Assembly (NCBI GenBank): GCA_946414825.1 | Contig: CAMKQB010000006.1 | Location: forward strand, 1 to 46,723 | Direction of reading: 5' to 3' | Origin: an uncultured Lachnospiraceae bacterium | Lineage (GTDB): Bacteria; Bacillota; Clostridia; Lachnospirales; Lachnospiraceae | Length of the DNA stretch: 46,723 bases | Shown: positions 1-46,723 of the stretch, piece by piece | Position numbering within the stretch: the first letter of the stretch is position 1 | Layout: each line of letters begins with the position of its first letter | The notes under the pieces: generated by a model | Databases searched by the model: none | What the model was told of the DNA's origin: nothing | The model's input: only the letters and a program-made list of their open reading frames with translations | Translations under genes and position numbers: made by a program

Positions 1-253
1 CGCCTGCTAAGGCCTCTCTCCGAGCAGGAGCAGGATGCAAGGACAGAGTCCTGCTCCATCCAAGTGAAACTTGGTGCTGTCTGCATAAGACCGCACTCCG
101 CGTAGGAGTGGGATGCAAGGGCAAAGCCCTGCCAGGTTGTTAGGGCAGAGCCTTAACCCCTCGGAGAGCGCACGACCCGTAGCAACGCGCAGGGTTACGG
201 ACATACATGCGAAGCTGTGTGTCTGTAAGTGCGCCTTTGGTCTAAAACGCTCT
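1..253. repeat. GC-rich multi-hairpin region, possible oriT or structured RNA
   Basis: No convincing gene lies here; the open frames are repetitive and have no ribosome binding site. The stretch is far more GC-rich than the genes beside it and is packed with short inverted repeats. They include AGGAC/GTCCT (40-44, 48-52), competing with GGAGCAGG/CCTGCTCC (27-34, 50-57), CACTCC/GGAGTG (94-99, 105-110) and AGGGC/GCCCT (118-122, 126-130). A 9-bp stem (199-207 with 216-224) carries an inner GCGAAGC mini-hairpin (209-215). The phrase GGATGCAAGG occurs twice (33-42 and 111-120), each time leading into a hairpin. It follows the mobilization genes, so an origin of transfer or single-strand origin is possible, but no known oriT was recognised. 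Confidence 0.45.
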
Positions 254-718
254 TTAGGAATCCATAGCTTTACTGTAATATCCACCCCTCTGCTCCTGTC
301 CAAGAAGAAAGTTTTGAAATCTCTGGATATCACCTGATTCAAATGAACGTCCCAGTATTCTCTCTGCCACTTCTCCAATCTGAGTTCGAGTATCAAATAA
401 CTCTTCACAATCTTTCAGAAGATATAACTGTTCCCTGAGGCTATCTTGTTCTTCCTCCGGATACTCTCGTCCCATAACCGACTCAACAAGTCCACCGATC
501 TGTATCAGCCTTCTTGTTCTCGCTGCTCTTTCTTCTTTACTCTTCCTAGCCTTAAGATCCTTATATCTCGCCTCAGCTTGAGCAAGAAGTTTTTTCATAT
601 ACTCCTGCTTCTCTTCATAGGATTCCAGCGAATTATATTTCTTCTTTATTTCATCCTTATTTATTCCCTTGACATTTCCGATACTGTCAAGAAAATCATC
701 AATACTTATCTCTTTCAT
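254..718 (-). CDS. Coiled-coil accessory protein of mobile element (DUF3847-like?)
   Basis: This 154-aa charged, mostly helical protein is not firmly recognised. Residues about 20-70 look coiled-coil. The middle has an Arg-rich stretch (ARTRRLIQIGGLVES) that resembles the DUF3847 type of small protein found in Firmicute conjugative and mobilizable elements; that match is from memory. The start codon overlaps the stop of the upstream gene (TAATG at 716-720), which implies translational coupling. Position after int and the MobC-like gene suggests a relaxosome accessory role. The relaxase itself would lie beyond the left edge. Function is inferred from context only. Confidence 0.6.
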   Translation of the reverse strand: MKEISIDDFLDSIGNVKGINKDEIKKKYNSLESYEEKQEYMKKLLAQAEARYKDLKARKSKEERAARTRRLIQIGGLVESVMGREYPEEEQDSLREQLYLLKDCEELFDTRTQIGEVAERILGRSFESGDIQRFQNFLLGQEQRGGYYSKAMDS

Positions 719-975
719 TACACCACTCCTCCAAGTCCATTTCTTATATAAGCAAGGAATCTTTTATATTCCTCAGAACCTTTACTAAGTTCCAAAACAG
801 GACTTTGATTCAATGCTTTTTCAACATCTTTGAGAATACTATCTATTTTCTTTTGCTTCTTCTCATCTTCTTCCCTCTTGGCTGCCTCTTCAAGTTCCTT
901 GATCTTAAGCTCAGCCTTTTCCATTATTTCCCTTTGCATCTTTATTCTTTCTGCATAACTTTTATTTGTTGCCAT
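718..975 (-). CDS. Small coiled-coil protein of mobile element
   Basis: This 85-aa protein starts at ATG 975 (MATNKSYAER...), chosen because GAGGAAT sits just upstream; the longer open frame starting at 1026 lacks a ribosome site and overlaps the MobC-like gene. Residues about 10-50 are a Lys/Glu-rich predicted coiled coil, followed by a short hydrophobic-patterned tail ending NGLGGVV. It lies head to tail between the MobC-like gene (gap of one base) and the 154-aa protein, with which it shares a TAATG junction. The three are surely one transcript. A mobilization accessory function is inferred from position. Confidence 0.6.
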   Translation of the reverse strand: MATNKSYAERIKMQREIMEKAELKIKELEEAAKREEDEKKQKKIDSILKDVEKALNQSPVLELSKGSEEYKRFLAYIRNGLGGVV

Positions 976-976
976 A

Positions 977-1375
977 TTATTCCTCACTTTCCGGCAGTCT
1001 ATTCTTCCTGCCATATAATTTATCAAGTATTTCCAGTATCATCCTTATCGTCTCCCTTTCCTCTGCCGGAAGATCTGATATATCAGTAGGTACCAAAAGT
1101 TTTTCTTCCAACTCATCCATACGCTTTTTAATCTTGTCAAACGATTTGATATTCCCTCTAACAAGAATCTTCTGATACATGCAGCTCTGTATAAAGAAAC
1201 TTGCCCTATCCAACCCGGATAGTTCTATTCTTCTTTCAATCAGAGATTTCTCAGTCGGGGTTGCCCTGAAGTTAAGAATGTTATTTCTCTTACGAGCCTT
1301 TTCATCCTTCTTCTTTATAGGTGTATCCCCCAACTGAGTGGACCGACGATATATCTTATCTTTTCCATCACTCAT
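977..1375 (-). CDS. MobC-like relaxosome accessory protein (ribbon-helix-helix)
   Basis: This 132-aa basic protein has a ribbon-helix-helix signature: a short strand (NILNFRATPTE) followed by two helices (SLIERRIELSGLDRASFFIQSCM), typical of MobC/BmgB-type proteins that bind oriT and help the relaxase. The first 30 residues are Lys/Arg-rich. The C-terminal half is helical and acidic. ATG 1375 overlaps the integrase stop codon (ATGAGTGA); a GTG at 1384 is also possible. It is directly downstream of int and upstream of two coiled-coil genes. No relaxase is in the window, so the mobilization unit is incomplete here. The family call rests on motif shape and neighbours. Confidence 0.7.
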   Translation of the reverse strand: MSDGKDKIYRRSTQLGDTPIKKKDEKARKRNNILNFRATPTEKSLIERRIELSGLDRASFFIQSCMYQKILVRGNIKSFDKIKKRMDELEEKLLVPTDISDLPAEERETIRMILEILDKLYGRKNRLPESEE

Positions 1376-2483
1376 CTCCGCCACCCGCTTTCATATTATT
1401 CTTTCCAAAAGCTTCATTAAGCTTATCAGCCATTTCTTTCTGAACTGACGGATAAAGATGAGAATAACGCTCGGTTATCGCTACACTTTCATGTCCAAGC
1501 CTCTCTCCTATTTGTACCGGAGAATATCCGAGATTTATAAGAAGTGCGCAGCTGGAATGTCTCAGATCATGAAGTCGTATCCTCTTGACGCCTGATGCCT
1601 TGCACCCTCTATCAAGTTCATGATGCAGGAAGCTTTTTGTAATCGGAAATAGTCTGGTATCCTCTTCTACCTTATATAGTGACTCGATATAATCCTCTAT
1701 CTCGTCACATAAGAACTCCGGAAGATCTATAACACGATTACTCTTCTCTGTCTTAGGTGTAGTTACCACTATCTCGCCTTTTATCACCTGGAGAGATTCA
1801 TCTACAGTCATTTTCTTATTTTCCAGATCAAAGTCCTTCCGGGTGAGAGCTAATAATTCACCGCACCTTACACCAGTCCAGTAAAGAATCTGAAAGGCAT
1901 AGTATGATATAGGTTTATCCTTCATCACCTCACTGAACTTCAGATACTCTTCCTTAGTCCAGAAAAGCATTTCCTTTGCTTTTGCCTTCCCCATTTTCTT
2001 ATTTACAGAACAAGGATTCTTTGGAAGATCATAATACTTGACCGCATGATTGAATATCGCAGTCAGGTGATTTTGTATTGTTCTAAGATATGTCATAGAG
2101 TAGCCTTTCCCCTGATCGTCCCTCTTTCCCAAAAGCTCATTCTGCCACTGAAGTACATCAGTGGCAGAGATTTCTGAAAGACTTTTGTTCTTAAAATATG
2201 GTCGTATATGAGTGTTAATGATATTTTCCTTGGTAGAATATGAATTCAGCTTCATCTGCGGCTTAACATCCCTCATATACATATCCAGGAACGCATCAAA
2301 ACTCATATTTATATCCTTAGTTCTGCTGGCGAGAAACTCTCTCTCATACTCTTGAGCTTCTTTTTTAGTAGCAAAGCCTCTTTTATCATGCTTCCTACGT
2401 TTACCCTGCCAATCTGTGTAGTAGCATGCCACACGCCAAGTCTGGCCTTTATATCCATTCCACTTATCTTTATATACTGCCAT
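1368..2483 (-). CDS. int: Tyrosine recombinase/integrase of mobilizable element
   Basis: This 371-aa phage-type integrase catalyses site-specific integration and excision of the element. In order: an N-terminal arm-type DNA-binding region (about 1-55, with WRVACYYTDWQGKRRKHDKRGF), a SAM-like core-binding domain (about 58-160) and a catalytic domain (about 175-350). The catalytic set is complete: Arg in WTGVRCGELLAL, Lys in PKTEKSNRVIDLP, HDLRH, the GHES histidine and the Tyr in ITERYSHLYP. AAAGGAGG precedes ATG 2483 at good spacing. The initiator gene ends 16 bp upstream and the MobC-like gene overlaps its end. It is unusually far (about 2.4 kb) from the presumed guaA attachment site, so which end is attL is not settled. 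Confidence 0.93.
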   Translation of the reverse strand: MAVYKDKWNGYKGQTWRVACYYTDWQGKRRKHDKRGFATKKEAQEYEREFLASRTKDINMSFDAFLDMYMRDVKPQMKLNSYSTKENIINTHIRPYFKNKSLSEISATDVLQWQNELLGKRDDQGKGYSMTYLRTIQNHLTAIFNHAVKYYDLPKNPCSVNKKMGKAKAKEMLFWTKEEYLKFSEVMKDKPISYYAFQILYWTGVRCGELLALTRKDFDLENKKMTVDESLQVIKGEIVVTTPKTEKSNRVIDLPEFLCDEIEDYIESLYKVEEDTRLFPITKSFLHHELDRGCKASGVKRIRLHDLRHSSCALLINLGYSPVQIGERLGHESVAITERYSHLYPSVQKEMADKLNEAFGKNNMKAGGGDE

Positions 2484-2499
2484 GGTTTATTTCCTCCTT

Positions 2500-3351
2500 T
2501 TAGTCTTCCTCATCATCAAATATGGAATTATATGACTCCGGAGAGTTTATCTGTAGCTGCCTATCAAGTGCAGTAAGATAATATGAATCCGGCTTATTGA
2601 CATCAATATTGCCTTTAGCCATATTCTTAGCAACCGCATATACTTCTTCATATCCATATTTAAGAATATGAGCCATTCTTTCATCTTCCGGAATATATTT
2701 ACCTCCAACCTTCAGATCATTATCACCTTTAGGATTACTTCTCTTATATGCCAGTATCATAAGTATCTTATCGACATATTTTATTTCTTCAGGTAATAGT
2801 GATTCCTTAAGCCTCTGATAATCAATTTTTCTCTTAGTTCCATTTAGTGACCATTCCGGAATAAATAATTCATTCTGTAATTCATTCAAGTCTTCGGAAT
2901 GATTGATTGATTTTATATATTCCTTATTACTACTCTGTTTTATATTATCAGTATTATATTGTGCCGATTTTTCCTCCACGGTTTTTCCTCCGCGGTTTTT
3001 CCTCCGCGGTTTTTCCTCCACGGTTTTACCGTCACGGTTTTTCCTTGATGGGTTATTATTATTACGTTCTGTTGTCACCTCTATAAACGATTCAAATTGT
3101 CCTTTTGAATTACGTTTCCGTGTTCGTCTTAGATAGCCTAATTCTTCAAGCCTTTTTACGCTATCTCGTACTGCATCTGTACAGTCCGGAACTAATGCGG
3201 CCAAGCCCTCGACACTAAACTCCCAATTATCATGAAAACTCAGAATAGTACACAGGACTCCTCTATCTTTCATTTTAAGTCCTTTGTCTCTTAACACAGT
3301 GTTACTCACAATTGTGAAATTAGCCTGTGTCCTATTTTTTAAAACTGCCAT
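2500..3351 (-). CDS. Replication initiator / replisome-organizer-like protein
   Basis: This 283-aa protein is a probable replication initiator of the element. Residues 1-95 form a winged-helix domain of the kind found in phage replisome organizers and plasmid Rep proteins (LRDKGLKMKDRGVLCTILS ... SVKRLEELGYLRRTR). Residues about 100-130 are a low-complexity basic segment with a 14-residue period, encoded by the iteron array described separately. The C-terminal half is helical and ends in an acidic tail (FDDEED). GAAAGGGG lies before ATG 3351. A leader of about 100 bp separates it from the excisionase-like gene and is crossed by a short antisense RNA. Exact family was not identified. Confidence 0.72.
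   Translation of the reverse strand: MAVLKNRTQANFTIVSNTVLRDKGLKMKDRGVLCTILSFHDNWEFSVEGLAALVPDCTDAVRDSVKRLEELGYLRRTRKRNSKGQFESFIEVTTERNNNNPSRKNRDGKTVEEKPRRKNRGGKTVEEKSAQYNTDNIKQSSNKEYIKSINHSEDLNELQNELFIPEWSLNGTKRKIDYQRLKESLLPEEIKYVDKILMILAYKRSNPKGDNDLKVGGKYIPEDERMAHILKYGYEEVYAVAKNMAKGNIDVNKPDSYYLTALDRQLQINSPESYNSIFDDEED
2968..3051. repeat. Six tandem 14-bp iterons inside the initiator gene
   Basis: Six head-to-tail 14-bp units, consensus TTTTTCCTCCNCGG, start at 2968, 2982, 2996, 3010, 3024 and 3038. The first four are nearly identical; the last two are degenerate. Because 14 is not a multiple of three, three units make one 14-residue period in the encoded protein. Tandem direct repeats in an initiator gene, flanked by AT-rich DNA, fit an origin with iterons embedded in the gene, as in lambda O and several phage replisome organizers. 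Confidence 0.75.
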
Positions 3352-3373
3352 AATATGCCCCTTTCACAATTTA

Positions 3374-3402
3374 TTGTAAAGAAACACACTATATGCTAAT
3401 AT
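3374..3402 (+). promoter_or_regulatory. Promoter for short antisense RNA
   Basis: TTGTAA (3374-3379) and TAATAT (3397-3402) are spaced 17 bp, a good sigma-70-type match on the plus strand, with a start expected near 3409. Nothing protein-coding lies downstream before the terminator at 3439. Confidence 0.5.
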
Positions 3403-3408
3403 ATGTCT

Positions 3409-3461
3409 TGTCACGAACATGCTAGCAATAGCGTGTATGCCCCAGTAATCTGGGGCTTTTT
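3409..3461 (+). ncRNA. Putative counter-transcribed RNA over the rep leader
   Basis: A transcript from the promoter at 3374-3402 would be about 50 nt. It would contain one imperfect hairpin (3417-3424 with 3429-3436, loop GCAA) and a strong intrinsic terminator (3439-3456 plus T-run). It lies antisense to the untranslated leader between the excisionase-like gene and the initiator gene. Small antisense RNAs in this position control initiator synthesis in many plasmids. The role here is inferred from layout. Confidence 0.45.
3439..3461 (+). terminator. Intrinsic terminator, plus strand
   Basis: GCCCCAG (3439-3445), loop TAAT, CTGGGGC (3450-3456), then TTTTT. The T-run follows only on the plus strand, so it ends rightward transcription, although both flanking genes run leftward. 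Confidence 0.75.
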
Positions 3462-3663
3462 AATTTGTCATCCTTTTAGGATAACCCACAGCTTCTTCAT
3501 ACCAGATTCTATTAACCTTACCGGATACTATGACCGCTCTTGGATTCACTTCTTTAAGCTGCCTGTTTAGGTCTTTGATTATCTCATATGCTTTTGCTTT
3601 GGAAACCCCAAGATCTGCTCTTACGACATCAACTCCGACAAATAACGAATTAGTACTAGTCAT
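3460..3663 (-). CDS. Excisionase-like small HTH protein
   Basis: This 67-aa protein has a MerR/excisionase-like helix-turn-helix (VVRADLGVSKAKAYEIIKDLNRQLKE) followed by a short wing region (PRAVIVSGKVNRIWYEEAVG). Proteins of this size and pattern are common next to rep and int genes in Firmicute ICEs and IMEs and serve as excisionases or small regulators. ATG 3663 is chosen because AAGGAGGT ends 7 bases before it; a GTG at 3672 overlaps that ribosome site. It is transcribed away from the regulator at 3848, across a shared AT-rich region. Whether it directs excision or regulates transcription cannot be told from sequence. Confidence 0.7.
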   Translation of the reverse strand: MTSTNSLFVGVDVVRADLGVSKAKAYEIIKDLNRQLKEVNPRAVIVSGKVNRIWYEEAVGYPKRMTN

Positions 3664-3847
3664 CTTTTGCACCTCCTTTTGTTTAATTTTTCTTCACTAT
3701 ACTAAATATTTTTATTTAGTTTTTATTATTGTAGTATAGTAATTTATATTTGTCAATTATAATTAAATATTTTTATTTAATTTTTTTATTCCATTTAAAT
3801 AATTTTCGTATTATAATAGAATAAATATTAAAGAAGGGAGCATACAA
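3664..3847. promoter_or_regulatory. Divergent operator/promoter region with paired AT-rich repeats
   Basis: The 16-bp sequence TAAATATTTTTATTTA occurs twice (3703-3718 and 3764-3779), 61 bp apart. A perfect 9-bp inverted repeat ACTATACTA/TAGTATAGT spans 3696-3704 and 3732-3740. TATAAT at 3812-3817 is a likely -10 for the plus-strand regulator, whose ribosome site is AGAAGGGAG. The layout resembles a lysogeny-type switch between a regulator and an excision/replication operon. Confidence 0.6.
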
Positions 3848-4834
3848 ATGACTGTTGGGGAGAAAATAAGACGAAACAGAATACTTCATGATATGACTCA
3901 AAAACAATTAGGAGAGGCGGTAGGCTTCAAATCAAATACCGCTGATGTACGCATTAATCAATATGAAACGAATAAAATGTCTCCCAAGTTTGAAATACGT
4001 TCAGCTATAGCCAGCGCCTTAGATATAGATTTTGCAGCCATATCTGATGTTAATATTTCAACTTTTGAAGATATAATGCATGCATTTTTTGAATTAGAAG
4101 ACAAATTCGATATAAATATCGAAAAAAGAGATGGGAAAACTTGCATTGTATTTGATGAAAACAATCCTTTGTGTGAACCACTGATAAGTTACATGAATAT
4201 ATGGAAGAATCAAAAGAAAGCAATGCTTCCAGATAAAGAAAATGCAAACGATGATCAGCAAAAGAAATATAAGATATGGAGATCCAGATTCTTTCATAAT
4301 GTTGAAGAATACTTTCAAGAAAAGACAGATGAAGTTAACAATCATTATGCTCCACTAGTTGACCAGGTGAATAAATCTATTACACATTGTGAAAAAACTG
4401 GTGATTTTATAAAATTAATAACAAGATTAATAGATTCAGGTTTCACAGTCACTGCAGACTTTTTCATGGTTGCCCAAGGAATGGGAGTTACTGGTATTAC
4501 ATTCGTTATAAAAGAATTGCTTTCTTTCGACGAAGAGAAGCAACTTCTATTTGCAACGTTTCTTTCTGAAATAAATCATATTAATGAATTAGGAGCCGGA
4601 TGCTATACAAATATACAGATGAGGGATAATAATGCTACCATTAGCTATGAAATTCCAATCACTACATTTTCAGAAGTATCAACAAAGGTGAATGAATATC
4701 TCAAATTTATAAACGATGATGCAAATAAAAATGAGTTTGCTATGGAATCATTTAAAAGTATATTTGAAGATGAATTATATCACTCTAATAATATTGAAGA
4801 AGAGATAAAATTCTATAAAGGAATAATAAAATAA
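3848..4834 (+). CDS. Xre-family HTH transcriptional regulator of the element
   Basis: This 328-aa protein starts with a Cro/CI-type helix-turn-helix (about 5-70: GEKIRRNRILHDMTQKQLG, then VRINQYETNKMSP). The remaining 260 residues are not recognised; they are mixed helical, with no membrane segment and no obvious metallopeptidase (HExxH) motif. It is divergent from the excisionase-like gene and shares its operator region, so it probably represses or triggers the element's leftward operon. AGAAGGGAG precedes the ATG at good spacing. Its codons are very AT-rich compared with guaA, consistent with horizontal origin. A bidirectional terminator separates it from guaA. Confidence 0.85.
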   Translation: MTVGEKIRRNRILHDMTQKQLGEAVGFKSNTADVRINQYETNKMSPKFEIRSAIASALDIDFAAISDVNISTFEDIMHAFFELEDKFDINIEKRDGKTCIVFDENNPLCEPLISYMNIWKNQKKAMLPDKENANDDQQKKYKIWRSRFFHNVEEYFQEKTDEVNNHYAPLVDQVNKSITHCEKTGDFIKLITRLIDSGFTVTADFFMVAQGMGVTGITFVIKELLSFDEEKQLLFATFLSEINHINELGAGCYTNIQMRDNNATISYEIPITTFSEVSTKVNEYLKFINDDANKNEFAMESFKSIFEDELYHSNNIEEEIKFYKGIIK

Positions 4835-4866
4835 GATTTTTTATAGACATTTTGTAGACGAAAAAA

Positions 4867-4897
4867 ACGGGAAGTCCCTAAAATAGGGGCTTCCCGT
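4867..4897. terminator. Bidirectional terminator between regulator and guaA
   Basis: A 14-bp stem (4867-4880 with 4884-4897, loop AAA, one T-G pair) is flanked by A-rich sequence on the left and T-rich sequence on the right, giving a U-run for both directions. It ends guaA leftward and the regulator rightward. Confidence 0.88.
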
Positions 4898-4907
4898 CGT
4901 TTTTTCA

Positions 4908-4936
4908 TTATAGGAGTTCAATTGTCCCTGGCGGCT
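4908..4936. other. Candidate attachment site at 3' end of guaA
   Basis: The last codons of guaA read ...PPGTIELL-stop, whereas nearly all GuaA proteins end in TIEWE or a close variant. Genomic islands that integrate at guaA often cross over in these terminal codons and replace the last few. The matching direct repeat should lie beyond the left edge; none was found between 1 and 4900. Boundaries are approximate. Confidence 0.45.
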
Positions 4937-6488
4937 TACTCGTCAAATCATACATTACACGATTGACGCCCTTCACCTCATTTATTATACGATTCATCAC
5001 CTTCTGAAGTATCTCAAATGGTATATCAGTGCAGTCCGCCGTCATGAAGTCGCTTGTGTTAACTGCACGAAGTACAACTGCATAATCGAAGGTTCTGAAG
5101 TCGCCCATTACTCCAACGGAACGCATATTAGAAAGCGCTGCAAAGTACTGGTTTGGAAGATGTTTGATACGTCCTGATGCCAGAGCCTTGTCCATTTCCT
5201 CACGGAAGATGGCATCTGCATCCTGAACTATATGAACCTTCTCTTCCGTTATCTCGTCAATGATTCTTACACCAAGTCCTGGTCCTGGGAATGGCTGACG
5301 GAATACCAGATACTCTGGAATACCAAGTTCCAGGCCTGCCTTTCTAACCTCGTCCTTGAAGAGCATTCTAAGAGGCTCAACTATTTCCTTAAAATCTACA
5401 TAGTCAGGAAGTCCACCAACATTATGATGTGACTTTATAGTAGCCGACTTGCCAAGTCCTGACTCTATAACATCCGGATAGATAGTTCCCTGTGCCAGAA
5501 AGTCGACAGCACCAATCTTCTTAGCCTCTTCCTCAAATACACGGATGAACTCTTCTCCAATTATCTTTCTCTTCTCCTCCGGCTCTGTTACACCGGCAAG
5601 CTTACTGTAGAAACGGTCCTGAGCATTTACTCTTATGAAGTTCAGCTCGTAATTTCCATTAGGTCCGAAGATAGCTTCAACCTCATCGCCCTCATTTTTT
5701 CTAAGTAGACCATGATCAACGAATACACATGTAAGCTGCTTTCCAACAGCCTTTGCAAGAAGTACTGCCGCAACTGATGAATCAACTCCACCGGAAAGAG
5801 CACATAGAACGCGGCCATTACCAATCTTCTCACGAAGCGCCTGGACAGTAGTTTCTACAAAGCTGTCCATCTTCCAGTCACCCTTACATTTGCAGACATT
5901 ATATACAAAATTATGTATCAGTTCTTTACCCTGTTCAGTATGCATTACTTCAGGATGGAACTGTGTGGCATAGAAGCCTTTTTCTTCGCATTCCATAGCC
6001 GCCACAGGGCAGTCCTTTGTATGTGCTGTAACAGTAAATCCTTCTGGAGCCTCAGCTATATAATCTGTGTGGCTCATCCAAGTTGATATCTTCTTCTTGA
6101 TTCCTTTGAAGAGGAGTGAACCGCTTCTAACATCGGAGTTTTCTGATGAACCATCTACATAAGTCTCTGTTCTTCCATACTCACTAACTGGGGCTGTTGC
6201 TACTCGTCCGCCCAGTAAATGTGCCATCAGCTGTGAACCATAGCAAATGCCTAGTATAGGAATTCCAAGCTCGAATATCTCCTTTGTATAAGAAGGAGAT
6301 TCCTCAAGATATACACTATTAGGTCCACCTGTGAAAATGATTCCCTTTGGATTAAGAGCCTTCAGCTCTTCAAGAGACATTGTATAGGGATGAACCTCTG
6401 CATAAACATTACATTCTCTTACACGTCTTGCTATTAGTTGATTGTACTGGCCACCAAAATCAAGAACGACAATTAATTCCTTATCCAT
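4908..6488 (-). CDS. guaA: GMP synthase (glutamine-hydrolysing)
   Basis: GuaA converts XMP to GMP using ATP and glutamine in the cytoplasm. The 526-aa protein has an N-terminal class I glutamine amidotransferase domain (about 1-200) with catalytic Cys82 in GICYGSQ and the FHPEV His/Glu pair. An ATP-pyrophosphatase domain follows ([11 protein letters not shown] near 231), then the C-terminal dimerization domain ending in [10 protein letters not shown]. The two final Leu residues depart from the usual WE. It lies 14 bp downstream of the S41 protease gene and ends in a strong terminator, so it is probably last in that operon. No purine riboswitch is visible in the tiny gap upstream. Confidence 0.98.
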
Positions 6489-6502
6489 ATAACTTACCTT
6501 TT

Positions 6503-7789
6503 TTAATCTAGTGTCTTTACTGCTTCCATTAGCTGATTATCATTCTTATGATCTTCAGGATCCTTCTTGTACTTCTCAACATCCAGTTCAACTTCCTTAT
6601 CTGGTTTAACACCAACCTTATGAACTGCAGTTCCAGAAGGAAGGAAATACTGAGCTATAGTTATTTTAATAGCAGATCCATCTGAAAGTGGAATAACCGA
6701 CTGAACGATTCCTTTTCCATATGTAGTAGTTCCAATTAATTCAGCTTTATTGTAATCCTTCAAACATCCAGCCATGATTTCTGAAGCGCTTGCACTATTA
6801 CCATTTACAAGAACCGCCATTGGTATATCTACACTATGTCCGTCTTCACACTTATATTCATCCATTACAGCATCATTCTTATCCTTAGTCTGAAGAAGAA
6901 GCCCCTTCGTGCTACCACCCTCAGCAACTTCATTATCATCTATTAAGTAATCAGACATTTCGATAACAGAATTAACGAAACCACCTGGATTATCACGAAG
7001 ATCTATTACTATTCCCTTCGCACCATCTTTCTGAAGACTATCCACAGCCTCCTTAAACAGTTCAGGAGTATTCTCTATAAACTGTTCAACCTGAATATAT
7101 CCGATATCACCTTCAAGCATTTCATACGCAACAGTTTTGGTCTCTATCTTATCTCTAGTAATAGTAAAGGTGAGATAATCCTCTTCGCCTTCTCTATATA
7201 CCTGAATATCAACATTTGTACCCTTTTCGCCACGTATATGACCTACAACAAAATCAAGCTCCATATCATTTGTAAGCTCTAGATCATCAACCTTTATTAT
7301 CACATCTCCTGCTTCAAGACCTGCCGCCTCAGCTGGACTTCCTTCAAGAGGCTTAACAACAGAAATGACACCTGTACTCATATCCTTGGACACGGTGGCA
7401 CCTATTCCCTCGAAGGAACCTGAATCATCTTCCTGGAGTCTGTCATATTCTTCCTTTGTGTAATATACAGAATAAGGATCATCAAGGCCCTTCATGATAC
7501 CATCATAATAGCCTTCTTCTCTTTTATCTGACTCTTCATCAAAGTAAAAGTATTTATCAATCAAGCCCTCAATCTGTTTAGTTTTCTGCTTAACCTCCTT
7601 GGAATCCTCATCAAACTTCTCATTTTCCGCATCACTCGCGTCTCCAGAAGTTCCAACACCCGGAAGCTCATCTCTTGTCTCAGGCTCGCCCTTTCCACAT
7701 CCAGACATAGCCCCCAGCATCATAAGAGCTGCAAGTCCAACACATGCAGTCTTCCTGCAGATTTTCATACTACTATGAAATCTTCTCAT
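6503..7789 (-). CDS. S41 family C-terminal processing protease, lipoprotein
   Basis: This 428-aa CtpA-like serine protease works outside the membrane. Residues 1-31 form a lipoprotein signal (LGAMSGC, lipid-modified Cys31). A PDZ domain lies at about 120-205 ([18 protein letters not shown]) and the S41 domain at about 215-400. The catalytic Ser is in [12 protein letters not shown] and the Lys in [10 protein letters not shown]. The motif [12 protein letters not shown] and a C-terminal PDKEVELDV stretch are typical of the family. It sits between an M23 peptidase and guaA, in the conserved Firmicute order ftsE-ftsX-M23-ctpA. It may process or regulate the neighbouring cell-wall hydrolase; this is inferred. 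Confidence 0.93.
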
Positions 7790-7815
7790 TTTATCATATT
7801 CTCCTCGTTATATAT

Positions 7816-9279
7816 CTAATCTCCCTCAGTATCTGACACAGTCGACTGATCACTGATCATGCTGTAATACTTAAGAGGATTTACGTATTCTCCATTTTCT
7901 CTTACCGCGAAATGTAAATGCGGTCCAGTGGATACACCAGTATTTCCGGAGTAGCATATCGTCTGTCCTGGAGATACTGTCATTCCTTCAGTTACTGCAA
8001 AATCCGATAAATGGAAATAACATGATGATATACCGCTACCATGATCAACAATAACAGCATTTCCACCACTTCCAAGATATCCTACATATATAACAGTACC
8101 ACTCGCTACTGCTACGATAGGGCTGCCCATACTACATGGTATATCTATTCCTCTATGGTAGGAGGTAGCACCTGCAGTTGGCGCAACTCTAGGTCCATAG
8201 TAAGACGAAATATTAGAACTAGAAGGACAAGGCCATAGGAACTGTTCCCCTGAATATACCAGACCTGTTCCACCATTCATTGTAAAGGATACTCGGTAAC
8301 TAGCCTCAATATTAGCTATTTGGGCCGCCTGAGCTTGTTCAATTGCTTCCAGACTCTGAATCTCAGCCTTCTTTGCAGCTATATCCGCCTCATAACTATC
8401 TATCTGATCCTGCTTAACTTCTGCAAGAGTCTGTAGGGATTCCTGTTTAGCCGAGTATGCTTCCTGCAGAACGCTCATATCATCAACAATAACATCAAGG
8501 AGTGCCTGCTTATCAGATAACAGCTGTTTTGCATCTGTATAATCCTTAAGAACTGTCTGATCATACTCTTCAACAGCCTGTATATATTCTGACTTATTAA
8601 CTATATCCATATAGTCAACCGCATTAAACAGGGCGTCTAAATAACTGTATGAGCCATTCTCATACTCTTCCTTGATATGCATCTTAAGCATCTGATACTG
8701 TTTATCCTGAGCCGCCTCAGCTGCTTCAATATCTGAAGTAAGCTGAATCTGCATATCATTTGCCTCAGCCTGCTTCTCTTCCAGTTCATCTAGCTTATCC
8801 TGATATTCAATTATCATATCATCCAGCTCGCGAAGTCGGGTTATAAAGTCGTTCTGACTCTCCAGAATCGAATTCAGATCCTTCTGAAGTGCGTTCTTCT
8901 CTTGAATCGTATCAGTATACTCGGTTGTAAGAGCCGCCAGATCTGCTGATGATATCGGACTAAATGTTGGCGCAACCACATTTCCTGAGTTTCCACCTGA
9001 GTTTTCAGATGGAGTAACAGTTGGAGTACTCTGTGACTCAGTTGTCTGTTGCTCAGTAGTTGTTTCTGTAGTCGCTTCAGTACTTTCTGTTGTCACTTCT
9101 TGAGTAGCTTCTGTAGTTACTTCCTCAGTTGCCTCAGTTGTTACTTCGCCTTCCGATGTCTCATCCGCATATACCACATAGGATATGTTATCCTTACCCG
9201 GCATCATGCATGCCACATACATGATTGACACAAGAACCAGAGCTAGAATGATATCACTGATTATCATTCTTTTATCCAT
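7816..9279 (-). CDS. FtsEX-associated M23 peptidoglycan endopeptidase with coiled coil
   Basis: This 487-aa exported protein has an uncleaved-looking N-terminal membrane segment (about 5-25), a Thr/Glu-rich low-complexity linker (about 43-90) and a long coiled coil (about 110-330). A C-terminal LytM/M23 domain lies at about 350-475. The Zn ligands look intact: HRGIDIP (His and Asp) and HLHF. It therefore appears to be an active endopeptidase, unlike the degenerate EnvC activator, although the coiled-coil-plus-LytM layout is the same. It lies directly downstream of ftsX, and FtsEX is known to control such hydrolases through their coiled coils during division. GAGGAAAATAT precedes ATG 9279. Confidence 0.92.
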   Translation of the reverse strand: MDKRMIISDIILALVLVSIMYVACMMPGKDNISYVVYADETSEGEVTTEATEEVTTEATQEVTTESTEATTETTTEQQTTESQSTPTVTPSENSGGNSGNVVAPTFSPISSADLAALTTEYTDTIQEKNALQKDLNSILESQNDFITRLRELDDMIIEYQDKLDELEEKQAEANDMQIQLTSDIEAAEAAQDKQYQMLKMHIKEEYENGSYSYLDALFNAVDYMDIVNKSEYIQAVEEYDQTVLKDYTDAKQLLSDKQALLDVIVDDMSVLQEAYSAKQESLQTLAEVKQDQIDSYEADIAAKKAEIQSLEAIEQAQAAQIANIEASYRVSFTMNGGTGLVYSGEQFLWPCPSSSNISSYYGPRVAPTAGATSYHRGIDIPCSMGSPIVAVASGTVIYVGYLGSGGNAVIVDHGSGISSCYFHLSDFAVTEGMTVSPGQTICYSGNTGVSTGPHLHFAVRENGEYVNPLKYYSMISDQSTVSDTEGD

Positions 9280-9301
9280 ATATTTTCCTCATGATACTTT
9301 A

Positions 9302-9324
9302 GGACCTGCAGAAACTGCAGGTCC
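9302..9324. other. Perfect 10-bp stem hairpin between ftsX and the M23 gene
   Basis: GGACCTGCAG (9302-9311), loop AAA, CTGCAGGTCC (9315-9324). There is no T-run on the minus strand after it, so it is unlikely to be a full terminator; it may be an mRNA processing or stability hairpin that sets the ratio of FtsX to hydrolase. Confidence 0.5.
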
Positions 9325-9331
9325 CTGATAA

Positions 9332-10240
9332 TTAAATCTTCAAATGTTTCTTGGTAGTTATTAAACTTCCGAAAAATCCTATTCCAATACCTATAAGTAA
9401 TGTAATTGGAATCAGGGACTTAAACATATCCCAAGGTGCCGCAAATTCAAACAAACTATTAAGTATTGAGAACTTTCCAGCTATGTAATTGATTACTATA
9501 TCATACAGATAATACAGAAGTATAAGTGGTACTATAGAACCGAGTAGTCCGATTATTATACCTTCAATAATGAATGGTGCTCTGATGAAGCTATTAGTTG
9601 CTCCAATCAGCTTCATTATTCTTATCTCTTCACGTCTTACTGTAATACCAATAGTAATTGTATTATTTATCAGGAATACAGAAACTAGTAAAAGTATAAG
9701 GATGATACCAAAGGATGCATATCCCACAAAAGCATTTATGGCAGATATACTATCTGCAGTATATGTTGAGCTGCTGACCTTTCTGACTCCATCTATGCTT
9801 TCAAGGAACTGTATGAAGTCGGCCTGCTTACTCGCATCAGTAAGTGTAACCTTATATGATGCAGAGTGTGCCAGTGGGTTATCATCACCAAATGCTGCTC
9901 TTGCTGCCTCTGGATCATCATAGGTCTGCTCAGAAAACTCTTCCCACGCCTGTTCAGGGGAAATGTAATCTATAGTGTTGACCTCTTTTCTAGTCTTTAT
10001 CTGTTCTCCTATCAGGTTGATAGATGACTCTGTCAGACCCTCATCGAAGAAAACAGATATCGATATACTGCTCTCAATCTTATGAATAGCAGCACGGAAA
10101 TTAACTAAAACACAATAAAATAGTCCAAATACGAATAGACATGCAATAATAGTTCCTATTGATGCGAGTGAGAAGAGGAAATTTCTTCTGATATTCTTCA
10201 CACCTTGTCTTATGCTATAACCGACAGAACTAATCTTCAT
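9332..10240 (-). CDS. ftsX: Cell division ABC transporter permease-like protein FtsX
   Basis: FtsX is the membrane partner of FtsE; together they transmit ATP hydrolysis to extracellular peptidoglycan hydrolases. The 302-aa protein has the expected topology: one membrane segment at about 22-48, a large extracellular loop (about 50-170, including SVFFDEGLTESSINLI), then three segments at about 175-200, 225-250 and 275-297. The MacB/FtsX-type motif TITIGITVRREEIRIMKLIGAT precedes the second extracellular loop. It overlaps ftsE by 11 bp and is followed by the M23 hydrolase gene. Confidence 0.96.
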   Translation of the reverse strand: MKISSVGYSIRQGVKNIRRNFLFSLASIGTIIACLFVFGLFYCVLVNFRAAIHKIESSISISVFFDEGLTESSINLIGEQIKTRKEVNTIDYISPEQAWEEFSEQTYDDPEAARAAFGDDNPLAHSASYKVTLTDASKQADFIQFLESIDGVRKVSSSTYTADSISAINAFVGYASFGIILILLLVSVFLINNTITIGITVRREEIRIMKLIGATNSFIRAPFIIEGIIIGLLGSIVPLILLYYLYDIVINYIAGKFSILNSLFEFAAPWDMFKSLIPITLLIGIGIGFFGSLITTKKHLKI

Positions 10241-10916
10241 CTACATAACCTCCCTTCTGAACGTCACTTACTACCACGCCCTTCTTCAAGGTTATGACTC
10301 TCTTCTTCATAACATTTACTATTTCCTTGTTATGAGTAACTACTACAACTGTAGTGCCCTTTGCATTTATTTCATCCAGGAGGTTCATAACATCCCATGA
10401 ATGCTTAGGATCCAGGTTTCCTGTAGGCTCATCCGCCAAAATGATATCTGGCTTGTTAACAAGTGCTCTTGCAAGCGCTACTCTCTGCTGCTCACCACCA
10501 GATAACTGTCTAGGATATGACTTATACTTAGCCTCAAGTCCTACAAGGGAGAGAACTGCTGGAACACGGCGCTTGATATATCTGTTAGGAGTCTCTATAA
10601 CTCGCTGTGCAAATGCCACATTCTCGTATACGGTTCTATCCTTCAGGAGTCTGAAGTTCTGGAATACAACTCCTATCTTACGTCTTACCTTATGAATTCT
10701 ATTCTTACGAATCTTAGAATAATCATAACCGGCAACCTCGATATGACCCTTGGTTGGAACCAGTTCCCTAAGCAGGAGCTCAATAAATGTTGTCTTACCA
10801 GATCCAGTAGATCCAACAACAAATACAAATTCTCCTTTCTCAATGTTGATGTTAACATCCTTCAGAGCAACTGTGCCTGTAGGATATTTCATCGTAACAT
10901 TTTGCATTTTAATCAT
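10230..10916 (-). CDS. ftsE: Cell division ATP-binding protein FtsE
   Basis: This 228-aa ABC ATPase has Walker A GSTGSGKTTF, Q-loop FQNFRLL, signature LSGGEQQRVALARAL, Walker B IILADEPTGNLDP and the switch histidine in VVVVTHNKEIV. It couples ATP hydrolysis to FtsX and hence to the downstream M23 peptidase. It begins 30 bp after the stop of the PucR-type regulator and overlaps ftsX, so regulator, ftsE and ftsX are likely co-transcribed. Length and motifs are fully typical. Confidence 0.97.
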   Translation of the reverse strand: MIKMQNVTMKYPTGTVALKDVNINIEKGEFVFVVGSTGSGKTTFIELLLRELVPTKGHIEVAGYDYSKIRKNRIHKVRRKIGVVFQNFRLLKDRTVYENVAFAQRVIETPNRYIKRRVPAVLSLVGLEAKYKSYPRQLSGGEQQRVALARALVNKPDIILADEPTGNLDPKHSWDVMNLLDEINAKGTTVVVVTHNKEIVNVMKKRVITLKKGVVVSDVQKGGYVDED

Positions 10917-10946
10917 GATGAAAACCCTTCCTAGCTATTTGTATTT

Positions 10947-12038
10947 CTAAAAATCAAGACTTTCCATATATTTCATATATTTAACAACCATCAGAGCTAT
11001 CTTAAAGGTTATAGCATCCTCGAAGACTCTAAGGTCCAGTCCTGTTGATTTTTCTATCTTATCCAGTCGATATACCAGTGTATTTCTGTGAATATACAGC
11101 TGACGTGATGTCTCTGATACATTCAGACTGTTCTCAAAGAACTTATTAATAGTTGTGAGTGTTTCCTCATCGAACTCGTCAGGAGATTTTCCATCAAATA
11201 TCTCCTTGATGAACATACGGCATAGAGGAATAGGAAGCTGATAGATAAGTCTACCAATTCCAAGATTGCTGTAAGCGATGATATTCTTATCACTGTAGAA
11301 TATCTTGCCTACATCAAGTGCCATCTTAGCCTCTTTGTAGGAACGAGAAACCTCTTTTATCTCATTTACTATAGTACCAAATGCAACATGAACAGAAATC
11401 ATAGCCTCAGTACTAAGCATATCAACTATTATATTTGCAGTCTTGTTGAGGTCGTCATATGTATCTGTTGACTTAACCTCTTTAACAAGAATGATATTCT
11501 TTTCATCAACAGCTGTAATAAAATCTCTAGTTTTAACAGAGAAAATATTTCTTACTGTCTCAAGAGCATTGTTATCCTTCTCAGACTTAGTCTCTATTAT
11601 GAATACACATCTCTTAACATCTGTATCGATGTGAAGCTTTTTAGCTCTATTGTAAATATCAACAAGGAGCAGATTGTCGAGAAGAAGGTTCTTAATGAAG
11701 TTATCCTTATCAGACCGCTCTTTGTAAGCTACAAGAAGATTCTGTATCTGGAACGATGCCAGCTTACCCACCATGTAAGTACTATCTGTATCGCCCTTTG
11801 CGAGGATAATATATTCCAACTGCTTATCATCCTTCACCTTAAAAAACTGATAACCCAGTAATGACTGGCTCTCCGCCTGAGATTGAGCAAATGCTATAAC
11901 AGCATCTTCGTAATCAAGAGGTCCATCCTCTGCTGTTTTTGCGAGAAGTCTACCCTCTACATCCATAACAATCAGGTCGACTTTTGTAATAGCCTGAATG
12001 CCCTCAAGTGTTTCTTGTAAAATCTGATTTGATATCAT
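10947..12038 (-). CDS. PucR/CdaR-type helix-turn-helix regulator
   Basis: This 363-aa regulator ends with a PucR-type HTH (about 305-355: NVSETSRQLYIHRNTLVYRL, then a helix with AITFKIALMVVKYMKY), as in the sugar-diacid regulator CdaR. The N-terminal region (1-130) starts like a diacid-recognition sensor domain (MISNQILQETLEGIQAITKVDLIVMD). The middle (about 140-270) resembles the GGDEF-like domain of this family. Its ligand is unknown. It is the first gene of the run leading into ftsE, 30 bp away, so it may regulate that operon or itself. GGAGTGAGACG precedes ATG 12038. Confidence 0.88.
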   Translation of the reverse strand: MISNQILQETLEGIQAITKVDLIVMDVEGRLLAKTAEDGPLDYEDAVIAFAQSQAESQSLLGYQFFKVKDDKQLEYIILAKGDTDSTYMVGKLASFQIQNLLVAYKERSDKDNFIKNLLLDNLLLVDIYNRAKKLHIDTDVKRCVFIIETKSEKDNNALETVRNIFSVKTRDFITAVDEKNIILVKEVKSTDTYDDLNKTANIIVDMLSTEAMISVHVAFGTIVNEIKEVSRSYKEAKMALDVGKIFYSDKNIIAYSNLGIGRLIYQLPIPLCRMFIKEIFDGKSPDEFDEETLTTINKFFENSLNVSETSRQLYIHRNTLVYRLDKIEKSTGLDLRVFEDAITFKIALMVVKYMKYMESLDF

Positions 12039-12156
12039 CGTCTCACTCCTGTTCTCATATAACCCCTAGTTTTATACCCATTAGAAAATATACGCTAATT
12101 AAGCATACAAATAGAATCACATACGAAGTTATTGTATCACAAAATGCGGCATCAAA

Positions 12157-12190
12157 AAAGAGGAAATGTAGAAAACTACATTTCCTCTTT
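12157..12190 (-). terminator. Terminator downstream of the sugar ABC ATPase
   Basis: A perfect 15-bp stem (12157-12171 with 12176-12190, loop of four) followed on the minus strand by TTTTTT. It separates the msmK-like transcript from the regulator-ftsEX run. Confidence 0.88.
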
Positions 12191-12221
12191 TATATTATTC
12201 AATATAACTAACCCAGTATAC

Positions 12222-12330
12222 GCCGCCTGCCCGTCAAGGCACCCAAGTGCCTTAACGGCACTGCGGCTTACTACGGAAAATTGCTCTGCAATTTTCCTAC
12301 CGTGCTAGATTTGCGAAGCAAATCAAGCAC
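12222..12330. repeat. Three consecutive hairpins after the ABC ATPase gene
   Basis: Hairpin A nests GCCGC/GCGGC (12222-12226, 12263-12267), CCGT/ACGG and AAGGCAC/GTGCCTT with loop CCAA. Hairpin B is a perfect 10-bp stem, GGAAAATTGC/GCAATTTTCC (12275-12284, 12288-12297). Hairpin C pairs GTGCT and GATTTGC with GCAAATC and AGCAC around GAA (12302-12330) and reaches into the stop codon of the ATPase gene. With the terminator at 12157 this fills nearly all of the noncoding gap 12039-12329 apart from the regulator's promoter. It looks like a composite REP-type element. Confidence 0.6.
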
Positions 12331-13442
12331 TAGTTAACAATAATCTCCTCTGATTCCTTATCGAAGATGTGAATCTTTGAAAGATCAAATGCGAACTGTA
12401 CTGTATCTCCAGGTCTAGCAGTTGTACGAGCATTTACTCTAGCTGTGATATCGAACTGATCGATTGTGAAGTACAGATATACTTCAGCACCAAGCATTTC
12501 GTAGATATTGATACGAGCATCAATAACTGACTCAGGTGATGACTCGATGAACAGCTGCTCATCATGTATATCCTCAGGACGGATACCAAGAACAACGTCC
12601 TTGTCAATGAATCCACCAGCGATAAGCTTGTTAGCCTTAGCTTCTGGAACCTTGATTGAATGTGAACCAAACATAAGAAGTACATCAGCGCCTGACTTAA
12701 CAACCTTACAATCGATGAAGTTCATAGGTGGCATACCCATGAATCCGGCAACGAAGAGGTTGCATGGATGATCATAAAGGTTCTGAGGTGTATCAACCTG
12801 CTGGATGATACCATCCTTCATAACTACGATTCTTGTACCAAGAGTCATAGCCTCTGTCTGGTCATGTGTAACGTAGATGATTGTTGTCTGAAGTCTCTGA
12901 TGAAGCTTTGAGATCTCAACACGCATCTGAACACGAAGCTTAGCATCCAGGTTTGAAAGAGGCTCATCCATAAGGAATACCTTTGGCTCACGAACGATTG
13001 CACGTCCCATAGCAACTCTCTGTCTCTGACCTCCTGAAAGAGCCTTTGGCTTACGATCAAGAAGGTGCTCGATTTCAAGAATCTTAGCTGCCTCATGAAC
13101 CTGCTTATCAATCTTCTCCTTTGGGACCTTTCTCAGCTTAAGTCCGAATGCCATGTTATCATAAACTGACATATGTGGATACAGAGCATAGTTCTGGAAT
13201 ACCATCGCGATATCTCTGTCCTTTGGCTCTACATCGTTACAAAGCTTATCACCGATCCAGAGCTCACCAGAACTGATATCCTCAAGTCCAGCGATCATTC
13301 TTAGGGTTGTTGACTTACCACATCCTGAAGGACCAACGAAGATAACAAACTCCTTATCCTCGATATCAAGATTGAAGTCCTTAACAGCATTAAAGCCGTT
13401 TGGGTAAATCTTGTAAATGTTCTTTAACTGTAATCCTGCCAT
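12330..13442 (-). CDS. msmK: Sugar ABC importer ATPase, MsmK/UgpC family
   Basis: This 370-aa ATPase energizes carbohydrate uptake transporters of the CUT1 class. It carries Walker A GPSGCGKST (near 38), signature LSGGQRQRVAMGRAI, Walker B VFLMDEPLSNLDAKLR and the switch His in YVTHDQTEAM. A C-terminal TOBE/MalK regulatory region lies at about 240-365 (GIRPEDIHDEQLF). No permease or binding-protein gene is nearby, so it probably serves several sugar importers, as MsmK does in streptococci. TAGGAGGATATAATA precedes ATG 13442. A 20-bp palindrome lies about 120 bp upstream. Confidence 0.93.
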   Translation of the reverse strand: MAGLQLKNIYKIYPNGFNAVKDFNLDIEDKEFVIFVGPSGCGKSTTLRMIAGLEDISSGELWIGDKLCNDVEPKDRDIAMVFQNYALYPHMSVYDNMAFGLKLRKVPKEKIDKQVHEAAKILEIEHLLDRKPKALSGGQRQRVAMGRAIVREPKVFLMDEPLSNLDAKLRVQMRVEISKLHQRLQTTIIYVTHDQTEAMTLGTRIVVMKDGIIQQVDTPQNLYDHPCNLFVAGFMGMPPMNFIDCKVVKSGADVLLMFGSHSIKVPEAKANKLIAGGFIDKDVVLGIRPEDIHDEQLFIESSPESVIDARINIYEMLGAEVYLYFTIDQFDITARVNARTTARPGDTVQFAFDLSKIHIFDKESEEIIVN

Positions 13443-13560
13443 TATTATATCCTCCTAAATAGCTATTCGCAAATTACGTTCTTTAACAACTTGTAACATA
13501 ATACCCCTTTTTGTTTTTTAAAACTATGTCTTTGTTGCATAAATAATTTGAATAATGTTT

Positions 13561-13580
13561 GGTCATAATGCACATTGACC
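13561..13580. promoter_or_regulatory. 20-bp palindrome upstream of msmK-like gene
   Basis: GGTCA and TGACC arms with inner AATG/CATT form a near-perfect palindrome between the terminator of the LytR_C gene and the ATPase gene. It could be an operator for a dimeric regulator. The surrounding gap 13443-13685 otherwise shows only the terminator and AT-rich presumed promoter sequence. Confidence 0.4.
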
Positions 13581-13605
13581 TGTATTTTATGTATATTTTA
13601 AACAA

Positions 13606-13630
13606 AAAAGGCGTTTAAACAACGCCTTTT
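13606..13630 (-). terminator. Terminator of the LytR_C-domain gene
   Basis: AAAAGGCGTT (13606-13615) pairs with AACGCCTTTT (13621-13630) around a 5-base loop; on the minus strand it runs into TTTTTTG. Confidence 0.85.
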
Positions 13631-13685
13631 CAACCTTTGTTTTTGTGATACTTTAACCAAATTATTACAATTATGTTAACGAATT

Positions 13686-14261
13686 TTATTGGGTAATGAT
13701 GTCATCTGAGGCCCCGATTATTAAAAATGCCTGTACTCCGTCAGTAGGAATATCGCACGCTACCTCATTCGCCGGAAGCACCTCCAGCTTTGCGTTTGGA
13801 AGGATTTCAGCCAGTCCTCCGGCTGTACCTTCTTCAACTACAACTATTTTAGATGACTCCAGTGGATCCTTGGTATAATTGCCTGCTTGCACATTTGTAT
13901 ATCCAAGTTCTGTCAACTTATCCTTCCATGCTCCTGCCAGTCCACTGGTTGCAGTTGCATTTAGCACTACAATAGAAGCATCGTATGGAAGACCTTCCGG
14001 TTGTTTGGCCGCCTCAGCGTCCTCATATAACAGCGCATCTGTATCTGTAGGCTTTGCATTCAGGAGCTCGTCCTCCTGATTATCCTCAAATGCCGAATCA
14101 TCCGCTTTCTTCTCAGTTTCATTTGTTCTATCTAATATAACTGCCTTTATAAGGTAAGCACTCATCGCTAGAATCACAAGTCCAAGTATAATTACAACCG
14201 CCTTGAGAAAAAAGGAAAAGAATAGTCCCACAGCAGTTTGTTGTTTCTTTTGTTTAGCCAC
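13686..14261 (-). CDS. Membrane-anchored LytR_C-domain protein
   Basis: This 191-aa protein has a Lys/Gln-rich cytoplasmic start, one membrane segment (about 12-33) and an acidic linker (about 38-75). A LytR C-terminal domain follows (about 85-185: ASIVVLNATATSGLAGAWKDKL, then SSKIVVVEEGTAGGLAEIL). The domain is often attached to LytR-CpsA-Psr ligases, but the catalytic LCP domain is absent here. Function in the envelope is unknown. It is divergent from the SDR gene and has its own terminator. Start ATG 14261 is preceded by TAGGAGGCG. Confidence 0.82.
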   Translation of the reverse strand: MAKQKKQQTAVGLFFSFFLKAVVIILGLVILAMSAYLIKAVILDRTNETEKKADDSAFEDNQEDELLNAKPTDTDALLYEDAEAAKQPEGLPYDASIVVLNATATSGLAGAWKDKLTELGYTNVQAGNYTKDPLESSKIVVVEEGTAGGLAEILPNAKLEVLPANEVACDIPTDGVQAFLIIGASDDIITQ

Positions 14262-14383
14262 GTTACGCCTCCTAATTAACCTCTATACAGCATAGAAGTA
14301 TAGCAAACCATCGCCCTTATTGCAATGAATTTTCATATGAGATAAAATAGATACATAGAACTCCAGCATCGATTTTAAATGCA

Positions 14384-14389
14384 TATAAT
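14384..14389 (+). promoter_or_regulatory. -10 element of the SDR-CARF operon
   Basis: TATAAT, 17 bp before the SDR start codon, with ACGAGG as ribosome site. The -35 region is poor. The gap 14262-14406 also holds the promoter of the divergent LytR_C gene. Confidence 0.4.
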
Positions 14390-14406
14390 AACGAGGAAAT
14401 ATATCT

Positions 14407-15132
14407 ATGGAAAGAATACTTATTACGGGAGCATCTCGCGGAATTGGCAGGCAAATAGCCATAAGTTCAGCTAAAACTGGTAGATTCGAGTCTATTATAC
14501 TTAATTCCCGTAGGTCTGAAGCCCTACTAGAGGAAGTCGCAAAGGAAATATACGAGATAAACCCTTCTATAAGATGCAGCCTGTCCATCGGAGACGTTGG
14601 CAATTACGACTACATTCACGATTTGCACCAGAAATATGGTAATATTGACGTTCTTATTAATAACGCCGCCATCTCCATCACCGGGCTTCTAATAGATATG
14701 ACTCTAGAGGAGTGGAATTCTATCATTTCAACAAATCTTTCTTCTATATATAATACTTGTCACGAATATCTGCCAGCCATGATCTCGGCTAAATCCGGAC
14801 AGATTATCAATATATCCTCGGTATGGGGTATCGCAGGAGCCTCCTGCGAGGTGGCTTATAGTGCAACAAAGGGCGCAGTCAACTCATTTACGAAGGCTCT
14901 GGCCAAGGAGGTTGCCCCAAGCAACATTCAGGTAAATGCTCTCGCTCTTGGTATAGTAGATACAGAAATGAATAGTCACCTGTCCGAAGAGGATATAGAG
15001 GATATATGTGGCGATATTCCAGCAGGAAGAATGCTTCGACCTGAGGAGGTCGCAGATGCAGTAACTAAGCTATTACAGATGCCCGCCTATCTGACAGGCG
15101 AGATAATAACTATTGATGGGGGATGGCTCTAA
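14407..15132 (+). CDS. Short-chain dehydrogenase/reductase (YmfI/FabG-like)
   Basis: This 241-aa classical SDR uses NAD(P)H to reduce a carbonyl substrate that cannot be named. Motifs: the cofactor-binding TGASRGIG at the N-terminus, NNAA near 85, the catalytic Ser in INISSVWG, and YSATK (Tyr and Lys), plus the C-terminal LTGEIITIDGGWL typical of FabG-like reductases. It is shorter than many FabG proteins only by a few residues. The CARF gene follows after 15 bp with its own AAAGGAGG, so the two form an operon. Whether the reductase has a role with the CARF protein is unknown. Confidence 0.9.
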   Translation: MERILITGASRGIGRQIAISSAKTGRFESIILNSRRSEALLEEVAKEIYEINPSIRCSLSIGDVGNYDYIHDLHQKYGNIDVLINNAAISITGLLIDMTLEEWNSIISTNLSSIYNTCHEYLPAMISAKSGQIINISSVWGIAGASCEVAYSATKGAVNSFTKALAKEVAPSNIQVNALALGIVDTEMNSHLSEEDIEDICGDIPAGRMLRPEEVADAVTKLLQMPAYLTGEIITIDGGWL

Positions 15133-15147
15133 AAGGAGGTTTAACTT

Positions 15148-16377
15148 ATGGGAGATGTATATGTAGAGTTTTTTTCAGATGAAGCTCTTGAAAATGTAAT
15201 GTGTATGCTTCAGTACAAGCCTGAACGCATAGTATATCTAGGTCATAAATCAACAATGGTCACCAGAAAAATCAAGAGTCTGACCAATTTCGCAAAAATT
15301 AAATCACCAAAGACTGAGCTCGAATTCATTGAAGTTCCAAGAGATGACCTTGAGGAATGTATAGCAGCCCTCACTTCAATTGCGGATAGATATCCGGATG
15401 CCTACTATGAGCTGACTGGCGGCGGAGAAATGATTCTTATCGCATTTGGCTACTTAAGCGCTGCACGTAAGCTACGCACTCTGCGTATAGATCCATATAC
15501 AGGTCTTGAAATCAATATGGAGCCTGGCGGAACTCCTACTCAACATCGAGATAACATTCAAATCACAGTAAAGGAAAATATAATACTGCACGGCGGACAG
15601 CTCACAAGACAAACCGGAAACTACGCCACATGGAGCTTCACAGAAGAATTTAAGAGCGATATAAGAGCTATTTGGGGCATAGCAAGAAGTCTACGTCACA
15701 AATGGAACAGCTACTGCTCTATTATAGAAGATGTCCTCAAGGACAATCCTTGCAACGAATACGGCCAGTATTCCCTCCCTAAATCTATGCTCAGAGACTC
15801 TGCCATCCTTTTTGCAAAGCTGAATGGCATAGGAATGCTCCGCGATTATAAAACAGATAACAAGAGAGTTAAGTTTAGATTCAAGAACGAATCTATCAGG
15901 AATATAGTCACAAAAACCGGTAATATCCTGGAACTTCATGTATATGAAGTAGCCTCAAGAAGGTCAGACATTTTCACTGATGAGATAATTGGTGCCATGA
16001 TCGACTGGAACGGCGATAAGTCCGAGGAAGAAAAACAGGTATTCTATTCTGATTATCAGAGATATATGAATGCTAGTTATGATACCTTAAATGAAATAGA
16101 TGTCATACTTATGCAGTCCTGTACACCTATATTCATTTCCTGTAAAAGCGGAAAAGCGAGCAGCAATTCCCTGCATGAGCTGGAAACTGTCACTCGCCGT
16201 TTTGGTGGTAAGTATGCATGCAAGGCTCTGGCAATGGCTATGCCTTGCGATAATACCTCCAGCGGCACCTCCTTCTTCAAGCAGCGTGCAAAGGAGATGC
16301 ACATCTGGGTAATTGACAATATTTATTCTATGACTGATGAGGAGCTGCTGCAGAAGCTGCTGAAGCTTCATAACTAA
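15148..16377 (+). CDS. CARF-domain nuclease-like protein (DUF1887, Can2/Card1-like)
   Basis: This 409-aa protein resembles the Can2/Card1 effectors that are activated by cyclic oligoadenylates. The N-terminal 140 residues look like a CARF domain: strand-loop LGHKST at 31-36 and the signature-like YELTGGGEMI at 87-96. A linker with winged-helix character follows. The C-terminal part (about 260-400) fits a PD-(D/E)xK nuclease: E263 or E267, D318 in NEIDVIL, then FISCKSGK with K333 and Q379 nearby. The acidic residue usual two before the Lys is Ser331 here. AAAGGAGG precedes the ATG. There are no cas genes or repeats in the window. Its 3' end overlaps dnaB by 50 bp in the opposite direction. Confidence 0.82.
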   Translation: MGDVYVEFFSDEALENVMCMLQYKPERIVYLGHKSTMVTRKIKSLTNFAKIKSPKTELEFIEVPRDDLEECIAALTSIADRYPDAYYELTGGGEMILIAFGYLSAARKLRTLRIDPYTGLEINMEPGGTPTQHRDNIQITVKENIILHGGQLTRQTGNYATWSFTEEFKSDIRAIWGIARSLRHKWNSYCSIIEDVLKDNPCNEYGQYSLPKSMLRDSAILFAKLNGIGMLRDYKTDNKRVKFRFKNESIRNIVTKTGNILELHVYEVASRRSDIFTDEIIGAMIDWNGDKSEEEKQVFYSDYQRYMNASYDTLNEIDVILMQSCTPIFISCKSGKASSNSLHELETVTRRFGGKYACKALAMAMPCDNTSSGTSFFKQRAKEMHIWVIDNIYSMTDEELLQKLLKLHN

Positions 16378-17704
16378 TATTGGCGAATTTGGTATATTTA
16401 CCTATCCATGCCAGTTCAACAGTTCCCGTTGCACCATTACGTTGTTTTGCAACTATAATTTCAGCCACACCAGGTTTTTCTGTGGTGTCCGGGTTATAAT
16501 AATCATCTCTATAAATGAACATTACTACGTCCGCATCCTGCTCGATGGCTCCTGACTCTCTAAGGTCTGCGAGCACAGGTCGATGATCAGGTCGCGAGTC
16601 AACCGCTCTATTCAGCTGAGAAAGTGCGATTACCGGGACATTAAGTTCCTTCGCCAGTCCCTTAAGCGCACGAGATATCTCGGCGATAAAGAGCTGTCTG
16701 GATTCAACCTTCTGACTGGAATTCATCAACTGCAAATAATCGATGATTATAAGACCTAGTCCTCTAGTCTGCGCCAGCTTTCTACATTTTGATCTAAGTT
16801 CGCCTATAGTAATAGAAGAATTATCATCTATATATAGCTCTGCATCTGACATATTATCAGTTGTTTCAACTATCTTAGCCAGATCAGAATCATTTATCTC
16901 ACCTGTTTTGAGAGATTTAGCATTTACCATGGAGTCTACTGCCACAATTCTTGTAACGAGCTGTTCGCTACTCATCTCGAGAGAGAATATCGCAACAGGA
17001 GTTTTCTCCTTAAGAACTACGTGGTGAGCAATATTAAGCACAAATGCCGTTTTACCCATCGCAGGTCTAGCCGCAACCAGAAGGAGTTCACCACCATGAA
17101 GACCTGTCAGAAGATTATCAAGATCTCTGAATCCCGTCCTAAGTCCATTTATCTTGCCCTTATTTCTAGTTGCTGCCTCTATCTCCGAAATAACATTCGA
17201 AAGAACAACATTTATCGGTTCGAAATCCTTTGAACCTGACTTCTGCTGCATCATGTTGAATATGTCAGTTTCGGACTTCTCCATTATATCATCAACTGAC
17301 TCTCTGCCTTCATAGGCGTTCGCCATCATCTTGTCGGCCAGCTTGATGATTTTTCTCAAATAGGATTTATCTTTAACAATATTTGCATAGTCCTTTGCGA
17401 ATGCAGCCGTGGCCGCTCCCGCAAGAATCTCCCCAAGAAATCCTAGATTGCTGATACTTTCAGGGGCACCGAGCTCCCTAAGCTTTTCGCCCAGAACTAT
17501 TTCATCAACCGGTTTACCCTCTCCATATAAACGTACAATAGCGTCATATATCAGACCATACTGCGGATTGCTGAAGTCATCCTTTGAAAGGATGGAACTA
17601 ACCTCAGAAATGGCATCCTTGTCCATAAGCATTGAACCTATTACGCTTTTTTCAGCATTCAGGTCTTGCGGAGGTAATCTTTTTATTACATTTTCCTCTG
17701 CCAT
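16328..17704 (-). CDS. dnaB: Replicative DNA helicase
   Basis: DnaB unwinds DNA at the replication fork as a hexamer. The 458-aa protein (DnaC in Bacillus nomenclature) has the N-terminal primase-interaction domain (about 10-110: PPQDLNAEKSVIGSML) and a RecA-like domain with Walker A ARPAMGKTAF (near 213). Walker B is LIIIDYLQLM, and the DnaB motif LRESGAIEQDADVVMFIYR is present. The last 12 or so residues (SAASAAAPHQS) are Ala/Ser-rich and their codons lie within the tail of the convergent CARF gene. It starts immediately after the rplI stop, so it is translated in the gdpP-rplI-dnaB operon. Confidence 0.97.
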   Translation of the reverse strand: MAEENVIKRLPPQDLNAEKSVIGSMLMDKDAISEVSSILSKDDFSNPQYGLIYDAIVRLYGEGKPVDEIVLGEKLRELGAPESISNLGFLGEILAGAATAAFAKDYANIVKDKSYLRKIIKLADKMMANAYEGRESVDDIMEKSETDIFNMMQQKSGSKDFEPINVVLSNVISEIEAATRNKGKINGLRTGFRDLDNLLTGLHGGELLLVAARPAMGKTAFVLNIAHHVVLKEKTPVAIFSLEMSSEQLVTRIVAVDSMVNAKSLKTGEINDSDLAKIVETTDNMSDAELYIDDNSSITIGELRSKCRKLAQTRGLGLIIIDYLQLMNSSQKVESRQLFIAEISRALKGLAKELNVPVIALSQLNRAVDSRPDHRPVLADLRESGAIEQDADVVMFIYRDDYYNPDTTEKPGVAEIIVAKQRNGATGTVELAWIGKYTKFANISYEASAASAAAPHQS

Positions 17705-18154
17705 TTATTTTGCCTCTACTACATCTAACATTATCTCAGCTGTTACCTTTGGATGAAGCTTGATTCCTACTATGTAACCACCAAGAGACTTAACCTGATC
17801 CTTCATAACTATCTTCTTCTTATCCACATCAAGTCCAAGCTGTTCTTTTATAAGCTCCGCTACCTCCTTAGAAGATACAGATCCAAATGTTCTGCCATTT
17901 GCACCGACCTTCATGCTGGTAACAACCTTCTTATCCTTTAATTCATCTCTAAGCTTCTCGGCTGCCGCCAGATTCTCAGCTGCCACCTTCTCATCATTCT
18001 TATTCTTAAGCTTAAGATCGTTGAGATTCTCCGGTGTAGCCTCAACTCCCAGCTTCTTAGGAAGCACGAAATTTCTGGCATAGCCCTGATTTACTTCTAC
18101 TATTTCACCCTTCTTACCAAGGGATTTAACATCCTGCAATAATATAACCTTCAT
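17705..18154 (-). CDS. rplI: 50S ribosomal protein L9
   Basis: This 149-aa protein is a primary 23S rRNA-binding protein of the large subunit. The N-terminal signature is clear: [30 protein letters not shown], followed by the long connecting helix (about 40-80) and the C-terminal domain (ITKEQ-like region [14 protein letters not shown]). The ATG overlaps the gdpP stop (TAATG at 18152-18156), with GGAG in the end of gdpP as ribosome site. Confidence 0.98.
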
Positions 18155-20214
18155 TATAATTCTCCTGATTCCGTCATTTCTTTTAGTACAGCCTTCAGTT
18201 CCTCAAAGAACTCTTCCTTCTTCTTGCCCTGTAACTGCGTTCCTGCAACATTTGAATGGCCACCGCCATTAAATCTTTCCATAACTATCTGAACATTCAC
18301 ATCACCGATAGATCTTGCAGATACATATAGGATACCATCCTCTGCCTCTGTGACAACAAACGAAGCATCGATATTATCTGCACTAAGCAGCTCATTTGCC
18401 GCCTTGGCAACTGGAACAGTTGGTGCATCCGGTGATGCCGGGTCGTCATATACATATGAGATAGCAAAACGGTTCATATAAACCTCTGCGTTATTGATAC
18501 CCTGAGCTCTCTCCTTCAGCTCTGTCATGGAGCTTCTGAACATCTTACGAACTCTTACAACGTCTGCACCGCTTTTTCTCAGATATGATGCCGCTTCAAA
18601 TGTCCTAACACCCGTTTTAGTCAGGAAGTTATCTGTATCTATCAGAATTCCCGCATACATAGCATCCGCCTCTTGAGGCTTCAGCTTAGGTGACTTGGAC
18701 ATATATTGATACATCTCAGCTATCATCTCACATGCTGAAGATGCAAAAGGCTCTATATAGGATAAAGTAGCACCCTTGATAGCCTCCGCTGTCTGTCTAT
18801 GGTGATCAAATACTACTACTGTAGGAACCAGATCCAGCAGTTCCTCACATTCCGTCATGCTTGGCTTATTTACATCACAAACAACCACTACAGTATTCTG
18901 ATCAACCTGTGCAACCGCCTCAGTGCTTGTCAGAAATACTCCGTCATAGGCATTTCCAACTCTAAAGGAATTCATCAATGGACGAATAGCATCCGTCACC
19001 TCATTGACTACCACATAAGCCTTCTTGTTCATGGCGCTTACGAGTCTGTAGATTCCAATAGCCGAGCCAAATGCATCAGCATCCGGTCTCTTATGAGCCA
19101 TAATCAGAACCTTCTCTTTACTCATAAGAAGCTCTTCAAACGCCTGAGCCTTAACACGTGCCTTAACTCTTGTGGTTTTCTCAACTCCGGCGCTTTTTCC
19201 ACCGTAGTATGTAACCTGCTCACCAGTCTTAACCGCCGCCTGGTCACCACCTCGTCCCATAGCCATACCAATAGCTACTCTGGCATTTTCATAGGCGGTC
19301 ATATAGCCATTATCCTGAGACTCAGAATCAAAACCTATACCTATACTAAGTGTCATGGCTATCTGGTTTCCTACATTTATGTTCTTCACATCATCCAGGA
19401 TGGAGAACTTATCATCCCTCAGAGTCTGCATATATTTCTGCTTAAATACAAAGAAATATTTATCATTTTCAATATGCTTAACGATGGCATCTATATTCGA
19501 CAGATACATATTTATCTTACGTTCTACAAGTGCTGTCAGTATAGAATGCTTTATATCCTCGAGATCATCCATAACCTCATCATAGTTATCGAGATACAGG
19601 AGTCCTGCATAGAGCTTCTGGTCTACAGATTCCTGTTCCAGACGTCTCAGCTCTGTCTCATCGAAAAGATACATAGCTAGAACTATGTCATCATCCTTGG
19701 TTTCCTCTCTATCCTCATCGAAAACCTTGGACATATCTATCCGCTTTATAGAAACCTTGTACATTCTGTTATCATGTTCAATACTTATTTCTATACTATC
19801 TGAGCCATCTATAAGCTCTGGTACTATTTCAGGGAAATATGCATCAACCGATTTACGGATACGCTTGTTATGTGCAACTCCAATTGTATCATGGAACATG
19901 TTGTTCGCCCACATAATGTGGCCTGACAGATCCAGTATTGCATACGGAACCTCAAGCTCATGAAGAAGCTCCTTCTGAATCTTTCCCTGTTCCAGCGAAT
20001 ACTCTACAAGAACAGATTCAATATATGGAGTTGTTCTAAAATACATAATAAATGTAATCAGAAGATATATAACCAGAATTCCTATACTTAGGAGTCCCAT
20101 ACGGGTCTCGAAGCCATTCTTATATATACATAGTCCCAGTAGAACTACGCCTAAGAAAAGCGGCATAAGAATCACCAGTTTTATTCTATTCTTGATTTTC
20201 TTCTCATTTTTCAT
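18154..20214 (-). CDS. gdpP: Cyclic-di-AMP phosphodiesterase GdpP
   Basis: GdpP degrades c-di-AMP at the membrane. The 686-aa protein has two N-terminal membrane segments (about 10-30 and 36-56), a PAS-like domain (about 80-160), and a degenerate GGDEF domain (about 195-320, no GGDEF motif). DHH and DHHA1 domains follow (about 350-680). The metal-binding DHH motifs are intact: [30 protein letters not shown] and the C-terminal [12 protein letters not shown]. It is typical in length and sits in the conserved Firmicute order gdpP-rplI-dnaB. valS ends 31 bp upstream, so readthrough from valS is possible. Confidence 0.96.
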
Positions 20215-20245
20215 GCGTTTACATAGTCTCCCTAAACGTACACAA

Positions 20246-22903
20246 TTACTTCAAAGAATCAATTCTCTCGCAAACCTGAGCGTAGGTTTCCTTATACTTA
20301 GCAAGCTTCTCTTTCTCAGCATTTACCTTTGCTTCCGGAGCCTTGTTTACAAAGTTAGGATTAGACAGCATGCCTTCTCCACGCTTAATCTCTCCTTCGA
20401 GACGAGTCTTCTCCTTATTCAGTCTCTCAAGCTCCTTTTCAACATCTACAAGCTCTGCAAATGGTATATAGATAACTGCGTTATGAATAACTGCAGAAAC
20501 CGCATCATCATCAATACCTGTTTTATCTGCCTGAACCTTTACTTCACTTGCATATCCAAGTGTTGCAAAGAATACGCGGCTGTCCTCAAATATCTTGCGA
20601 ATATCTTCTTTCTCTGAAACAACATATACTGCCGCCTTCTTTGAAGGTGGAACATTCATGTCTGTTCTAACTGTTCTGATAGCACGAACTGCATCCTTGA
20701 TGATATCAACATTCTCAGCCTCTACCTTAAAGTCTCTTGCATCTTCAGCAACAGGCCATGGAGCTATCATTATAGACTCATCATCTGTAAGTGTGCAGTA
20801 GATTTCCTCTGTTACAAATGGCATATATGGATGAAGAAGCTTAAGACCTATTGTAAGAACCTCTTTAAGAGTCCAGAGTGCAGCCGCCTTTGTAGCGTCG
20901 TCCTCTGCCCATAGTCTAGGCTTAACCATCTCGATATACCAGTCACAGAACTCATCCCAGAGGAAGTTGTGAATCTTATCTGCAGCAACACCCAGCTCGT
21001 ATTTCTCCATATTATCAGTTACATCACGAACCAGTTGGTTAGCCTTTGCAACTATCCACTTATCTGCCATTGTGAGATCATCAAGAGTAACCTTGGCGAT
21101 TTCCTCATCTGAAATGCCGGCATTATCCATGTTCATCATTATAAATCTGGAAGCATTCCATATCTTATTAGCAAAGTTACGGCTAGCCTCTACTCTCTCC
21201 CAGTAGAATCTCATATCATTTCCGGGAGCATTACCTGTAATCAGGGTAAATCTAAGTGCATCTGCACCGTACTTATCAATTACCTCAAGTGGATCGATAC
21301 CATTTCCAAGGGATTTACTCATCTTACGTCCCTGGTCGTCTCTTATAAGGCCATGGAAAAGAACTGTATGGAATGGAATCTCTCCTGTCTGCTCAATGGA
21401 TGAGAAGATCATTCTGATAACCCAGAAGAAAATAATGTCATATCCAGTAACAAGTACATCTGTTGGGAAGAAGTACTTGAAGTCTTCTGATTCCGTATCA
21501 GGCCAGCCTACTGTTGAGAATGGCCACAGTGCTGATGAGAACCATGTATCAAGTGTATCCTCGTCACGATTCAAATGTGTACCTCCACACTTAGGACATG
21601 TATGTGGCTCTTCCATCTCTACAATAGTCTCACCACAGTCCTGACAATACCATGCCGGGATTCTATGTCCCCACCACAGCTGTCTTGAGATACACCAATC
21701 GCGAATGTTATCGAGCCAGTTATAGTATGTCTTATTCATTCTCTCAGGAACGAGACGAATCTTTCCATCTTCAACGGCTTTCTTTGCAGGAATAGCCATT
21801 TCGCTCATCTTTACGAACCACTGTGGCTTTACAAGTGGTTCAACTGTAGTACCGCATCTATCATGTGTACCAACCATATGTGTATGAGGAACTGTTTTAA
21901 CCAGAAGTCCCTGAGCCTCAAGGTCCTCAAGAACCGCCTTACGAGCCTCATATCTTTCCATTCCATCATAACGAGTTCCTGGGCAGTTGATAGTTGCATC
22001 GTCATTCATAATATTGATTTCTTCAAGATCATGACGCTTACCAACCTCGAAATCGTTAGGGTCGTGAGCAGGTGTAATCTTAACGCATCCTGTTCCGAAC
22101 TCCTTATCAACATAAGAGTCTGCGATAACTGGAATCTCTCTATCTACAAGTGGAAGAAGCAGCGTCTTACCAACTATATCAGCATATCTCTCATCCTCCG
22201 GATTTACAGCAACAGCTGTATCACCCAGCAGAGTCTCCGGACGTGTAGTAGCTATCTCAACAAAACGTCCTTCTTCTCCAACTACCGGATAGTTGATATG
22301 CCAGAAATGTCCTTCCTGCTCTTCGTGCTCAACCTCAGCATCTGAAATAGATGTCTGACAAACCGGGCACCAGTTAACTATACGAGATCCCTTATATATC
22401 CAGCCCTTATCATAGAGCTTTTTGAATACTGTATTAACGGCTTTGTTATTGCCCTCATCCATTGTGAACCTCTCACGGTCCCAGTCTGCAGATGATCCAA
22501 GTCTCTTAAGCTGATTAACTATACGTCCGCCGTATTCCTCGCGCCACTGCCAGGCACGCTCCAGGAATCCCTCACGTCCCAGGTCTTCCTTATCTATTCC
22601 CTGCTCCTTAAGAGCATTAATGATCTTAACCTCTGTAGATATAGCCGCATGGTCAGTACCTGGCTGCCACAGAGCATTATATCCCTGCATTCTCTTCATA
22701 CGGATGAGGATATCCTGCATAGTATTATCCAGTGCATGGCCCATGTGGAGCTGGCCGGTAATATTTGGAGGTGGCATAACGATAGTAAATGGTTTCTTGC
22801 TGCGATCTACTTCCGCGTGGAAATAGCCATTCTCTACCCACTTTCTATATAGTCTGCCCTCAATCTGTTCAGGGCTGTAATTCTTCTCTAGTTCCTTACT
22901 CAT
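20246..22903 (-). CDS. valS: Valyl-tRNA synthetase
   Basis: ValS charges tRNA-Val and edits mischarged threonine. The 885-aa class I synthetase has the HIGH motif in PPPNITGQLHMGHALDN (about 40-56), the editing domain (about 195-335: TTRPETLLGDTAVAVNPED) and a Cys-rich zinc region (CQDCGE ... CPKCGG). GRKMSKSLGNG lies near residue 530. The anticodon domain and the C-terminal coiled-coil arm typical of ValRS complete it. The gene begins 28 bp downstream of the 214-bp inverted-repeat element. No T-box signature was found in the leader, so its promoter may lie within or beyond that element. Confidence 0.98.
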   Translation of the reverse strand: MSKELEKNYSPEQIEGRLYRKWVENGYFHAEVDRSKKPFTIVMPPPNITGQLHMGHALDNTMQDILIRMKRMQGYNALWQPGTDHAAISTEVKIINALKEQGIDKEDLGREGFLERAWQWREEYGGRIVNQLKRLGSSADWDRERFTMDEGNNKAVNTVFKKLYDKGWIYKGSRIVNWCPVCQTSISDAEVEHEEQEGHFWHINYPVVGEEGRFVEIATTRPETLLGDTAVAVNPEDERYADIVGKTLLLPLVDREIPVIADSYVDKEFGTGCVKITPAHDPNDFEVGKRHDLEEINIMNDDATINCPGTRYDGMERYEARKAVLEDLEAQGLLVKTVPHTHMVGTHDRCGTTVEPLVKPQWFVKMSEMAIPAKKAVEDGKIRLVPERMNKTYYNWLDNIRDWCISRQLWWGHRIPAWYCQDCGETIVEMEEPHTCPKCGGTHLNRDEDTLDTWFSSALWPFSTVGWPDTESEDFKYFFPTDVLVTGYDIIFFWVIRMIFSSIEQTGEIPFHTVLFHGLIRDDQGRKMSKSLGNGIDPLEVIDKYGADALRFTLITGNAPGNDMRFYWERVEASRNFANKIWNASRFIMMNMDNAGISDEEIAKVTLDDLTMADKWIVAKANQLVRDVTDNMEKYELGVAADKIHNFLWDEFCDWYIEMVKPRLWAEDDATKAAALWTLKEVLTIGLKLLHPYMPFVTEEIYCTLTDDESIMIAPWPVAEDARDFKVEAENVDIIKDAVRAIRTVRTDMNVPPSKKAAVYVVSEKEDIRKIFEDSRVFFATLGYASEVKVQADKTGIDDDAVSAVIHNAVIYIPFAELVDVEKELERLNKEKTRLEGEIKRGEGMLSNPNFVNKAPEAKVNAEKEKLAKYKETYAQVCERIDSLK

Positions 22904-22931
22904 TCTGTTTTTCCTCTTCTATTTTATTTAT

Positions 22932-23145
22932 GTACTTCATGTCTGAAAGCACGCCTTCCAAACACGCTCCGAGCCACTAAGCTTCGAGCGTCGTCCTTTC
23001 CAGGTGCCTCTTGCACCGTCGACGATGAAGTTCTTTCTTATATTAAGCACTTGCTACGTCGCTGCGCAACCCGGCACCTCCGGACTCGCTCTCAGCAAGT
23101 GATTCTCCGCTACCGTTTGTAAGGCATGCTTCAGCCTCGAAGTAC
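22932..23145. repeat. 214-bp MITE-like inverted-repeat element upstream of valS
   Basis: Imperfect terminal inverted repeats of about 31 bp pair 22932-22963 with 23115-23145; both begin with GTACTTC and share the pattern CTGAA-GC-GCCTT-CAAAC. Inside are a perfect 8-bp stem CACTTGCT/AGCAAGTG (23048-23055, 23094-23101) and GGTGC/GCACC (23003-23007, 23013-23017) flanked by CGTCGTC and GACGA. It is GC-rich relative to the flanks, has no open frame of its own, fills the whole gap between valS and the TPR gene, and ends one base before that gene's stop codon. No target duplication is evident. Confidence 0.6.
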
Positions 23146-23146
23146 C

Positions 23147-23980
23147 TTAGATAGCCTGCTCACGGAAATCATCCTTGAGTTCACTAAGAATGATATCCAT
23201 ACGTTTGTCATAGTCAGCCATGTCCTTATTCATCTTGTTGTAGGCTGCTCTTTGCAGCATTGCAAAGATGGTCATTTCACGGACATCATCCTTAGAATCT
23301 CCGATTTCTGTCATAATTTCCTCCAGGTACTCATCCTCGAGTCCCATGTGACGAATCTCTGTTCTAAGGGAGGCTGTATCTCCTGTTATAGCTACTATAT
23401 AGAAATAGCTTCTAAGTGAATCAGGATTGTTATTCAACTCGTAAGCCTTCAGGAAGAAGGCCTTAGCATCATCCAGATCCATGTTGTTTGCCGCCGCAAC
23501 TGCTCTGTTGTGATATATATTTCCAAGGAAGACTGGATCTGTCGAATCATCTGTATCCTGAATCATATCATCGTAGAAGGTGGCTGCCTTGATATATCTT
23601 CGATAAGCCAGATATCCATCAGCCTTAAGCTTTGCCTTCTGGAGTTTATCGAGCTTACGGTATTTCTGCCATGCTTCTGTATAGGACTTTATCTCATCAA
23701 CACTGTAATAATCGCCTGCACTAAGTATCTCTATCAGAAGGTCCTGCGCATATGCCGTCTTGTTCATAAGACCAACCAGTCTGTCTGCCAGGTCTTCCAT
23801 GCCGAGTTCATCTCTGATCCAGTCGAACAGCTTCTCTGAAAGAGCCGACTTACTGATCAGCACCGTGTTGTTATAGATATAGAAGCATAACTCCTCATAT
23901 GTATATATCTCAACCTTTGTGTTGAGGAATGTGAAAGGAGTTTCTGCAGTTTTGGTTGTACATAATATCAACTGTGACAT
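23147..23980 (-). CDS. TPR-like helical protein of the DUF5716/DUF5717 operon
   Basis: This 277-aa protein is not recognised as a named family. It lacks a signal peptide and membrane segment, so it is probably cytoplasmic. Residues 1-60 look like a small mixed fold (TKVEIYTYEELCFYIYNNTV). From about 100 on it is helical, with a tetratricopeptide-like pair around 145-190 (GNIYHNRAVAAANNMDLDDAKAF...). The C-terminal 70 residues are charged helices. It overlaps the actin/Hsp70-like gene by one base (TAATG), so the two are translationally coupled and their products probably act together. Its role could be a scaffold or co-chaperone-like adaptor; that is inference. Confidence 0.75.
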   Translation of the reverse strand: MSQLILCTTKTAETPFTFLNTKVEIYTYEELCFYIYNNTVLISKSALSEKLFDWIRDELGMEDLADRLVGLMNKTAYAQDLLIEILSAGDYYSVDEIKSYTEAWQKYRKLDKLQKAKLKADGYLAYRRYIKAATFYDDMIQDTDDSTDPVFLGNIYHNRAVAAANNMDLDDAKAFFLKAYELNNNPDSLRSYFYIVAITGDTASLRTEIRHMGLEDEYLEEIMTEIGDSKDDVREMTIFAMLQRAAYNKMNKDMADYDKRMDIILSELKDDFREQAI

Positions 23981-25233
23981 TAGATTATGAACTCCTTTCT
24001 ATATATTTTGTTTGTAGTCGGATAGAGCTTTCCAAAGCCTAGGTCTCTAATGATAACCGCTCCTTCTTTAGGGCTGTCAAACTCAACTTCCAGGCTAACC
24101 TTTGTCGTCTTATTCGGACGTTTTGGAAGGCCATGTATTCTGACGGTTTCTCTCTTCTCTTCTCCGGTTTTATGGTTTCGATAGATGATTGTTATGTTAT
24201 CTGTATCATCTAATATTACATTTAGCTGACCATGTGTGTTGTACCACTGTTTACCGCCGGAAACAATAGGAACAAATGTATCCTTCTCGTCATCGAGAGT
24301 TATACCGATGTCTGCCAGAACGTTTTCCTTTGTTTCCACAAAGAAGTCCTCGTAGAATGCCATATATTCGCCGCCGACAGCTCTGTAGCAGGCACCCTTG
24401 GTGTAGATATTCTGACCAACGAATACTCTCCTTCCCTGGCATAGGACATTTGTGGACTTCTTCATCCACTTATTTGAGAAGCCTACTCCTGTAAGGAATA
24501 CCGCAGATATATAGGCTTTCTTGCCTTCGTACTCAGCTATCTTCGCAAATTCCACATCCATCTGGTAGGTATCGTTGCCGAACTTCGACAAAGACATCTG
24601 CTGTGTATAGTCCTCATGAATCACATTTATAGTTTTAGGTTCCTTATTCTTGGAAATGTCTATTCTATAGTAATTAAGGCCGTCAGCACTGTAATCATAG
24701 AGTGCCACACTATTATTCCACAGCTCAGATGGCTGGTTGAATATGTAGTATAGGCCGCTGTCCAGGTGCGAGGTTATCTCGATATTATCCTTATCTATCC
24801 CCATATCCACGTACAGCTTGCTGAGAAGCTGGAAAATAAGTGGATTATAGTCATCAACTGAAATGACAAGCTTTCTGACTTCCGCCGCTTCATATCTGTA
24901 AAGGAAGGAATCTATGTGGAGCTTAACCATCATCATAAAAAGCTCCTGATAGTTATATTCTCTTCCAGCAACTGTGATTACCTCGTCACTGTTTAGATTC
25001 TCGAAGATTCCATCAACCACTGTACCATTTTCGCTGAATCTGGCTTCTGATGCCTCTCCACCAACATACCAATGCTCCGTATCGGTGCTGTAGAACAGGA
25101 TGTTTGGCATGAGGTATGTTTCCTTGTTATTCAGCTGGCTGACTGATTCCGGTTCACGCTTTATATCATTGTAGAAGGACAACTGTGTAAAATCAGAACA
25201 CAGGTCCATACCAATGTAGAAAATGTCTGCCAT
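23980..25233 (-). CDS. Actin/Hsp70-fold-like protein (DUF5716-like)
   Basis: This 417-aa cytoplasmic protein looks like a divergent member of the actin/Hsp70/sugar-kinase fold; the DUF5716 name is from memory. A phosphate-1-like loop is at the start (IGMDLCSDFTQLSFY, Asp10), a phosphate-2-like strand near 175-190 (VALYDYSADGLNYYRI), and an adenosine-motif-like TGVGFSN near 247. All three lack some of the glycines of active members (DLCS rather than DxGT; no DxGGG), so it may bind nucleotide without hydrolysing it, or not at all. The C-terminal 100 residues are beta-rich, recalling an Hsp70 substrate domain. It lies between the giant gene (31 bp) and the TPR gene. Confidence 0.72.
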   Translation of the reverse strand: MADIFYIGMDLCSDFTQLSFYNDIKREPESVSQLNNKETYLMPNILFYSTDTEHWYVGGEASEARFSENGTVVDGIFENLNSDEVITVAGREYNYQELFMMMVKLHIDSFLYRYEAAEVRKLVISVDDYNPLIFQLLSKLYVDMGIDKDNIEITSHLDSGLYYIFNQPSELWNNSVALYDYSADGLNYYRIDISKNKEPKTINVIHEDYTQQMSLSKFGNDTYQMDVEFAKIAEYEGKKAYISAVFLTGVGFSNKWMKKSTNVLCQGRRVFVGQNIYTKGACYRAVGGEYMAFYEDFFVETKENVLADIGITLDDEKDTFVPIVSGGKQWYNTHGQLNVILDDTDNITIIYRNHKTGEEKRETVRIHGLPKRPNKTTKVSLEVEFDSPKEGAVIIRDLGFGKLYPTTNKIYRKEFII

Positions 25234-25264
25234 TTGATTGGCTCCCTTCTAAATAGCTTACATA

Positions 25265-28200
25265 TTACAGTATCTTAAGTGCTTCCTCAAACAGATGCAC
25301 AGTATTGATATAAACATCCAGATCCTCGAGAAGCTCTTTATCCTTACGCATTTCCTGCTTAACAAGCATGGAGTTGATTCTCTCGAATCTGCTAAGGCTC
25401 TTGCCGCCGAAGGTCTTCTTCTTAAGAACTTCACTTTCGATAATCTTGGCATTTCCATTTGGATCATCCTCGATGGAGTATACCAGGCGCTCACCGTGGA
25501 ATACAACGAACTCGAGAACATATACACCGCTGACCACTTCGTTCATTCTTCGTCTCTCGGTCTTCATCTTGTTTCTCGTTCCTGTATCGAAGCTGAACTT
25601 AGCATACACCTGACGATAACTGTCTGACTTGTAAACCAGATAGGTCTTGAGGAATATATCCTGTGGCAGTGCAACAAAGGATGAGAAATTCTTGAAGAAT
25701 GGAAGTATCTTACCGGCATCCACAAATTTCTCTACATTATCCACTATCCACTTTCTCTGGACATCTGAGAATCTCTCCAGCTTGCTGAAGTAAAGAAGAA
25801 GCGCCATGACTGATATCTCATCATCAATATTTCCTCTAACTACCTCTTGGAACAGAGCATCAAATATGAAGTTAGGCACCTGATCATCTCTAACCAGATA
25901 ATTATGTGCGGACAGTCTGGCAAATGCTTTAACTACGAGACCTCTGCTTCTGCCGCCGTAGTAGGTCAGGAATACATCATAGATATACTCTATATATGTA
26001 TTTGAGAACATCATCTGAGCAAGAGTATTCTCTGCCAGTGGTCCAACATCACTAACTCTATCCTTGGCCAGCTTGAACAGGTCTGCCAGCTCATCTATAC
26101 TTCCCTTGAAGTTGGATACAAGGTATCCCAGGATATTTGAGTTTACTGTACCTGTCTTGTAAAGGTTGATACAGATAGACATCAGATCTTCATTCATGAA
26201 GCCTTCTGAATCAGTAACACCATAGTCAGCCAGACGATACAGCTCGTTTACATCCAGCTCGTTGAAGCCGTAGAGCTTAACGGCCTGGAAGGCTTTGTCG
26301 AACATGTTCATATCAATAAGATATGTGATGATTGTTCTTGCATTTGCATGTGTCAGATATTCGATATCGAGTTTACCCAGGTACTTGATAAGCACGTCAG
26401 TATCCAGGTTCTCATGATAATACTCAATAATGTTAAGACATGCCTGCTGCTTATAATCATAGGATATCTCATCACACTGCATTATATCTCTTGCAGCATT
26501 TACTTCCTTAGCGCTCTTATAAGTAAATTGGCCTATGCTCTCATAATTGAAGAGCAGGACTCTATAATCTCTTGGACTATATTCCTTACAGATAGGCATG
26601 TAAGCCTTCTCATCTACTATCCTCTCAAAATGATAAGGAATAGAACCTGCGTATCTATTACCATTTTTATCCTCGAAAATGATAGAAGCATTTTCAGACA
26701 GAATCTCAACATAAGCTTCGCCATTTACAAGAGGTATTCTCTGAACGGCCTGCAGTTCTTCGTGACTTACGATTACCGCAGCAACCTTCTTGTTGTTACA
26801 AACAATCTTGCGTCTGAAAATGATATTAATCAGCTTGCCGGCATACATGGAGCTTACATTTTCCGGCTCCAGGAATTCGTCATAGATAACAGTCAGATCA
26901 TCGTTAACCTTGCCCTTGACGATCATATTCTCCATGAAGTCTTCCATTGTAGGCGCATACTCATGATATATCTTCATATGCTCAGACTTGTTGAAGATTA
27001 CATTTGCATAGAGGTATGCGAGCTCGTCCTCTGAAAGAGTGTTCTTATAATTAAGATACATCAGGACTGAAGTTGGGATGAGTTCGTATCTATCCCTATT
27101 CATACTTCTTATATAGCACTCGTTCAGGCCAATGAACTTAAGACTCTTCAGAACCGCTGCCTTGTAGAATCTATGATACTTATGATCCAGCATATTTGCG
27201 GAAATAAGCATAGAGCATATACTGGACAGGACCTCTAGATTCTCATTTTCCTTACGTGTGAGTTTCTCAGCCGCATCAGCTCTGATAGCCGCATCCAGCT
27301 TCTCGTCCGCATCCTCAATAGGAACATTATCTATTTTCTTAGCTCCTGACTTGATGGAATCGCTAAGGGAATCAATGAAGTTATCCTCTTCATCCTCATA
27401 GTCTTCTTCGTTAGAAGGGCCATCTATCTCGTCGCCATAATCCTCTTCGTCAAGATCCTCATCCTCAAGCTCATCCTCTTCTTCATCCTGCTCATAGTCC
27501 ATCGTTCCAAGCTCTGCATCCGCATGCTTACCAAACTCAAATGGAATATCCTCGAGAGACTCGTCGTCGTATTCATGGATAGAGGATATCTTAGTTGAAC
27601 CCTCTCCGGAAATAGGAGCTGAATCATAGAGTTCGCTATCATCTATTCCCTTTTCCTCAAGAACCTTACGTCTTTCGGCTCTAAGCTCATGCTCGTTCTT
27701 ATCATAGATTTCTCTCAGAACTTCAAATATCTGTTTGTCAAAATTCTTATTCTTACCAGCCAGCTTAACGAACTCCAGAAGGACCTCGTCCGATACATAT
27801 CTATGTCTAAGTCCCCACTTAATAGAGGTTATCTCATACTCAGTGAGCTTCTTAAGAAGCATAGGGTTTGAATTGAGGAGGTTACACAGCTCGAAATAAA
27901 GGATAGGGCTGTTTTCTCCCTCGTCATACATTTGAGTAAGCTCTCGATAGAGAGCATTTTTATCTTCGTTATAAGTCGAGTCAACAAATAGGAGCAGCCA
28001 GAAATAGAACATCTTCGGCTCCTGAGTGCGATAGTTTCTTCTGACAACATGTGCTGTCTTCTCAGTTACCTCATCATCCTTAAGCATCATTGCTCTCAGA
28101 TAGTTGTAGTAGCAAAGCTGCTGGTTGCCCATGCTTTCCTTATCAACATCCGCCTCAATACGCTGGAACTCCTGTTCAACCTTTGAATATTCGCCTGCCA

Positions 28201-29278
28201 GGATATTCATGTGCATGATTCCGAGACGATACATATCCTCTTCCGGTTCTATCTCATTCAGAGTCTTCAGAGCATCCATATTTACATGAACATATTCCTC
28301 TAGACTCATTCTATCCATTCTGAATTCGATGTAACTTCTGATAAGCTCAGCCTTACATCTCTTATAGTCTCTGTTTCTTCTTCTCAGTTCCTGGTTAGGA
28401 CGTGATGTAAGCGGCTTGGACAAATGAATGTCTATCTCGATTCTCTGATAGATATTCTCGATAATAAGTCTACCTGAATTCTCACCCTCCGGCACATGTT
28501 CTGGAGATATGAAAACCTGAAGCGAGCAAACATTTCCCGTAAAGTCCTTAGCAGAAATAGTCTTCTTCGCAGGAATAATGAACTCCGAATCACTTCGGAT
28601 CTCTGAAAATGTATAGCCCCAGGTATTCTTTGTTATATCTACACTTATGCTCTCCGTCTCAGTTGGCATGGCTATATCAAGCTTTGCCTTAGGAACAGAC
28701 AGAGTAACAGTTCTCTTCTTAGAAACAAGAACCAGGAACTCCTCCATAGCCTGATTAACAGAACGGCTTTCCAGAAGACTCTCATATGTATTCTTAAGAA
28801 TAGGTTCCTTGTTTATGAAGGTTCTACGGAAATCATCATTTACAAAGAGACGAGCTGCGTCGTTCCAGTTTCTTTCTGCAAGGGATGCAAACTTGAAGAG
28901 ATCATCGATTCTTTCATCGTGATGCTTAACACAAGGCTGAACAATATTGATATCGTATGGTATTCTCCATTCTCCACCGTCTGTGATTATATTAATATGA
29001 CCACGAATATTCTGGCCGGCTTCCAGACATGTAGCATCAAAAGAATACTTCACTGTGAAGTTCTTGCTAATAAAGCTGTGATCTTCAAAGCGAAGCAGAT
29101 ATCTACTATCGTAGACCATTCCCTTGATAGGATAGTCGTTCAGACTCTCTACCTGGAACTGTCCCTCATAAATAGTACCAGCCTCGATATTCATCCTAAA
29201 TTCTGTCTCGGAAATAAAGACCTCAGGACGTTCTACCTTGAACTGGCCCTTTGCATATTGTTCAACTATTGCCTTCAT
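25265..29278 (-). CDS. Giant 1337-aa DUF5717-like protein of unknown function
   Basis: No catalytic motif, signal peptide or membrane segment is visible. Residues about 1-115 and 180-290 are beta-rich and may be Ig-like sandwich domains (IYEGQFQVESLNDYPIKG). From about 300 to 560 the chain is helical with TPR-like spacing. A strongly acidic, disordered-looking segment spans about 594-640 (Glu/Asp runs). The second half is mainly helical, with a beta insertion around 850-890, and ends in a predicted coiled coil. The DUF5717 label is from memory of Lachnospiraceae annotations. It opens a three-gene operon with the actin/Hsp70-like and TPR-like genes. A large cytoplasmic scaffold is the simplest guess. 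Confidence 0.75.
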   Translation of the reverse strand: MKAIVEQYAKGQFKVERPEVFISETEFRMNIEAGTIYEGQFQVESLNDYPIKGMVYDSRYLLRFEDHSFISKNFTVKYSFDATCLEAGQNIRGHINIITDGGEWRIPYDINIVQPCVKHHDERIDDLFKFASLAERNWNDAARLFVNDDFRRTFINKEPILKNTYESLLESRSVNQAMEEFLVLVSKKRTVTLSVPKAKLDIAMPTETESISVDITKNTWGYTFSEIRSDSEFIIPAKKTISAKDFTGNVCSLQVFISPEHVPEGENSGRLIIENIYQRIEIDIHLSKPLTSRPNQELRRRNRDYKRCKAELIRSYIEFRMDRMSLEEYVHVNMDALKTLNEIEPEEDMYRLGIMHMNILAGEYSKVEQEFQRIEADVDKESMGNQQLCYYNYLRAMMLKDDEVTEKTAHVVRRNYRTQEPKMFYFWLLLFVDSTYNEDKNALYRELTQMYDEGENSPILYFELCNLLNSNPMLLKKLTEYEITSIKWGLRHRYVSDEVLLEFVKLAGKNKNFDKQIFEVLREIYDKNEHELRAERRKVLEEKGIDDSELYDSAPISGEGSTKISSIHEYDDESLEDIPFEFGKHADAELGTMDYEQDEEEDELEDEDLDEEDYGDEIDGPSNEEDYEDEEDNFIDSLSDSIKSGAKKIDNVPIEDADEKLDAAIRADAAEKLTRKENENLEVLSSICSMLISANMLDHKYHRFYKAAVLKSLKFIGLNECYIRSMNRDRYELIPTSVLMYLNYKNTLSEDELAYLYANVIFNKSEHMKIYHEYAPTMEDFMENMIVKGKVNDDLTVIYDEFLEPENVSSMYAGKLINIIFRRKIVCNNKKVAAVIVSHEELQAVQRIPLVNGEAYVEILSENASIIFEDKNGNRYAGSIPYHFERIVDEKAYMPICKEYSPRDYRVLLFNYESIGQFTYKSAKEVNAARDIMQCDEISYDYKQQACLNIIEYYHENLDTDVLIKYLGKLDIEYLTHANARTIITYLIDMNMFDKAFQAVKLYGFNELDVNELYRLADYGVTDSEGFMNEDLMSICINLYKTGTVNSNILGYLVSNFKGSIDELADLFKLAKDRVSDVGPLAENTLAQMMFSNTYIEYIYDVFLTYYGGRSRGLVVKAFARLSAHNYLVRDDQVPNFIFDALFQEVVRGNIDDEISVMALLLYFSKLERFSDVQRKWIVDNVEKFVDAGKILPFFKNFSSFVALPQDIFLKTYLVYKSDSYRQVYAKFSFDTGTRNKMKTERRRMNEVVSGVYVLEFVVFHGERLVYSIEDDPNGNAKIIESEVLKKKTFGGKSLSRFERINSMLVKQEMRKDKELLEDLDVYINTVHLFEEALKIL

Positions 29279-29351
29279 TATTCTCTCCGTAAATAGTTAC
29301 ATTATTTAAGCAAAACTTCTTGCAACTTCCATCTCAACTGTTGTAGAATAT

Positions 29352-29390
29352 ATTTACTGGTTCAAGAAACTAGTAAATCATCTTATTATA
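29352..29390 (-). promoter_or_regulatory. Promoter and inverted repeat of the DUF5717 operon
   Basis: TATAAT on the minus strand lies at 29385-29390, about 107 bp before ATG 29278; the -35 is weak. Just downstream of it an 11-bp inverted repeat (29352-29362 with 29368-29378, one mismatch) would fall at the start of the leader, a plausible operator. The divergent aminotransferase shares the gap 29279-29425. Confidence 0.42.
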
Positions 29391-29425
29391 TCAAATAATA
29401 GTTTGTTTTTAAAGGAAAAAGTATC

Positions 29426-30478
29426 ATGAATAATGCCCCTCTAAGAATAGAACAATATGAGACAGTATTGTTTAATGCTAATTTAAATCCAAAGGGTATT
29501 CCTGAGTCTGTAACTCAGGCAATCAAGGAGAATATCTCTTCAATCGTTAAATATCCCGACATTTATTACAATAAACTTAAAACTGCTGTTTCATCCTATG
29601 TTGGCGCTCCTTTGGAGAATATTGTTATGGGAAATGGTTCTACTGACCTGCTTAAGCTATACGGCGCACTTCTTCTTCCAAAGAAGGCACTTTTGTTAAC
29701 TCCGGGGCCAAGCGAGTTTGAACATGTACTTTCAGCTTATAACGTCGAGCTTTCTTTCTACAATCTGAAGGAAGAGGAAGATTTCAAGCTGGATATGGAG
29801 GATCTGATATCTCAGCTCACCGAAGATCTGGATCTCGTAATTATAGCCAACCCAAACAACCCAACCTCAAAGAAGATAGAGCTTGCTGATATCAGAAAGC
29901 TCACTGAGGCTTGTAAAGAGAAGGATATCTTCCTCATAGTTGATGAGATGTATATAGAATTCCTTGATAATTACAAGGAGTATACCGCAGTTCCTCTTAC
30001 AGAGGAGTTCGATAACATTTCCGTTATCAGAAGCGTTTCAAAGTTCTTTGCAGTACCTGGACTGAGATTTGCATATGCCATCATGAATAATCCTGAGCAC
30101 AAGGAAATCATTGATCTGACTACCACCAAGAACAACATCGCTTCACTGACAGCAATCGCTATCACTGATATGTTCAAGGACGAAGAGTATATCACTGAAT
30201 CACAGTCCATGATTCATACAGAGCGTTCTCTTGTATATCTGGCTATGTCTACCAGCAAGACAATCAAGCTGATCAAGCCGGACGCAAACTTCATGCTGGT
30301 TAAGCTTCTGAAGGACGACCTCAGTTCCTCCGATGTAGCTATGCATTGCAACCAGCGCGGTATAATAATTCGTAAATGCGATGACATTCGAGGTCTGTCA
30401 GATAAGTACATTCGTATGTGCTTCATGAAGCCAAAACAGAATGACTTGATGGTTAATACCATTCTTGAAATAGTATAG
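29426..30478 (+). CDS. PLP-dependent class I/II aminotransferase, HisC/CobD-like
   Basis: This 350-aa fold-type I PLP enzyme resembles histidinol-phosphate aminotransferase and threonine-phosphate decarboxylase. Motifs: GNGSTDLLKLYG (PLP phosphate contact), ANPNNPTSKKI, VDEMYIEFLD (the Asp that pairs with the pyridine nitrogen), SVSKFFAVPGLRFAYAI (Schiff-base Lys) and a C-terminal RMCFM with the carboxylate-binding Arg. The substrate cannot be told; no his or cob genes are nearby. AAAGGAAAAAGTATC precedes ATG. Its TAG stop is the first triplet of the palindromic element at 30476, and the next in-frame triplet is TGA. Confidence 0.9.
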   Translation: MNNAPLRIEQYETVLFNANLNPKGIPESVTQAIKENISSIVKYPDIYYNKLKTAVSSYVGAPLENIVMGNGSTDLLKLYGALLLPKKALLLTPGPSEFEHVLSAYNVELSFYNLKEEEDFKLDMEDLISQLTEDLDLVIIANPNNPTSKKIELADIRKLTEACKEKDIFLIVDEMYIEFLDNYKEYTAVPLTEEFDNISVIRSVSKFFAVPGLRFAYAIMNNPEHKEIIDLTTTKNNIASLTAIAITDMFKDEEYITESQSMIHTERSLVYLAMSTSKTIKLIKPDANFMLVKLLKDDLSSSDVAMHCNQRGIIIRKCDDIRGLSDKYIRMCFMKPKQNDLMVNTILEIV

Positions 30479-30623
30479 TGAGTATATAGGGACGGTATGC
30501 AAATGGGGACGGTTCTGTTTTGCACACTTTTATCAACTGATAAAAATGTGCAAAACAGAACCGTCCCCATTTGCATACCATTTGCATACTGAGTAAAAAA
30601 GAACCGTCCCTATATACTCACTA
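30476..30623. repeat. 148-bp nested palindrome (REP/MITE-like) between convergent genes
   Basis: Outer arms are a perfect 21-bp inverted repeat (30476-30496 with 30603-30623, beginning TAGTGAGTATATAGGGACGG). Inner arms are a perfect 33-bp repeat (30494-30526 with 30547-30579) containing GGGACGGTTCTGTTTTGCAC. The loop has a further 8-bp stem (TTTTATCA/TGATAAAA). ATTTGCATAC is repeated directly at 30569 and 30580. Stems of the GGGACGGTTCT type recur in many Firmicute genomes as REP-like palindromes (recalled, not searched). The element supplies the TAG stops of both flanking genes and could work as a bidirectional terminator. Confidence 0.85.
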
Positions 30624-31421
30624 ATATGTAGTATGCATCATGGATTTTGCCATGCCAAGATACCAGTCAATAAACTGTCCTCCAATCAGGCTGGCAACCA
30701 CTATTCCTACACAAAGGGATGGACCGAATGGCATATGCTCGCGTCCGCCTTTTTTCTTTCTTGCCATAAGTGCTATACCGATAATAGCTCCCACAAAGAT
30801 ACCAATAAGAAATGCTGTAAGGATTCCCTTCCAGCCGAGCAGAAGTCCTGCCGCTGCCATCAGCTTCATATCTCCACCACCGAAGGCATTTACACCCGCA
30901 GCCAGGCTAAATATCAGATCCATCAGAAACATGAAACCGCTTATACAGAAGAATCCGATTATCCTCTCCTTGAAGGTTATCTCTGGAGTCACCCATATAG
31001 ATACGATTCCCAGAACTAAAATAATAAGATTCAGAACCGGTGGTATCTCCATCGTATCCATATCTATAAAAGCTATAACAGTAAGTACAGCAAATAGAAC
31101 AAAGAAGATAAATGCCTCTACAGATAGTCCGAAGAAGAAACCGGCGAGGCCTCCTAAAACAGCACCCATCACGGCAACGATATAGAACCTTGTTCCATAT
31201 TCCTTCTGAACATCCTTAAATCCTATTTTCTTTTTTTCAAGCTCAATGACCTTAGCCTCTTCAGCCGCTTTCTTCTCTTCCTTAGTCATCTTGCCATCGA
31301 CATCTTCATCGTAGTCCTCGCGACTTCTGACTCCTGCCACCATTCTTCGAATGACAACATTTAAAAACAGATATACTATCGCGCCGACTACAGCCAGAAC
31401 TATCGTCATTACAATATTCAT
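30621..31421 (-). CDS. A24 family prepilin peptidase
   Basis: This 266-aa integral membrane aspartyl protease would cleave class III (type IV pilin-like) signal peptides. A short membrane segment starts the protein (about 2-25), then a charged cytoplasmic loop (about 30-75), then about six membrane segments. The two catalytic Asp are in FIDMDTMEIPP and FGGGDMKLMAA. The N-terminal methyltransferase domain of the classical PilD is absent, and no pilin genes are in the window. It is downstream of aspS by 72 bp. Its stop codon lies in the palindromic element. Confidence 0.88.
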   Translation of the reverse strand: MNIVMTIVLAVVGAIVYLFLNVVIRRMVAGVRSREDYDEDVDGKMTKEEKKAAEEAKVIELEKKKIGFKDVQKEYGTRFYIVAVMGAVLGGLAGFFFGLSVEAFIFFVLFAVLTVIAFIDMDTMEIPPVLNLIILVLGIVSIWVTPEITFKERIIGFFCISGFMFLMDLIFSLAAGVNAFGGGDMKLMAAAGLLLGWKGILTAFLIGIFVGAIIGIALMARKKKGGREHMPFGPSLCVGIVVASLIGGQFIDWYLGMAKSMMHTTY

Positions 31422-31493
31422 ATACTACATACCCTAATCAGAACTCATATATTATCAACTAAAGTTTTTTCAAGTCCCAAAGTACAACGAGGT

Positions 31494-33275
31494 TTATTCC
31501 TCAACTGACTTTATCTCAATGTTAAGCTCTTCAAGCTGGCTCTGTTCAACCTTAGAAGGCGCATCCATCATAATATCTTGTGCATTCTTATTCATTGGGA
31601 ATGCAATAATCTCACGGATGGACTCCTCACCAGCAAGAAGCATGATCATTCTATCTACTCCGGGAGCGATTCCAGCATGTGGAGGTGCTCCGTATGTAAA
31701 TGCATTATACATAGCAGGGAACTTAGCCTTAACCTCTTCCTCGCCCAGGCGAACCATCTCAAAGGCTTTAACCATAACCTCTGGGTTATGATTTCTAACG
31801 GCACCTGACGAAAGCTCAACACCGTTACATACAAGGTCGTACTGATCAGCCATAATGCTGAGTGGATCAACCTCACCAGCCTCAGCCTTCTCAAGGATTT
31901 CCTTGCCACCTATAGGCATTGAGAATGGATTGTGGCAGAACTCCAGAAGTCCCGATTCCTCCCCTATCTCATACATAGGGAAGTCTACTATCCAGCAGAA
32001 CTCATATCTTTCTTTATCCATATGGCCTTCGCACTTTGCGCCCAGCATCTTAACTGCAACACCGGAAATCTTCTGAGCAAGTGTCTTCTTACCAGCACCA
32101 ACTACAACAAGGGAATTTGGTTCAAGACCAAGTTTCTTAGTAATAGCTTCAGCTATAGCCGGATCTGCATTTATAAACTTAGCTATTCCACCAGCAATTG
32201 CGCCATTTTCGTCACACTTGAACCAATAAGCCTTTGCGCCTGCCTGAACCTCTATATCTGCGCAGATTGTATCGATCTGCTTTCTGGTAAGTGTACAGTT
32301 AGAAACAGGAACCGCCTTGATAACATTTCCACTAAATGGTTCAAAGCCGCAAGACTCAAGTTCCTCTGTAACATCCTTAACTCTAAGATCTATACGAAGG
32401 TCCGGCTTATCTGTACCGAATTCATCCATCGCCTCAAGATAAGGAATTCTCTTAAATGGAGCCTCTGAAGCGATATTATACTTACCATACTTTGCGAAGA
32501 TTGGTGGAAGAACATCCTCAATTATTTCAAATACATCATCCTTAGATGCAAATGCCATCTCCATATCAAGCTGATAGAACTCTCCCGGTGAACGGTCTCC
32601 TCTTGCATCCTCATCTCTAAAGCAAGGAGCAATCTGGAAATATCTATCAAAGCCTGCTGTCATAAGCAGCTGTTTGAACTGCTGCGGTGCCTGTGGAAGT
32701 GCATAGAACTTACCCGGATGCTTTCTGGCAGGAACCAGATAATCTCTAGCCCCCTCTGGCGAAGAAGCTGTAAGAATAGGAGTAGTTATCTCAAGGAAAC
32801 CATGCTCTATCATAGCGCTTCTAAGAGCGGCAACAACATTACATCTGAGAACTATATTGTTCTTAACCTCTGGATTACGAAGGTCCAGATAACGATATTT
32901 GAGACGGAAGGTCTCATCTGCTTCTCTAGAATGATTTATCTCAAATGGAAGCTCTGCGTGGTAGTTTCTACCCAAAACCTCTATCTCCTCAGGAACGATC
33001 TCAATCTCTCCTGTAGGAATGTTCTTATTAATGTTACTTCTTTCACGTACTGTACCGGTAACCTTAAGTGTTGTCTCCTTGTTAAGGGGTTTGATCACAG
33101 ACATCATATCTTCTGTCTCAACAACCACCTGAGTAATTCCGTAGAAATCTCGCATAACTACGAAAGCAAGGCTTCCACCGACCTCTCTTACATTTTCCAT
33201 CCATCCGACGATAGTAACCTTCTCGCCAACATTTTCTTTTCTTAACTCAGCACAAGTATGAGTTCTTGATTGCAT
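31494..33275 (-). CDS. aspS: Aspartyl-tRNA synthetase
   Basis: AspS charges tRNA-Asp (possibly also tRNA-Asn). The 593-aa bacterial-type class IIb enzyme has an N-terminal OB-fold anticodon domain (about 1-105), motif 2 FRDEDARGDRSPGEFYQLD, the bacteria-specific GAD insertion (about 285-415) and motif 3 GVDRMIMLL near 535. Start ATG 33275 is chosen because GGAGG ends 8 bases before it; an in-frame start at 33302 lacks a ribosome site. It follows hisS by 41 bp, the usual hisS-aspS order in Firmicutes. Confidence 0.98.
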   Translation of the reverse strand: MQSRTHTCAELRKENVGEKVTIVGWMENVREVGGSLAFVVMRDFYGITQVVVETEDMMSVIKPLNKETTLKVTGTVRERSNINKNIPTGEIEIVPEEIEVLGRNYHAELPFEINHSREADETFRLKYRYLDLRNPEVKNNIVLRCNVVAALRSAMIEHGFLEITTPILTASSPEGARDYLVPARKHPGKFYALPQAPQQFKQLLMTAGFDRYFQIAPCFRDEDARGDRSPGEFYQLDMEMAFASKDDVFEIIEDVLPPIFAKYGKYNIASEAPFKRIPYLEAMDEFGTDKPDLRIDLRVKDVTEELESCGFEPFSGNVIKAVPVSNCTLTRKQIDTICADIEVQAGAKAYWFKCDENGAIAGGIAKFINADPAIAEAITKKLGLEPNSLVVVGAGKKTLAQKISGVAVKMLGAKCEGHMDKERYEFCWIVDFPMYEIGEESGLLEFCHNPFSMPIGGKEILEKAEAGEVDPLSIMADQYDLVCNGVELSSGAVRNHNPEVMVKAFEMVRLGEEEVKAKFPAMYNAFTYGAPPHAGIAPGVDRMIMLLAGEESIREIIAFPMNKNAQDIMMDAPSKVEQSQLEELNIEIKSVEE

Positions 33276-33316
33276 TTCCTTTTCCTCCGTTTTTAAGATC
33301 ACGACATATAATAATC

Positions 33317-34672
33317 TTAGAATTCTCTATCTGAAAAGAACTCAACAAATTCTGTATAGCCCTCTTCCTTCATCTTTTCCTTCTGGAACTTCTTGTTCTT
33401 CTTCATGATAGATACATTTACTATAGTTCCAGCATCTCGCTCCTGCTTAGCAAGAGCCATGATCTTCTGCATCTTCTCTGCCGGCATATTCTTCTCTACA
33501 AGATAAGCCTTTCTGGAACCGGCTCCAGGCACCTGAAAATTGTTTTCAAGAAGAAGCATAACTATTCTCTCGAATCCAATTGAGAATCCTACTGCCGGAG
33601 TTGCCTGACCAGTGAACTTACCTATCATCTCGTCATAACGTCCGCCGCCGCCGACAGATCCGCCATACTCATCCATTGATATCTCGAAGATTGGGCCTGT
33701 ATAATATGACATTCCACGAACCAGTGTAGGGTCAAAGCTGATTCCGAAGTCTGCCGCCTTAGCACCCTCAACGCTTGTGATAATAGTAGAGAGATTATCT
33801 GAAACCTCTGCATCAAGATGATCACCAAGCGTATCCTTAATAGACTTAATATTTTCTATACTAATCTTAGCCTTGTCATCTGCTGATACTGCGGCACCTG
33901 ATTCTTCGCCATTTCCTACTAATTTCTCGTAAAGCCCAAGATACTTCTCAACCGTCTCGGCTGCGTAGCCTTCCTTCAGAAGCTCTTCCTTTACGCCATC
34001 CAGTCCTATCTTATCCATCTTGTCGAGGATAATAAATACTGTATCATAGTCCTCCTCAGCAAAACCGCTGTATGCAGCCATCGCCTTAAGAATCCTTCTA
34101 TCATTTATTCTAATAGTGAAATTCGAGAAATCCAGCTTACCTAGCAGTGTAGTTGTTGCAAGAATCAGCTCTATCTCAGCAATGATTCCCGGTTCACCAA
34201 GTATATCTATATCGCACTGCATGAACTGACGATATCTTCCACGCTGTGGACGATCCGCACGCCACACATTACCCATCTGAAGTGCCTTAAATGGGGAAGG
34301 CAGATCATTTGCATTATTTGAATAATATCTTGAGAGCGGAAGGGTCAGGTCATAACGAAGTCCTGAATCTGAGAGACTTCCTACATCAAGTCCTATCTCA
34401 TTCGCATCTCCAGACTTTGCACCTTCGACCATCTTGTTCGCAGCCGAAAGGAGCTTGTCGCCTCTTTTCATCACCTTGAAAATAAGCTTCTCATTTTCTC
34501 CGCCCTGGTTGCTGCTCAGGTTTTCGATATGCTCTACAGCAGGAGTTTCAACAGATGTAAAGCCAAAAGTCTTATATGTTTCCTTGATGAGACCTATGGC
34601 ATAATCTCTTATCTCCATCTCCCTTGGGAGAATATCCTTCATACCTGTAACAGGCTTCTTCTTCATTGCCAA
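33317..34672 (-). CDS. hisS: Histidyl-tRNA synthetase
   Basis: HisS charges tRNA-His. The 451-aa class II enzyme has KPVTGMKDILPREM at the start, motif 2 MGNVWRADRPQRGRYRQFMQCD, histidine motif LVRGMSYYTGPIFEI and GGGGRYDEMIG, motif 3 AVGFSIGFERI, and a short C-terminal anticodon-binding domain. GGAGG is 8 bases before a TTG at 34672 and 14 before ATG 34666, so initiation is probably at TTG. It is between hemZ and aspS. No T-box leader was seen. Confidence 0.97.
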   Translation of the reverse strand: MAMKKKPVTGMKDILPREMEIRDYAIGLIKETYKTFGFTSVETPAVEHIENLSSNQGGENEKLIFKVMKRGDKLLSAANKMVEGAKSGDANEIGLDVGSLSDSGLRYDLTLPLSRYYSNNANDLPSPFKALQMGNVWRADRPQRGRYRQFMQCDIDILGEPGIIAEIELILATTTLLGKLDFSNFTIRINDRRILKAMAAYSGFAEEDYDTVFIILDKMDKIGLDGVKEELLKEGYAAETVEKYLGLYEKLVGNGEESGAAVSADDKAKISIENIKSIKDTLGDHLDAEVSDNLSTIITSVEGAKAADFGISFDPTLVRGMSYYTGPIFEISMDEYGGSVGGGGRYDEMIGKFTGQATPAVGFSIGFERIVMLLLENNFQVPGAGSRKAYLVEKNMPAEKMQKIMALAKQERDAGTIVNVSIMKKNKKFQKEKMKEEGYTEFVEFFSDREF

Positions 34673-34719
34673 TTATCTTTCCTCCATAATACCTAAATAT
34701 CTTTAGTAAATATCTAACT

Positions 34720-36207
34720 CTATAATGACCTGGAATCTATGCCGGCAGATTTTCTCTCCAGCATCTCGTCTATTCGCGAGATATATTCCTCAACACTCTT
34801 CACATTCTCTACTCTATCGACTCTTGTGGTTATTCCATTTTCCACACTCAGAAGTCTGGTAATGCCCCCGGCGCCGGCAGCAAATGTGTCAAGCCGCTCT
34901 TCCATTATAAATACATTGTAGAGACATTCAAGTCCTTTCTGAGAATAACCTACATTTTCCAGATTCCCGGCTATATTCTTCTGGCGATACAAATAGTATG
35001 GATGGAGACCCCACTTCTCGGCTCTCTTCGCCGCCATACTAAGCATTTCATCAGTGTCATGATTTATCTCATCTCTGAATTCATCATATCTGACATTTAG
35101 ATTTGCCGACCTCTTGATAGCCAGTGAGTGAACTGTAAGCGACTCAGGCGACAGCTTCTCTATCTCATCAAGTGTATACTGCATATCCGCCATATTTTCC
35201 CCCGGCAGACCTGCTATAATATCCATATTTATATTGTCGAAACCAGCCTTGCGAGCCTTCTCCATAGCCCATCTGACCTCAGCCGGCGAGTGTGCCCTTC
35301 CAATAGTCCTAAGAGTACCAGCATTCATGGTTTGAGGATTTATGCTTATTCTGGTACATCCCAGTCTCTTCATAACCTCAAGCTTATCCGGTTTAATGCT
35401 GTCAGGCCTTCCAGCCTCAACTGTAAATTCTCTAAGGAACTGTGTATCAAAGTTCTCATTTATGGTATTCATTATATCTGCAAGCTGTTTAGCAGAAAGA
35501 GAGGTTGGCGTTCCTCCGCCTATATAAACAGCAATCATATGTCTATATCTATTTAGATAGGAAATGTACTGCAGCTCCTGCTTCAAAGCCTTGATATAGT
35601 CATCCACCTTTGACTCATATTCATTTATAGGATATGCCGCAAAAGAGCAATAGAGACATCTTGTAGGACAGAACGGAATTCCGACATACAGACAGTAGTC
35701 TGCAACCGGATCAACACTTTCCATCAGCTTCCTCTCAGTTATCGCAACTTCAGTTGCCAACTCTGCCTTCTCAGTACTTGCATCATATGTATAATTATAA
35801 TACTCTACGATTTCATTTCTTTTCTTGCCCTTAGAAAGCATAGAACTCGCTATTTTCGTCGGTCTCATTCCTGTAAGACTTCCCCATGGAAGCTCCAGTT
35901 TAGTATATTCAGATAAAAGTCTATATATCGCAAGCTTCAGCTTGTTCCTATATCTTTTTCTATCCTTGTAATCTCCATAAATATATGCCGAAAAAAGAAC
36001 ATGACCATCTTCTTCGAGCTTGAGACTTGTATTCTTATCCTCATATATAGCGGTCAACATCAGTGTAAAATCAGAGAACCTCTGTCTATCAAACTGAGCA
36101 ACCTCCTCAGGCTTTGCAGACTTGATTTTTTCAGCATGAAAAAAGGCCCCTAGCATTGCCCTTAAATCTATCTCATATTCAGTATCATTCTGCACGAGTA
36201 ATATCAT
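34720..36207 (-). CDS. hemZ: Radical SAM coproporphyrinogen dehydrogenase HemZ
   Basis: This 495-aa protein is a HemN-like radical SAM enzyme of the HemZ type found in clostridia. The N-terminal 150 residues are the HemZ-specific region. The radical SAM core follows, with the cluster motif GIPFCPTRCLYCSFAAYP (CxxxCxxC, about 175-190), then YIGGGTPTSL and VEAGRPDS. A HemN C-terminal region is present (YYLYRQKNIAGNLENVGY). Although named for oxygen-independent haem synthesis, its substrate in such anaerobes is not always established. It is located between the MBL hydrolase and hisS in the same direction. Confidence 0.93.
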   Translation of the reverse strand: MILLVQNDTEYEIDLRAMLGAFFHAEKIKSAKPEEVAQFDRQRFSDFTLMLTAIYEDKNTSLKLEEDGHVLFSAYIYGDYKDRKRYRNKLKLAIYRLLSEYTKLELPWGSLTGMRPTKIASSMLSKGKKRNEIVEYYNYTYDASTEKAELATEVAITERKLMESVDPVADYCLYVGIPFCPTRCLYCSFAAYPINEYESKVDDYIKALKQELQYISYLNRYRHMIAVYIGGGTPTSLSAKQLADIMNTINENFDTQFLREFTVEAGRPDSIKPDKLEVMKRLGCTRISINPQTMNAGTLRTIGRAHSPAEVRWAMEKARKAGFDNINMDIIAGLPGENMADMQYTLDEIEKLSPESLTVHSLAIKRSANLNVRYDEFRDEINHDTDEMLSMAAKRAEKWGLHPYYLYRQKNIAGNLENVGYSQKGLECLYNVFIMEERLDTFAAGAGGITRLLSVENGITTRVDRVENVKSVEEYISRIDEMLERKSAGIDSRSL

Positions 36208-36256
36208 TTTTTTACCCCTACCAGTTTATGCAATCGCTGAACAAGCCTGCATAAAC

Positions 36257-36886
36257 TCAGAAAAACATGTTGTATTTTTTCTCCCAACCAATGGTACTTT
36301 CTGAATCATGACCCGGGAAAACTCTTGTTTCATCAGGCAGTGTAAGCAGTTTCTCCTTTATCCCCTGAATCAACGCATCCGCATCCCCGGTAGGAAAGTC
36401 TGACCTACCTACGCTTCCGTGGAACAATGTATCTCCATCAAATACCGAGCTAAGCTCTGGCATATAGTAGCAAATGCCTCCGATTGTATGTCCCGGAACC
36501 TCCAGACACTTTATCTTTATCCCAATTAGCTCAAGCTCCTGTCCATCTGTAACTGTTTCATCCGCCTTTGCAGACGCCGGAACTCCCATAAATGGTACCG
36601 ACAGATTGAGGGCAGTATTCTCCAGAAATGGTTTATCCTTCTCACCGATATATACCGTGATGTCCGGATATACCTTTCTTACTTCCTCAACTGCATCAAC
36701 ATGGTCAAAATGCCCATGCGTCAGCAGAATAGCAACAAGCTTTGCGTCTGATTTTCTTACTGCTCTCAGCAGAGAATCTACGTCTCCTGTTGCATCTATT
36801 AGGATAGCTTCATTTGTATCTTCATTTATAACTGTGTAGCAATTTGTTGCTATAGGTCCGATTGTTACACATTCCATCTTGTACAT
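36257..36886 (-). CDS. MBL-fold hydrolase (YqgX/GloB-like)
   Basis: This 209-aa metallo-beta-lactamase-fold protein has the dinuclear metal motif THGHFDHVDAV, a later GHTIGG His, FDGDTLF with the bridging Asp, and PGHDSESTIG near the end. These fit small glyoxalase II-like hydrolases such as YqgX; the substrate is a presumed thioester but is not proven. It starts 4 bp after relA stops, so it is co-transcribed. Association of this hydrolase with relA and hemZ is common in Clostridia. Confidence 0.92.
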   Translation of the reverse strand: MYKMECVTIGPIATNCYTVINEDTNEAILIDATGDVDSLLRAVRKSDAKLVAILLTHGHFDHVDAVEEVRKVYPDITVYIGEKDKPFLENTALNLSVPFMGVPASAKADETVTDGQELELIGIKIKCLEVPGHTIGGICYYMPELSSVFDGDTLFHGSVGRSDFPTGDADALIQGIKEKLLTLPDETRVFPGHDSESTIGWEKKYNMFF

Positions 36887-36890
36887 ATAT

Positions 36891-39215
36891 TTAACCCTGA
36901 GTTCTTTCGATATCTATAATCCCCTGGATGCTTCTAATCTTGGATATGAGAACATTCATATCACCCTTAGTTCTAACGCCGAACTGTACATTGATAGTGG
37001 TCTTGCCCTGCTTATTTACACGACCTTCTATCTTCTTGATAGGAATGTCTGACTCCATGAACACCTTAGTAATATCATGAATGAGAGCATTTCTATCCAT
37101 AGCATATACATTGATATCAGCTATGAATTCTGCATCTGATCCAGAGTTCTCCTCAACCCATTCAGCCTCAATGAGTCGCTCACGTTCGCTTTCACTCATG
37201 CTTAGCAGGTTCTCACAGTCAGTTCTGTGAATAGAGATTCCTCGACCTCTGGTAACGAAGCCTATTATCTCGTCTCCAGGAACCGGCGAACAACATTTTG
37301 AGAATCTAACAGCTACATCATGGACACCATGAACCTTGATGCTGCCCTTTGGCATCTCAAAATGTTTGCTCTTTCTATTTATCTCATCAGCTATATCCTC
37401 ATCAGATACATTTTCCTCTGTGAGACGTCTATGTTCCTCAAGGAGTCTGTTAACTATCTGACCTTCCTTGAGTCCACCATGACCGATTGCTGCCATAAGT
37501 GAATCCCAGTCACCGAAGTTATATCTCTTCAGAGTAGCAGCCACATACTCCGGCTTCATAAGATCTGAAAGCGGAATATTCTTGGTCTTGCAGTAGTTTT
37601 CAACCGCCGTCTTACCCTTGATTATATTCTCTTCCTTCAGTTCCTGACGGAACCACTGATTAATCTTAGTCTTAGCCTGTGTACTCTTGACGATATTCAG
37701 CCAGTCCATGCTTGGTCCTTTTGAATTTGCCGAAGTAATTATCTCAACTCTATCTCCAGAATGGAGCTTAGTCTCAATCGGAACCTGACGTCCATTTACA
37801 CGGGCGCCTACCATCCTATTACCAACCGCCGTATGAATAGCGTAAGCAAAATCAATGGTGTTTGAACCTCTTGGAAGCGGAAGAACATCTCCCACAGGGG
37901 TGAATACATAAACCTGATCCTGGAACATATCCAGGTCAGTCTTAACTGCATTTATAAATTCAGCATTATCCTTTGTATCGTTCTGCCAGTCGAGAATTTC
38001 CTGAAGCCAATTGAACTTCTTCTCTTCTTCGGATACATTCTTGCTACCTGTCTCTTTATATTTCCAATGCGCCGCGATACCATACTCGGCAGTTCTATGC
38101 ATGTCGTAGGTACGAATCTGAATCTCAAAGGGCCTGCCGCCATGTCCAATAAGTGTGGTATGAAGTGACTGATACATATTCGCCTTCGGCATGGCGATAT
38201 AATCCTTGAAGCGACCCGGTATAGGCTTGTACTTCTCATGAATTATACCCAGGGCTGCATAGCAGTCTCTTACTGACGCAACCTTTATTCTAAGCGCAAA
38301 TACATCATATATCTGATCCAGAGTTTTACCCTGTGTCTTCATTTTCTTGTAAATACTGAAAATGTGCTTTACGCGGCCCTCTATCTCAGCCTCTATACCC
38401 GCCTCTTCGATATATCCGGTAACCTCATTTACCATATCCTGAATGAAGTCCTCTCGCTCGGACAGCCTCTCACCTATGCTGGCTCTCAGCTCAGCATAAA
38501 TGTCTGGATACAGATACTGCATGCAGAGGTCATCCATCTCAACCTGAACACGGGATATACCCAAACGATTCGCAATAGGAGCATAGATATCCATTGTCTC
38601 CCTTGCCTTCTCTATCTGCTTAGCCGCAGTCTGATATTGAAGAGTTCTAAGATTGTGAAGTCTATCGGCCAGCTTGATAATGATAACCCTGATATCCTTT
38701 GCCATGGCAAGGAACATTTTTCGGAGGTTCTCTGCCTGAATCTCTATCTTGTCCTGAGACAGATTCAACTGTGTCAGCTTGGTAACACCATCAACCAGAA
38801 GTGCTATCTCTGGCGAAAACTCACGACTGATATCCTCCTTGGAATACTCAGTATCCTCGATAACATCATGCAGGAGTCCTGCAACGATTGTCTCCTTATC
38901 CATCTCAAGCTCAGCAAGTATAATAGCTACGCAGAGCGGATGGATAATGTATGGCTCACCGGACTTACGTTTCTGCCCCTGATGTGCATCATCCGCTATA
39001 TGATAAGCCTTCTCTATCATTGAGAAATCATCCGATGGATGATAGAGCTTTATCTTCTCCAGAAGAAGCTCATATATCTTATCCGGTTCTGTAAAATCCT
39101 CTGGAGTAGCAAGTACACCAGTACGTGAGCTGTCATTGATAATCTCAGAAACCGGTCCACGATTCTCAGATATCTCGTCAAGCTTACCAGTTGTAATATC
39201 TAGTTTTTCTGACAT
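36891..39215 (-). CDS. relA: Bifunctional (p)ppGpp synthetase/hydrolase
   Basis: This 774-aa Rel protein makes and degrades the stringent-response alarmone. The N-terminal HD hydrolase is intact (GEPYIIHPLCVAIIL, LLHDVIEDTEYSKED). The synthetase domain contains DVFALRIKV and PKANMYQSLHTTLIG. TGS (about 435-495: QVYVFTPVGDVLPLPRGS), a helical region with the CC domain (VRFSKCCSPVPGDEIIGF) and a C-terminal ACT domain follow. Both activities are expected. An N-terminal extension of about 30 residues precedes the usual start. It follows apt by 92 bp, in the conserved recJ-apt-relA order. Confidence 0.97.
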   Translation of the reverse strand: MSEKLDITTGKLDEISENRGPVSEIINDSSRTGVLATPEDFTEPDKIYELLLEKIKLYHPSDDFSMIEKAYHIADDAHQGQKRKSGEPYIIHPLCVAIILAELEMDKETIVAGLLHDVIEDTEYSKEDISREFSPEIALLVDGVTKLTQLNLSQDKIEIQAENLRKMFLAMAKDIRVIIIKLADRLHNLRTLQYQTAAKQIEKARETMDIYAPIANRLGISRVQVEMDDLCMQYLYPDIYAELRASIGERLSEREDFIQDMVNEVTGYIEEAGIEAEIEGRVKHIFSIYKKMKTQGKTLDQIYDVFALRIKVASVRDCYAALGIIHEKYKPIPGRFKDYIAMPKANMYQSLHTTLIGHGGRPFEIQIRTYDMHRTAEYGIAAHWKYKETGSKNVSEEEKKFNWLQEILDWQNDTKDNAEFINAVKTDLDMFQDQVYVFTPVGDVLPLPRGSNTIDFAYAIHTAVGNRMVGARVNGRQVPIETKLHSGDRVEIITSANSKGPSMDWLNIVKSTQAKTKINQWFRQELKEENIIKGKTAVENYCKTKNIPLSDLMKPEYVAATLKRYNFGDWDSLMAAIGHGGLKEGQIVNRLLEEHRRLTEENVSDEDIADEINRKSKHFEMPKGSIKVHGVHDVAVRFSKCCSPVPGDEIIGFVTRGRGISIHRTDCENLLSMSESERERLIEAEWVEENSGSDAEFIADINVYAMDRNALIHDITKVFMESDIPIKKIEGRVNKQGKTTINVQFGVRTKGDMNVLISKIRSIQGIIDIERTQG

Positions 39216-39307
39216 AATTACTTCTCCTTTCTCTTACGAAACCAATCAATTGTATCTGAATTGACCTAATCAATCTAATTAATCAATTATAACTAACTAA
39301 GTCCATA

Positions 39308-39832
39308 TTACTTGCCAGGATATTTAACAACGGATTCTACATCATATCCCTCGAGCTTATCCCGTCCATGCAGACCCTCCAGCTCAATAAGAAATAGCAG
39401 CTTAACTACCTTTCCGCCCAGTTCTTCAAAGAGATCAGCTGCAGCCTTGATAGTTCCACCTGTCGCAATAAGGTCGTCAACGATAACAACTCTTTCACCC
39501 GGCTTAATAGAATCCTTATGAATCTCTATAGTTGCTGTTCCATACTCCAGTTCATATTCCTTCTCAACTGTTTCTCTAGGAAGCTTTCCCTTCTTTCTAA
39601 CTGGAACAAATCTCTTACCAGCCTTATATGCTAGAGGCATACCAAAGAGAAATCCTCTCGCCTCCGCACCAGCTATTACGTCATACTCGATTCCATCCAG
39701 AAGCTTATACAGTTCATCGATAGCTAGCTTCAGACCTTCCGGATCATCCAGAACACCTGTTACATCTCTGAACATTATTCCTGGTTCAGGAAAATCAGGA
39801 ATAGTGATTATATAATCTTCAACTGTTTTCAT
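39308..39832 (-). CDS. apt: Adenine phosphoribosyltransferase
   Basis: Apt salvages adenine to AMP using PRPP. The 174-aa protein has PDFPEPGIMFRDVT at the start, ARGFLFG, and the PRPP motif VVIVDDLIATGGT. Start ATG 39832 is chosen because AGGAG lies just upstream; the longer frame would overlap the end of recJ. It lies between recJ (20 bp) and relA. Confidence 0.97.
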   Translation of the reverse strand: MKTVEDYIITIPDFPEPGIMFRDVTGVLDDPEGLKLAIDELYKLLDGIEYDVIAGAEARGFLFGMPLAYKAGKRFVPVRKKGKLPRETVEKEYELEYGTATIEIHKDSIKPGERVVIVDDLIATGGTIKAAADLFEELGGKVVKLLFLIELEGLHGRDKLEGYDVESVVKYPGK

Positions 39833-39852
39833 TACCGTTCTCCTCTCTATTA

Positions 39853-41613
39853 TCACGCCTTCTCATACTCTTTAAGAAGGAGCTGCATTTTCGTTATTCC
39901 ATTATATTCATTTATGCCCAGTTCATAGGCTATATCTATCTTGCATCCAGTACGAATGCCATTCTTCATTTTATCACAATCCGAAGCGTTAAACCACTTA
40001 TTTATACGTTCTTCGAACTCTTCTGGGCGGAAGAATTTGAGTTCATGCACCGAGCCACTCGTGCTTCTAACCTTGAGATTCATGACATTCATATTTCTTC
40101 CATAGATTTCGTAGCCCAGAATCTCCATATCTTGCTCAGCAAAGAGCGGTTTATCATTGCTCTTACCAAACGGAGCTAGGTTTTCTAGTTGCTCCGCCAG
40201 ATTCATACTCGCATAGCTCATAGGCATAGGCACATCTATCATTAGTTTTTCCACGAAGTCCCTATACTCAAGGCCTGAGTCGCGATTCAGGCACTCCCTA
40301 AAACTTGCAAGGTCCTCTCTCTTAATAGATAGTCCTGCCGCTAGAGGATGTCCTCCGAACTTAACTGTCATATCCCTATGTTCATTTATCTTTTCAAACA
40401 TGTTGTAGGCTTCGATAGATCTTCCCGAGCCCTTCAGTATATCTGGATCCGACTCTGTATCGGTAAATACAATAGTAGGTCTATAGAATCTCTCCTTCAG
40501 TCTTCCAGCAATTATTCCAGCAATTCCTTCATTTATCCCTGGAATATATGCCACAATCACCTTATCTACCGGCTGCAGGTCACCCTCTATCTCTTCCTCA
40601 ACAATTTCTTCTACCGCTCGTTCTGCACCCTCTTCCGTCTGAGACTTACGCGATTCATTTAGCCTATGGAGCTCTTCCGAGCGCACTTTCGCGAATTCTT
40701 CATCCTCTGTGAGAAGCAGTTCAAGCGCATCCTTTGCATCTCCCAGCTTACCAGCCGCATTTATAGTAGGGCCTATCACGAAGCCCAGATGATATTCATT
40801 TATCACTTTTCCCCCGAGAGACAGTTCCTCTATCAGCGCCTTGAGACCAAGACTCGGAGAATCCTTAAGCTCCTTCATGCCCTCCCTAACAAATATTCTA
40901 TTCTCATCTATTAGAGGCATGATATCACAATTTGTCGCAAGCGCCAGCTCACCCAAATATTTTCTAGCTCCTAGACTCTCTCCTCTTTCTCTATAAAGAA
41001 GGCTTACGAACTTATAGGCTACCATCGCGCCACATATATCCTTGAAGGAATAATCATCGCCTTCCTGATGAGGATCGATTATCGCATCAGCATCAGGCAG
41101 AACCGGAGGTATCTCGTGGTGATCAGTAATAACAACCGTCATTCCCAGCTCTTTCGCCTTAGCTACTGCATCCACCGCCGCTATACCGTTATCGCAGGTT
41201 ATGATTGTGCTGACTCCATCATTATAAGCATCCTCAACTATACGCACATTCATGCCATATCCATCTCTCACTCTATGAGGAATGTCGTAGGATACATTTC
41301 CTCCCAGATTCTTAATTGCATCATAAAGGATATATGTTGAAGTGACGCCATCCACATCATAGTCGCCTACCACTCTGATATTTTCACCCTCATCGATAGA
41401 GGCGGAAATGATATCTACTCCCAACTCCATATCCAGCATCTTCTCAGGAGAATGAGCGCTATTCAGAGTTCCGTATAAGAAATTCTCGTAGTCCTGTTCT
41501 TCCGTCAGGCCACGATTTCTCATGATTCTCACTACAACTGGATCTACGCCGAGCTTCGCTGCAAGTCCGTTAAAGTCTGCCCTGAGACTATATATTCTCC
41601 AATCCTTCTTCAT
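39853..41613 (-). CDS. recJ: Single-stranded-DNA-specific exonuclease RecJ
   Basis: RecJ is a 5'-3' ssDNA exonuclease of recombination and mismatch repair. The 586-aa protein has the DHH-family motifs VVGDYDVDGVTSTYIL, ITCDNGIAAVD and VITDHHEIPP, then the DHHA1 region with FGGHPLAAGLSI and a C-terminal OB-fold (about 460-586). ATG 41613 (MKKDWRIYSLR) fits the family start; the open frame extends 28 codons further but without family resemblance. The protein is typical in length. It lies downstream of secDF by about 170 bp. Confidence 0.96.
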   Translation of the reverse strand: MKKDWRIYSLRADFNGLAAKLGVDPVVVRIMRNRGLTEEQDYENFLYGTLNSAHSPEKMLDMELGVDIISASIDEGENIRVVGDYDVDGVTSTYILYDAIKNLGGNVSYDIPHRVRDGYGMNVRIVEDAYNDGVSTIITCDNGIAAVDAVAKAKELGMTVVITDHHEIPPVLPDADAIIDPHQEGDDYSFKDICGAMVAYKFVSLLYRERGESLGARKYLGELALATNCDIMPLIDENRIFVREGMKELKDSPSLGLKALIEELSLGGKVINEYHLGFVIGPTINAAGKLGDAKDALELLLTEDEEFAKVRSEELHRLNESRKSQTEEGAERAVEEIVEEEIEGDLQPVDKVIVAYIPGINEGIAGIIAGRLKERFYRPTIVFTDTESDPDILKGSGRSIEAYNMFEKINEHRDMTVKFGGHPLAAGLSIKREDLASFRECLNRDSGLEYRDFVEKLMIDVPMPMSYASMNLAEQLENLAPFGKSNDKPLFAEQDMEILGYEIYGRNMNVMNLKVRSTSGSVHELKFFRPEEFEERINKWFNASDCDKMKNGIRTGCKIDIAYELGINEYNGITKMQLLLKEYEKA

Positions 41614-41697
41614 TCTGTAATCTCTATTCTCCCATCTTCTATATTCTATACTTACGCTCAGAATGACGTAAGCTTCTGTACTGCTTGAATATAACAA

Positions 41698-41716
41698 GGA
41701 CGAGGCTTACTCGTCC
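41698..41716. other. GGACGAG hairpin between secDF and recJ
   Basis: GGACGAG (41698-41704) and CTCGTCC (41710-41716) form a 7-bp stem, and a second CGTCC follows. There is no T-run on the minus strand. A further CTTACG/CGTAAG stem lies at 41652-41673 in the recJ leader. These may be processing or attenuation hairpins. Confidence 0.35.
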
Positions 41717-41786
41717 TCGTCCTATATTATTTAAAATATTAATTATATGCTTACGCTCCAGAGTTTACACTCCTTAGCCATTGCTC

Positions 41787-44027
41787 CTAAGCCTTAGCAA
41801 CCTTCTTCTTAGAAGTTGAATCATCATCCTTCTTCTTGAAGCCCTTTCTCATAGCAAGCCAAAGTGGTCCAGTTATGCAGATAGATGAATATGTACCGGC
41901 AACAACACCGACCATCAGTGTGAAGGTGAACTCCTTAAGTGAAGCAACACCCATGATGTAAAGCATGAGGATTGTCACGAAGGTTGTCAGGTTTGTATAA
42001 ATATTTCTTGTGAATGTCTGTGAAATACTTGTATCAACTATTGAATCGTATCCATCCTTGTCAACACTCATAATCTTCAGATTCTCTCTGATACGGTCGA
42101 ATATGATGATTGAGGAGTTAATCGAGTAACCGACGATTGTAAGCATACATGCGATAAATGTACCACCTACTGATAGATACATAATAGAGTATGCGAAGAA
42201 TACGAAGAGTACATCGTGGATCAGAGCAAGCACTGCGCTGACACCGAATCTTGCATCACTGAATCTGAAAGCTATATAGATAAGCATAAGAAGTGAAGCA
42301 ATTACTACAGCGAGGATAGCATCTCTCTGAGTTTCCTTACTGATTGTACTAGATATATTCTGTGTATCAATCTTATCATCAGTTATTTCAAACTTCTCTT
42401 TAAGAGCAGTTGCAAGACTAGAACGCTGCTCATCATCTAGCATGTTACTCTTGAACACTATCTGATTAGTATTATCAACTATCTGAATCTGAATCTTACT
42501 TGAATCAATTCCTACCTCGCTAAACACCGGAAGAACCTTCTCCTCAGCATCAGCAAGGGAATATGTTTCATTAAATGTAACTGCAGTAGATGTACCACCA
42601 CTAAACTCAAGTGAGTAGTTGAGGGCATTTCCACGAGTTCCAATGTTCTTATTTACAAACAGGAATGCAATACCTGTAAGAATAATTATGATAGAGAATA
42701 CAGATGCAAACTTGAAGCCCTTGGTATACTTAGTAATCTTAGGAGCCTTAGCAACACCGTAAAACTTCTTGTTAGTAATTCCAAGATTAACAGCGATTGT
42801 AAGAAGTACTCTTGTTACAACAAGTGCTGTTACCATTGAAAGAACAATACCAAGAATCAGTGTTCTAGCAAATCCCTTAACTGTACCAGTACCCATGATA
42901 AGAAGTACGATACCAGCAATGATTGTTGTTATATTTCCATCGATAATGGCTGACATAGCCTTCTCGAAACCTGCCTTAACAGCAGTCTTAACAGTCTTAC
43001 CAACTCCCAACTCTTCCTTGATACGCGTGAAGATAATGACATTCGCATCGACCGCCATACCTATAGACAGGATAATACCTGCTATACCAGGAAGTGTAAG
43101 TGTGATGTGGAGTGTGTTCAGGAAGAACAGCTCCAGAATTGTATATAATGTAAGTGCAATAGAAGCAAGGAATCCAGGAACACGGAAAATGATAATCATA
43201 ATAAGGAAAATGATACCAAGTCCGATAGCACCTGCTATAAGTGATGTACGAAGAGCATCAGAACCAAGCTTAGCGCCAACAACCTGAGATGACAGCTCCT
43301 TAAGAGTAAGTGGAAGTGCACCAATCTTGATTGTACTTGCAAGATTTGATGCCTCATCAAAGTCATCCATACCATCGATCTGAGCGCTACCGCCACTGAT
43401 CTGCTCTCTAACTACTGGTGCACTAACAACTGCTCCATCATAAACTATATAAACCTGATTACCAACATTGGCACCTGTTACATCTGAGAATTTCTGCGCA
43501 CCCTCGTCAGTAAACTGGAGTGATACTATATACTCATCAGCACCTGTTGTCTGATCCTGTATACGTCCGCCCTCAGCATTCTTTACATCAGAACCTGTAA
43601 GTGCTGCCTCATACTCAGTTTCGCCAGCAGCAAACTTCTGATAGTTAGTTGGATCCAGGAACTCAAGCTTACCAGGTCTTCCCAGCGCATCAAGTATCTC
43701 GTTTGGATCATACTTGCTGGTATCAACCGGAATCTCAACAGTGATACGTCTGTTACCCTGTCTATAAACCTCTGCGTCTGGACTGTAGGTATCTACTCTT
43801 CGCTGCAATTTGTCAATTGTAGCATTTATCTCCTCGTCCGTAGCATCTTCTTCCTGAATCTCATAAGTAACACTGACACCACCCTGGAGGTCAAGTCCAA
43901 GTGGAATGTCCTTTGCCAGTCCTACTTTCTCATTGCCAAGTCCGTAGATTACTGAATAAGCAGCTCCAGCTGCAATCAGTAAAAATGCAATGAGCCCGAG
44001 AATCGCATTTCTCTTTGCCTTCTTCAT
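41787..44027 (-). CDS. secDF: Fused protein-export membrane protein SecDF
   Basis: SecDF uses the proton gradient to help pull proteins across the membrane after SecYEG-SecA. The 746-aa polypeptide joins SecD (about 1-420) and SecF (about 450-735). SecD shows the first membrane segment, the LGLDLQGGVSVTYEI motif, the large extracellular P1 region, and the GIAGIILSIGMAVDANVIIFTRIKEEL block. SecF shows SLEFSGGTSTAVTF and the matching TIVGYSINSSIIIFDRIREN block. Each half has six membrane segments. The C-terminus is Lys-rich. Fusion is common in Firmicutes. AGAGGAGATGC precedes ATG 44027; TATAAT on the minus strand lies at 44079-44084. Confidence 0.97.
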   Translation of the reverse strand: MKKAKRNAILGLIAFLLIAAGAAYSVIYGLGNEKVGLAKDIPLGLDLQGGVSVTYEIQEEDATDEEINATIDKLQRRVDTYSPDAEVYRQGNRRITVEIPVDTSKYDPNEILDALGRPGKLEFLDPTNYQKFAAGETEYEAALTGSDVKNAEGGRIQDQTTGADEYIVSLQFTDEGAQKFSDVTGANVGNQVYIVYDGAVVSAPVVREQISGGSAQIDGMDDFDEASNLASTIKIGALPLTLKELSSQVVGAKLGSDALRTSLIAGAIGLGIIFLIMIIIFRVPGFLASIALTLYTILELFFLNTLHITLTLPGIAGIILSIGMAVDANVIIFTRIKEELGVGKTVKTAVKAGFEKAMSAIIDGNITTIIAGIVLLIMGTGTVKGFARTLILGIVLSMVTALVVTRVLLTIAVNLGITNKKFYGVAKAPKITKYTKGFKFASVFSIIIILTGIAFLFVNKNIGTRGNALNYSLEFSGGTSTAVTFNETYSLADAEEKVLPVFSEVGIDSSKIQIQIVDNTNQIVFKSNMLDDEQRSSLATALKEKFEITDDKIDTQNISSTISKETQRDAILAVVIASLLMLIYIAFRFSDARFGVSAVLALIHDVLFVFFAYSIMYLSVGGTFIACMLTIVGYSINSSIIIFDRIRENLKIMSVDKDGYDSIVDTSISQTFTRNIYTNLTTFVTILMLYIMGVASLKEFTFTLMVGVVAGTYSSICITGPLWLAMRKGFKKKDDDSTSKKKVAKA

Positions 44028-44144
44028 GTTGCATCTCCTCTGTTACATAATAAAAGTAGCCGTAAAACAGCAACTTACATTATAACTCAATATGTCAAGT
44101 TTAGTAAAGTACTAATTTGGCTAGTAAATCAGACTATTAAAGGT

Positions 44145-44798
44145 CTAAAATAGCTCCTTTATCTGCGTAATAATGTCATATATCTCATCAGGAATATTCT
44201 TATCCTCCCCCTCTGGTTTAATGAGGTCAATGACCATTACTGTATAGAGTCCCGCAGAAGATGAGGATTTAATTCCGTTAATCGAATCCTCAACGCCAAT
44301 AGTTTCCTCCGGTTTAGTACCTATCATCTCACAGGCCTTGAGGTAAATGTCTGGATTAGGCTTACCACGTCCAGCAGGGATTACATCTCCGAAGATCATA
44401 TAATCAAAATAAGGAAGCAGCCCATGTGGTTTCAAAAAGCGATTAGCTCTATCCTTATCCGTAGAAGTAGCAAGGGCTATCTTGATTCCTCTATCCTTCA
44501 GGAAATCAAATATCTCTTTCACTCCCGGCTTCAGCTCATAGCCAAACTCCGCACAGTGTTTCTCCACTCCTGCACTTACGTAATCACGATATGTGAAATA
44601 ATCTATATCAGTATCAAAGAACTCTTCAAAAACCAATTTATTTGTGTGCTTTGTTCCACCCGCTATACGATTACAGAATTCCTCTTTATTATCAAGAGGT
44701 AGCCCAAAATGCTCCAGCGCCTCAAATTCATATTTTCTGTATATCTTCTCTGAGTCAAGTATGACTCCATCCATATCAAAAACTACAGCTTTAAACAT
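44145..44798 (-). CDS. HAD-superfamily sugar-phosphate phosphatase/mutase-like
   Basis: This 217-aa protein is a HAD hydrolase of the beta-phosphoglucomutase-like group. Motif I is FDMDGVILDSEK (nucleophile and acid/base Asp), motif II ATSTDK, and motif III/IV GRGKPNPDIYLKA and VGVEDSINGI. A four-helix cap occupies about 15-85. The substrate, probably a sugar phosphate, cannot be inferred. AGGAGGATAATT precedes ATG 44798. It lies between the Ig-like surface protein gene and secDF, with 117 bp to secDF. Confidence 0.93.
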   Translation of the reverse strand: MFKAVVFDMDGVILDSEKIYRKYEFEALEHFGLPLDNKEEFCNRIAGGTKHTNKLVFEEFFDTDIDYFTYRDYVSAGVEKHCAEFGYELKPGVKEIFDFLKDRGIKIALATSTDKDRANRFLKPHGLLPYFDYMIFGDVIPAGRGKPNPDIYLKACEMIGTKPEETIGVEDSINGIKSSSSAGLYTVMVIDLIKPEGEDKNIPDEIYDIITQIKELF

Positions 44799-44890
44799 TA
44801 ATTATCCTCCTGTTTCAATTATTGCCAAGCACATTTCTTCGTTCAAAATGACACTTTATTAGTATATTCAAATCTATCATCAAAAAAGCA

Positions 44891-44916
44891 TGAGGCACAG
44901 AAAACTCTGTGCCTCA
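44891..44916 (-). terminator. Terminator of the Ig-like surface protein gene
   Basis: An 11-bp perfect stem TGAGGCACAGA/TCTGTGCCTCA (44891-44901, 44906-44916) is followed on the minus strand by GCTTTTTTG. Confidence 0.88.
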
Positions 44917-44957
44917 CATTTATAGCATATTTTATTTTTTTAGTCTACTATACGCTA

Positions 44958-46723
44958 CTATTGATCCTTCTGTCTTCTCTTAATTACTACGAGAAGTGCA
45001 AGTAGCAGCAGTATCAGGATACCAGCTATTATTCCAATCAGTAGCAGATTAGTCTGCTTACCAAATGTGAACTTAATCTCAGCGGAAGAAGCATTTCCAG
45101 CCTCATCATGAGCTGTAGCTGAAAGAGTATATTTACCCTTCTTATTAACTGTCAGCTTAGCCTGATTATCCTTAACCTCTACAGCCTTATCATTCAGCAT
45201 AACTGTATCAAGATTATCCTCATCAAGCTCAACTGTAACTATAACTTCTGTAGAATCTAGAAGATTATCTCCATCCTCTACATTTGATATGATGATATTT
45301 GGTCCTCTTGAATCAAGTACAAATGTAACTTCCTTAGTAGTTGTATGTCCAAGCTCATCTGTCGCTTCAATCTTCAGCACGTGTGAACCATCCTCTACAT
45401 CAGATGTTCCATCATAAAGTGAACCGTCCATGTAAACCTTAATATCACACACTGTAAGGTCTGTTACCAGTTCATCGAGGTTTGTATCCCACTTGAAGCT
45501 GTTTGTTCTGATACCATCATACTTTGACAGGTCACCAATCACAGGATCTGTAGTATCGATTGTGAAGTGAACTCCCTTAGAGGATGAGTTACCAGCCTTA
45601 TCAGTAGATGTTACCGTTATATCGTAGATACCATCTTCCTTAAACAGCTGCTGAAGCTGTGATATCTTGCTTCTATTTGTAACAAAGCTATCAAATGTTA
45701 TAGCATTTGACTTGCCATTAATATCTGTTCTTGTACCAGAAAGTGTAACTCTATTACTTGAGTAGAAGGCTTCATCAATGATAACTGTCAGTTCAACATT
45801 CTTATCTGTCTTATCGTAATTACTTACACCTGAAAGTGTAATCAGTGGTGCTGTACCATCCTTAATGAAGGAGTAATCAGTATTGGACTTGTTACCACAC
45901 TTATCTTCTGCAGTAAACTCGATTCTATACTCAGCATCTTCTGAGAAGGTGTAGCTTGTTGAATCATTTGCACTATTTGGCTTGAAGTCTATGGTCTTCT
46001 CAAGTACCTCAGCACGACCTTCAACACGCTTGTAAATCTTGATAGTTACATTATTCATATCTGAGAAGAATGCTTCCTTAACATTGAAGGATACATTCTG
46101 TGATCCAGCTGTTGAAACCGCACCAACATTTGATACCTGAAGCTGTGGAGCTGTCTTATCAACTCGGAACATTACAGTTCTTGTATCACTTCTGTTACCA
46201 GCTCTATCTATTGCATAGTACTGAACTTCGTAATCAGCTTCTGTTGAGAATGTCTCCGCTCCTTCACCTACTGAAGCCTCTGAAACAGATACAGAGCTTC
46301 CTGGAACAGTCATTCTGTTTATTCTATTCAGATCTGAGCCATCAATATTTGCATCACTTACTGAAACATCAATTGTTCCATTTGTGTTGAAATATCTAAC
46401 CCCAGAACCTTCAGAATAACGAACACCATTAAGTGATGTTGAAATCGTAGGCGCTGACTTATCGATAGTGAATCTCAGCTTCTGGTTAGAACCACTGTCT
46501 GTAGTAGTATTATCTGACTTATCAGTTGAACTAATCACAATTTCATGATAACCCTCAGATGATATTGTGTAGCTACCCTTTCCATAAGGACCATTAAATG
46601 TCCAATTAACTGGAAGTACTGATCCATTATCAGTAACCTGAGCTGACTTGATATTATAATCAAAGAAGCTGAAATCTATACTTACATCAGTATTGTAATA
46701 CTGACCGTATGTATATTCCTCCT
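44958..46723 (-). CDS. Surface protein with repeated Ig-like domains, membrane anchored (partial)
   Basis: The open frame runs off the right edge, so at least 588 residues of the C-terminal part are seen; the in-frame GTG at 46538 is not the real start, because Ig-like sequence continues upstream without a stop. It has at least five repeats of about 90-100 residues, each with a DKSAPT/DKTAPQ/DGTAPL/DTTDPV-like opening and a Y-x-[IV]-x-[AS]-x-D-x-[AC]-GN ending, typical of bacterial Ig-like adhesin repeats. A membrane segment (IGIIAGILILLLLALLVVI) and a short basic tail (KRRQKDQ) end the protein. The N-terminal export signal would lie outside the window. Confidence 0.9.
   Translation of the reverse strand, partial: EEYTYGQYYNTDVSIDFSFFDYNIKSAQVTDNGSVLPVNWTFNGPYGKGSYTISSEGYHEIVISSTDKSDNTTTDSGSNQKLRFTIDKSAPTISTSLNGVRYSEGSGVRYFNTNGTIDVSVSDANIDGSDLNRINRMTVPGSSVSVSEASVGEGAETFSTEADYEVQYYAIDRAGNRSDTRTVMFRVDKTAPQLQVSNVGAVSTAGSQNVSFNVKEAFFSDMNNVTIKIYKRVEGRAEVLEKTIDFKPNSANDSTSYTFSEDAEYRIEFTAEDKCGNKSNTDYSFIKDGTAPLITLSGVSNYDKTDKNVELTVIIDEAFYSSNRVTLSGTRTDINGKSNAITFDSFVTNRSKISQLQQLFKEDGIYDITVTSTDKAGNSSSKGVHFTIDTTDPVIGDLSKYDGIRTNSFKWDTNLDELVTDLTVCDIKVYMDGSLYDGTSDVEDGSHVLKIEATDELGHTTTKEVTFVLDSRGPNIIISNVEDGDNLLDSTEVIVTVELDEDNLDTVMLNDKAVEVKDNQAKLTVNKKGKYTLSATAHDEAGNASSAEIKFTFGKQTNLLLIGIIAGILILLLLALLVVIKRRQKDQ

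Follow-up and report, generated by a model that had tools for sequence, protein, structure and literature searches.

The window examined here (46,723 nucleotides of contig CAMKQB010000006.1, from an uncultured Lachnospiraceae bacterium) carries a three-gene locus. As far as sequences tell, comparative computation shows it to be what remains of a larger machine with several Hsp70s, from which the live Hsp70s were apparently lost while a dead one was kept. Homology, motif loss, gene order and reduction were shown by computation. We regard it as an even chance that the three products, given this history, constitute an ATP-independent client-binding complex that descended from the larger machine and resembles Ssz1. 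The DUF names of the two larger proteins are already known, and the identification of the trio as a reduced form of a multi-Hsp70 cluster is new.

Organization and conservation of the trio

The three genes lie on the minus strand and each starts with ATG. Gene 1 (25265..29278) encodes a 1337-aa giant scaffold with PF18984 (DUF5717_N) and PF18983 (DUF5717), gene 2 (23980..25233) a 417-aa degenerate Hsp70 with PF18980 (DUF5716_C), termed Hsp70-B, and gene 3 (23147..23980) a 277-aa shortened TPR protein. The Pfam matches of the two larger proteins, PF18980, PF18984 and PF18983, were above the curated cut-offs (E 5e-98, 6e-277 and 4e-64, respectively). The layout given by an earlier, sequence-only reading of this DNA was reproduced, with 31 bp between the first two genes and a TAATG junction sharing one base between the last two. 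Its statement that signal peptides are absent also held, as no 19-residue Kyte-Doolittle window reached 1.6 in any trio protein, and no membrane segment was seen in that scan at the same window and threshold. A promoter-like site (TTTAAA-17-TATAAT with TG; 29385..29413, minus strand) lies 5′ of gene 1, but stands as a candidate since the promoter scan overall found no more sites than in shuffles.

The Glu/Asp-rich segment previously ascribed to the giant is real and comprises scaffold residues 530–679 (27242..27691, minus strand; 38% Asp/Glu), and this acidic insert is missing in >70% of 36 scaffolds from other Lachnospiraceae genera, marking it within this sample as a peculiarity of the genus of the window. 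A profile of the scaffold C part found no match in PDB better than E 0.076. In the TPR partner, an N-terminal domain (~110 aa) is followed by about two TPRs and then a helix at the C terminus, and a middle block of ~110 aa found in other-family orthologues is missing from it. Its proposed TPR-like nature was supported via longer orthologues: the window protein alone matched PF13181 below cut-off (E 0.014), while the L064 orthologue matched TPR_19 (2.7e-20), the 277-aa protein aligned with the longer orthologues through the repeats, and the family profile matched TPR chains.

The scaffold (DUF5717) was found in 147 of 150 Lachnospiraceae genomes, with one locus per genome, and a DUF5717 match was absent in the other three. 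Routine separation of the three genes, which the sequence-only reading had named as counter-evidence, was looked for and not encountered, as the trio was contiguous in 39 of the 41 other-genus Lachnospiraceae loci examined. Hsp70-B and the TPR protein are naturally fused in one exception; in the other, the L133 scaffold stands without the pair, which lies together on another contig, L185. Among same-genus loci, Hsp70-B and TPR genes were neighbours in 32/32 (the L039 TPR gene being identified by tblastn), and the scaffold preceded the pair in 30/32; at the two loci without a visible scaffold, L059 and L061, the sequence begins inside Hsp70-B. The dN/dS values of the three genes were 0.01–0.055 (unsaturated comparisons only). 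This same-genus adjacency and low dN/dS indicate that the trio is more than a chance arrangement. The trio neighbourhood is also steady across genomes. PF18983 was detected in 18 of 392 members of a class sample, all Lachnospiraceae and none outside the family, and the scaffold-C profile in 6 of 398 of a phylum sample, namely five Lachnospiraceae and one marginal match (E 6.5e-4, 86 positions). Of the 24 other families sampled in the order, 12 had no DUF5717.

Hsp70 homology and motif decay of Hsp70-B

That the 417-aa protein is of a degenerate Hsp70/actin type, as suggested before, was supported by both sequence profiles and fold. A 35-row Hsp70-B family profile matched DnaK in PDB (E 5.8e-19) across the NBD and SBDβ, the alignment running to the end of the DnaK SBDβ. 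The Lachnospiraceae-only profile matched eight PDB chains, every one DnaK, covering lobe I alone and leaving SBDβ unreached. Further, hhalign of Hsp70-B with Hsp70-A, a paralogue described below, gave E 1.7e-8, and an Hsp70-B of another family matched both DUF5716 (2e-33) and HSP70 (2e-14) in Pfam. The AlphaFold2 model of the 417-aa protein had a mean pLDDT of 52 and a pTM of 0.46 and was poor beyond lobe I; Foldseek with this model, the check proposed earlier, gave DnaK as the top match (6.8e-12) and Hsp70s for all 50 matches listed. Over lobe I, the score of MreB came close to that of DnaK. Hsp70-B comprises NBD lobe I, a truncated lobe II and an SBDβ without a lid. The SBDβ-like C-terminal part spans approximately residues 320–417 (23983..24276, minus strand, boundary approximate) with a conserved GLPKRP...DxGFG stretch, and for the SBDα lid, no alignment past DnaK residue 526 was found in most Hsp70-B rows.

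The degenerate nucleotide-loop positions noticed earlier were located at the phosphate-1 loop (DLCS, residues 10–13; 25195..25206, minus strand) and the adenosine-loop region (TGVGF, residues 248–252; 24478..24492, minus strand). The column of the catalytic lysine, numbered like E171 after DnaK, was K in 0/42 Lachnospiraceae and 0/11 other Hsp70-Bs, and in 7/7 Hsp70-A, 10/10 Hsp70-C and 8/8 Hsp70-D. No GGGT loop was present in the displayed Hsp70-B rows (24 Lachnospiraceae and 11 other). Judged from these lost motifs for ATP hydrolysis, Hsp70-B is predicted to be catalytically dead.

Hsp110 is a eukaryotic nucleotide exchange factor, and Hsp70-B could likewise act as one for the cell's DnaK, with the scaffold and TPR protein positioning it. 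We consider this improbable, as Hsp70-B lacks DnaK residues 189–263 of lobe II and a standalone GrpE occurs in 55/55 genomes searched, so that an exchange factor is already present.

A larger cluster in other families of the order

Elsewhere in the Lachnospirales, the trio's parts reside in a larger cluster together with three further Hsp70 paralogues and a GrpE-domain protein. Its parts are scaffold N, scaffold C, Hsp70-A, the GrpE-domain protein, Hsp70-B, Hsp70-C, Hsp70-D (VWA-fused) and TPR; there, scaffold N (~390 aa) and scaffold C (~900 aa) are in most cases encoded separately, and the catalytic motifs of Hsp70-A, C and D are intact. Some clusters deviate from this: the N-C fusion is present in G047 too, G051 has N, C and B without Hsp70-A, C or D, and Hsp70-D and TPR appear broken up in L063.

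In phylogenetic trees, Hsp70-B is the sister of Hsp70-C, and the Lachnospiraceae Hsp70-B groups with that of a full-cluster genome. Both trees carried long-branch warnings; the first dropped half of the Lachnospiraceae B rows (23/42 used), and the second left out B_L072, B_L073, the A, D and DnaK rows and part of the Lachnospiraceae rows. L107 was left out of A2 and L168 out of A4. Because the trees put the Lachnospiraceae form within the diversity of the larger cluster, the trio is read as the reduced machine. The lineage leading to Lachnospiraceae would have lost the ATP-competent Hsp70s along with the GrpE-domain protein, joined scaffold N and C into one gene, shortened the TPR protein and deleted part of lobe II from Hsp70-B.

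Cluster-type Hsp70s hidden elsewhere in Lachnospiraceae were considered and rejected: among the matches listed for 21 Lachnospiraceae genomes, which include the weak ones in part, five further Hsp70 loci scored best to the DnaK profile (165–401 bits). Cluster members scored 959–1411 bits to their own profiles, of which most are themselves members.

Hsp70-B might instead serve a cytoskeletal or envelope structure as an actin-like adaptor in the manner of MreB or FtsA, and functionally be no chaperone relative. This is slightly less probable still than the exchange-factor role, since the 35-row profile aligns the SBDβ-like part of Hsp70-B to DnaK, it is sister to a canonical Hsp70 paralogue in the trees, and the full cluster contains GrpE and TPR proteins.

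Proposed complex and comparison with known systems

In the preferred reading, an ATP-independent complex of chaperone descent, the three products are inferred from gene fusions and adjacency to form one stable assembly, and physical association is likely because of the natural fusions (B-TPR and scaffold N-C). The cytoplasmic complex would be built on the dead Hsp70-B, the TPR adaptor and the large scaffold. With lower confidence, the lid-less SBDβ cleft may, with no ATP cycle and as in Ssz1, hold either clients or an inbuilt ligand, and Hsp70-B may pass clients to an active Hsp70, which might be A, C or D where the large cluster is present and perhaps the general DnaK in Lachnospiraceae.

A spore or flagellum part was rejected, as SpoIVA was found in 105 (104 over cut-off), flagellin in 78 and DUF5717 in 147 of the 150 genomes; neither SpoIVA nor flagellin was seen in the window's own genome. 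The near-universal presence of the trio, which extends to members lacking flagellin or SpoIVA genes, is suggestive of a housekeeping role.

A two-TM coiled-coil gene lies 3′ of TPR in 15/39 Lachnospiraceae trio loci, as well as in L063 and L067, and in 0/6 same-genus genomes. As a membrane anchor and core part it was rejected, being present in 5/8 order genomes tested that lack DUF5717. With no trio beside it, in L186 and L188 it is flanked by a hisC-like gene and valS, and its adjacency is therefore regarded as old gene order.

A conflict (anti-phage) system akin to the GAP1-N2 GTPase systems with HSP70, GrpE and FNIII-TPR is very improbable: according to the portion of PMC7159879 available, HSP70 and GrpE occur in ~14% of GAP1-N2 neighbourhoods, some of which have a second HSP70 that lacks the peptide-binding domain, but one locus per genome in 147/150 genomes within a steady neighbourhood is unlike a defence island, PADLOC gave no match for the trio, and the Pfam matches listed for trio and cluster proteins include no GTPase. 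PADLOC on L064, scanned without Hsp70-C, gave generic matches only, to Hsp70-D and TPR.

The scaffold and a dead Hsp70 occur without the ATP-competent Hsp70s of the cluster in two lineages, the Lachnospiraceae and the G051 family, a pattern suggesting that selection kept binding rather than ATP cycling. Tentatively, and at just under an even chance, the Lachnospirales would own a multi-Hsp70 machine (four paralogues, its own GrpE-domain factor, VWA and TPR parts, and a large scaffold), of which Lachnospiraceae kept an ATP-independent pseudo-Hsp70 core, a bacterial counterpart of Ssz1 with pseudoenzyme and scaffold as its essentials. The trio, which has no described function, is present in almost all sampled genera of a leading gut family. 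Its history makes testable the general question of whether an Hsp70 can fulfil its main task as a pseudoenzyme; three DUF models gain structural meaning, and the trio becomes a family-wide target for genetics.

Our literature search found no paper on the trio or the cluster, and for DUF5716 one paper, PMC8115291, the portion available being on another subject. The 417-aa protein clearly belongs to DUF5716 and the 1337-aa protein to DUF5717, but these Pfam names carry no function, and the Hsp70 origin, TPR partner and larger cluster are added here. GAP1-N2 GTPase-centred systems have similar parts, HSP70, GrpE and FNIII-TPR (PMC7159879, in part), but are patchy while the trio is family-wide, and neither GAP1-N2 nor GTPase components were among the matches listed from a Pfam copy that may not include every GAP1 model. 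Hsp70-B shares NBD and SBDβ homology with DnaK, but differs from it in lacking the catalytic lysine, GGGT loop and lid and in its truncated lobe II. The Pfam matches listed for trio members and ten cluster proteins (for TPR, the best 25 of 29) contain no J-domain or DnaJ family, so the analogy with Ssz1 of the yeast ribosome-associated complex is drawn without its partner. Ssz1 is an ATP-binding protein partnered by the J-protein Zuo1, and the loops of Hsp70-B are more decayed; the likeness lies in a lid-less Hsp70 that does not hydrolyze ATP, retains its SBDβ and works within a fixed complex (PMC7083937, in the portion available).

Composition, order and constraint of the trio

The sequence-only reading had described three minus-strand genes encoding proteins of 1337, 417 and 277 aa, with a 31-bp gap at the first junction and a one-base overlap at the second, and this layout was confirmed. 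Pfam places the giant 1337-aa scaffold in DUF5717_N and DUF5717, while B, the degenerate Hsp70 of 417 aa, falls in DUF5716_C; none of these families has a known function. The sole Pfam signal in the 277-aa protein was a TPR match below threshold. NCBIfam gave no match above its cut-offs for the three proteins, and no hydrophobic segment was found in any of them. Downstream of the trio lie valS (identified by sequence), a GdpP-type phosphodiesterase gene, rplI and dnaB, and upstream a divergent aminotransferase gene. A 409-aa plus-strand ORF (window 15148-16377), which has no Pfam match at E 0.001, overlaps the end of dnaB, which lies on the opposite strand. In several families of the order, valS adjoins a gene whose uncharacterised product combines a coiled coil with a two-TM hairpin (L186:6813-8009, L188:5252-6364 and L067:13938-15146); this protein is absent from the window's genus.

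The B and TPR genes adjoin in all 32 same-genus loci. Outside the genus, 145 Lachnospiraceae genomes have a scaffold match; 41 of them were picked by hand, and in 39 the trio was contiguous on one strand. The two exceptions are L151, where B and TPR are fused into one 684-aa reading frame, and genome G090, in which the B–TPR pair (L185) is kept together but away from the scaffold. Comparison with same-genus orthologues gave dN/dS values of 0.019-0.055 in the scaffold gene, 0.02-0.052 in the TPR gene and 0.01 in the B gene, where one comparison was usable and the rest were saturated; the range in valS was 0.03-0.093. B, without a working catalytic site, is under strong selection within the genus, despite identities between genera that fall to 22-32%.

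The DUF5716 and DUF5717 models matched 46 and 48, respectively, of 61 genomes from the window's genus and order, and none of 14 control genomes. Two of the 61 have a scaffold but no B match: in G041 the contig stops within the cluster, and in G003 the scaffold match itself is incomplete, perhaps owing to a contig end. The scaffold was found in 147 of 150 Lachnospiraceae genomes (146 of 149 genera), and samples of the class and of the phylum yielded no clear match beyond this family. Flagellin and SpoIVA occurred in 78 and 105 of the same 150 genomes, respectively, so the trio is linked neither to motility nor to sporulation.

The larger cluster and the direction of change

In other Lachnospirales families a cluster of up to eight genes occupies the locus. 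At L064 it encodes the N (388 aa) and C (900 aa) parts of the scaffold, Hsp70-A (559 aa), a GrpE-domain protein (630 aa), Hsp70-B (523 aa), Hsp70-C (546 aa), Hsp70-D (691 aa, with a C-terminal VWA domain) and TPR (387 aa). Hsp70-A was present in 11, and the GrpE domain in the cluster of 10, of the 12 other-family genomes with DUF5717. In G040 the parts are split over three places (N-C-A, GrpE-B and C-D-TPR), and in G051 N, C and B are the only cluster parts seen. The catalytic lysine and the two phosphate-loop motifs were intact in every row examined of A (7/7), C (10/10) and D (8/8); therefore, these three are predicted to be active ATPases, beside a B predicted to be inactive.

A tree of 61 proteins rooted on DnaK recovered A, C and D as one group each, with B as the sister of C. 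The Lachnospiraceae B proteins formed one group joined to the B of L063, and the large cluster is still present in the genome of that locus. A second, careful tree made from 31 rows of B and C agreed, and an AU test rejected a single clade of the other-family B rows (p 7.1e-5), with a long-branch warning. Because the B/C split predates Lachnospiraceae B, Hsp70-C must have been lost in Lachnospiraceae, and by parsimony Hsp70-A and D were lost as well. All 17 aligned Lachnospiraceae TPR rows lack a middle block of ~110 aa that the 383-397-aa orthologues contain. Scaffold N and C form a single gene in Lachnospiraceae, and likewise in G047; the giant's acidic insert is a trait of the window's genus.

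Elsewhere, the window's own genome encodes a second, DnaK-like Hsp70 of 563 aa (L193:1983-3674) and, on a different contig, a GrpE-domain protein of 479 aa (L194:3103-4542); GrpE-bearing frames of 472-561 aa were found in 3 of 5 other same-genus genomes searched. A further Hsp70 neighbourhood in a Lachnospiraceae genome (L190:435-6462) encodes a 508-aa protein, a 599-aa DnaK-like Hsp70 and a 426-aa protein whose start resembles a J-domain.

Proposed mechanism and closest known systems

The best-supported reading is that the trio forms a stable pseudo-Hsp70 complex. No publication on DUF5716, DUF5717 or the Lachnospirales cluster turned up in the literature searched, and we rate the locus as an unusually composed Hsp70 machine, cut down to a pseudoenzyme core.

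The closest working analogue of the B complex is Ssz1, the yeast Hsp70 of the ribosome-associated complex (RAC). According to passages of PMC7083937, Ssz1 lacks a lid and cannot hydrolyse ATP, yet it binds nascent chains as part of a fixed complex feeding an active Hsp70. By analogy, we infer that B may bind clients and hand them over, a client or inbuilt ligand being held in the cleft of its SBDbeta, the beta part of the substrate-binding domain, with specificity supplied by TPR and the scaffold. In the large cluster, the ATP-driven step would come from Hsp70-A, C and D together with the GrpE-domain protein; in Lachnospiraceae, it may have been lost, or be borrowed from DnaK. We do not assign the system to the RAC family, because no J-domain was among the Pfam matches listed for the cluster proteins. 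By parts list, the nearest systems, as described in passages of PMC7159879, are the GAP1-N2 GTPase systems, which contain HSP70, GrpE and FNIII-TPR proteins.
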